This document shows, one piece after another, positions 1-34,147 of a stretch of 34,147 bases of DNA. The translations under genes were made by a program, and so were the position numbers. Under the pieces are notes generated by a model, which had not been told where the DNA came from, searched no databases, and saw only the letters and a program-made list of their open reading frames with translations. How positions within the stretch are numbered: position 1 is the stretch's first letter; each line of letters begins with the position of its first letter. The stretch is from an uncultured Desulfovibrionaceae bacterium (GTDB taxonomy: Bacteria > Desulfobacterota > Desulfovibrionia > Desulfovibrionales > Desulfovibrionaceae), in the NCBI GenBank assembly GCA_944324045.1, contig CALUUT010000080.1, positions 1 to 34,147 on the forward strand, given 5' to 3'.

Positions 1-1
1 A

Positions 2-241
2 ACGCAGGGGAAGATAGATGAAAAACTGCAAAGGGTTGCGGAAAGAATCAGCGACCTGCGTCACATTAACCAAAGCTGTCTGAAACGTTTTGATTTTGAC
101 AGAAAAAAGTTTTTCGTCGGCCTGGCGAAGGCTGCCTGCGGTTTTATACGGAATACACAACTAATCTGGCGTGAGCTCTTTGTTCTATTTTTCTCAATAT
201 GTTGCCGTCTTGACAAAGATTGTCTGCGGTTTTACCCATAA
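2..241 (+). CDS. Possible 3' end of an upstream gene (5' part outside window)
   Basis: An open frame runs in from the left edge and ends at TAA 239-241, giving 79 residues without an internal start being needed. The first 45 or so residues are mixed and charged (KLQRVAERISDLRHINQ) and look like protein, but the end runs through the first unit of the tandem repeat at 136-288 and is Cys- and Phe-rich, which argues that the true gene may stop elsewhere or be decayed. I recognise no family. It could equally be non-coding sequence that happens to be open. Confidence 0.25.
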   Translation, partial: TQGKIDEKLQRVAERISDLRHINQSCLKRFDFDRKKFFVGLAKAACGFIRNTQLIWRELFVLFFSICCRLDKDCLRFYP

Positions 242-288
242 TGAACAGCCAGTCTGATGTGGGCGTTTTGTTCTATTTTTCTCAATAT
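136..288. repeat. Imperfect 88-bp tandem duplication upstream of the alcohol dehydrogenase
   Basis: Two landmarks recur at exactly 88 bp distance. An 11-mer, CTGCGGTTTTA, is at 136-146 and 224-234. A 22-mer beginning TTTGTTCTATTT and ending CTCAATAT is identical at 179-200 and 267-288. The bases between the landmarks differ, so this is an old duplication in which only the ends were kept, as expected for a duplicated regulatory site. The second copy ends 62 bp before the start codon at 351. Nothing else in 1-350 is recognisable. Confidence 0.7.
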
Positions 289-350
289 AAAATGATAAAT
301 AGATATGCAATGCCCTGAATCTCTAAAAAAGAAAACATAAAGGAGTCTAT

Positions 351-1562
351 ATGTGGGATGCTGCAGTTGATGTGCATGAAGTTAAGGAAATCCGCGCTAA
401 AGTTACTGCGTATCTGGGCGTTGGGGCCATCGGCAAAATGGACGACATTGCGGCCGCATTAAAAGCCAAAGGCGTCGCCAAAGCGCTTTGTGTTACAGGC
501 GGACGCTCCTACAAGCTGACCGGGGCCTGGGATCATGTGCAGGCCGCATGCGCCAAACACGGGATAGACCTTGTTTTATACGACAAAGTTACGCCCAACC
601 CGACGACGGATTCCATTGACGAGGCCACAAAGCTTGGACGTGAAGCCGGGGTGCAGGCCGTAATCGCCATTGGCGGCGGAAGCCCGATAGACGCCGGAAA
701 AAGCGCCGCCATACTGCTCGCCAATCCCGGCAAAACGGGCGAGCAGTTGTACACCGGGGAATTCGCCCCTGAAAGCGCGCTGCCCATTGTAGCCATTAAC
801 CTGACTCACGGAACAGGAAGCGAAATGAACCGTTTCGCCGTGGCCACGGTGACCTCTCTTGATTACAAACCGGTCATCGCTTTTGACTGCATCTATCCGC
901 TGTTTTCCATTGACGACCCGGCTTTGATGACCAAGCTTTCGGCGAACCAGACGCGCTATGTCAGCGTTGACGCGGTGAACCATGTGATTGAGGCCGCGAC
1001 GGCGGTCACGGCGAATCCGCTTTCCATTCTGCTTGCAAAGGAAACCATACGCCTTGTGGCCAAGTATCTGCCCAAGGCGCTTGAAAACCCTGAAGATCTG
1101 AGGGCGCGCTACTGTCTTGCCTATGCGGCCATGATGGCCGGAACCGCCTTTGACAACGGCCTTTTGCACTTCACGCACGCGCTGGAGCATCCGTTGAGCG
1201 CCGTTAAGCCGGATTTGGCGCATGGCCTTGGCCTTGCCATGATTGTTCCCGCGGTGGTGGAAACATGCTATCCGGCCAAAGCGCAGGTGCTTGCGGAAAT
1301 TCTGGAACCCATTGTTCCGGGACTGGCCGGCGCGCCTGATGAGGCGCATAAGGCCGCAAAGGGACTGGAGCAGTGGCTTGCATCCGTGGGCGTGCCCCAG
1401 AAGCTGACCGACGGCGGCTTTACTGAAAACGATATCGAGCGCCTGTGCGATCTTGCCGAGCAGACGCCGTCCCTTGGCCTGCTTTTGTCCGTCGCGCCGG
1501 TTAAGGCGACGCGGGCCGCAATAGAAACCATTTATCGCAATTCGTTGAAACCCATGATCTAA
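351..1562 (+). CDS. Iron-containing alcohol dehydrogenase
   Basis: Group III (Fe-dependent) alcohol dehydrogenase of 403 residues, normal for the family, expected to interconvert alcohols and aldehydes with NAD(P) in the cytoplasm. The nucleotide-binding GGGSPIDAGK is at residues 108-117. Metal ligands by comparison with FucO are D207 and H211 (DAVNH), H276 (in HALEHP) and H291 (AHG). Between H276 and H291 the spacing is one residue longer than I recall for FucO. The start ATG has an AAGGAG ribosome site about 7 bases upstream. It is monocistronic: a terminator follows at 1609-1639. The substrate cannot be read from sequence; in sulfate reducers such enzymes serve ethanol or other primary alcohol oxidation. 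The duplicated 88-bp unit upstream is the likely control region. Confidence 0.93.
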   Translation: MWDAAVDVHEVKEIRAKVTAYLGVGAIGKMDDIAAALKAKGVAKALCVTGGRSYKLTGAWDHVQAACAKHGIDLVLYDKVTPNPTTDSIDEATKLGREAGVQAVIAIGGGSPIDAGKSAAILLANPGKTGEQLYTGEFAPESALPIVAINLTHGTGSEMNRFAVATVTSLDYKPVIAFDCIYPLFSIDDPALMTKLSANQTRYVSVDAVNHVIEAATAVTANPLSILLAKETIRLVAKYLPKALENPEDLRARYCLAYAAMMAGTAFDNGLLHFTHALEHPLSAVKPDLAHGLGLAMIVPAVVETCYPAKAQVLAEILEPIVPGLAGAPDEAHKAAKGLEQWLASVGVPQKLTDGGFTENDIERLCDLAEQTPSLGLLLSVAPVKATRAAIETIYRNSLKPMI

Positions 1563-1608
1563 GCGGCGCTGTTTTCTTGAAAAAACAGACCGGGCTCTTT
1601 TCCTGGAG

Positions 1609-1639
1609 CGGGCATATCGTCTGGATATGCCCGTTTTTT
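1609..1639 (+). terminator. Intrinsic terminator after the alcohol dehydrogenase
   Basis: A perfect 10-bp stem, CGGGCATATC pairing with GATATGCCCG, has a 5-base loop and is followed directly by six T residues. Confidence 0.9.
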
Positions 1640-1842
1640 ATTCTTTCCGAAACTCAGGATTGTTTCATGGCGAATGCGGCATGGTTTTGGGCGTCATACC
1701 GCATGAAGCAGGGGCTTGTTTGGTACAGAGTTCCCAGGCGCTTTCTCCGCGTGCGCTCTTTGCACAGCCATGCGGTTTTTTTAAAAATGGGTCCGTCCGG
1801 AATGCGTCTTGGATATGTTTTCCGGGCGGCATGGCGGGCGTG
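1640..1842. other. Gene-free stretch before the ORP-like cluster
   Basis: Short open frames in 1577-2001 overlap the terminator or the start of the next real gene, lack ribosome sites and resemble nothing known. Apart from the promoter candidates at 1832-1871 I see nothing in the interval between the alcohol dehydrogenase and the gene at 1899. Confidence 0.5.
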
Positions 1843-1871
1843 TTGACAGTGCCTGCTTTACGCGGTAATGC
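1832..1871 (+). promoter_or_regulatory. Promoter candidate for the ORP-like cluster (sigma54-like overlapping a sigma70 -35)
   Basis: TGGC at 1832-1835 and TTGA at 1843-1846 have the exact 11-base offset of the sigma54 TGGC/TTGC elements, but the nearly invariant -12 GC is GA here. The same bases form TTGACA (1843-1848), a perfect sigma70 -35, with a weak TAATGC at 17-bp spacing (1866-1871). The D. vulgaris orp operons are sigma54-dependent, which is why the first reading is worth recording. The sequence alone does not decide between them. Confidence 0.35.
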
Positions 1872-1898
1872 TCATTTGAGCAAAATCAAGGAGAGGGT

Positions 1899-2582
1899 AT
1901 GCCTAGACTACGCTTATGCCGGTGTGTGGAGCGCACGCCGAAAGTGGCCTGTTTCAAACCGCGCGGCGTTCCCATGCATGAGCTTGAGCAGGCCGTCTTG
2001 AGCGTGGAGGGTCTGGAGGCCATTCGGCTTGCGGATGTAGAAGGTCTGACGATGGAAAAGGCGGCGCAGCGGATGCGCGTGTCCCGGCATACGTTTGGCA
2101 GAATTCTCAACGAAGGGCGCAGAATTGTGGCGGACGCCCTGATACACGGCCGGGCGCTTTGCATAGAAGGCGGAACATACAAAGTGACGGCGGCCGCCGG
2201 CGATGCGGCGGCATTCAAGGAGAGAGACATGAAGCGAATTGCGGTTTCAAGCGAAGGACCGGGGCTTGACTCCATGGTCGACCCCAGATTCGGCCGCGCG
2301 GGCGGCTTTGTTCTTGTGGACAGCGAAACAATGGCTGTGGAATACCTTGACAACGGCGATTCGCAGGTTATGCCCCAAGGGGCGGGAATCAGCAGCGCGG
2401 AGAAATTGGCGAATGCGGGCGTTGAGGTGATTTTGTCCGGGTATATCGGCCCCAAAGCCTTTGAGGCGCTGACCGCGGCCGGAATCAAGATATGTCAGGA
2501 CATGGACGGCATGACCGTGGGCGAGGCCGTGGAGCGTTTCAAAAGCGGGGCGGCGCCGTTTTCTCTTGCCCCGAACAAGTAG
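1899..2582 (+). CDS. UPF0251 (DUF134) HTH domain fused to a NifX/NifB-type cofactor-binding domain
   Basis: A 227-residue two-domain protein. Residues 1-95 match the UPF0251/DUF134 pattern: an N-terminal Cys cluster (CRCVERTPKVACFKP), then a helix-turn-helix (MEKAAQRMRVSRHTFGRIL), which suggests DNA binding. After a linker, residues 110-215 are a dinitrogenase iron-molybdenum cofactor-type domain (DPRFGRAGGF, GAGISSAEKLANAGVEVILSG). A strong AAGGAGAGG site precedes the ATG. The gene leads a run with two MinD-like Fe-S ATPases, so it probably senses or carries a metal-sulfur cluster and may regulate the cluster; that is inference. The two domains also occur separately in other bacteria. The next gene starts within a few bases of its stop, so transcription is shared. 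Confidence 0.88.
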   Translation: MPRLRLCRCVERTPKVACFKPRGVPMHELEQAVLSVEGLEAIRLADVEGLTMEKAAQRMRVSRHTFGRILNEGRRIVADALIHGRALCIEGGTYKVTAAAGDAAAFKERDMKRIAVSSEGPGLDSMVDPRFGRAGGFVLVDSETMAVEYLDNGDSQVMPQGAGISSAEKLANAGVEVILSGYIGPKAFEALTAAGIKICQDMDGMTVGEAVERFKSGAAPFSLAPNK

Positions 2583-2588
2583 GTGTTT

Positions 2589-3455
2589 ATGCGTATCGCC
2601 ATTGCAAGCGGAAAAGGCGGGACGGGCAAGACGACGGTCGCCGCGTCGCTGGCTTCTGTATGGGACGGCCCGGCGATTGTCGCGGATATGGATGTGGAAG
2701 CGCCGAATCTGCATCTGTTTGTGCATCCGGCGCTTTCGGAAGAGCAAACGGTCTTTCTTGAAGTGCCGCGCCTTGAGGAGAGCCTGTGCATCGCCTGCGG
2801 CCGGTGCCGGGATATTTGCCGTTTTAAGGCCATTGCGCTGTTTGGAAAGCGCCTTGCCCTGTTTCCCGACATGTGCCACGGCTGCGGCGGCTGCTTCGCC
2901 GTATGCGCGCAAAAAGCCCTTGCGCCGGCGCAGCGCGAATTGGGAATGCTGCAAAGCGGCATGGCGTTGGGGCAGCGTTTCATAATGGGGCGTTCAAGAA
3001 TCGGCGAGGCCATGACCCCGCCGTTGCTGAGGGCCGTGCTCAACCGGATTGAGGGCATGCTGGAGGACGCGCCGGCCGACGTTTTGCTGGATTCTCCGCC
3101 GGGCGTAAGCTGTCCGGCCATGACGGTCGCCCGCGAAGCGGACGTGGTCCTTTTGGTGGCCGAGCCCACGCCGTTTGGTTTCCATGATTTCCGGCTTGCG
3201 CATCAGGCTGTCCGGGAGCTGGGCAAACCCGTGGCCGTGGCCGTCAACAGGGCCGGTCCGGGCACGGCGGAGCTGGCGGAATATTGCGGCAGACATGGGC
3301 TTCCGATTCTGATGGAGCTTCCCTTTGAGCCCTGCGCCGCCAGAACCTATGCGCGCGGAGAATTAATCGCGGAAGCGTCGCCCGCATGGCGCGAGCGTTT
3401 TGTAACCCTGGCTTCCCGTTTGCGCGATTTTTCAAGGAAGGCGAAGGATGCGTGA
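2589..3455 (+). CDS. MinD-like ATPase with inserted 2x[4Fe-4S] ferredoxin domain (ORP-cluster type, first copy)
   Basis: A 288-residue P-loop ATPase of the MinD/Mrp class. The deviant Walker A motif is SGKGGTGKTT at residues 7-16, DMDVEAPN follows the first strand, and Walker B-like DSPPGVSCP lies in the second half. Between them sit two ferredoxin Cys clusters, CIACGRCRDIC and CHGCGGCFAVC, each with C-x2-C-x2-C-x3-C spacing, so two 4Fe-4S clusters are expected. Proteins of this build belong to the orange-protein complex of Desulfovibrio, with a proposed role in cluster assembly or delivery. I chose ATG 2589 (MRIAIASGKGG), the canonical beginning, over an in-frame GTG at 2583 that lacks a ribosome site. 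Its 3' end overlaps the next start by 8 bases, so the paralogues are translationally coupled. Confidence 0.9.
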   Translation: MRIAIASGKGGTGKTTVAASLASVWDGPAIVADMDVEAPNLHLFVHPALSEEQTVFLEVPRLEESLCIACGRCRDICRFKAIALFGKRLALFPDMCHGCGGCFAVCAQKALAPAQRELGMLQSGMALGQRFIMGRSRIGEAMTPPLLRAVLNRIEGMLEDAPADVLLDSPPGVSCPAMTVAREADVVLLVAEPTPFGFHDFRLAHQAVRELGKPVAVAVNRAGPGTAELAEYCGRHGLPILMELPFEPCAARTYARGELIAEASPAWRERFVTLASRLRDFSRKAKDA

Positions 3456-4341
3456 GATTGTGATCATAAGCGGAAAAGGCGGGACCGGAAAAACCACGGT
3501 GTGCGCGTCCTTCAGCTATCTTGCGCGCAAGGCGACGCTTTGCGATCTGGATGTGGATGCGCCGGATTTGCATATTCTTCTGGACCCGCGGCCGCGCGTC
3601 ACAGAGGCGTTTATTTCCGGAAATACCGCGGTTGTCGATGCCGCCTCGTGCGTCGGATGCGGCGCGTGCGCGGCCCTGTGCCGTTTTGGCGCGGCAAGTC
3701 TGTCCGGCGGAAAAGGAAGCGTGGACGCTTTGCGCTGCGAAGGGTGCGGGGTCTGCGTGGACCTGTGCCCAGCCAAAGCGATAGCGTTTCCGGAAAAACA
3801 TTGCGGCGACTGGCATATAAGCGATACGCGCATGGGGCTCATGGTCCATGCCCAGCTTTTTCCGGGACAGGAAAATTCCGGCAGGCTGGTGACCCTGCTT
3901 AAGCGCAAGGCGCGCGAGCTTGCCCGGGAACATGGTTTGGATATGATTCTTTGCGACGGCTCTCCGGGCGTGGGCTGTCCTGTGATCAGCTCCTTAAGCG
4001 GCGCGGATCTGGCTGTGGCCGTTGTGGAGCCGACGCCGTCCGGGCGGCATGATTTTCAGAGAGTGGCCGCGCTGTGCGATCATTTTCGCATCCCTGTAGC
4101 CGTGTTGATCAACAAGGCGGACCTTAACGAACAGGAAACCGCGCGTATCGAGAAGGAATGCCTGGAGCGACGCTATGCTCTTCTGGGGCGGCTTCCCTTT
4201 GATCAGGCTGTTACGGCGGCCATGGTGCAGCGCAAGGCGCTGACGGAACTGCCGGGCGAATTGGGCGGGATGCTGCGGCGCGCCTGGGACATGATTCTGG
4301 CCTTGCCGGACGCCCGTCTGAAGGGGCGGCTTTTGGGGTAG
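3448..4341 (+). CDS. MinD-like ATPase with inserted 2x[4Fe-4S] ferredoxin domain (second copy)
   Basis: A 297-residue paralogue of the preceding protein with the same order of parts: Walker A SGKGGTGKTT (residues 8-17), DLDVDAPDLH, ferredoxin clusters CVGCGACAALC and CEGCGVCVDLC, then CDGSPGVGCP and a switch-like segment VVEPTPSGRHDF. All eight cluster cysteines and the signature lysines are intact in both copies, so neither looks decayed. The start ATG overlaps the upstream gene and has GAAGG just before it. A tandem pair of such ATPases is the hallmark of the D. vulgaris orp operon (DVU2103-DVU2104 as I recall), where they act with the NifX-like orange protein. A heterodimer is a reasonable guess. 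A terminator follows at 4371-4396. Confidence 0.9.
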   Translation: MREIVIISGKGGTGKTTVCASFSYLARKATLCDLDVDAPDLHILLDPRPRVTEAFISGNTAVVDAASCVGCGACAALCRFGAASLSGGKGSVDALRCEGCGVCVDLCPAKAIAFPEKHCGDWHISDTRMGLMVHAQLFPGQENSGRLVTLLKRKARELAREHGLDMILCDGSPGVGCPVISSLSGADLAVAVVEPTPSGRHDFQRVAALCDHFRIPVAVLINKADLNEQETARIEKECLERRYALLGRLPFDQAVTAAMVQRKALTELPGELGGMLRRAWDMILALPDARLKGRLLG

Positions 4342-4370
4342 GATTGGTTCAGGACTCGTTTTTGCGGAAA

Positions 4371-4396
4371 GGACGCCGGCGGGCGTCCGCGTTTTT
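4371..4396 (+). terminator. Terminator between the ATPase pair and the NifX-like gene
   Basis: GGACGCC and GGCGTCC form a 7-bp stem with a 4-base loop, followed by GCG and five T residues. The T run overlaps a 14-bp palindrome (4393-4406, TTTTCAGCTGAAAA), which could be an operator or a competing fold. The downstream NifX-like gene therefore probably has its own promoter; a TATACT at 4459-4464 is the best -10, without a convincing -35. Confidence 0.65.
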
Positions 4397-4503
4397 CAGC
4401 TGAAAATGCGTTTTAGCGCGGCGTTCCCTGTGCGAACCCTTTCCCGCAACGGCAAAAATATACTAACATCTGACAAGCAACTATGAATTCAGGAGGAAAT
4501 ATC

Positions 4504-4881
4504 ATGAGCGCTTTTCTTCTTGCAGTGCCTTCGGAAGCGCCCGGCGGTCTTGAAGCGCAGACGGCGCAGCATTTTGGTCATTGCGAATTGTATACCCTGG
4601 TGGAAATTGACGGCAACGCCATAAAACATGTCGAAACGTTGCCCAATCTGCCTCACCAGCAGGGCGGCTGCATGGCCCCGGTGCAGTATCTTGCGGACCA
4701 CGGGGTGAAAAAAATGCTTGCCGGCGGCATGGGCATGCGGCCCCTTATGGGATTCAAGCAGGTCGGCATAGATGTTTTTTATGTCGGGAAGGGCGTTTCA
4801 GTCGGCGCGGCCGTGCAGGATTTTCTGGCGGGCAAGCTTCAGCCTTTCTCCACAGAATATACCTGCGGCGGCCATCATTAA
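4504..4881 (+). CDS. NifX/NifB-type metal-cofactor-binding protein, orange-protein (ORP)-like
   Basis: A single-domain protein of 125 residues from the dinitrogenase iron-molybdenum cofactor superfamily (MTH1175-like), the family of the Desulfovibrio orange protein that carries a non-covalent Mo-Cu-sulfide cluster. Family features are AQHFGHCELYTLVEI near residues 20-35, GGCMAPVQYLADHGVKKMLAGGMGMRPL in the middle, and a Cys/His-rich tail ending CGGHH. ATG 4504 is preceded by a near-perfect AGGAGG; an upstream in-frame ATG at 4483 lacks such a site, so the shorter form is preferred. Position next to two Fe-S MinD-like ATPases supports the ORP assignment. Which metal it binds cannot be seen; the HH tail and Cys residues are candidate ligands only. 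Confidence 0.85.
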   Translation: MSAFLLAVPSEAPGGLEAQTAQHFGHCELYTLVEIDGNAIKHVETLPNLPHQQGGCMAPVQYLADHGVKKMLAGGMGMRPLMGFKQVGIDVFYVGKGVSVGAAVQDFLAGKLQPFSTEYTCGGHH

Positions 4882-4897
4882 AATACGGGGTTAGCCG

Positions 4898-4936
4898 GCG
4901 GAAGGAAGACGGCGTTTTTGCAGGGGTTCCTTCCGC
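4898..4936 (+). other. 10-bp inverted repeat between the NifX-like and receiver-like genes
   Basis: GCGGAAGGAA (4898-4907) is the exact reverse complement of TTCCTTCCGC (4927-4936), with 19 bases between. No T run follows, so it is not a simple terminator. It may be a processing hairpin or an operator that sets the level of the downstream gene. Confidence 0.5.
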
Positions 4937-4965
4937 GGCCTTTGCATCATCGCGCGGGGGCTGGC

Positions 4966-5337
4966 ATGAACGTGTTGTTGTTGACTGACAAACCGGAAGA
5001 CTGGGCGGAAAACATACGGCTTTTGAAAGAAAAAGGCCTGCAGACCACGCTTGCGCGCTCAACGCCCGAAGCCGCGAGCATTCTGCAAAGCAATCCGCCT
5101 TCGCTGATGCTTATTGACGCATCGCCGCTTGCGGCGCATGAAGTTCGCGCTCTGGTCGGCGATCTGCTCATGGCGAACGCCATGGTCAATATGGCGGTGG
5201 CAAGCTCCATTCCTGAGCCGGAGTTCCACGATGCGACGGAAGGGCTTGGGATTTTGATGCAGATATCTAGAGAAAGGCTGCCTGTGCAGATTGACGCGCT
5301 GCTTGCCGCGTTGCGCGCGCTCATTCCGTCCGGATAG
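4966..5337 (+). CDS. Receiver-like small protein of the ORP-like cluster
   Basis: A protein of 123 residues with the alternating pattern of a response-regulator receiver: MNVLLLTDKPEDW at the start with D8 in the acidic-pocket position, and LMLIDASP with D51 at the phospho-acceptor position. The conserved lysine after strand 5 is absent (LGILMQIS), so normal phosphorelay switching is doubtful. No output domain is present. ATG 4966 was chosen because the residues upstream do not fit the fold. The gene is collinear with the NifX-like gene, 84 bases downstream, and ends before a strong terminator. A small protein of unknown role also accompanies the D. vulgaris orp genes; whether this is its orthologue needs alignment. 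Confidence 0.7.
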   Translation: MNVLLLTDKPEDWAENIRLLKEKGLQTTLARSTPEAASILQSNPPSLMLIDASPLAAHEVRALVGDLLMANAMVNMAVASSIPEPEFHDATEGLGILMQISRERLPVQIDALLAALRALIPSG

Positions 5338-5407
5338 CGCCGCCGGAACGGAAACGAGCGCGGGTCTTTAGCCGCATATATACGCGGCGAAAAACGGAGC
5401 GCGCAAA

Positions 5408-5434
5408 AAAACCGCCCTGAAAAAGGGCGGTTTT
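5408..5434. terminator. Strong bidirectional terminator closing the ORP-like cluster
   Basis: AAAACCGCCCT pairs with AGGGCGGTTTT around a short GAAAA loop, with A and T runs on the two flanks. It can stop transcripts from both the receiver-like gene (plus) and the small Cys protein (minus). Confidence 0.9.
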
Positions 5435-5538
5435 GTCTGGATTTTTTGGAAGAGCGGCGCGGCCGTCATGCAAAACATGAAGCATGGGCCGCCTTGCGCA
5501 TGCCGCCGCATGGCCGCATGCGCGGTTTCGCCCTGTTG

Positions 5539-5745
5539 TTATGCGCGTTCTTTGAAACGGATGCAGCCGAAATGCCTGTTCGTTTCAACGGCAAGCGCGC
5601 CGCAGCCTGACGGCGTCTGAAATTTCGTCAGACCGTCGGCATTGCCTTCCGCATTCGCGCTGTTCAGCTTGGAACATACCGCCAGCATCCCGTTGGCCTT
5701 TCCCCAAAATGCGCAGTCGCCGCATTGTCCAAATTCCACTTTCAT
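5539..5745 (-). CDS. Small cysteine-containing protein, possibly metal-binding
   Basis: A 68-residue protein with five cysteines: CGDC at residues 8-11, then C24, C48 and C61. The CxxC followed by spaced single Cys residues resembles a small zinc- or Fe-S-binding fold, but no named family is recognised. It is a real gene: AAGGAG sits 7 bases before the ATG. The frame is full of charged residues, without membrane or signal segments, so it is likely cytoplasmic. It diverges from the STAS-like/flavodoxin pair, and the intergenic region holds a Fur-box candidate, so iron-dependent expression is possible. A GCGCATGC hairpin (about 5495-5522) lies downstream, without a T run. Confidence 0.75.
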   Translation of the reverse strand: MKVEFGQCGDCAFWGKANGMLAVCSKLNSANAEGNADGLTKFQTPSGCGALAVETNRHFGCIRFKERA

Positions 5746-6151
5746 AATCAGTCTCCTTGCTCAGGGTTGGTGTGTGCCCGTCTCCTGGATACGCGGGGCG
5801 CGGTGCGGCATGGGACGGCTTTTTTTGCGCATAACGCCTTTCACATGAGGGCGGTTTGCGCGCAACAAGCTGAAGTTCTTTTTTAATTCAGATAATTCCA
5901 GCATATCATGAAAAAAAGGCGCTTGCCACAGTATTTTGTTTTTTTCAGTAAAAAATGATTATGTATTGAACTTGACATTCATTTTCATTTAAGACACATT
6001 TGCGTTGGAACGGATGGCGGCTTTTCAGCTGTCCATGAGATCATGCGCGATGCGCGTATGTCGTGTAAAAATCATCCAGGCCGCCTGTCCGGCAAGAATG
6101 GCAAAAGACCTTGAAGGCGGCTGGCGGCATAGTTTTTTTAGGGGTAGTGTT
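5746..6151. other. AT-rich divergent control region
   Basis: This 406-bp interval separates the small Cys protein (minus) from the STAS-like gene (plus). It becomes strongly AT-rich from about 5880 to 6000, where the Fur-box candidate and a TTGACA (5972-5977) lie. An open frame beginning at 6005 extends the STAS-like gene upstream, but those 49 residues have no family resemblance and no ribosome site, so it is treated as leader. Confidence 0.6.
5973..5987. promoter_or_regulatory. Fur box candidate
   Basis: TGACATTCATTTTCA matches the Desulfovibrio Fur consensus as I recall it (TGAAAATNATTTTCA) at 12 of 14 defined positions, with the right half perfect. It overlaps a TTGACA -35 element, the expected place for repression. 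Flavodoxin two genes downstream is a known iron-repressed gene in D. vulgaris. Confidence 0.6.
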
Positions 6152-6517
6152 ATGAGCGCTGATTTTCAGATGACCTTTAGGCACAGCAAAGACAATCTTC
6201 ATGTCCGGGTTCTGGGAACGTTTGACGGCAATTCCGCGCATGAGCTGATTAATCTTTTGCAGGCGCAGTATCGTGAAGGAGGGCGTATTTTTGTTGATAC
6301 GGCCGGTTTGCGCGAAGTCGTTCCGCATGGCTGCGCTGTTTTTAAAAATTATTTTTGCCGGACGCGGGTTCCGGCTCCGCAATTATTCTTCAAAGGAGAA
6401 AAGGGGGCGGACATGGCGCCGCCGGGGAGCGGGTGGCTTATTGCTCCCGCGCGTAAAAAGCAGGGGTGCTGCGGTCGGTGCAAATACTGTTCGTGCCGCG
6501 TCGGCAACGACAATTAG
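6152..6517 (+). CDS. STAS-like domain protein with Cys-rich C-terminus
   Basis: A 121-residue protein. Residues 1-75 have the beta-alpha pattern of a STAS domain (LHVRVLGTFDGNSAHELINLLQ, then GGRIFVDTAGLREVVPHGCAVFKN). The tail is basic and carries CCGRCKYCSC, five Cys in ten residues, which could bind a metal or cluster. ATG 6152 follows GGGGTAGTGTT; the frame is open for another 49 residues upstream but that part looks non-coding. It precedes flavodoxin by 346 bp and sits just after the Fur-box candidate. Function unknown; in the iron context, a partner or regulator responsive to iron limitation is a guess. Confidence 0.65.
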   Translation: MSADFQMTFRHSKDNLHVRVLGTFDGNSAHELINLLQAQYREGGRIFVDTAGLREVVPHGCAVFKNYFCRTRVPAPQLFFKGEKGADMAPPGSGWLIAPARKKQGCCGRCKYCSCRVGNDN

Positions 6518-6863
6518 CCGTGCGCCGGGCATGGGCTCGCCCATGCGGCGGAACGGTTTCCGGCTCGCGGCGCGTTTGCCTGCTCCATCGCTGGTTTATG
6601 CGCAAAGAGCGTATGCTTTGCCTGTTCAGGCGAAACCTGCTTTACGGCTGATCAGCGGCCAGTTAAAGGTATGACTGTTTTTGGAACAACCTGTTTTTAA
6701 GGGGGCTGCCACGAAACCGGGGCGCGTTTTTTCGTATCCGGTCCGCATTCAAAAGACCCGCCGCCGGCTCAAACAGAAAACCGGCATTTTTTGGACATGG
6801 CTTTGCGCAACAGAGACATACTTTGGCATATTGCATATAACTATTGATAGAAGAGGAATAATC
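6518..6863 (+). other. Spacer between the STAS-like gene and flavodoxin with one hairpin
   Basis: At 6523-6550 GCATGGGC pairs with GCCCATGC, extended by CGCC/GGCG across a 2-base bulge. No T run follows, so it may only attenuate. The sequence from about 6790 to 6860 is AT-rich and likely contains a flavodoxin promoter, but no pair of -35 and -10 elements stands out. No gene was found here. Confidence 0.45.
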
Positions 6864-7310
6864 ATGAGCACTGTATTGATCGTTTACGGCTCCACCACAG
6901 GCAACACCGCGGCGTTGGCTGAAATGATCGGGGAACAGCTTAAAGCATCGGGGCATCAGGTTGAAATTCAGGATGCGGCGGGCGTTTCTCCTGATAATCT
7001 GTGCGTCGGCCGGGATGCCGTTTTGTTTGGCTGCTCGGCATGGGGAACGGATGAAGTCGAGTTGCAGCCGGATTTTGAGCCGCTTTTCGATAATTTTGAG
7101 CGGATTGGGGCAAAGGGATGCAAATTTGCGTGCTTTGCGACAGGAGACAGCAATTTTGAATATTTCTGCGGCGCTGTCGACGTCATGGAAGAGCGGTTGA
7201 ACGAGCTTGGCGGCGTTCAGATGCTTGACGGCCTGAAGGTGGACGGCGACGCTGAATCAAGCCGCGCCGAAGTGGAAGAATGGGCGCAGCATGTCGCTGA
7301 AAAATTGTAA
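6864..7310 (+). CDS. fld: Flavodoxin
   Basis: Short-chain flavodoxin of 148 residues, the same length as the D. vulgaris protein and alignable to it without gaps from memory. It carries electrons with FMN in place of ferredoxin when iron is short. The phosphate loop STTGNT is at residues 10-15, the first FMN loop GCSAWGTDE contains W60, and the second is CFATGDSNFEYFCGAVD. The residue that stacks on the flavin, Tyr98 in D. vulgaris, is Phe98 here. ATG 6864 has an AGAGGAA site; a longer open frame upstream is not part of the protein. A terminator follows 40 bases downstream. Iron repression through the Fur-box candidate at 5973 is likely if the transcript starts there. Confidence 0.96.
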   Translation: MSTVLIVYGSTTGNTAALAEMIGEQLKASGHQVEIQDAAGVSPDNLCVGRDAVLFGCSAWGTDEVELQPDFEPLFDNFERIGAKGCKFACFATGDSNFEYFCGAVDVMEERLNELGGVQMLDGLKVDGDAESSRAEVEEWAQHVAEKL

Positions 7311-7326
7311 AAAGAGCGCATGATTC

Positions 7327-7376
7327 TTTGGGGCGTCAGCCCCAAACCGTGCCGGGGGAATGATTCCCCCGGCCCT
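7327..7376 (-). repeat. Double-hairpin dispersed repeat, copy 1 (minus orientation)
   Basis: Two adjacent hairpins: TTTGGGG/CCCCAAA at 7327-7346 and GCCGGGGGAAT/ATTCCCCCGGC at 7351-7373. The reverse complement of this stretch matches 21194-21246 closely, in both hairpins and in the linker CGG-TTTGGGG. It is therefore one member of a repeat family, here placed just after flavodoxin. Confidence 0.75.
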
Positions 7377-7380
7377 TTTT
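7351..7380 (+). terminator. Flavodoxin terminator, formed by the repeat
   Basis: The 11-bp GC-rich arm pair GCCGGGGGAAT/ATTCCCCCGGC is followed by CC and five T residues on the plus strand. Confidence 0.85.
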
Positions 7381-7435
7381 ACAAGGGCGTTCCCGCGCAA
7401 TCAGGGCAAACGCGCCTGAAGGGAGCAGGGGGAGT

Positions 7436-7474
7436 TTGGGGAAAAAGGGGCGGTGTTTTCCCCTTTTTCCCCAA
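7436..7474. terminator. 15-bp stem between convergent flavodoxin and HMA-like genes
   Basis: TTGGGGAAAAAGGGG (7436-7450) pairs perfectly with CCCCTTTTTCCCCAA (7460-7474) around a 9-base loop. No clean T run follows on either strand, so it may act as a transcript-end stabiliser or collision barrier rather than a classical terminator. It lies 28 bases beyond the stop of the minus-strand HMA-like gene. Confidence 0.6.
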
Positions 7475-7501
7475 TGTTTTTGGGGAAAGGACAAGTCCGT
7501 G

Positions 7502-7963
7502 TTACAGGCTTTTTCTATACATAAAAACATGAATGGCATTGAAGAACAAAAAGCCCCAGCCAAAAGCGACATGTCCGCGGGTCCGGCCTGTCAGGCCAAG
7601 GCCGACGCACAGTCCCAGCGTGGCGATCATGCCCATATTGGTGATTTTCCGCACGCGGGCGCGCGGCAGGAGACTTCGGCTTTTTCTGGACCGGGGCTTC
7701 GGTTTTTCAGGCTCCTCTTCTTCATCGTCGCCCACAAGGCCTTTCAATTGTCCGGCAAGCTGAAGCAAATCCATGCGGCTTAATACTTTTGAATCATATT
7801 CCAGAAGCAGCGAGGCGGTCACGGTGTTGATATTGACAGTTTTCACCCCAGCCGTTTTTTGTAAAAACGCCTGAACTTTCGCGCTGGTGTTTGGATTATG
7901 CAGGGCGCTGTGCCGGATGCGGATGCGGCCGTCAATAAAACTTGTAATGTATTTCGTGAACAT
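7502..7963 (-). CDS. Cys-less HMA-like protein with C-terminal membrane segments
   Basis: A 153-residue protein. Residues 1-75 resemble a heavy-metal-associated fold (GRIRIRHSALHNP, then VKTVNINTVTASLLLEYDS) but without the metal-binding CxxC. A charged linker (DDEEEEPEKPKPRSRKSR) leads to two hydrophobic segments at about 113-130 and 134-148. The GRIRIR motif is also present in the N-terminal domain of the neighbouring ATPase, so the two domains are paralogous. ATG 7963 was chosen for its GGGAGGAA site; the frame extends 11 codons upstream without one. It is the last gene of the minus-strand metal module, 52 bases after the ATPase. It may dock or regulate the pump; metal chaperoning by cysteines is excluded by the sequence. 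Confidence 0.82.
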   Translation of the reverse strand: MFTKYITSFIDGRIRIRHSALHNPNTSAKVQAFLQKTAGVKTVNINTVTASLLLEYDSKVLSRMDLLQLAGQLKGLVGDDEEEEPEKPKPRSRKSRSLLPRARVRKITNMGMIATLGLCVGLGLTGRTRGHVAFGWGFLFFNAIHVFMYRKSL

Positions 7964-8015
7964 GATGTTCCTCCCCACTGGTAAAGAGTGTTGCATGGAT
8001 TTGAATAAAAAACGG

Positions 8016-10088
8016 TTATGCCTGTTCCGTATACGGCAGCATCGGCCGCATGGCGTTTATTGAAACCCCGACTGTCGTCAGGTTGTGCAGCATCGCCGAT
8101 GCGCCGGGTTGGAGCATCCCGCTGAGGCCGCCGGCCAGAAAACAGGTGTTGAGCGCCATGATGATGCCGAAATTGCTGTGAATGCGCCGTATGGTGAGCC
8201 GGCCAAGTTCCATCGCCGTCAACAGGCGCTGAAGGTCGCAGTCCATAAGCACGACGTCGGCCACCTCGCGGGCCAGATCCGCGCCGTCGCGCAGGGTGAC
8301 GCCCACTTCTGACGCGGAAAGTGCGGGGGAATCGTTTATCCCGTCTCCGACCATAAGAACCGTTCGTCCTTCGGCCTGGAGTTCGCGAATAATGGCGGCC
8401 TTGTCTTCAGGAAGCACCTGGGCGCGAAATTCCGTAATGCCCAGTTTGGCGGCGACCGCGGCGGCGGTGCGCTCGTCGTCGCCGGTGAGCATGAGAATGC
8501 GGCGGATGCCTCTTTTGCGCAGATTTTGAATGACCGCGACGCTTTCATCCCGTATGGGGTCTTCGATGCCGATAAGACCGGCCAGACGTTTTTCAATGGA
8601 CAGATACAGGACGGAATGCCCCATATCGGTCAGACGGGTTATCTCTTTATCCATGCAATCCACGGGGATGCCTTCGTCATGGTGGATATAGTGCCGGCTG
8701 CCGATGCACACCTTTTTCCCGTGCAACTGCGAAGCCACGCCATGGGCCACGATATATTCGACTTCGGCGTGTTCCTCGCGGTGGTGCAGCGATTCCTCTT
8801 CCGCCTTGCGCACCACGGCCCGGGCCACGGGATGCGGGAAATGCTCCTCAAGGCATGCCGCGAGTTTCAGCACTTCCGTGCGCGAGAAGCCTTCGGCCGG
8901 GATGACGTCCACGACGCGCGGGCGGGATTCGGTCAGAGTGCCTGTTTTATCAAAAACAACCGTATCAACCGTGTTCAATGCCTCAAGAAAACGGCCGCCC
9001 TTGACGACCACGCCGTGTTTGACCCCTTCTTTCATGGCGGTCAGAATGGCCAGAGGCGTCGCCAGTTTAAGCGCGCAGGAGTAATCGACCAGCAGGACGC
9101 CAGTCGCGCGCACAGGGTCGCGGGTGATAAGCCATACCAGTCCGGCCAGCAGAAAACTGAAGGGCACCACGGCGTCGGCAAGCCGTTCGGCCTTGCCCTG
9201 CACCCCGGCCTTGAGCGACTCCGACTCCTCAATAAAACGGATAATGCTCTGGATTCTTGTGCCGTCGCCAACGCCGGTGGGCCGGATGGCGATTTCTCCT
9301 TCTTCGACGACGGTTCCGGCAAAGACGGACGCCCCAGGCTCCCTGAGCACGCCCAGCGCTTCGCCTGTCATGGACGCCTGATTGACCGATGCTTCGCCGG
9401 AAACAACCTCTCCGTCGACAGGAATCGCCGAGCCCGCGCGCACGATGACAAGGTCGCCCTCTTCCAGGTTGTCGATGGGAATCTGGAATTCCGTTTCGCC
9501 GCGGCGCACCCATACGGCATCGACATTCAGGGCAAGGCTTTGCGCAAGGCTGTCCAGAGATTTTTTGCGCGTCCACATTTGCAGGGCCTCTCCGAATCCA
9601 AGCAGAAGCGTCAGCAGGCTTACTGTCTTGTAGTCGCGCATGGCCAGGGAAACGCCGATTGCCGTGGCGTCAAGGACATCCACATTGACTTTTCCGTGTA
9701 GAAGGGCTGAAAGTCCTTTTTTCAGGAAGGGGATTCCCGCAAGAAACGCCGAAAAAATTCTCAGCGGAAACGGCAGCAGCGGCCGCACGAACAAATAACG
9801 GAACAGAGGGAACAGGCTGGGCCTGTCGTTGTTTTCCGGGATGTTGTCCGCCTGTTCGGCGGCGCAGTCCTCCACGCCGGACGCAAGCAGGCGGCAGGCC
9901 GCGTTTCGCGCTTCAACAGACGCATACAGCAAAAGCACGCTTTTTGTCCGCGGATTGATGCGTACGCCTTCAATGCCCGCAATGGCGTCAAGTCGGTCGG
10001 CCAGGTTCTGCGCAAAACCGTAATTGAATTCAGTGGGGGTCCGCAGGCGGATGCGGCCTGGAAGTTCGTGAACAATAAAAAAATCCAT
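8016..10088 (-). CDS. Heavy-metal P1B-type ATPase with SCA motif in place of CPC
   Basis: A 690-residue P-type ATPase expected to export a transition metal across the inner membrane. In order: Cys-less HMA-like domain (about 1-75, with GRIRLR), membrane helices, actuator domain with TGEA, transmembrane ion-binding segment DYSCALKLATP (S337-C338-A339), phosphorylation site DKTGTLT (D380), HP signature (FPHPVA), nucleotide domain, MVGDGINDSPAL hinge, and final helices. The usual CPC/SPC/TPC triplet is absent, so this belongs to a divergent P1B subgroup and the metal cannot be named; the retained Cys and Ser could still be ligands. AAAGGTGA lies before the ATG. It is followed closely by the HMA-like gene, and the small membrane protein gene lies 487 bp upstream. 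Confidence 0.92.
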   Translation of the reverse strand: MDFFIVHELPGRIRLRTPTEFNYGFAQNLADRLDAIAGIEGVRINPRTKSVLLLYASVEARNAACRLLASGVEDCAAEQADNIPENNDRPSLFPLFRYLFVRPLLPFPLRIFSAFLAGIPFLKKGLSALLHGKVNVDVLDATAIGVSLAMRDYKTVSLLTLLLGFGEALQMWTRKKSLDSLAQSLALNVDAVWVRRGETEFQIPIDNLEEGDLVIVRAGSAIPVDGEVVSGEASVNQASMTGEALGVLREPGASVFAGTVVEEGEIAIRPTGVGDGTRIQSIIRFIEESESLKAGVQGKAERLADAVVPFSFLLAGLVWLITRDPVRATGVLLVDYSCALKLATPLAILTAMKEGVKHGVVVKGGRFLEALNTVDTVVFDKTGTLTESRPRVVDVIPAEGFSRTEVLKLAACLEEHFPHPVARAVVRKAEEESLHHREEHAEVEYIVAHGVASQLHGKKVCIGSRHYIHHDEGIPVDCMDKEITRLTDMGHSVLYLSIEKRLAGLIGIEDPIRDESVAVIQNLRKRGIRRILMLTGDDERTAAAVAAKLGITEFRAQVLPEDKAAIIRELQAEGRTVLMVGDGINDSPALSASEVGVTLRDGADLAREVADVVLMDCDLQRLLTAMELGRLTIRRIHSNFGIIMALNTCFLAGGLSGMLQPGASAMLHNLTTVGVSINAMRPMLPYTEQA

Positions 10089-10575
10089 TTGGTGTCACCT
10101 TTATTGCGGAACGTGATAAAGCCGCAGACGCCGCAGCGTTTCGAAAACAGGCAAAAGCGGCCGCTGGCCGCCGGGGACGCGCAAGGCCGTCGCGACGGCG
10201 TTTTTTCACCGTGAGACCGTCATGTCTTTCAGACGCGCCGGCGCGCAAAACCTGGTTTGCATACGACAGCCGGCGCAACCGGCTGCTATTGACTCTTTTA
10301 TGATGCAAAAAAATACCCATTATTGTTTCAGGCATGGGAACGATTTTTTTTGCGGGCTTTATCGTTTGTTTTTTTAATACTGATAAACCGGGGCCTGGCC
10401 CCGGTTCCAGATGTTCCTTTGCAAAAAGTGCGGCGTTTTTTGCAAACCGGCCTGAAATCGCCATGGCTAAACGCCCGTATTGGGATGGGGACAGGTTGAC
10501 GGTCGCGCCCCCGAAGGCTTTCACCCCGGCCGCCGCGCCATGGTGAAGGACGGAATGCCTGTGGTTCAAATGAAA
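10089..10575. other. 487-bp spacer inside the metal-transport module
   Basis: No gene is supported: the longest open frame here (10030-10569, minus) overlaps the ATPase start and reads as low-complexity shadow. Hairpins are present: AACCGGGGCC/GGCCCCGGTT at 10386-10406 (possible terminator for the small membrane protein, minus strand), CAGCCGG/CCGGCTG at 10267-10285, and a GCCGTCGCGACGGC palindrome near 10187. The ATPase may therefore have its own promoter, which I could not locate. Confidence 0.5.
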
Positions 10576-10830
10576 TCAGGCCGGCGAAGAACCTTTCTTT
10601 TCCCTGCGCTGTTCCGCTTCATAGCGGGCTTCGGCAACAAGATCGTCCACATTTTCTTTTACGGTTTCCACTTTGGCGACTACAGCGTCTTTTACATCAA
10701 GACCCCGGCTGATAAGTCCGGTCGTCATGGATTTCAGATCCAGCTTGCCTCTGCTCACGGCGCTGGCGCCAATGGCGCCGACCACGACGCCGCCAAGGAA
10801 AAACAAGGCATACTTCACGTTCGAATTCAT
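10576..10830 (-). CDS. Small single-pass membrane protein of the metal module (DUF6110-like)
   Basis: An 84-residue protein with one N-terminal hydrophobic segment (residues 7-25, YALFFLGGVVVGAIGASAV) and a basic, helical tail that probably forms a short coiled coil (VKDAVVAKVETVKENVDDLVAEARYEAEQRREKK). No cysteines. Small proteins of this type, which I believe are called DUF6110, often sit next to HMA-like proteins and P1B ATPases in anaerobes; the family name is from memory. GGAGGAA precedes the ATG. A Fur-like box lies about 100 bp upstream. It may be a small pump subunit or an assembly factor. Confidence 0.75.
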   Translation of the reverse strand: MNSNVKYALFFLGGVVVGAIGASAVSRGKLDLKSMTTGLISRGLDVKDAVVAKVETVKENVDDLVAEARYEAEQRREKKGSSPA

Positions 10831-10925
10831 GTGTGTTTCCTCCGTATTACAATGTCGAAACGCGGTGCATACATTTATGTATATTCCCTATTTTTACAGA
10901 AAGATAGCATGTAAAAACAGGAATT

Positions 10926-10940
10926 TGAAATTCATTTTCC
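10926..10940. promoter_or_regulatory. Fur-like box upstream of the metal module
   Basis: TGAAATTCATTTTCC matches TGAAAATNATTTTCA at 12 of 14 defined positions and shares ATTCATTTTC with the site at 5973. It lies 96 bp upstream of the minus-strand small membrane protein gene. If functional it would place the P1B pump under iron, or another Fur-family metal, control. Confidence 0.45.
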
Positions 10941-11124
10941 TTTTCATATATAGTCGTACAGGGCCGTTCATGTCAATATGAAAGTGACGGGAACAGCATG
11001 ATAAAAATGCGTCCGGCAAGATAAACGGCTTTAGCCGTACAGCGGGAAGAGCGCTGCCGGCATGCGGCTTGCGTTGCGACAAAGCGTCGTATTCCATGAC
11101 GCAAGCGCGTGAATTTAATTTGAA

Positions 11125-11163
11125 AACGGCGGCATGCCCAAAGCATGGCCGCATGCCGCCGTT
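11125..11163. promoter_or_regulatory. 13-bp perfect inverted repeat before the LysE-type gene
   Basis: AACGGCGGCATGC (11125-11137) is the exact reverse complement of GCATGCCGCCGTT (11151-11163), with 13 bases between. It ends 24 bases before the start codon and just before the ribosome site. There is no T run. It could be an operator, or an mRNA hairpin that controls translation. Confidence 0.6.
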
Positions 11164-11187
11164 GCATGTGAAATGTGGGGAGCGTCT

Positions 11188-11847
11188 ATGGATTTTTCCG
11201 TGTATTGCGCCGCCCTTGTTATGGGTTTTGGGCTTATTGTGGCCATTGGCGCGCAGAATTTGTTTATCATTAAAACAGGATTGCAGAATAAGAATGTTTT
11301 TCTGGTCGCCGGCGTCGCTTCTTTGTGCGATGTTGCGCTGATTGTTTTGGGCACGGCCTTTGTAGGGCGGCTGATTCAAAGCGTTCCTTTGTTCATTCCC
11401 GTCATGAAATGGGCCGGGTGCCTGTTTCTTGTCTATTATGGGATAGCGACACTGGCGAATGCCCTCAGAACGACGCCGCGCGGCTTTGAGGATACGGAGC
11501 GCACGGTTCATGGAACCCTGGCGCATTCGCGCCATGCCGGAAATGTAAAACTTGTGATGGCGGCGCTCACGTTTTCTTTGCTCAACCCGCATGTGTACCT
11601 GGACCTTTTTTTGATTGTCGGGAATTTCGGCTCGCGTTTTTCCGGAATGAAACAGGTATCATTCATTCTTGGCGCAAGCACCGCGTCATGCGTCTGGTTT
11701 TTTCTGCTTGGATTCGCTTCAAAAAAAGCGGCGCGTCTTTTCAAAAAAAGAGTCGTTACACGTTGTCTTGATGCGGCGGTGGCTCTGATCATGTTTTTTC
11801 TGGCGTACAGTCTGTATACGTTTTCTTTTGACGTGACGGGCATATGA
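11188..11847 (+). CDS. LysE/ArgO family amino-acid exporter
   Basis: A 219-residue inner-membrane protein of the LysE superfamily, which exports basic or other amino acids. The N-terminal signature GLIVAIGAQNLFIIKTGL is intact, followed by hydrophobic segments around residues 35-60, 65-85, 110-135, 145-170 and 185-215, and the family's LNPHVYLDLFLIVG motif in the middle. Length and topology are normal. ATG 11188 follows TGGGGAGCG; upstream codons in the same frame fall inside the inverted repeat and are not protein-like. It stands alone, and no clear terminator was found before the calcium ATPase. The substrate (lysine or arginine) is not decided by sequence. Confidence 0.9.
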   Translation: MDFSVYCAALVMGFGLIVAIGAQNLFIIKTGLQNKNVFLVAGVASLCDVALIVLGTAFVGRLIQSVPLFIPVMKWAGCLFLVYYGIATLANALRTTPRGFEDTERTVHGTLAHSRHAGNVKLVMAALTFSLLNPHVYLDLFLIVGNFGSRFSGMKQVSFILGASTASCVWFFLLGFASKKAARLFKKRVVTRCLDAAVALIMFFLAYSLYTFSFDVTGI

Positions 11848-12241
11848 CGTGTGAAAGCGTCCGGCTGGTTTCGGGCATGGTTTGAGGACAGGATTTCTTG
11901 CTGGTTTAGAGAACATCACTGTCGCGCTGCTGCCGGCGGGCCGTTTGCGGCAAGAAGAATCAACGCCGCGGCTGCAAACGGGCTGACGCCGTCCGAAAGC
12001 GACTGAATCTTTGCGGCAGGAGAAACAATACGGGCGTTGCGGAAATCGGTCCGTGGGCGCGAGGCTTGTAACCTGATTGTAACTTTGGTCCGATATGATC
12101 ATCTGTTTCTTTAGTGGGATATTGTCTGATTTTGCATGAAACCGGTCCGCGCCGTCTGGAACGCGCGCGTACAGGACAATTCAGGCAAAGCCGGGCCATA
12201 TCGCCAGTGCACCATGTGTAACCGCAGGGAGAGTTTCATTG
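11848..12241 (+). other. Upstream region of the calcium ATPase
   Basis: This 394-bp interval holds the PhoB-type promoter at 12066-12099 and a leader of about 135 bases. I see no gene or strong terminator in 11848-12060. Confidence 0.5.
12066..12099 (+). promoter_or_regulatory. PhoB-type promoter of the calcium ATPase
   Basis: TTGTAAC occurs twice as a direct repeat (12066-12072 and 12077-12083) with a 4-base gap, the 11-bp period of a pho box. TATGAT, a good -10, begins 10 bases after the second half-site (12094-12099), the arrangement known for PhoB-dependent promoters. No -35 hexamer is needed or present. Confidence 0.6.
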
Positions 12242-15163
12242 ATGTCGGAACGTTTGGATACTCATCATGGGTTGACGGATCAGGAAGTCGCAGAAAGCAG
12301 AAAGCGCCATGGCGCGAACATCCTCACTCCGCCGGAACGGGACCCCTGGTGGCGTCTTTTTTTGCAGAAGTTTAACGACCCGATTATCCGCATTCTCATG
12401 ATAGCCGCGGTCATCGCCATTGCCGTCGGCGCGGTCGAAGGCGATTATCTGGAAGGCGTCGGCATCGTCATCGCCATAATTCTCGCCACGTTTCTGGCAT
12501 TTATCAACGAATACAAGGCGGGAAAGGAATTCGACATTTTAAACAAGGTCAGCGACGACGTGGAGGTGCAGGTCATCCGCAACGGCGTGCATTGCGCTGT
12601 GCCGCGCAAGGATATCGTTGTGGGCGACGTCGTGCTTCTTGAGCTGGGAGCGGAAATCCCGGCGGACGGCGAAGTGATCGAGGCCATATCGCTTCAGGTT
12701 GACGAATCAAGGCTGACCGGCGAATCCGTTCCCGTGACCAAACGCCCCGGCCATGAGGACGCGCCCAAGGGCGCATATCCGAAAAACAGGGTGCTGCGCG
12801 GATGTCTGGTGCGCGACGGGCACGGCGTTTTTGTCGTGGATGCTGTGGGTGATTCCACTGAAATCGGCAAAACCATTGAAGCCGTGACGCAGGATACCGG
12901 CATGCAGACTCCTTTGAGCCGGCAGCTTGAGCGTCTTGGCAAATTTGTGGGCGTCATCGGCTTTGGGGCGGCGGCCCTGCTTTTTCTGGTGCTCGCCCTG
13001 CGCGGAGTATGGGACGGAAATATCGTGATGCAGGGCCGGCAGTGGTTTTTTGTCGTGGCCGCGCTCGTGTCCATTGCGATTATTCTGGCGAAAATATGGC
13101 TTCCCATTGTTCTTGACGCCCTGTCGTTGCTTAAAATTTCGATTTCCAGGCCGCGCTGGCTTGAAGAGACGTCCATTCATTCCGTGATATGGCCGATTAT
13201 AGCGGGGGTCGTCTTTTTCGCATGCGTCGTGGGCGGCTCGATTGCCCTGGGATTTTTGCCTTCCGACCCGGCGTTGTGGATGCCCGCGTCCGCGGCGTAC
13301 GCCTTTCTTGGATATTTTATGCTGGCGGTGGCGCTTATCGTCATGGCGGTGCCTGAGGGGCTGGGCATGTCCGTCACCTTGAGTCTTGCCTTGAGCATGC
13401 GCAAGATGACGGCCGCGAACAACCTTGTGCGGCGCATGCACGCCTGCGAAACCATCGGGGCCGCGACGGTGATCTGTTCGGACAAAACCGGCACCCTGAC
13501 TCGAAACGAAATGCGCGTTCAGGCGATGCGCCTTCCCTGTCTTGAAAACGGGACGTTCGGGCCGGACAATCCCCGCGCGTTGTTCGCGGCGGAAAGCATG
13601 GCGGTGAATTCCACAGCCAATCTGGGGCTTGACGCGCACGGCGGCAAGACGGCGCTGGGCAACCCCACCGAAGGGGCGCTGATTCTGAACCTGGATGAAA
13701 AGGGCTTTGATTACGCCAGATTGCGTGAAGGGTTTACGTTGAAAAAGCAGCTTGCGTTCTCTACTGAGCGCAAGTATATGGCCACGCTTGGCATATCCGG
13801 TCTGGACGGCGCCTGCGTTCTGTTCGCCAAGGGCGCTCCTGAAATAGTGCTGTCCATGTGTTCGACCATTCTGGAATCTCATGGCGCTGTTTTGCTTGAT
13901 GAGGGCATGCGCGCGGCCATACGCGAGGAGTTGCTTGAATGGCAGAAGCGGGGGATGCGCACGCTTGGTCTGGCGTTTCGCCGGGACGCGGAGAGCTCTG
14001 ACGACGGGGATTTGAGCGCTGAAATGCATGACCTGGTCTGGCTTGGTTTTGCCGCCATTGCCGACCCTGTGCGCGACGATGTGCCGGATGCGGTCGCCAT
14101 GTGCCGGCGGGCGGGCATCCAGATCAAAATTGTGACCGGCGACGTGGCGGAAACCGCGCGGGAAATAGGGCGACAGACCGGGGTTCTGGAAACCGATGCG
14201 CCTGGAGAATATATCAGCGGTCAGGATTTTGCGGCGCAGAACGACGAAGAGTCGCACAAGACTGTCGAACGCTGCCGCCTCTTTTACCGCGCGCGGCCTC
14301 TGGATAAACAGAAACTGGTCAAATGCCTTCAGGACAACGGGCATGTCGTGGCCGTGACCGGCGACGGCACCAATGACGGGCCGGCCCTGAATCACGCGGA
14401 CGTGGGAATCGCCATGGGACGCGCCGGAACGGCCGTGGCCAAGGAAGCAAGCGACATTATCCTGCTTGACGACTCGTTTGCGAGCATCGTCAAGGCCGTG
14501 ATGTGGGGCCGCTCGCTGTATGAAAATATCCAGCGCTTCATCCTGTTCCAGCTCACCATCAATTTCGTCGCGTTGACCGTGGCGCTGCTTGCGCCGTTCA
14601 TTGGTCTGGGCCTGCCGTTCACCGTGACGCAGGTTTTATGGATAAACCTGATCATGGATACGCTGGCGGCCCTGGCGCTGGCTTCCGAGCCGCCGCACTG
14701 GTACGTTATGGAACGGCCGCCGCGCAAGACGACGGATTTCATCATTTCACCGGCCATGGCCAAGAGGATTGTCGGAGTGGGCTGCATCTTTCTGGTCGTG
14801 ATGCTGGTCTTCCTGTACATCATCACCAAGGACGGCATCACCACATATGAATTGACGGCCTTCTTTACGACTTTTGTCATGCTTCAGGTCTGGAATATTT
14901 TCAATGTGCGGGCCATGGGCGGGTGCGAATCCGCATTTCGCGGATTTTTCAGCAACAGGCCCTTTGTCGCCGTGTTTGTGCTTATTGTGGCGCTCCAGTT
15001 CGTCATCGTGCAGTGGGGCGGCGTGGTTTTCCGCACAACTCCCCTTTCTTTCAGACACTGGGCATATATTGTCGCCGGCACGTCGCTGGTGCTGTGGGGC
15101 GGCGAAATCATGCGCTTTTTCAAACGCCAAAAGAAAAAGAACTGCAAGGCGGCATTAGCGTAA
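12242..15163 (+). CDS. Calcium-translocating P2-type ATPase, PMCA-like
   Basis: A 973-residue cation pump of the plasma-membrane calcium-ATPase type. An N-terminal cation-ATPase domain (residues 5-60) leads to M1-M2, then actuator motif TGES (159-162), M4 motif VPEGLGMSVTLSLA (PEGL at 371-374, the calcium site), phosphorylation site DKTGTLT (D414), ATP-binding domain, and GDGTNDGPALNHADVG (from residue 707), then the C-terminal helices. Between M3 and M4 (about residues 255-340) there is a segment longer than in bacterial SERCA-type pumps, partly hydrophobic, including IWLPIVLDALSLLKISISRPRWLEE. The start is ATG 12242 after AGGGAGAG; a TTG codon just before it is less likely. Expression probably depends on the PhoB-type promoter. 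Two terminators follow. Confidence 0.92.
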   Translation: MSERLDTHHGLTDQEVAESRKRHGANILTPPERDPWWRLFLQKFNDPIIRILMIAAVIAIAVGAVEGDYLEGVGIVIAIILATFLAFINEYKAGKEFDILNKVSDDVEVQVIRNGVHCAVPRKDIVVGDVVLLELGAEIPADGEVIEAISLQVDESRLTGESVPVTKRPGHEDAPKGAYPKNRVLRGCLVRDGHGVFVVDAVGDSTEIGKTIEAVTQDTGMQTPLSRQLERLGKFVGVIGFGAAALLFLVLALRGVWDGNIVMQGRQWFFVVAALVSIAIILAKIWLPIVLDALSLLKISISRPRWLEETSIHSVIWPIIAGVVFFACVVGGSIALGFLPSDPALWMPASAAYAFLGYFMLAVALIVMAVPEGLGMSVTLSLALSMRKMTAANNLVRRMHACETIGAATVICSDKTGTLTRNEMRVQAMRLPCLENGTFGPDNPRALFAAESMAVNSTANLGLDAHGGKTALGNPTEGALILNLDEKGFDYARLREGFTLKKQLAFSTERKYMATLGISGLDGACVLFAKGAPEIVLSMCSTILESHGAVLLDEGMRAAIREELLEWQKRGMRTLGLAFRRDAESSDDGDLSAEMHDLVWLGFAAIADPVRDDVPDAVAMCRRAGIQIKIVTGDVAETAREIGRQTGVLETDAPGEYISGQDFAAQNDEESHKTVERCRLFYRARPLDKQKLVKCLQDNGHVVAVTGDGTNDGPALNHADVGIAMGRAGTAVAKEASDIILLDDSFASIVKAVMWGRSLYENIQRFILFQLTINFVALTVALLAPFIGLGLPFTVTQVLWINLIMDTLAALALASEPPHWYVMERPPRKTTDFIISPAMAKRIVGVGCIFLVVMLVFLYIITKDGITTYELTAFFTTFVMLQVWNIFNVRAMGGCESAFRGFFSNRPFVAVFVLIVALQFVIVQWGGVVFRTTPLSFRHWAYIVAGTSLVLWGGEIMRFFKRQKKKNCKAALA

Positions 15164-15172
15164 TCAGCGGAT

Positions 15173-15198
15173 AAAAAAGACGCGCCGCGCGCTTTTTT
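15173..15198 (+). terminator. Terminator after the calcium ATPase
   Basis: A short CGCG stem with flanking A6/T6 pairing and one bulged A, ending in six T residues. It lies 10 bases after the stop codon. Confidence 0.65.
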
Positions 15199-15302
15199 CC
15201 GGATGTGGGACGCTTGCCGTCGGATGGGGCTGGGGAGAGTGAAACAGCGCCGGTCTGTGCGCGCTATGCGGCGCGGCCGTTTGGGTTGAGGCAACGAACA
15301 TG

Positions 15303-15332
15303 AAAAAAGGCGCTTTCAAAGCGCCTTTTTTT
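15303..15332. terminator. Bidirectional terminator between the calcium ATPase and alaS
   Basis: AAAAAAGGCGCTT pairs with AAGCGCCTTTTTT around a 3-base loop. It has U-run partners on both strands and lies between convergent genes, 21 bases beyond the alaS stop. Confidence 0.92.
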
Positions 15333-15352
15333 GCGTTCATGCCTGATGCTGC

Positions 15353-17998
15353 TTAGATGAGCGTTTTGAATTTTTTCAACGCCGCGTCAATGCCGTCGGG
15401 ATTCGTCCCGCCGGCCTGCGCCATGTCGGGACGTCCGCCGCCGGAGCCGTTGATCTCGCCGGCGATTTGCCGGACAAGGTCCGGGGCCTTGTAGCGGTTC
15501 AGCAAATCCTTGGAAACAGCCACGATAAGATGCGCTTTTTCATTGTCCGCGCAGGCCAGACAGGCGACGCCTGAAGGAAGCTTGGAACGCACGTCGTCCA
15601 TAAGTTCGCGCAGCGTCTTGATATTGGGCGCGCTGGCGCGCGCGGCCACAACAGAAACGCCGTTTATGACGGTTTTTTCGGCCATGATGTCCCGGCCGGA
15701 TTCCGAGGCCGCCTTGGCCGTCAGACGTTCCACCTCTTTGCAGGCGTTTTTCATGGACTGCTGCAGATGCTGCACCTTGGCCGCAAGGTCGCCGGGTTTG
15801 CCCTTGACGCAATGGGCTATGGCGGCGAGTTCCTCGCGCTGGGCGCTAAACAGCGCGAGCGCGTTCCAGCCTGTGACCGCCTCTATGCGCCGCACGCCGG
15901 CCGCGACTCCGCCTTCGGAAACAATGTGAAAGCAGCCCGCTTCGCCGGTTCTTTCAAGATGCGTGCCGCCGCACAGTTCCATGGATTCGTCTTCAATGGT
16001 GATGGTGCGGACCACATCGCCGTATTTTTCGCCAAACAGGGCCATGGCGCCCTGGGCCAGGGCGTCTTCCTGCGACATTTCGCATGCGCGCACGGGCCTA
16101 TCCGCCATGATCGCGCGGTTGACCTCATGTTCCACCTGAAGGAGTTCCTGGGGCGAGAGCGCGGAAATATGCGTAAAGTCAAAGCGCAAACGCTCGGGAG
16201 AAACCAGGGAGCCCGCCTGATGCACATGAGCGCCAAGCACCTTGCGCAGGGCGGCCTGAAGAAGATGCGTGCAGGTATGGTTGCGCGCCGAAGCCTTGCG
16301 CGCTTCACTGGTGACGCGCAAAGACGCTTCCTGATCCAGAAGAATGGAGCCGTCGCGCACAAGAATTTTATGCACGGTCAACTCAGGCGACGGCTTTAAG
16401 GCGTCGGTGACCTGCGCCGCGCCGCTGGCGGTGGCGAGTTCGCCCGTGTCGCCCGCCTGTCCGCCTGATTCGCCGTAAAAGGGCGTGCGCCCGGCGACCA
16501 GGTACCCGGTCGCTCCCGCATCAAGCCGGTCCACAGGCAACGCGTTTTCATCAAGGAGGCTGACGATGCGCGAATCGATGCTCAGGCGCTCGTAACCTAC
16601 AAATTCACTGCGCAGCCCTTCATCAAGAAGCGAACTGAAACGCGCGGCAAGGCCCTGCTCGCCGGAGCCTTTCCAGGCCGCTTTCGCGCGCTCTTTTTGT
16701 TCGCGCATGAAGGCGTTGAAACCGTCCTCGTCAACCTTGATGGACTGTTTTTCCGCGATATCGTTCACAATATCCAGAGGGAAACCAAAGGTGTCGTAGA
16801 GGCGGAACGCAAGCTCGCCCGGAATCGTGTCTTCGGATTTTTCGCGCAGCCCGGCCATGGCCTCTTCGAGCATGGCGAGCCCTTTATCCAGCGTGGCGTT
16901 GAAGCGTTCTTCCTCTTCGCGCACGACCCGGATCATGAAATCGCTGTTTTGGCGCAGTTCCGGATAATCGTCTCCCATTGTTTCCACGACCTTATGCGTG
17001 GTCTTGTACAGAAATGGACCGGAGAAGCCAAGCAGATGCCCAAAACGGTAGGCCCGGCGCAACAGACGGCGCAGCACATACCCGCGCCCTTCATTGGAAG
17101 GCAGGATGCCGTCGCTGATCATAAAGGCAATGGCGCGGCTGTGGTCGGCAATGACGCGCAGGGCCGTGTCCGTGTCGTTGGTGTCCGGCGCGCTGGCGGA
17201 ATAGGTCACGTTCGCCAGGGATGCGGTATACTGGATGATGCTCTGGAACAGGTCGGAATCATAGTTGGAATAAACGCCCTGACATACCGCCGCGATGCGC
17301 TCAAGACCCATGCCGGTGTCGATGCTGGGCCGGGGAAGCTTTTCGCGCGCGCCGTTTTCAAGCTGGTTGAACTGCATGAACACAAGGTTCCATATTTCCA
17401 GAAACCGGTCGCAGTCGCATTGGCCTATGCCGCAGTGGTCGCCGCATTTCATGTGTTCGCCCTGGTCGATGAGAATCTCCGAACACGGACCGCACGGTCC
17501 GGTGTCGCCCATGGACCAGAAATTGTCCTTTTCGCCCATGCGGTAGATGCGTTCTTCCGGAATATCGGTATGCGCAAGCCACAGGTCGCGGGCCTCATCG
17601 TCGTCGCGAAATATCGTGACATACAGGCGTTCCTTGGGCAGGCCAAGCTCTTCGGTCAAAAATCCCCAGGCAAACTTGATCGCATCTTCTTTGAAGTAGT
17701 CGCCGAATGAAAAGTTGCCGAGCATTTCAAAAAACGTGTGATGCCGGGCCGTGCGCCCCACATTTTCAAGGTCGTTATGCTTGCCGCCGACGCGCAGGCA
17801 TTTTTGCGCGGTTGTGGCGCGGCAATATGCGCGTTTTTCATGCCCCTGAAAAATATTTTTAAACTGCACCATGCCCGCATTGGTGAAAAGCAGACTTGGG
17901 TCGTCCCGGGGAACAAGCGACGAAGAGGCGACGATTTCATGCCCGTTTTTCTTGAAGTAGTCCAGGAAACGGCGGCGTATTTCATTGGCGGTGATCAC
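15353..17998 (-). CDS. alaS: Alanyl-tRNA synthetase
   Basis: Class II synthetase of 881 residues, the usual length, which charges tRNA-Ala and edits Ser and Gly mischarging. It has motif 1-type N-terminus ([23 protein letters not shown]), motif 2 around [33 protein letters not shown], the editing-domain zinc site [13 protein letters not shown] plus CGGTH, and a C-terminal DHHA1 region ending with [12 protein letters not shown]. The start is GTG 17998 with GAAGGAG 8 bases ahead; no ATG fits. It lies downstream of recA on the same strand, separated by a terminator, so part of its transcription may be read-through from recA. Confidence 0.98.
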
Positions 17999-18046
17999 GG
18001 AAAAACTCCTTCAGACAAGACTGATGCGATTGGCTGTTACTGTGGC

Positions 18047-18086
18047 AAAAAGAAAAAAGGCGCGTCCCGGCCGCGCCGCGACGCGC
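18047..18086 (-). terminator. Intrinsic terminator between recA and alaS
   Basis: On the minus strand GCGCGTC pairs with GACGCGC around a GC-rich 13-base loop, followed by C, six T, C and five T. It lies 22 bases after the recA stop and about 50 bases before the alaS start. Confidence 0.8.
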
Positions 18087-18107
18087 TTGCAATACGACAG
18101 GGCCAGA

Positions 18108-19208
18108 CTACGCTTCAACGCCGTCCTCGGTGAAAACAGGCGTTTCAGGGGTTTCAGCTTCTTCAGGCTCAGGCTGCGGCGGCATGCGGCCCGGCTCCAT
18201 GCCAAGGTGCGTCATGATTTTTTCTTCAATGGCGTACCGCAGGGCGTCGTTTTCTTCCAGCAGGGCGCGGACGTTTTCCTTGCCCTGTCCCAGCTTTTCC
18301 TGGCCGAAGGCGAACCATGCCCCGCTTTTGTCGATGATGCCCGTCGCCACCCCAAGATCAATCAGCTCGCCTGTGCGGGAAATGCCCGTGCCGTACAGAA
18401 TATCGAACTGGGCTTCCCGAAACGGCGGCGCGACCTTGTTTTTGACGACCTTGACCTTGGCGCGGATTCCATACGACTCTTCCTTGTCCTTCAACGTCGC
18501 AAGCTTGCGGATATCAAGCCGCACCGAACTGTAGAACTTCAGGGCCTGGCCGCCGCTTGTGGTTTCCGGGCTGCCGTATCCCATGCTTCCAATTTTCATG
18601 CGTATCTGGTTGATGAACACCACGGCCGTGCGCGATTTGTGGATGGTGCCGGTCAGCCGGCGCAATGCGTGCGACATAAGTCGCGCCTGGCCGCCGACCT
18701 GGGTTTCGCCCATGTTGCCTTCAAGCTCGCTTTGCGGAATCAGCGCGGCTACGGAGTCGATGACCACAATGTCCACCGCGCCGGAGCGCACCAGCATGTC
18801 GGCTATGTCAAGCGCCTGCTCCCCAAAATCCGGCTGGGAAATAAGCAGTTCGTCGGTTTTGACGCCAAGACGCTTGGCATAGGCTATGTCCAGGGCGTGT
18901 TCTGCGTCGATGAAGGCGGCCGTGCCGCCCAGTTTTTGGCATTCCGCTATGAAATGCAGGGTAAGCGTGGTTTTGCCCGTTGATTCCGGGCCGTATATTT
19001 CCGTGACCCGGCCGCGGGGGATGCCGCCCACGCCAAGCGCAAGATCAAGGTTGATGGAGCCTGTGGGAATGACGGGTATGTTGACATGGGCGTCGTCGGA
19101 CAATTTCATGACCGAGCCCTGACCATATTTACGTTCAATGGTGGAAAGCGCCGTGCTTAGCGCTTCCTTGCGCAATTCTTCCGGTGAAAGGGCTGGTTTT
19201 CTGGCCAT
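18108..19208 (-). CDS. recA: Recombinase RecA
   Basis: A 366-residue DNA recombinase that forms filaments on single-stranded DNA and triggers the SOS response. Walker A GPESTGKT, the IDAEHALD segment, Walker [10 protein letters not shown], loop L1 ELEGNMGE, loop L2 [23 protein letters not shown] and an acidic C-terminal tail ([14 protein letters not shown]) are all in place. ATG 19208 (MARKPALSP) follows GGAGAC; the frame is open upstream for 38 codons that are not RecA-like. The leader is about 130 bases with an extended -10 at 19342-19350. No recX lies beside it; alaS follows. I saw no convincing LexA box, though the lineage-specific motif is not certain to me. Confidence 0.98.
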
Positions 19209-19341
19209 TAAGGGTCTCCAAAATAGAATTTTCGGAAAAGCAGGGCAACATTTTTCGAAAGCCGCCGAAACGTCGCGTTTTGCTTTTGACGCGGCGCAAG
19301 AGGCGTAATCCAAAAAGGGCATGCCTGATTGCGAAATGGAA

Positions 19342-19350
19342 AGTATACCA
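19342..19350 (-). promoter_or_regulatory. Extended -10 of the recA promoter
   Basis: The minus strand reads TGGTATACT, which is TGn plus a TATACT -10, about 135 bases upstream of the recA start. There is no good -35, which fits an extended -10 promoter. Confidence 0.4.
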
Positions 19351-19597
19351 AAAGCCGGGCATGTGGTCCAGAGCTAAGCGCGTGCGGGAATATCCCCGAA
19401 AACGCAATTTCGCGGCGCGGGAAGAACGTCTGCGGGGCCGCATAGGATGATAAGGAATAAGATGCGGCAAAGGACGGGAGGTCGCGCATTGCCAGCATGC
19501 CGGCTATTTGCTAGATTCTTTTTTTGCTTTTGGGAAAAGCATGCGCGTTTTGAAAACAAGTTTTGAACGCAAGGCGTTGCCGGTAAAAAAGCAATAA

Positions 19598-19699
19598 GGC
19601 GGCAAAGCCCGGACAATGTCCGGAATGGCTTTGCGCCTGGGCGGGGCGCGCATCCCCGCGCAAGCGCCCATCTGATGCCCCGCGAAAAAGGCGCGGGGC
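19598..19699. ncRNA. Three-hairpin structured segment, possible leader or small RNA
   Basis: Hairpin A (19598-19637): GCAAAGCC/GGCTTTGC closing an inner CGGACA/TGTCCG. Hairpin B (19638-19670): TGGGCG/CGCCCA with a possible inner CGGGG/CCCCG. Hairpin C (19677-19699): GCCCCGCG/CGCGGGGC with a 7-base loop. They follow one another with gaps of 0 and 6 bases. It resembles no riboswitch class I know. It could be a leader of the downstream glycosyltransferase or an independent small RNA. Confidence 0.3.
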
Positions 19700-19849
19700 G
19701 GGGCTTTATGGTCTTTTAGCCTTTGGTTCCAAACCAAGATAGATGAAGAATGTGAACGCGGCGCATGGTCCGGATTGACGGCGCTGTTTCGTTGCCGGCG
19801 TCTACAACGGCGCGGCGGGCCTGATGCGGGCGTCATGGGAGAGCATATT

Positions 19850-20989
19850 GTGAAGAAGACGGTTTTGTTTCGCGTCACCAACAACCTGAATCGGGCCGGC
19901 ATTCAGAATCGTTTGCGCGCCGTGCTGCCGTTGCTGGCCAGGGAATACAATTATGAGGCGCATGTCGTGACCTATCGCGAGCGCGGCGTGCTGGCCGATG
20001 AGCTGGAGAGCCTTGGGGTGCGCGTGCATCATATTCCTATACGGCATAAATGGAGTCCCCTTGGAATCTGGCGTTTGTCCAGACTGTTCCGGCAATACAG
20101 GGCCGATATTGTGCATGGGCATTCTTTCGGCGGGACCGTGACGGGGATTTTGGCCGGCGCGCTGGCCGGCGTTCCTGTGCGCGTGGGGCAGATTCACCTG
20201 TGCGATCTGCACTGGTATGGCAAGACGCCTGCAAAGCGCAGGGCGCAGGCCCTTAAAGAGGCTTGGGTGCACCGGCGTTTCGGTTCCCATGAGTTTTGCG
20301 TTTCAGGAGCGTCGCGCGCCTTTTTTCTCAGAAATACCGGGCTGCCGGAAGAGTATGCCTCTGTTTTGCGTAATGGTGTGGACCTTTCGCTTTTTCAGGA
20401 AGGCCGGAACCGGGATGCCGCGCGAGCCGCATTGGGGATTGAGCCGGACCAGATCGCGGTAGGGTTTATGGGGCGGCTTGCCAAAGGCAAGGGCCTGGAT
20501 TTTCTGTTTGAGCGAATCCAGCGGCTTGGTCCTTCCAGGAACAGGTACGTGTTTTTGATAGCGGGGAGCGGTTCTTCAGATATGACGGGCTGGTGCCGCG
20601 CCGCGGCTGAAGCCGTCAATGCCGCGGGCGGTCCAAGGGTGCGCCTTTTAGGCGAAGTGGCCGCTCCAGAGACGTTTTATCCGGCTTTGGACCTGTTTTT
20701 TTTCCCTTCGGCGCCGGGCGTGGAAGGATTCGGCAATGTCATGCTGGAGGCCGCGGCATGCGGTTTGCCCGTGCTCACGCGCAAGACCTCGACTGTGCAG
20801 GAATTTGCTCCATATTATTCCCGTTTGCATTCCATGGCGGAAGATGAGGATCTGGGCGCGGCGATGGACGCCGCCCTTGCCCTGCCGCGCGCAAGTCAAA
20901 CCGCGTTGCGCTCCGAGTTCAGCCTGGAGGCCATGGCCCGGCGCACCCATGCGGCGTATGCCGCGCTGGCCGCCGGAAGAACGCGGTAG
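19850..20989 (+). CDS. Glycosyltransferase, GT4 family
   Basis: A retaining GT-B glycosyltransferase of 379 residues, likely cytoplasmic or peripheral to the inner membrane. N-terminal acceptor domain: RVTNNLNRAGIQNRLRAVLPLLAREY, then DIVHGHSFGGTVTGI. C-terminal donor domain: AVGFMGRLAKGKGLDFLFE, and the GT4 motif with E-x7-E near FFFPSAPGVEGFGNVMLEAAACGLPVL. GTG 19850 (MKKTVLF) follows GGGAGAG at suitable distance; an alternative ATG at 19835 lacks a ribosome site. It diverges from recA and is followed by its own terminator. Acceptor and sugar donor are not visible; with the glycan operon 5 kb downstream, a role in surface polysaccharide is likely. Confidence 0.87.
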   Translation: MKKTVLFRVTNNLNRAGIQNRLRAVLPLLAREYNYEAHVVTYRERGVLADELESLGVRVHHIPIRHKWSPLGIWRLSRLFRQYRADIVHGHSFGGTVTGILAGALAGVPVRVGQIHLCDLHWYGKTPAKRRAQALKEAWVHRRFGSHEFCVSGASRAFFLRNTGLPEEYASVLRNGVDLSLFQEGRNRDAARAALGIEPDQIAVGFMGRLAKGKGLDFLFERIQRLGPSRNRYVFLIAGSGSSDMTGWCRAAAEAVNAAGGPRVRLLGEVAAPETFYPALDLFFFPSAPGVEGFGNVMLEAAACGLPVLTRKTSTVQEFAPYYSRLHSMAEDEDLGAAMDAALALPRASQTALRSEFSLEAMARRTHAAYAALAAGRTR

Positions 20990-21036
20990 CATTGCGTCTG
21001 GCGTTTTGGGGAGGGAAAAGGAGAAATGCCGGATTC

Positions 21037-21082
21037 GCCGCATCCCGCGGCTTATCCCGCGGGCGCGGCCCTTGTTTTTTTT
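21037..21082 (+). terminator. Terminator of the GT4 gene
   Basis: An inner stem CCCGCGG/CCGCGGG with 6-base loop is closed by an outer GCCGC/GCGGC, followed by CCTTG and eight T residues. Confidence 0.65.
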
Positions 21083-21193
21083 CGCGTCCCGTTTCGCGTT
21101 CAAAGCGACATTGTCCCGCCGTGCCCATGCCCCGCTCTTTTTTCCATGTGACAGGGGAGACGTCCCCAGATGGGACGGAAGCTTCTTTATTGA

Positions 21194-21246
21194 GGGGGGC
21201 CGGGGGAAATCATTTCCCCCGGTCGGGGTTTGGGGTGAAGCCCCAA
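21194..21246 (+). repeat. Double-hairpin dispersed repeat, copy 2 (plus orientation)
   Basis: CCGGGGGAAAT/ATTTCCCCCGG (21200-21222) and TTGGGG/CCCCAA (21230-21246) are joined by TCGGGGT. The order and sequence match the reverse complement of 7327-7376. It is followed by an A/T-rich stretch rather than a T run. Confidence 0.75.
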
Positions 21247-21304
21247 CTAAATAAAAATACTAAAAATAAATAAAACAAACAGCCTTGCGTTATTTGGATT
21301 GGAC

Positions 21305-22504
21305 ATGAGAAGACAGTATGATGCCGTTGCGTTGTTTTCCGGCGGTCTTGACAGCATTCTTGCGGTGAAGGTGCTAGAGGAGCAGGGCCTTGCCGTAAAG
21401 AGCGTGCATTTTGTCACGCCGTTTTTCGGCAGGCCGTCCGCCAAAGCGTATTGGACGCGCTTATATGGCCTTGATCTTGATATTGTGGATATCAGCGAGG
21501 CGTTTGTGGAGATGCTCAAGAATGGTCCGGCGCATGGATTCGGCAAGACGTTGAACCCCTGCATCGACTGCAAGATTCTTTTGCTGCGGAAGGCCCGCGA
21601 AGTGATGGAGGCGCTGGGGGCGCGGTTTCTGGCGACAGGGGAGGTTTTGGGGCAGCGGCCCATGTCTCAGAGGCGGGATACCCTGAATCTGATCAGCCGG
21701 GACGCCGGGGTCCGGGATATCCTTTTGCGTCCGCTTTCAGCCCAATGCCTGCCGCCCACGCCCATGGAAGAATCCGGGCTGGTGGATCGCGACCGGTTGC
21801 TGAAGCTGTCCGGCAGAGGGCGCAAGGGGCAGTACGAGCTTGCCGGGCGGTACGGCATCACGGAATTTCCGAGTCCGGCCGGCGGGTGCAAGCTTACTGA
21901 GCAGGAAAACGCCCGCTGTTATTGGCCGCTTCTTTCGCGCAAAGGACCGGCGCGGGCTTCGGATTTTCATCTGGCGAATGCGGGACGGCAATACTGGCAT
22001 GGCCAGTACTGGCTTTGCGTCGGCCGCAACCAGAAGGATAATGAAACGCTGTTGCGGCTGGCCGGTCCGAACGACCTGGTATTCAAGACGGCGGACGTTC
22101 CGGGGCCAGTGGCGCTTGGCCGCGTGTGGGAAGAGCCGTGGCCTGAGCCCGTTGTGGAATGCGCGGCGTCGTTTGCGGCGTCTTTTTCTCCAAAGGCCAT
22201 GCGTTTTTCCGCTGAAACCGGGCGGCCCGCAAAGGTCAGGGTTGCGGCGGGCGGCAGGGGCATTCAGGCCGCATACAGGGAAGACGGCGCAGGGCATGAG
22301 CCGGCGCAGGAGCGGATTTTACGCGTCATGCCAAGGCGCGACGCCGCTTTTGCCGGGACGCCGTGGGCGGAGCTTGATGTTCAGACGGTACGCGCTGCAA
22401 TCAGGGAGCGCCGGAAACTATGCGAGAAAGCGCCCGTGCGTCCGGAAGACGCATGCAAGGCGTCTTCGCCTGAGGGCGTCTTGAGCGAAGAAGAGGGCGC
22501 ATAG
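21305..22504 (+). CDS. PP-loop thiolase-like protein fused to an NFACT-R-like domain
   Basis: A 399-residue protein that probably adds sulfur to tRNA or another RNA. The adenylating PP-loop SGGLDS is at residues 13-18. Candidate catalytic cysteines are C86 and C89 (NPCIDCK), similar to the first active Cys region of MnmA, and C195 (AGGCKLT). Residues about 215-275 resemble NFACT-R (DUF814): YWLCVGRNQKDNETLL then AGPNDLVFKTADVPGPVALG. No THUMP domain is present, so it is not classical ThiI. Such PP-loop/NFACT-R fusions have been noted in deltaproteobacteria and predicted to thiolate RNA. The C-terminal 130 residues are low-similarity. ATG 21305 is chosen; an earlier TTG has no ribosome site. 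Confidence 0.78.
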   Translation: MRRQYDAVALFSGGLDSILAVKVLEEQGLAVKSVHFVTPFFGRPSAKAYWTRLYGLDLDIVDISEAFVEMLKNGPAHGFGKTLNPCIDCKILLLRKAREVMEALGARFLATGEVLGQRPMSQRRDTLNLISRDAGVRDILLRPLSAQCLPPTPMEESGLVDRDRLLKLSGRGRKGQYELAGRYGITEFPSPAGGCKLTEQENARCYWPLLSRKGPARASDFHLANAGRQYWHGQYWLCVGRNQKDNETLLRLAGPNDLVFKTADVPGPVALGRVWEEPWPEPVVECAASFAASFSPKAMRFSAETGRPAKVRVAAGGRGIQAAYREDGAGHEPAQERILRVMPRRDAAFAGTPWAELDVQTVRAAIRERRKLCEKAPVRPEDACKASSPEGVLSEEEGA

Positions 22505-22528
22505 CTTTTTTGCGGCCTTGCGGTTGCA

Positions 22529-22555
22529 CTTTTGCCGTTTGCAAAAGGCGTTTTT
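22529..22555 (+). terminator. Terminator after the PP-loop gene
   Basis: CTTTTGC pairs with GCAAAAG around a 5-base loop, followed by GCG and five T residues. Confidence 0.65.
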
Positions 22556-22779
22556 GCGGACAATGTTGCCGGCGGCCGCCTTTCGCGCGAAAAGGAAAAA
22601 AATTCCGGTATGGTAATTGCATAATTTCAGTTGGAAGCGTGCATCATGCATTTTGGCCAGAAGGCTGAAATTTCGGCCGCAGGGCCCGTTTTTTAGCCGG
22701 ATTCCAGCAGCAGAGCGGCCTTTTTGAGAAGGCGTCGGCATTTTTTTGCTGTTGCCGCGTTGATGAGGATTGTCGCACA

Positions 22780-25458
22780 ATGTCATTTTTGAGCACCTTG
22801 CTTTCCCAGATCATGCCCAAAGGAGAACAGCGCCGCACAGCATCGGGGTTTGCCGTGTGGCTTTACTGGGACGGGGATCTAAACCCGGTGATTCCGCGAA
22901 CGCTGCAGGAATACGGCGGCCTGCAGGTCGCGCAGGAAGCGGACCAGACGTTATGGTTTTTTTTCACGACGGATGTTTTGCTGGCGCTTGCCCGGCTTCA
23001 GGCATGGGTGAAGTTTCGCGCCGCGCCGCTGACCATCGCGGTCATGCCCGCGCAGATGGGCATGACCGACGCGCGCGTCAAATCCGTCGAAGTCGCCCCG
23101 GAACTTGGGTCTTTGGGGCTGGATACGCCAAGCGAATTCTGCATTTGGGTGCATCCCAAGGCGCGTGAACAGGGGCAGGGCATACCGGGCCTTACGTTTC
23201 GGGTTTCGCAGTCCGTTCCCACGCTGTTTGGGCCGGACTGGACCCTTTTGGAGGCGGACCCCCGGCTGCCGTACCAGACGTCGTTTGGCTGGTATTGCGT
23301 GCTCAAGCCCCTGGGCAATCCTCTTGAAAAGGGATTTCAGGCCGGGTGGCGCATTTTTTTCAGCGACATTGAAGAGATCATGCGCCGCCACAAGCTCAAG
23401 TATCTTCTGAACGATAATTTCCTGTGTTTTCCTCTGGAAAGCATAAAAAAACTGTGGAGCTGGTGCCGCGATTTTCTGCAATTGGCCGCGTCGCGCAAAG
23501 AAGACGCATCCGAGCGGTATTGGCCGTGCGTCGTGGCGATTGTGGACAAGCGGGGGCTTAATTTCAGCAGCGATCTTCCCCGAAAGCTGGGGCTTGACTG
23601 GGACCAGCTTATATCCGATTTCCCGTACATGTCCTATCGTTCCGCGCTCATGCTGGGCGATGACGCATTCACCATTCATGAGGCGCGTTTTGATGTGGCG
23701 AAGCGGTCCATGGATGACTGGTGCACGGTATCCCTGCGCGGCGACAAGGGCGCCGGCCTTGGCGCCATTCCCGTGCGCGTGGCGCAGTGTCTGACCTTGG
23801 GCAAGCAGAACGTCTGTTTTTACTGCGGCATGCGCAATCATGAGCCGAATCAGTGTCCGAGCAGACGGTTCAAGGACTGGGCCCCTGACGCCTGGCGCGC
23901 GGTCGGCACGATGGATTTTGAGACCATAAATAAAAACATGGACAAAATCGACGCCAAAGGCATCCCGGAGGGCGTCGAGGGTCTGAAAGAAGTCCTGGAG
24001 CAGCAGGACGGCGCGGGCAATCTGCTGCGCGCGGTATTCGACATAAACAACGTCTCCCAGTTGTCTATGCTGCACAGGGTCTGGCGCGCAAGGGGCAAAG
24101 AGTGTCCGAAGAGTTTTTACGAGCTGGGGCTCAAGGACGACGGCAAGGTCTGGAACGCGCTTGACGAATTTCCCGACGGCGATTCCAGCCCCATGGAAAA
24201 AGGGCTTGCGACGCTGGCTCTCAAACACCCGCGGGACGCCCGGGTGCGGGCGTTGCAGGGGTTCGCGGCCATGGAGCGGGGCGATCTCGTAAAAGCCGGC
24301 GCGTTGTGGAAAGAAGCGGAATCCTTGAGCGTGAGCCCGCCCCAGCATGCCTATCACATTTTTTTGCAGGCGCGCGCTTTGGAAGTGCAGGGACGGTATG
24401 AACAGGCCCGGCAAACATATGACCTTGTGTTGCATTATGGGATAAACTGGGTTGAGCCGCGGTACCGGCGGCTTGTCTGTCTGGTCAAGATGGGCTTTGC
24501 GGAAAAAGTGGCGTCCCAGCTTGTGCAGTTGTCTGAAGACGAGCCGAATATCATCAACCGGGCCTTGATTGACCCGGAGATGGAGCGCGGCCGCATTCAT
24601 TTGCTGACCGCCCTGTATGGTCCATGGCTTGCGGCTCAGGCAAGGGCCCAGGAAGAACTGGAGGGGCTGAAGAAAATTCGTTCGGAATCAGCCGTGTGGT
24701 TTACGGAAAAACATCCGTTTGCGGTGTATGCGCGCAGTCGGGTGGATGCGCTGCTCGGCATGGCGGATTGCAAAAACTACACGCCGTTTATGCTTATAGC
24801 GCAAAGCAGGGCGTCCTTGAGCCGGGAAATGCAAAAGCAGATTAACAATGAAGGCAGGGAACTGCGCAATAAATTCATTATGTATCGCGAGCGCCTGCAG
24901 AATATCCAGGATGAGGCGAGCTGGTTTCCGTTTCCCAGACTGCTTGTCGAATTCAACAAGAACTTCAATATCTGCGCCCAGAGTCTGAACATCGGTTTGA
25001 AATCGCAGTTTCAGATCAGCGAGACGTTTAAAAAGGCGCAACAGGTTGCGGAAAGTCTGGAAAAGCGCTTGACCAAGCTTGAATCGCAGATGCGCTTTTT
25101 AAAAATAGTGCGCGATATCACCCTGTTCGTTTTGATCATGGGCCGGACGTTCTTCTGGTTAGAGCTTTTGTTCATGCTGCTCTTGCTGATAGGCGTGCCC
25201 CTGGTCATATATTACGGCGACCGCATGGGGCTTGAAATGATCAGCTCCCTTGTCTTCCGGCAAAAGTGGCAGATTCAAAAGGGTCTGGCCGTGGTGCTCA
25301 GCGTCGTCGCCCTCATAATCGCCTGTTTCCGCACGGTGCTGGTCTTTGAAGGAAAAAAGGAAAAATTATTGAGCAAAAATAAGGAGACCGCGGAGGAAGC
25401 TGTGGTGAATGCGGAAAAAGGCGGCAATGCGGGAATGAGCGGAAGAAGAAAAACGTGA
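22780..25458 (+). CDS. Large membrane-anchored protein with zinc knuckle and TPR-like region
   Basis: An 892-residue protein without a recognised overall family. Residues 20-330 form an unknown globular part containing two similar blocks (FWxxD-type segments around tryptophans). A CCHC zinc knuckle, C346-x2-C349-x4-H354-x4-C359 (CFYCGMRNHEPNQC), follows. Residues about 450-620 look like tetratricopeptide helices (HPRDARVRALQGFAAMERGDLVKAGALWKEAE). A coiled coil (about 745-775, KAQQVAESLEKRLTKLE) precedes two membrane segments at about 781-812 and 845-865, and a charged tail. No signal peptide is visible, so most of it is probably cytoplasmic. ATG 22780 is preceded by GAGG at a rather long distance. 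It is likely monocistronic and specific to this lineage. Confidence 0.8.
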   Translation: MSFLSTLLSQIMPKGEQRRTASGFAVWLYWDGDLNPVIPRTLQEYGGLQVAQEADQTLWFFFTTDVLLALARLQAWVKFRAAPLTIAVMPAQMGMTDARVKSVEVAPELGSLGLDTPSEFCIWVHPKAREQGQGIPGLTFRVSQSVPTLFGPDWTLLEADPRLPYQTSFGWYCVLKPLGNPLEKGFQAGWRIFFSDIEEIMRRHKLKYLLNDNFLCFPLESIKKLWSWCRDFLQLAASRKEDASERYWPCVVAIVDKRGLNFSSDLPRKLGLDWDQLISDFPYMSYRSALMLGDDAFTIHEARFDVAKRSMDDWCTVSLRGDKGAGLGAIPVRVAQCLTLGKQNVCFYCGMRNHEPNQCPSRRFKDWAPDAWRAVGTMDFETINKNMDKIDAKGIPEGVEGLKEVLEQQDGAGNLLRAVFDINNVSQLSMLHRVWRARGKECPKSFYELGLKDDGKVWNALDEFPDGDSSPMEKGLATLALKHPRDARVRALQGFAAMERGDLVKAGALWKEAESLSVSPPQHAYHIFLQARALEVQGRYEQARQTYDLVLHYGINWVEPRYRRLVCLVKMGFAEKVASQLVQLSEDEPNIINRALIDPEMERGRIHLLTALYGPWLAAQARAQEELEGLKKIRSESAVWFTEKHPFAVYARSRVDALLGMADCKNYTPFMLIAQSRASLSREMQKQINNEGRELRNKFIMYRERLQNIQDEASWFPFPRLLVEFNKNFNICAQSLNIGLKSQFQISETFKKAQQVAESLEKRLTKLESQMRFLKIVRDITLFVLIMGRTFFWLELLFMLLLLIGVPLVIYYGDRMGLEMISSLVFRQKWQIQKGLAVVLSVVALIIACFRTVLVFEGKKEKLLSKNKETAEEAVVNAEKGGNAGMSGRRKT

Positions 25459-25556
25459 CCAGCGCGCCGGCATGGTTTTGGGTTGGGAGTCAGATCCTGA
25501 CGCGTGCAATGTTTTGACTGAAAATGTTTTCGTTCAGGCCGTTATTTATACGGACA

Positions 25557-25593
25557 GGCGGCACGGACGGCCGGGCAGGCCGTCCGTGCCGCC
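25557..25593. terminator. Very stable 16-bp hairpin between convergent genes
   Basis: GGCGGCACGGACGGCC (25557-25572) is perfectly complementary to 25578-25593, with a 5-base loop. No T run is adjacent on either strand. It lies between the convergent zinc-knuckle gene and the heptose kinase gene and most likely marks both transcript ends. Confidence 0.6.
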
Positions 25594-25666
25594 GTTTATG
25601 AAGAAAGTGGTCCGCGAATGCCCTGTTTGGGTTTTCAGCCTCTTTTGAGCATACAGCGGGATGGGT

Positions 25667-26632
25667 TTAGCCTGTCGCGCCCCTTTGTCGCAGTTCTTCC
25701 AGCGTGATGGGGCTTGTTCCCGCTTTTTCGACGACGATTCCCGCCGCCGTATTGGCTATCCGGGCCGCTTTGTCCCAGGACATTCCTTTTCCGATGCAGG
25801 CCGCGAGCACCGCGATCACCGTATCCCCGGCCCCGGAAACATCGGCCACTTCGCGGGCTTTTGCCGGAATGGAAAAAACCTGACCGTCTTGCTCCATGAG
25901 CAGCATGCCTTTTTCGCTCCTGGTTAGAAGAATGCGCGGAATCTGGAATTGCGCCATGAGTTTGCGCGCGGCCTGTTCAAGGCGCTCTTCCGTCTCGTCC
26001 GATATCCCGGCTCCCTCTTTAAATTCCATCATGTTCGGCGTGATGCACGCCACCCGCGCATACCGTTCCCATGCGGAGACCTTGGGATCTGCAAGAACAG
26101 GGACGGCGTTCGCCGAAGCGCTGGCTATGATGGAGGAGCAAAGACTTGTTCGGCCGGCAACGGGCCGGAACAGCCCCTTGTCGTAGTCGGACAGGATGAG
26201 CGCTTTCGCTCCGGCAATGGCTTCATTCAGCGCGGCAAGAAGAGCGGCAGACACGGCGGGAGAAAGCGGCGCATTTTTTTCTTCATCCAGACGAAGCAGC
26301 TGCTGCCCCTGGGCGATAATGCGCGTTTTGCAAGTGGTGGGGCGGTCTTCAACCGTCAGCAATCCGTCTTGCACGCCTTCTTCCGCAAGAAGGCGGGAGA
26401 GCGTTTTCCCGTTTTCGTCAGCGCCTTTGATTCCGACAAGCGTAACCTCGCATCCCAACCTGGCCAGATTGCGGGCGACATTGGCCGCGCCGCCGGGGAC
26501 ACTCCAGCGCTTTTGAATGGCGGCTACGGGAATCGGCGCTTCGGGAGAAATCCGGCGTACATGTGTGCCGATATACTCGTCCAGCATCACATCGCCGGCG
26601 ACAATAATTTTCAGAGAGTCAAAGGAAAGCAT
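25667..26632 (-). CDS. rfaE1: D-glycero-beta-D-manno-heptose-7-phosphate kinase (PfkB family)
   Basis: A 321-residue sugar kinase of the RfaE1/HldE-N type, which phosphorylates C1 of heptose-7-phosphate in the ADP-heptose pathway for lipopolysaccharide. It shows IVAGDVMLDEYIGTHVRRISPEAPIPV, the substrate/ATP motif GGAANVARNLARLG, and the PfkB signature with catalytic Asp VSGAGDTVIAVLAA. The C-terminal cytidylyltransferase domain of bifunctional HldE is absent, so a separate HldC-type enzyme is expected elsewhere. ATG 26632 shares a base with the stop of the upstream SPASM gene (TGATG), with AAGGAA ahead; translational coupling is likely. It is the last gene of the glycan operon. Confidence 0.92.
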   Translation of the reverse strand: MLSFDSLKIIVAGDVMLDEYIGTHVRRISPEAPIPVAAIQKRWSVPGGAANVARNLARLGCEVTLVGIKGADENGKTLSRLLAEEGVQDGLLTVEDRPTTCKTRIIAQGQQLLRLDEEKNAPLSPAVSAALLAALNEAIAGAKALILSDYDKGLFRPVAGRTSLCSSIIASASANAVPVLADPKVSAWERYARVACITPNMMEFKEGAGISDETEERLEQAARKLMAQFQIPRILLTRSEKGMLLMEQDGQVFSIPAKAREVADVSGAGDTVIAVLAACIGKGMSWDKAARIANTAAGIVVEKAGTSPITLEELRQRGATG

Positions 26633-27180
26633 CAGACGTTCCTTCGGCCGGTGGGCGTGTGGATAGTGCGGTCGCAGACTCCGCATAACGCATTGCTTAC
26701 GCGGCCGGAACGGATTTCCTGACGAAGCCGCTGCATTTTTTTGCTGTTCCAGATATCAATCAGTGCGGTTTCATGGATATCGCCGCACAGATATAAGTTG
26801 CTGTAGTCGCGGCAGCAGGGGACGACCGTTCCATCCCAGTTGATTGACATATGCGACCATGGGGTTGCGCAGAATGTTGCGGCAGGCGCGGTGATTTCAC
26901 AGGTTTGCGCGCGGATTGCCTCTGGCGCGTCGCCAAGGGCGTTGATTTCCGAATCGGCCGTATTCCATGTGGTAAAGGGTTTGCGAAAGACCTCTATGCC
27001 GTAGCGGGTTTTCCAGTCTTCACAGAGTTTGTTGGTCTCACGCGCTGCGTCTGTTTTTTTATTTCCGGCGTTTTCATTTGCGTCGGCCGCATAGCCGCCA
27101 TGCCCGGCCGGCACTTCAGGCTTTTTGAGCAAAGGAGTCTTGTCGCCTGGAAACAGGACGGTTTTGATATATTGCAGCAT
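26632..27180 (-). CDS. Orphan SPASM-domain protein lacking a radical-SAM core
   Basis: A 182-residue protein. The C-terminal half is a SPASM-type cluster-binding domain: CATPWSHMSINWDGTVVPCC, then YLCGD, then LCGVC, so cysteines for an auxiliary Fe-S cluster are all there. The preceding segment (WKTRYGIEVFRKPFTTW) matches what usually lies between a radical-SAM barrel and SPASM. The CxxxCxxC SAM motif and barrel are missing, and the first 60 residues are low-complexity (PAGHGGYAADANENAGNKK). It is either a remnant that kept its reading frame or a specialised partner protein. ATG 27180 follows GGTGA; a GTG at 27189 is an alternative. It starts 12 bases after the upstream stop and overlaps rfaE1 by one base. 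Confidence 0.78.
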   Translation of the reverse strand: MLQYIKTVLFPGDKTPLLKKPEVPAGHGGYAADANENAGNKKTDAARETNKLCEDWKTRYGIEVFRKPFTTWNTADSEINALGDAPEAIRAQTCEITAPAATFCATPWSHMSINWDGTVVPCCRDYSNLYLCGDIHETALIDIWNSKKMQRLRQEIRSGRVSNALCGVCDRTIHTPTGRRNV

Positions 27181-27191
27181 ATTTTTCACCG

Positions 27192-29123
27192 TTATCTTTT
27201 GATGATCACAAGTCCTGCAACGGTCATATCGTCAGCTATGTTCACATTATCCGCCTTTATGTCGTTCAGGCCCTTTCTGATTTCTTCCATCGAGTGCGGA
27301 ATTTCCTGAATGGAAAGCGAACTGAGTTCATGCGCGAGCGTCTCAGGCGTGAATATTTCCACGCGCAGGGCGTCGCGGTCGACGGGATTTTCCAGAACAA
27401 AATCATAGGTCAGAATCAGTTTTCCGTTTCTTTTCAGCACGCGGAGCAGTTCCTTAAGGGCGTATTCCTTGTATGGAACATGTTCGAGCACGGATATGCA
27501 GGCGACAACGTCAAACGTTTCATCCGGGACAGGGATGTTGAATACGGACCCATAGTCGGCGGAGAACCCTGTTTTTTCGGCAAAGCGGAAGAAGGCGTTT
27601 TCAATATCGCGGTCTCCGCCGTGGTCCCAGAGATAATTGACGTCATAAACCGCGACATGGTGCCCTTGCCGGGCAAGGTACCCGGATAACGCGCCGCGGC
27701 CGCCGCCCACATCGGCAATGCGCAGCGGCGTTTTGTTCATGGATTCAATATTTCGTACGGCAAAGGGATATTCCCACTGTTTTGAGGCATGGATGTATGT
27801 TCCGGCCTCTCCTGTGATGTGTTCGGAAATGGGTTTGAGTTCAAGATGGCATGTTGCGCAGATATCTTTCAACGTCTCATAATACTTCAGACGCCCTTCA
27901 GAGGAATAGACTTCATGCGCGTCAAGGGCGTAGGAGCATGGTTTTTTGCCGTCAAGCATCCCGCGGGCATGCTCAAGGACGGATTCCGGGGTTACGGCAT
28001 ACATGCATTCCGGCCGCGCAAATCCTCTGGGGCAGTTATAGCCCCAGTCTTCGGTCATCCACATGCAGTTTGCACACGCCGGGGATACGATGTCGGCGTT
28101 GCCGTCATACCTGAAATATTCGACGGGAGTGGGGCCGAAAATGACGGCGCTTTGTCCGCCAAGAATATGGCGCGCATGGACAAACCCGGATTCTCCATCC
28201 ACATGGAGCAGCGCCTGTTTTAACACGATCATGGTTTCAGCGAAGTTGGCCTTGCCGCATAGGGAAATGTCCGCCTTTTCAATGAACTGTTCGTTTTTTG
28301 CGCCAATCTGGACAATGAGCGTATCCGGATAGGCTTCCCTGAAACGGTCGCAGAAGGCATTCCATAATGCAACAGGCCAGATTTTGTTTGTAAAGCGGGT
28401 GTGGCTGTCATTTCCCGCATGGATGGTAATGAAAGGACGATTTTGAAGAGCGAATTTTCTGAGCGCCTCAAAACAGGCGATATCCAGATGGAGAACGCCG
28501 GATGTGGTTCTGGAGAAGGGAACGGCCCCGCTGGCGCCCAGTTCGTCCCACCGGTTCCATCCCCGCAGGGTGCACAGGCTTGCCCATGCCCCGTCAAAAT
28601 ATGGTTGCTGCGAGCTGTACCGGAAATATTTTGCTGAAAACGCCATGCATTTCTGGAGCATGGAAACGAGTTCCGGATCAAGACGCCGGATTTTTTCAGC
28701 ATCCATATAGTCTATATGGATAAAATGACCAATTGACGCCTTGATATCGTATCCGGACGCCATAGGATATAGCGATATGTCATTTTGGGCATGGATGAAG
28801 GGAAGCATGGCCGCTATGTCGTTCAAGACATCCATGCGGCCAAAAACATGCATATCAATTTTTTTCCGCGTATGCCTGTGCAGTTCCTTAATCCAGGCAA
28901 ACGCGATCAGACTGTCTCCGATTCCGCCCTGGACCCTGACGGCCATGCTCAGGCTCGAGCCGTTCGTCTTTGCAACTGGAACCGCTTCCAGCCCCAGCGC
29001 ATTCAGGGTGTGCTGGGCGCATTTCCCAATCCAGCGCTTTCCACGTTCAGGAAGCGCGCCGCATGTTTTCCTGATGGATTTTTTGACAACGTTTTTCATG
29101 GTGTGTTTGAGCATATATAGCAT
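27192..29123 (-). CDS. Bifunctional GT9 glycosyltransferase / SAM-dependent methyltransferase
   Basis: A 643-residue fusion. Residues 60-400 are a heptosyltransferase-type GT9 domain: VQGGIGDSLIAFAWIKELHRHT, ITIHAGNDSHTRFTNKIWPVALW, and VDGESGFVHARHILGGQSAVIFGPTPVEYF. A Cys-rich stretch follows (ACANCMWMTEDWGYNCPRGFARPECM), common at the end of such GT9 proteins. Residues 455-600 are a class I methyltransferase: motif I IADVGGGRGALSGYL, acidic YDVN, and VVACISVLEHVPYKEYALKELLRVL. It likely transfers a sugar and methylates the product or a neighbouring residue. ATG 29123 comes 3 bases after the upstream stop; a second ATG 9 bases later is possible, and neither has a strong ribosome site, so coupling is likely. 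Confidence 0.88.
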   Translation of the reverse strand: MLYMLKHTMKNVVKKSIRKTCGALPERGKRWIGKCAQHTLNALGLEAVPVAKTNGSSLSMAVRVQGGIGDSLIAFAWIKELHRHTRKKIDMHVFGRMDVLNDIAAMLPFIHAQNDISLYPMASGYDIKASIGHFIHIDYMDAEKIRRLDPELVSMLQKCMAFSAKYFRYSSQQPYFDGAWASLCTLRGWNRWDELGASGAVPFSRTTSGVLHLDIACFEALRKFALQNRPFITIHAGNDSHTRFTNKIWPVALWNAFCDRFREAYPDTLIVQIGAKNEQFIEKADISLCGKANFAETMIVLKQALLHVDGESGFVHARHILGGQSAVIFGPTPVEYFRYDGNADIVSPACANCMWMTEDWGYNCPRGFARPECMYAVTPESVLEHARGMLDGKKPCSYALDAHEVYSSEGRLKYYETLKDICATCHLELKPISEHITGEAGTYIHASKQWEYPFAVRNIESMNKTPLRIADVGGGRGALSGYLARQGHHVAVYDVNYLWDHGGDRDIENAFFRFAEKTGFSADYGSVFNIPVPDETFDVVACISVLEHVPYKEYALKELLRVLKRNGKLILTYDFVLENPVDRDALRVEIFTPETLAHELSSLSIQEIPHSMEEIRKGLNDIKADNVNIADDMTVAGLVIIKR

Positions 29124-29126
29124 CCG

Positions 29127-30704
29127 TTATGAGTTCAGGCATACATTAAGGATATCCCGCACAGGTATTGCTGAGAGGCAATAACTTGCCGCGGCGTATG
29201 ATCTTGAGCACGGAATATCTTTATTCCGCCAGCATGCCCTGCACTGCGTCCGTTTATACCCGTCAATGACCGTGCAGTTGTTATAGTGCATGGTGAAAAT
29301 TCTGCCGTCGGTAGGACCATACAGGCAGAAGGCTTTTGTTCCGACAGCGGCGGAGATATGGACGAAAGCGCTGTCGACCGCGATAAGAAACTTGACCTTG
29401 CCAAGAAGCGCGATGTTCTGCCGCAGGGTATTGCCTGAGAGATCAATCACATGATCGTATTTTAAAAAAGGCGTTTGTTTATTATGAAATACAAGAATGG
29501 CGCATTGTTTCGACAATGCGTTGATAAGGGCGTCCATATGGGGATAGTTTTTATAGGCGTCGGCCGCATAGGGCTGGATGCCGATACAGGGTATGCCGCT
29601 CAGTTTCTTTTCGGCAAAAAAGAGGTCCGCCCATTCCCGTTCTTCTTTTCGGACGGCATAGCGCGGAATTCGTCCATACCGGTCAAGGTCTGAGGCAAAG
29701 ACGCCCATCGCAGCGGCAAAAATATCGATTCTGTTTTGCGACACATTGGGCAGGGTCGCTGATTCGCGTTGCGTCGCCGGGCATTCCGTAAGGTTATACA
29801 GGGCGGAGCAGTCCTCTCTGTACAGATTCAGCGCATGAACATCACGGACCTCAACGTCGTCGTTGGTTTCAAAAAGCGGATGGAATACCTTCGGAATGGC
29901 AAAAATAATTTTTCTTTCCGGATACTTGCGGTGTAGGGCATGCAGCCCTGGCGTCATCATGAAGAGGTCTCCAATGCCGCCCATCGCCCTGGTCACCACA
30001 ATGGGGCGGCCGCTTTGACCTGTATTTTTTTCAGGGAGACGCCGCGGCAGAAGCGTTGAAACGTCGTTGCGCCGCCGCTTCATAAGAAAGGGCACGGCGA
30101 GGCGAATGCCTTTGGCCATGAGGATGCCCGGGGTTCCCAGAGAGGCAAGATGTTCAGTCAGGTGAATGAGCCGAATGCGCAGATATGTGGAGCGGTCCAG
30201 GCCGCCGGCGCGGCGCAGAAGCGCTTTCAGATCGCCGGCGCGGCGTATGATGCGTTTCAAGGTGGAGTCATGGATGCCGGCCTGCGTATGCACAAGAAGG
30301 GAAAGGCAGAGAGAAAGAAGATGCGCTTTTTCTTTTTCCAGCGCATGGGAGGCGGCCATAAACAGAAAAGGCGCAAGCGCTCTGGTTGTATGAAACAGAT
30401 AAAAATGCGTTATGCAGCGTTCAAGAAGAACGACGGCCTTGTCCCGTTCTCCATTGGCCATACGCGCATGTATAAGCAGGTTGACCTGTTCCGCGCGCTG
30501 GGCGGGAAAACGTTCCACATGCATGGATTGTTCGGCGTCAAGCAGCATGCAGGCGCATTGATATTCTCCCGCATCCATTAACTGACGCGCAACGGCATGA
30601 ACAAGAGGAAAAAAGGATTCCGGCATGGGGGTATTCGCCGCGTTTTTCAGCCAGAAACGCGCCAAGGCTAGGGATTTGTTTTTTCCCCATGTATGAGAGG
30701 CCAT
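29127..30704 (-). CDS. GT9-family glycosyltransferase with N-terminal helical domain
   Basis: A 525-residue protein. The N-terminal 200 residues are helical, TPR-like repeats (QLMDAGEYQCACMLLDAEQ, ARMANGERDKAVVLLERCI). The rest is a heptosyltransferase-like GT9 domain: VVTRAMGGIGDLFMMTPGLHALHRKYP, CIGIQPYAADAYKNYPHMDAL, and IAVDSAFVHISAAVGTKAFCLYGPTDGRIF, then a Cys-containing end (CRACWRNKDIPC). No signal peptide. ATG 30704 follows AGGA at suitable distance; 25 further codons upstream are open but not similar to the family. It abuts the GT9-methyltransferase gene, so both act in one glycan pathway. Confidence 0.86.
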   Translation of the reverse strand: MASHTWGKNKSLALARFWLKNAANTPMPESFFPLVHAVARQLMDAGEYQCACMLLDAEQSMHVERFPAQRAEQVNLLIHARMANGERDKAVVLLERCITHFYLFHTTRALAPFLFMAASHALEKEKAHLLSLCLSLLVHTQAGIHDSTLKRIIRRAGDLKALLRRAGGLDRSTYLRIRLIHLTEHLASLGTPGILMAKGIRLAVPFLMKRRRNDVSTLLPRRLPEKNTGQSGRPIVVTRAMGGIGDLFMMTPGLHALHRKYPERKIIFAIPKVFHPLFETNDDVEVRDVHALNLYREDCSALYNLTECPATQRESATLPNVSQNRIDIFAAAMGVFASDLDRYGRIPRYAVRKEEREWADLFFAEKKLSGIPCIGIQPYAADAYKNYPHMDALINALSKQCAILVFHNKQTPFLKYDHVIDLSGNTLRQNIALLGKVKFLIAVDSAFVHISAAVGTKAFCLYGPTDGRIFTMHYNNCTVIDGYKRTQCRACWRNKDIPCSRSYAAASYCLSAIPVRDILNVCLNS

Positions 30705-30923
30705 GGCAAATATCCTGTAACTTGGGTTATAAAAAACGTGAAGGCGGAAGCAAAAATCGAGAGGCAAACGCCTGCACATGAGAAAACCTTGTGAACGCCT
30801 GGGGCATTGAGCACAGCATACGTTCCTTGCAGCCTTGCCGGCGCAAAAAGACTGGCGATCCGTTGTTTTGGGGGTTCAGGACGGCGGCAATACGACGAAG
30901 GGCGGCGATCAGAAAATTGAATT

Positions 30924-32045
30924 TCAGCATCCGGCCGCTTTGTCCTGGAAAAGTTGCGTGCGCAGCCGCTGCAAAATGGCGGCCGCCGCTGATGTATCGG
31001 CTTCAGCCCAGACGCTGTCGATATCTTTGAAGGGGCCTGAAGTCATGCGCACGGGCACCAGGGTATAGGGAACAGGGTGCGCCAAAGGGCCCTGCATGAA
31101 GTCCATATTTCCGGACCAGCCTGTGGCGACTACATGAAGACCGCGCTCCATGGCCTCCCGAATGGTCAGGCCGTAGCCTTCCGAACGGTGCAGGGAGAGG
31201 TACACGTCACAAGACAGATAAAGCGCATCAAGTTCTTCTTTGGAATACTGCGCGGTAATAAGCGTGACTCCCTCTACCAAAGAGACCGCTTTTTGCAGTC
31301 GCGCCAAGGCCTCTGGGTCGGCCTCCGGCTCATTTATCTTGAAGGTCAACGCCGCCTGACCGGGAGCGAACGCTTTTTGAAAGGCTTCCAGGGCGGCCAG
31401 GGGATTTTTCCGTTCGAACAGGGACGCCATATTGAATATGAACAGGCACCGGAGAACCCCGTCTTTCATATAGGAAGACTTGCGGCGTTGCGGAGCCGGG
31501 ACCGCATGGGGAACCACAGTAACAGGCTTGTCCGTATAGGGGGAAATGGCGTCTTGAACGAAACGGCTGGGAACTTCAATGGCGTCCACATATTGAAGCG
31601 CATGTTTCCAGATAGAAGGCAATTCCTGCAGTTCCCAGGCCCAGTAGCCGACAATGCGTTTGTTGGATAAGAAGTGTTTTCCCAGCCGGCACAGGGCAAG
31701 ATGAAACCGCGGCGGATTGGCGTGGATGACAACCGTGCCGCCATCTGAACCGCCAACGGGCGACGCTGTGCCGGCAGCTCCGTTTTTTTTCAGGAAAAAA
31801 CAAGAGGGGCGAAGCGTTCCTATCGTGATATCTATAAGCGCCGTATCAAACCCTTCCTGTTTTTTTTGCTCCGCATAGAGACGCGCGGATTCCGCAATGC
31901 CGCTGCATTGAGCGAATTCGCCCGCCACATATATGCGTCCTTTGGAAACGACGTTTCTCTTGCGGGCCATAAAAAAACACAGCGTGGACAGAAAGCGCAG
32001 GCGAAGAGGCTGGGGAAGACGCTTCCAAAGAGATTTAAGTTTCAT
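30924..32045 (-). CDS. Glycosyltransferase, GT4 family
   Basis: A 373-residue GT-B enzyme. The N-terminus is basic and partly hydrophobic, suggesting peripheral membrane contact. The first domain has FAQCSGIAESARLYAEQKKQEGFD and RIVGYWAWELQELPSIWKHALQYVDAIEVPSRFVQ; the second has CLFIFNMASLFERKNPLAALEAFQKAF and the donor-site motif SLHRSEGYGLTIREAMERGLHVVATGWSGNMDFM with E-x7-E spacing. ATG 32045 follows GGAGC; an upstream ATG (32078) adds 11 residues without a good ribosome site. It is the first gene of the minus-strand glycan operon; 219 bases separate it from the next gene. Confidence 0.87.
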   Translation of the reverse strand: MKLKSLWKRLPQPLRLRFLSTLCFFMARKRNVVSKGRIYVAGEFAQCSGIAESARLYAEQKKQEGFDTALIDITIGTLRPSCFFLKKNGAAGTASPVGGSDGGTVVIHANPPRFHLALCRLGKHFLSNKRIVGYWAWELQELPSIWKHALQYVDAIEVPSRFVQDAISPYTDKPVTVVPHAVPAPQRRKSSYMKDGVLRCLFIFNMASLFERKNPLAALEAFQKAFAPGQAALTFKINEPEADPEALARLQKAVSLVEGVTLITAQYSKEELDALYLSCDVYLSLHRSEGYGLTIREAMERGLHVVATGWSGNMDFMQGPLAHPVPYTLVPVRMTSGPFKDIDSVWAEADTSAAAAILQRLRTQLFQDKAAGC

Positions 32046-32587
32046 GATGCTCCATATTGCTTTTGCAGCATTTTTCATTCAGCCCCGCGTTTGAGACAGG
32101 CAAAGAGCACAATGAAAGTCCCTAGCTTCACCTGTTTTTCGGTTCAATAAAGGGTGCAGGTTCGCTCTCTTACCTATCTTATGACCGTAAAGAGTCCATA
32201 GGCGGCCCCCGGGAAACCGCATGCCCCGAAACGCGGTAAAAGACCGGCAGTTCCAGGATAGAGGAATGATGAAACCAGTCTCAGAGGAAGCGAGCTGTTT
32301 CCCAACCGGTCTTGCCGGAGGACGTCAAGTTTCCTTCAATCTGCGTTTCTTCCCTGGGGCCCTTGTTTTGCCTGCCGGCAAGCATCGTGCTTTTCCGGCA
32401 GTCCGGAGTATGGCTGTTCCGGCGGACGCGCTCACGCGCCGAAACCGGACTGTGCCGTCAGGTAAAAGTATCTGCCATACCCTGATCTCTGTCCAAATGC
32501 CGTTCGCGGGCATTGATTTAATGGTGCGGGCTGGATAAAGTCGCTTTACTCATATTGGAGACATGAGCCGCCCACACGAGTGTTTTT
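32046..32587. other. Unassigned stretch between glycan operon and CI-like gene
   Basis: About 540 bp without a supportable gene. The longest open frame (32221-32538, plus) has no ribosome site and no recognisable composition. Weak inverted pieces occur (AAGACCGG near 32240 and CCGGTCTT near 32305, with many purine-rich bases between), so it may be a decayed element or a structured leader of the glycan operon. I could not match it to any riboswitch consensus, including cobalamin and c-di-GMP. Confidence 0.4.
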
Positions 32588-32622
32588 ATATTTTTAGCTT
32601 GAATATGGCAAGCTAAAAATAT
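32588..32622. promoter_or_regulatory. Probable operator: 13-bp perfect inverted repeat
   Basis: ATATTTTTAGCTT (32588-32600) and AAGCTAAAAATAT (32610-32622) are exact reverse complements with 9 bases between. It lies 95 bp before the CI-like gene in an AT-rich island, as expected for an autoregulatory operator. Confidence 0.6.
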
Positions 32623-32716
32623 GAACTTCGGAGTTGTTTTTCGTATTTTTTCTTAACTTAACAGAATAAATACTTTTTCTCCGCTGGGCGCTTTTTAATT
32701 CTTTTCGGGGTTCAGC

Positions 32717-33211
32717 GTGGAGAAATTAGAAAAATTTGAAGCTCGTTGGTTACGTATTTTAGCTTGTACAGGCGCTAAAAGCGATTCTGCGCTTGCCCGT
32801 ATTCTTGGCATTTTGCCTCAGTCCGTTACAGCGGCCAGAAAAAGGGCTCAAATTCCTACGGGTTGGATTGAAAATATTTCAGAACAGTTTGATGTTTCCA
32901 CGGACTGGCTTTTTTGGGGGCGGGAGCCCATGCGCGCATCGCCTCTTTCAGAAAAGGGGGATGTTGAAGTCGCCGGGAAAGAGAATGCGCAGATCGTTCC
33001 CGTTCATTACGCCAAGTTGGAAGCGAAACTGGAACTATCGGAAGCGGAGCGTCGGGAGTTGGCGGCGGAAAATCGCCAGCTGCATCGGGAGAAAGAAGAG
33101 CTTTTGCGTGAAAACGGGGAGCTGAGGGAAAAAATCGCCCGATTGGAGGAGCGTAAAAACCGACTCGCTGCTGCTACGGCTCAATCTGTGGAAAATAGCG
33201 GCGCGGCGTAA
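32717..33211 (+). CDS. Phage CI-repressor-type HTH protein with C-terminal coiled coil
   Basis: A 164-residue DNA-binding protein. Residues 1-70 match the bacteriophage CI helix-turn-helix family: LACTGAKSDSALARILGILPQSVTAARKRAQIPTGWIENISEQFDVSTDWLFWG, where DWLFWG is typical of the family end. Instead of the S24 peptidase domain of true CI repressors, residues 95-155 form a heptad-rich coiled coil (KLELSEAERRELAAENRQL, then LRENGELREKIARLEERK), which would dimerise the protein. So it is unlikely to be cleaved by RecA-induced self-proteolysis. Codon use is more AT-rich at the 5' end than in neighbouring genes, and the upstream island is AT-rich, consistent with horizontal origin. No other phage gene is present nearby. 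Confidence 0.85.
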   Translation: MEKLEKFEARWLRILACTGAKSDSALARILGILPQSVTAARKRAQIPTGWIENISEQFDVSTDWLFWGREPMRASPLSEKGDVEVAGKENAQIVPVHYAKLEAKLELSEAERRELAAENRQLHREKEELLRENGELREKIARLEERKNRLAAATAQSVENSGAA

Positions 33212-33322
33212 TTTTTAAGGCGCAAAAAACACTGCTTTTGCGGCGGCAATGATGACAGCCGGAGCGTTTTTTTAGATTTTCAGCATGGTTGCGACTTTTC
33301 GCAGGCATAGGGGAAGATAAGA

Positions 33323-33355
33323 GGGAAAGAGGGGAGATCATTTTCCCTCTTTCCC
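33323..33355. repeat. Hairpin related to the dispersed repeat, near the GH57 3' end
   Basis: GGGAAAGAGGG and CCCTCTTTCCC form an 11-bp stem with loop GAGATCATTTT. The ATCATT centre is shared with the first hairpin of the repeats at 7351 and 21200. It lies 17 bases beyond the stop of the minus-strand GH57 gene and may end its transcript. Confidence 0.5.
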
Positions 33356-33371
33356 GGAGAAACAAAGAAAG

Positions 33372-34147
33372 TCACCTGAGGACGCCCTGGGACAGGCTCA
33401 GGTCAAACAGCGCGTCGTCGATGGAAAGTTCAAAGTCCGCAAGGACGTTCATATAATTGATATAGGCGTCATAGGGCGTGCCGTAAGGATTGAAATACTT
33501 GTGCACGTCCCCGTCGGAAAACCATTTTGTGCACATGTAGTAGAAATGGTCCGAGGTCTGGAGCCTGCGCCATGTGCGCAGAAAATCCGGATTTCCAAGG
33601 GCGCGCACCTTGTCTTCCAGCCGGTATACGGATTCAATGGCGTCTTTTTGCATATCGTTGCCGAGCCAGGCTGTGAGGTCGCGTTCCACATCGGCCCAGG
33701 ATACGAACTGCGGCACGTCGAGAGCGGCCATGGGCGAGCAGGAGCGCGCCGCTTCCGACGGGGTGCAGAAGGAGAAATCCGGATGTTCGAGCACGCAGCG
33801 CGGCAGGGCTTCCATGAACTGGAATATGCCGGTTTCTTCCCATTGATGTTCGCCGAAGGTTTCATAATCCATGAACAGATTGATGATCTCGCCGGCGGCG
33901 TTGGCCGCATGGGCCCAGGATGCGAATTTCTCCGCGGTAAGCGGGAATTCCGGCCATTCATGGTTGGAGAAGCGAAACGCGATATCGTCGGAGAGCCGGT
34001 AGTTTTTCAGAAGAAGCGTCAGCCTGGGGCATCCGGCGGGCTGGTAGGCGAAATTCGGACTGCGCCAGCCAAGCACCTGATCCGCGCCTTCAGCGAGCAC
34101 GGCCTTATATCCAATGTTTTCCACGGCGCGCGCCAGCTCGTTGTTGT
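33372..34147 (-). CDS. Glycoside hydrolase family 57, C-terminal part (5' end outside window)
   Basis: The frame runs through the right edge, so only about 258 residues are seen. It has the GH57 motifs ENIGYKAVLAEGADQVLGWRSPNFAY and, further on, INLFMDYETFGEHQWEETGIFQF, where the Asp in MDYETFGEH is the conserved acid of the family. These enzymes hydrolyse or rearrange alpha-glucans such as glycogen in the cytoplasm. No internal start is credible: the GTG at 34124 lies inside the conserved domain and open codons continue upstream. The 3' end is complete, with TGA-type stop at 33372. Confidence 0.87.
   Translation of the reverse strand, partial: NNELARAVENIGYKAVLAEGADQVLGWRSPNFAYQPAGCPRLTLLLKNYRLSDDIAFRFSNHEWPEFPLTAEKFASWAHAANAAGEIINLFMDYETFGEHQWEETGIFQFMEALPRCVLEHPDFSFCTPSEAARSCSPMAALDVPQFVSWADVERDLTAWLGNDMQKDAIESVYRLEDKVRALGNPDFLRTWRRLQTSDHFYYMCTKWFSDGDVHKYFNPYGTPYDAYINYMNVLADFELSIDDALFDLSLSQGVLR

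Follow-up and report, generated by a model that had tools for sequence, protein, structure and literature searches.

A DUF134-orange protein fusion with a predicted operator and a putative internal start leads a type II orp operon in Desulfobacterota

The five genes at positions 1899-5337 of the window (the whole stretch of DNA that was analyzed, 34,147 nucleotides from an uncultured Desulfovibrionaceae bacterium) are a standard type II orp operon of Desulfobacterota, not an odd locus of the D. vulgaris type. The first gene encodes a DUF134 domain fused to an orange protein (ORP) domain. Based on comparisons of sequence, we consider it likely that this gene of a D. gigas-type operon provides both a self-repressor and an internally started ORP, with the cluster pathway thereby controlling how much of itself is made. 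In the decades since their discovery, the orange protein and its Mo-Cu cluster are not known to have been assigned a function. New here are the operator, the internal start, and the finding that a DUF134 fusion ORF ends in D. gigas ORP; the last of these may already stand in the D. gigas literature.

All five genes lie on the forward strand, in the order first described. The features of the locus are as follows:

1843-1848, forward strand: -35 box TTGACA, an exact string in the sequence
1866-1871, forward strand: possible -10 box TAATGC, 17 nt past the -35 box and overlapping the predicted operator
1869-1882, no strand assigned: predicted DUF134 operator, the palindrome TGCTCATTTGAGCA, unique in the genome at up to one mismatch and kept at DUF134 operon leaders
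1888-1893, forward strand: Shine-Dalgarno sequence AAGGAG of the full-length fusion
1899-2582, forward strand: gene 1, DUF134 (UPF0251)-ORP fusion of 227 amino acids, a predicted autoregulator
2217-2222, forward strand: internal Shine-Dalgarno sequence AAGGAG at the domain boundary, kept in relatives
2229-2582, forward strand: nested frame for a putative free orange protein of 117 amino acids, with 62% identity across its whole length to the sequence in L050 (that of D. gigas ORP)
2589-3455, forward strand: gene 2, Orp3/4-type ATPase (MinD/Mrp family) with two [4Fe-4S] motifs, first of the pair
3448-4341, forward strand: gene 3, Orp3/4-type ATPase with two [4Fe-4S] motifs, second of the pair
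4504-4881, forward strand: gene 4, stand-alone DiNase protein with HFGHCE and a C-terminal CGGHH (Pfam; motif description in PMC6345978)
4966-5337, forward strand: gene 5, receiver-fold (CheY-like) protein, conserved in these operons
5412-5430, forward strand: GC-rich hairpin followed by TTTTGT, the likely operon terminator, seen in the sequence and missed by a consensus scan

The likely starts of genes 2, 4, and 5 are the ATGs at 2589, 4504 (with AGGAGG), and 4966, respectively; genes 2 and 3 share an 8-bp overlap, and a second start lies within the fusion gene at 2229. Pfam assigns gene 1 to DUF134 (PF02001, E 4e-22; 79 bits against a curated cut-off of 27) and Nitro_FeMo-Co (PF02579, E 8e-20), genes 2 and 3 to the CbiA/ParA ATPases, with two 4Fe-4S motifs apiece, and gene 4 to Nitro_FeMo-Co; gene 5 has no Pfam match. 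The ORFs and Pfam matches agree with the preliminary description, which had all genes on one strand with these domains and an HTH domain fused to a cofactor-binding domain in the first. A simple scan for sigma70 promoters and terminators gave nothing useful at the operon ends. The source genome (2.55 Mb, 100% complete) has two DiNase (PF02579) domains, both in this operon, and two DUF134 genes, namely the fusion and a stand-alone copy on another contig.

The fused domain corresponds to the D. gigas orange protein. It matches PDB 2WFB, the D. gigas ORP, with an E-value of 2e-44, and the last 117 residues of the fusion align with 2WFB end to end and gapless at 62% identity. Gene 4 reaches only E 7e-5 against the same structure, and is ruled out as the orange protein by this comparison. 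Furthermore, a DUF134 fusion ORF of 249 residues in another locus (L050) ends in 117 residues that match the 2WFB sequence exactly; this locus has the same operator as the window fusion, and an internal Shine-Dalgarno sequence. The genome carrying L050 is probably D. gigas, a name that we infer. D. gigas ORP, which binds its Mo-Cu sulfide cluster without covalent ligands, is known as a separate small protein; our literature search found no mention of a DUF134 fusion for it, and ORP goes unmentioned in the paper on the D. gigas genome. Neither did the search find a paper assigning a function to DUF134 / UPF0251 (PF02001), or one naming any two of COG1342, COG1149, and COG1433. To this family the window locus adds a proposed target site and a sensor-like partner domain. 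In a structure model of the fusion, the HTH and ORP parts are confident and the linker is loose. The ORP part superimposes on 2wfb with a TM-score of 0.95 by target length and an rmsd of 0.9, and the HTH part aligns with region 4 of SigR over 48 columns with an rmsd of 0.7, at a weak Foldseek E-value of 0.06.

Gene order is conserved across Desulfobacterota, and the feature is not rare. The order DUF134-DiN_f, ATP3, ATP4, DiN_8, gene 5 recurs many times among the 59 chosen loci of the family that we mapped, where DiN_f is the DiNase kind in the fusion and DiN_8 that of gene 4. A scan of named genomes returned at least 210 related stretches, and among the best 80 of these at least 210 loci, 79 have the fusion, and 78 of these 79 also encode, within the stretch and on the same strand, an Orp3/4-type ATPase. 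Fusion loci occur in Desulfovibrio, Bilophila, Mailhella, Desulfomicrobium, Desulfarculus, Desulfocarbo, Desulfobacterales, Desulfobulbaceae, and others. The fusion therefore adjoins orp-type ATPases almost always, rather than lying mostly away from them, and the earlier assignment of the locus as orp-type holds. The collinear run had also been thought unusual; it is instead the usual layout of DUF134-led operons, and collinear orp runs led by OrpR exist too (L126-L129, L140). One single-genus group (L058, L059, L060, L067, L068, L074, L075) has DUF134 fused to the other DiNase kind, at the operon end. That two different DUF134-DiNase fusions occur in the same operon is good evidence that both parts work together.

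The locus belongs to a distinct type II, D. gigas-type orp lineage. Nearly all genomes with Orp3/4-type ATPases carry a single pair of them, and the trees of these ATPases separate type I (the OrpR/MrpORP kind) from type II (the window kind) with support of 0.91 and 0.97. The window ATPases fall in the clade sister to the D. vulgaris kind, i.e., in the D. gigas lineage, so the locus is more than a rearranged D. vulgaris operon. The orp operons of D. vulgaris Hildenborough encode Orp3, Orp4, the [2Fe-2S] protein Orp5, Orp8, and Orp9/MrpORP, with the regulator DVU2106/OrpR (PMC3897727, PMC6345978); they form two divergent operons activated by OrpR with sigma54 (PMC3897727). Common to both systems are an ORP domain, a DiNase domain like that of MrpORP, and two paired ATPases of the MinD/Mrp type, each with two [4Fe-4S] motifs. 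In contrast, the window locus is a single run that lacks MrpORP (Orp9, an Mrp fused to a DiNase) and an OrpR orthologue, and it has sister-clade ATPases, DUF134 fused to ORP, and an extra receiver-fold protein.

The expectation that no sigma54 activator is present in the run proved correct, and it extends to OrpR in the rest of the genome. Thirteen strong AAA+ activators are encoded elsewhere in the source genome, of which the best scores 350 bits, in the AAA+ part only, while OrpR orthologues score above 700 bits; thus, no OrpR orthologue was found. Across the whole window, sigma54-like cores (one mismatch allowed) are fewer than expected by chance; one of these matches, at 1760-1773, precedes the -35 box by about 80 bp. 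As for MrpORP, the source genome has one strong Mrp match (E 1e-101), and the set of matches above the MrpORP cut-off does not include it.

DUF134 and MrpORP exclude each other. Among 288 genomes of the family, DUF134 is present in 164, DiNase in 255, and MrpORP over the cut-off in 45, and no genome (0/288) has both DUF134 and MrpORP; one genome with DUF134 (G164) was left out of the MrpORP count, as it reached the cut-off only by adding neighboring in-frame matches. The Fisher p of 1e-19 for this exclusion is too small because of relatedness, since phylogenetic dependence inflates significance, but the pattern remains within genera: the largest informative genus has 30 genomes with DUF134 only and 6 with MrpORP only, and none with both or neither, and another has 6 and 4 genomes, respectively. 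Many DUF134 genomes carry OrpR-like activators elsewhere; what DUF134 excludes is thus MrpORP, rather than OrpR at large. Among the OrpR-led runs (L126-L129, L140; L134, L167-L169), which have the DiNase and the ATPase pair in one direction as in the window, OrpR (with its GAFTDA motif) leads and Mrp is present or not; unlike the window, they have no DUF134 at the locus and no palindrome. Four of these loci, from one genus group (L134, L167-L169), are type II operons with DiN_8 and the receiver-fold gene, and their ATPases fall outside type I, nearest to the DUF134-led ones. This indicates that control modules have been exchanged.

A palindrome recurs at the promoters of DUF134-containing operons. 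The palindrome TGCTCANNTGAGCA sits between the -35 box and the start of the fusion, its window copy lying 16 bp upstream of that start. Throughout the 2.55-Mb source genome, 1869-1882 is the only place where it occurs with up to one mismatch; a reversed control pattern has no match at the same threshold. In 1.9 Mb of sequence from relatives, all perfect sites of this palindrome (A) lie at the leaders of DUF134 genes or of DUF134-containing operons (20/20). One genus group has a different palindrome, TGAGCATATGCTCA (B). When sites near operon leaders are counted as A with up to one mismatch or B with up to two, 68 of 89 fusion-led operons have one, and a chance match is expected in at most 0.2% of stretches. 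Operons with DUF134 as their last gene carry the A palindrome at the operon front in 7/7 cases, not at the regulator gene; the site thus follows the target promoter. It was found in none of 27 operons without DUF134 in the stretch (one of which, L174, begins at a contig end), nor near the leader of L170, where DUF134 is divergent. Operons led by a stand-alone DUF134 have it at that leader in 7 of 30 cases, and several have an A site directly before the fusion instead. At the chosen thresholds, 21 of the 89 fusion-led operons show no site; some of these sites fall outside the scanned stretch, owing to an over-extended ORF start, and some distant families may use another operator sequence.

Of the 46 relatives that carry an A site, 42 have TTGACA (up to one mismatch) 15-19 nt from the presumed -10 box, compared with 2% in shuffled sequences; the -10 box of the window promoter is weak. 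The simplest reading is that DUF134 would bind the palindrome half-sites, and the placement of the operator at the -10 region points to repression rather than activation. Control of the system directly by the fusion, as first suggested for this locus, is supported by this footprint, with a palindrome confined to DUF134-containing operons. The predicted regulon of the fusion appears to be its own operon only.

A second start is conserved at the domain boundary. The motif AAGGAG-N6-ATG lies exactly at the ORP boundary (2217-2231), and the resulting 117-residue frame has the length of D. gigas ORP. Among 41 distinct type II junctions in the family set, 38 have a start codon and 35 a Shine-Dalgarno sequence of at least five bases; the latter precedes only 18 of 271 other internal ATGs of the same ORFs. 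In the named set, which overlaps the family set in some genomes, an internal start with a Shine-Dalgarno sequence is found in 67 of 79 fusions versus 18 of 402 other internal ATGs, and outside Desulfovibrionaceae, with membership judged by record title, at 27 of 36 junctions versus 11 of 162. The mass computed for the 117 residues of D. gigas ORP is 11,805 Da, beside a native mass that we take to be about 11.8 kDa, which is a lead only. A strong Shine-Dalgarno sequence and a start at the ORP boundary in most fusions suggest that one gene probably yields both the full-length regulator and free ORP.

The internal start could instead be a relic of the fusion of adjacent genes, with the fusion acting as a regulator only and its ORP part as a sensor only. 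Neighboring but split DUF134 and DiN_f genes (L102, L105, L285) make such an origin plausible, and 6 of 7 junctions in the end-of-operon DUF134-DiNase fusions (six operons) lack a good Shine-Dalgarno sequence plus ATG. However, these are the junctions where ORP already has its own gene. Elsewhere, the Shine-Dalgarno sequence and start are kept at the same boundary from Desulfovibrio to Desulfobacterales, despite diverged, poorly conserved linker residues. The spacing from GGAG to ATG varies from 5 to 11 nt, with all three phases occurring and one dominant. We therefore regard a relic as unlikely. A further alternative, in which an ordinary D. vulgaris-type orp operon lost its regulator and the fusion plays no regulatory role, is very improbable. 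The ATPase family and the DiNase domains are those of the D. vulgaris orp genes, but the ATPases form the separate clade described above, MrpORP and OrpR are absent, and the palindrome is conserved, genome-unique, and tracks DUF134.

Two further alternatives concern what the HTH part does. The fusion might activate the operon by touching RNA polymerase like a sigma-region-4 factor, with no repression, as its HTH resembles that region of SigR and as the other orp lineage is under an activator, DVU2106/OrpR (PMC3897727). Against this, a good TTGACA is present, and the palindrome follows the -35 box and comes close to the start codon, as is typical of repressor sites; we give activation a minor but real chance. 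DUF134 might also be a general regulator, the palindrome being a shared promoter element or the site of another factor. Many genomes do have a second, stand-alone DUF134 gene, and B-like palindromes also lie ahead of stand-alone DUF134 genes elsewhere in the phylum, in other families; the stand-alone gene of the source genome (C99) has no palindrome nearby at the chosen thresholds. A general role is nevertheless distinctly improbable, given the single A site in the whole source genome and given that sites occur where DUF134 is present, rather than wherever the ATPase operon is found.

Genes 4 and 5 complete the operon. The gene 4 product is more like the C-terminal domain of MrpORP than like ORP. 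The gene 5 model (pLDDT 95) has (beta-alpha)5 receiver topology, with 197 PDB matches at E<=0.001, the best of which are receiver domains. PF00072 is matched by 10 of 18 gene 5 homologues, the window protein itself being unmatched. In their alignment, strand 3 ends with an invariant Asp51, and no conserved acidic pair or Lys was seen; without the acidic pair, phosphorylation is doubtful.

Under the autoregulatory reading that we favor, the sigma-region-4-like HTH of DUF134 would bind as a dimer to the palindrome, which separates the -35 box from the start codon, and would repress its own operon. Use of the internal start would supply free orange protein beside the full-length DUF134-ORP regulator, and the free ORP, together with the two Fe-S ATPases, would assemble or move a metal-sulfide cluster. 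The ORP part of the regulator would read the state of that cluster, and its occupancy would alter DNA binding, such that the pathway could set its own level. We infer both the metal sensing and the repression by the fusion. A broader proposal, to which we give not quite even weight, is that in most of the lineage the founding orange protein has no independent gene and is instead made by internal translation, as the second product of a DUF134-ORP gene that regulates itself, with DUF134 representing a new class of sigma-region-4-like transcription factor that reads the cluster through ORP, and with free ORP tuning the response by sharing cluster or subunits.

The footprint offers a defined target of 14 bp, a predicted regulon of one operon, and a putative internal start, all of which are simply testable, and it predicts a cluster pathway that measures its own product. 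The mutual exclusion of DUF134 and MrpORP and the existence of type II operons led by OrpR show that the control module of this pathway has been exchanged among anaerobes. An internal start within an autoregulatory fusion would tie the orange protein to gene regulation.

The last gene of the orp operon encodes a conserved protein with a receiver fold.

4966-5337 (+): conserved receiver-fold protein in which Asp51, His88 and an EGxG motif are invariant

The alignment of this protein shows no conserved acidic pair of the usual kind, and a Pfam search with the window copy returned no match. An 892-aa ORF at 22780-25458 likewise gave no Pfam match. Oriented toward the end of the operon is a short cysteine-rich ORF of 68 aa (5539-5745, -), for which a family search found no match. 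About 3 kb from the operon lies a P-type metal ATPase (8016-10088, -), in which a heavy-metal-associated (HMA) domain is weakly matched; the adjoining small ORF (7502-7996, -) looks HMA-like by eye.

Mrp proteins of 415-464 aa (L131, L132 and L133) come from genomes that carry DUF134, and their C-terminal part is unmatched by the DiNase profiles used.

The second DUF134 gene of this genome stands alone (L012; G000:C99:20135-20410), with no palindrome by the thresholds used; upstream of it sits a gene that appears, by eye, stomatin/SPFH-like. Solo DUF134-DiN_8 fusion genes (L062, L063 and L066), which have no ATPases nearby, carry a perfect copy of the A palindrome, the predicted DUF134 operator, together with an internal Shine-Dalgarno sequence and start.
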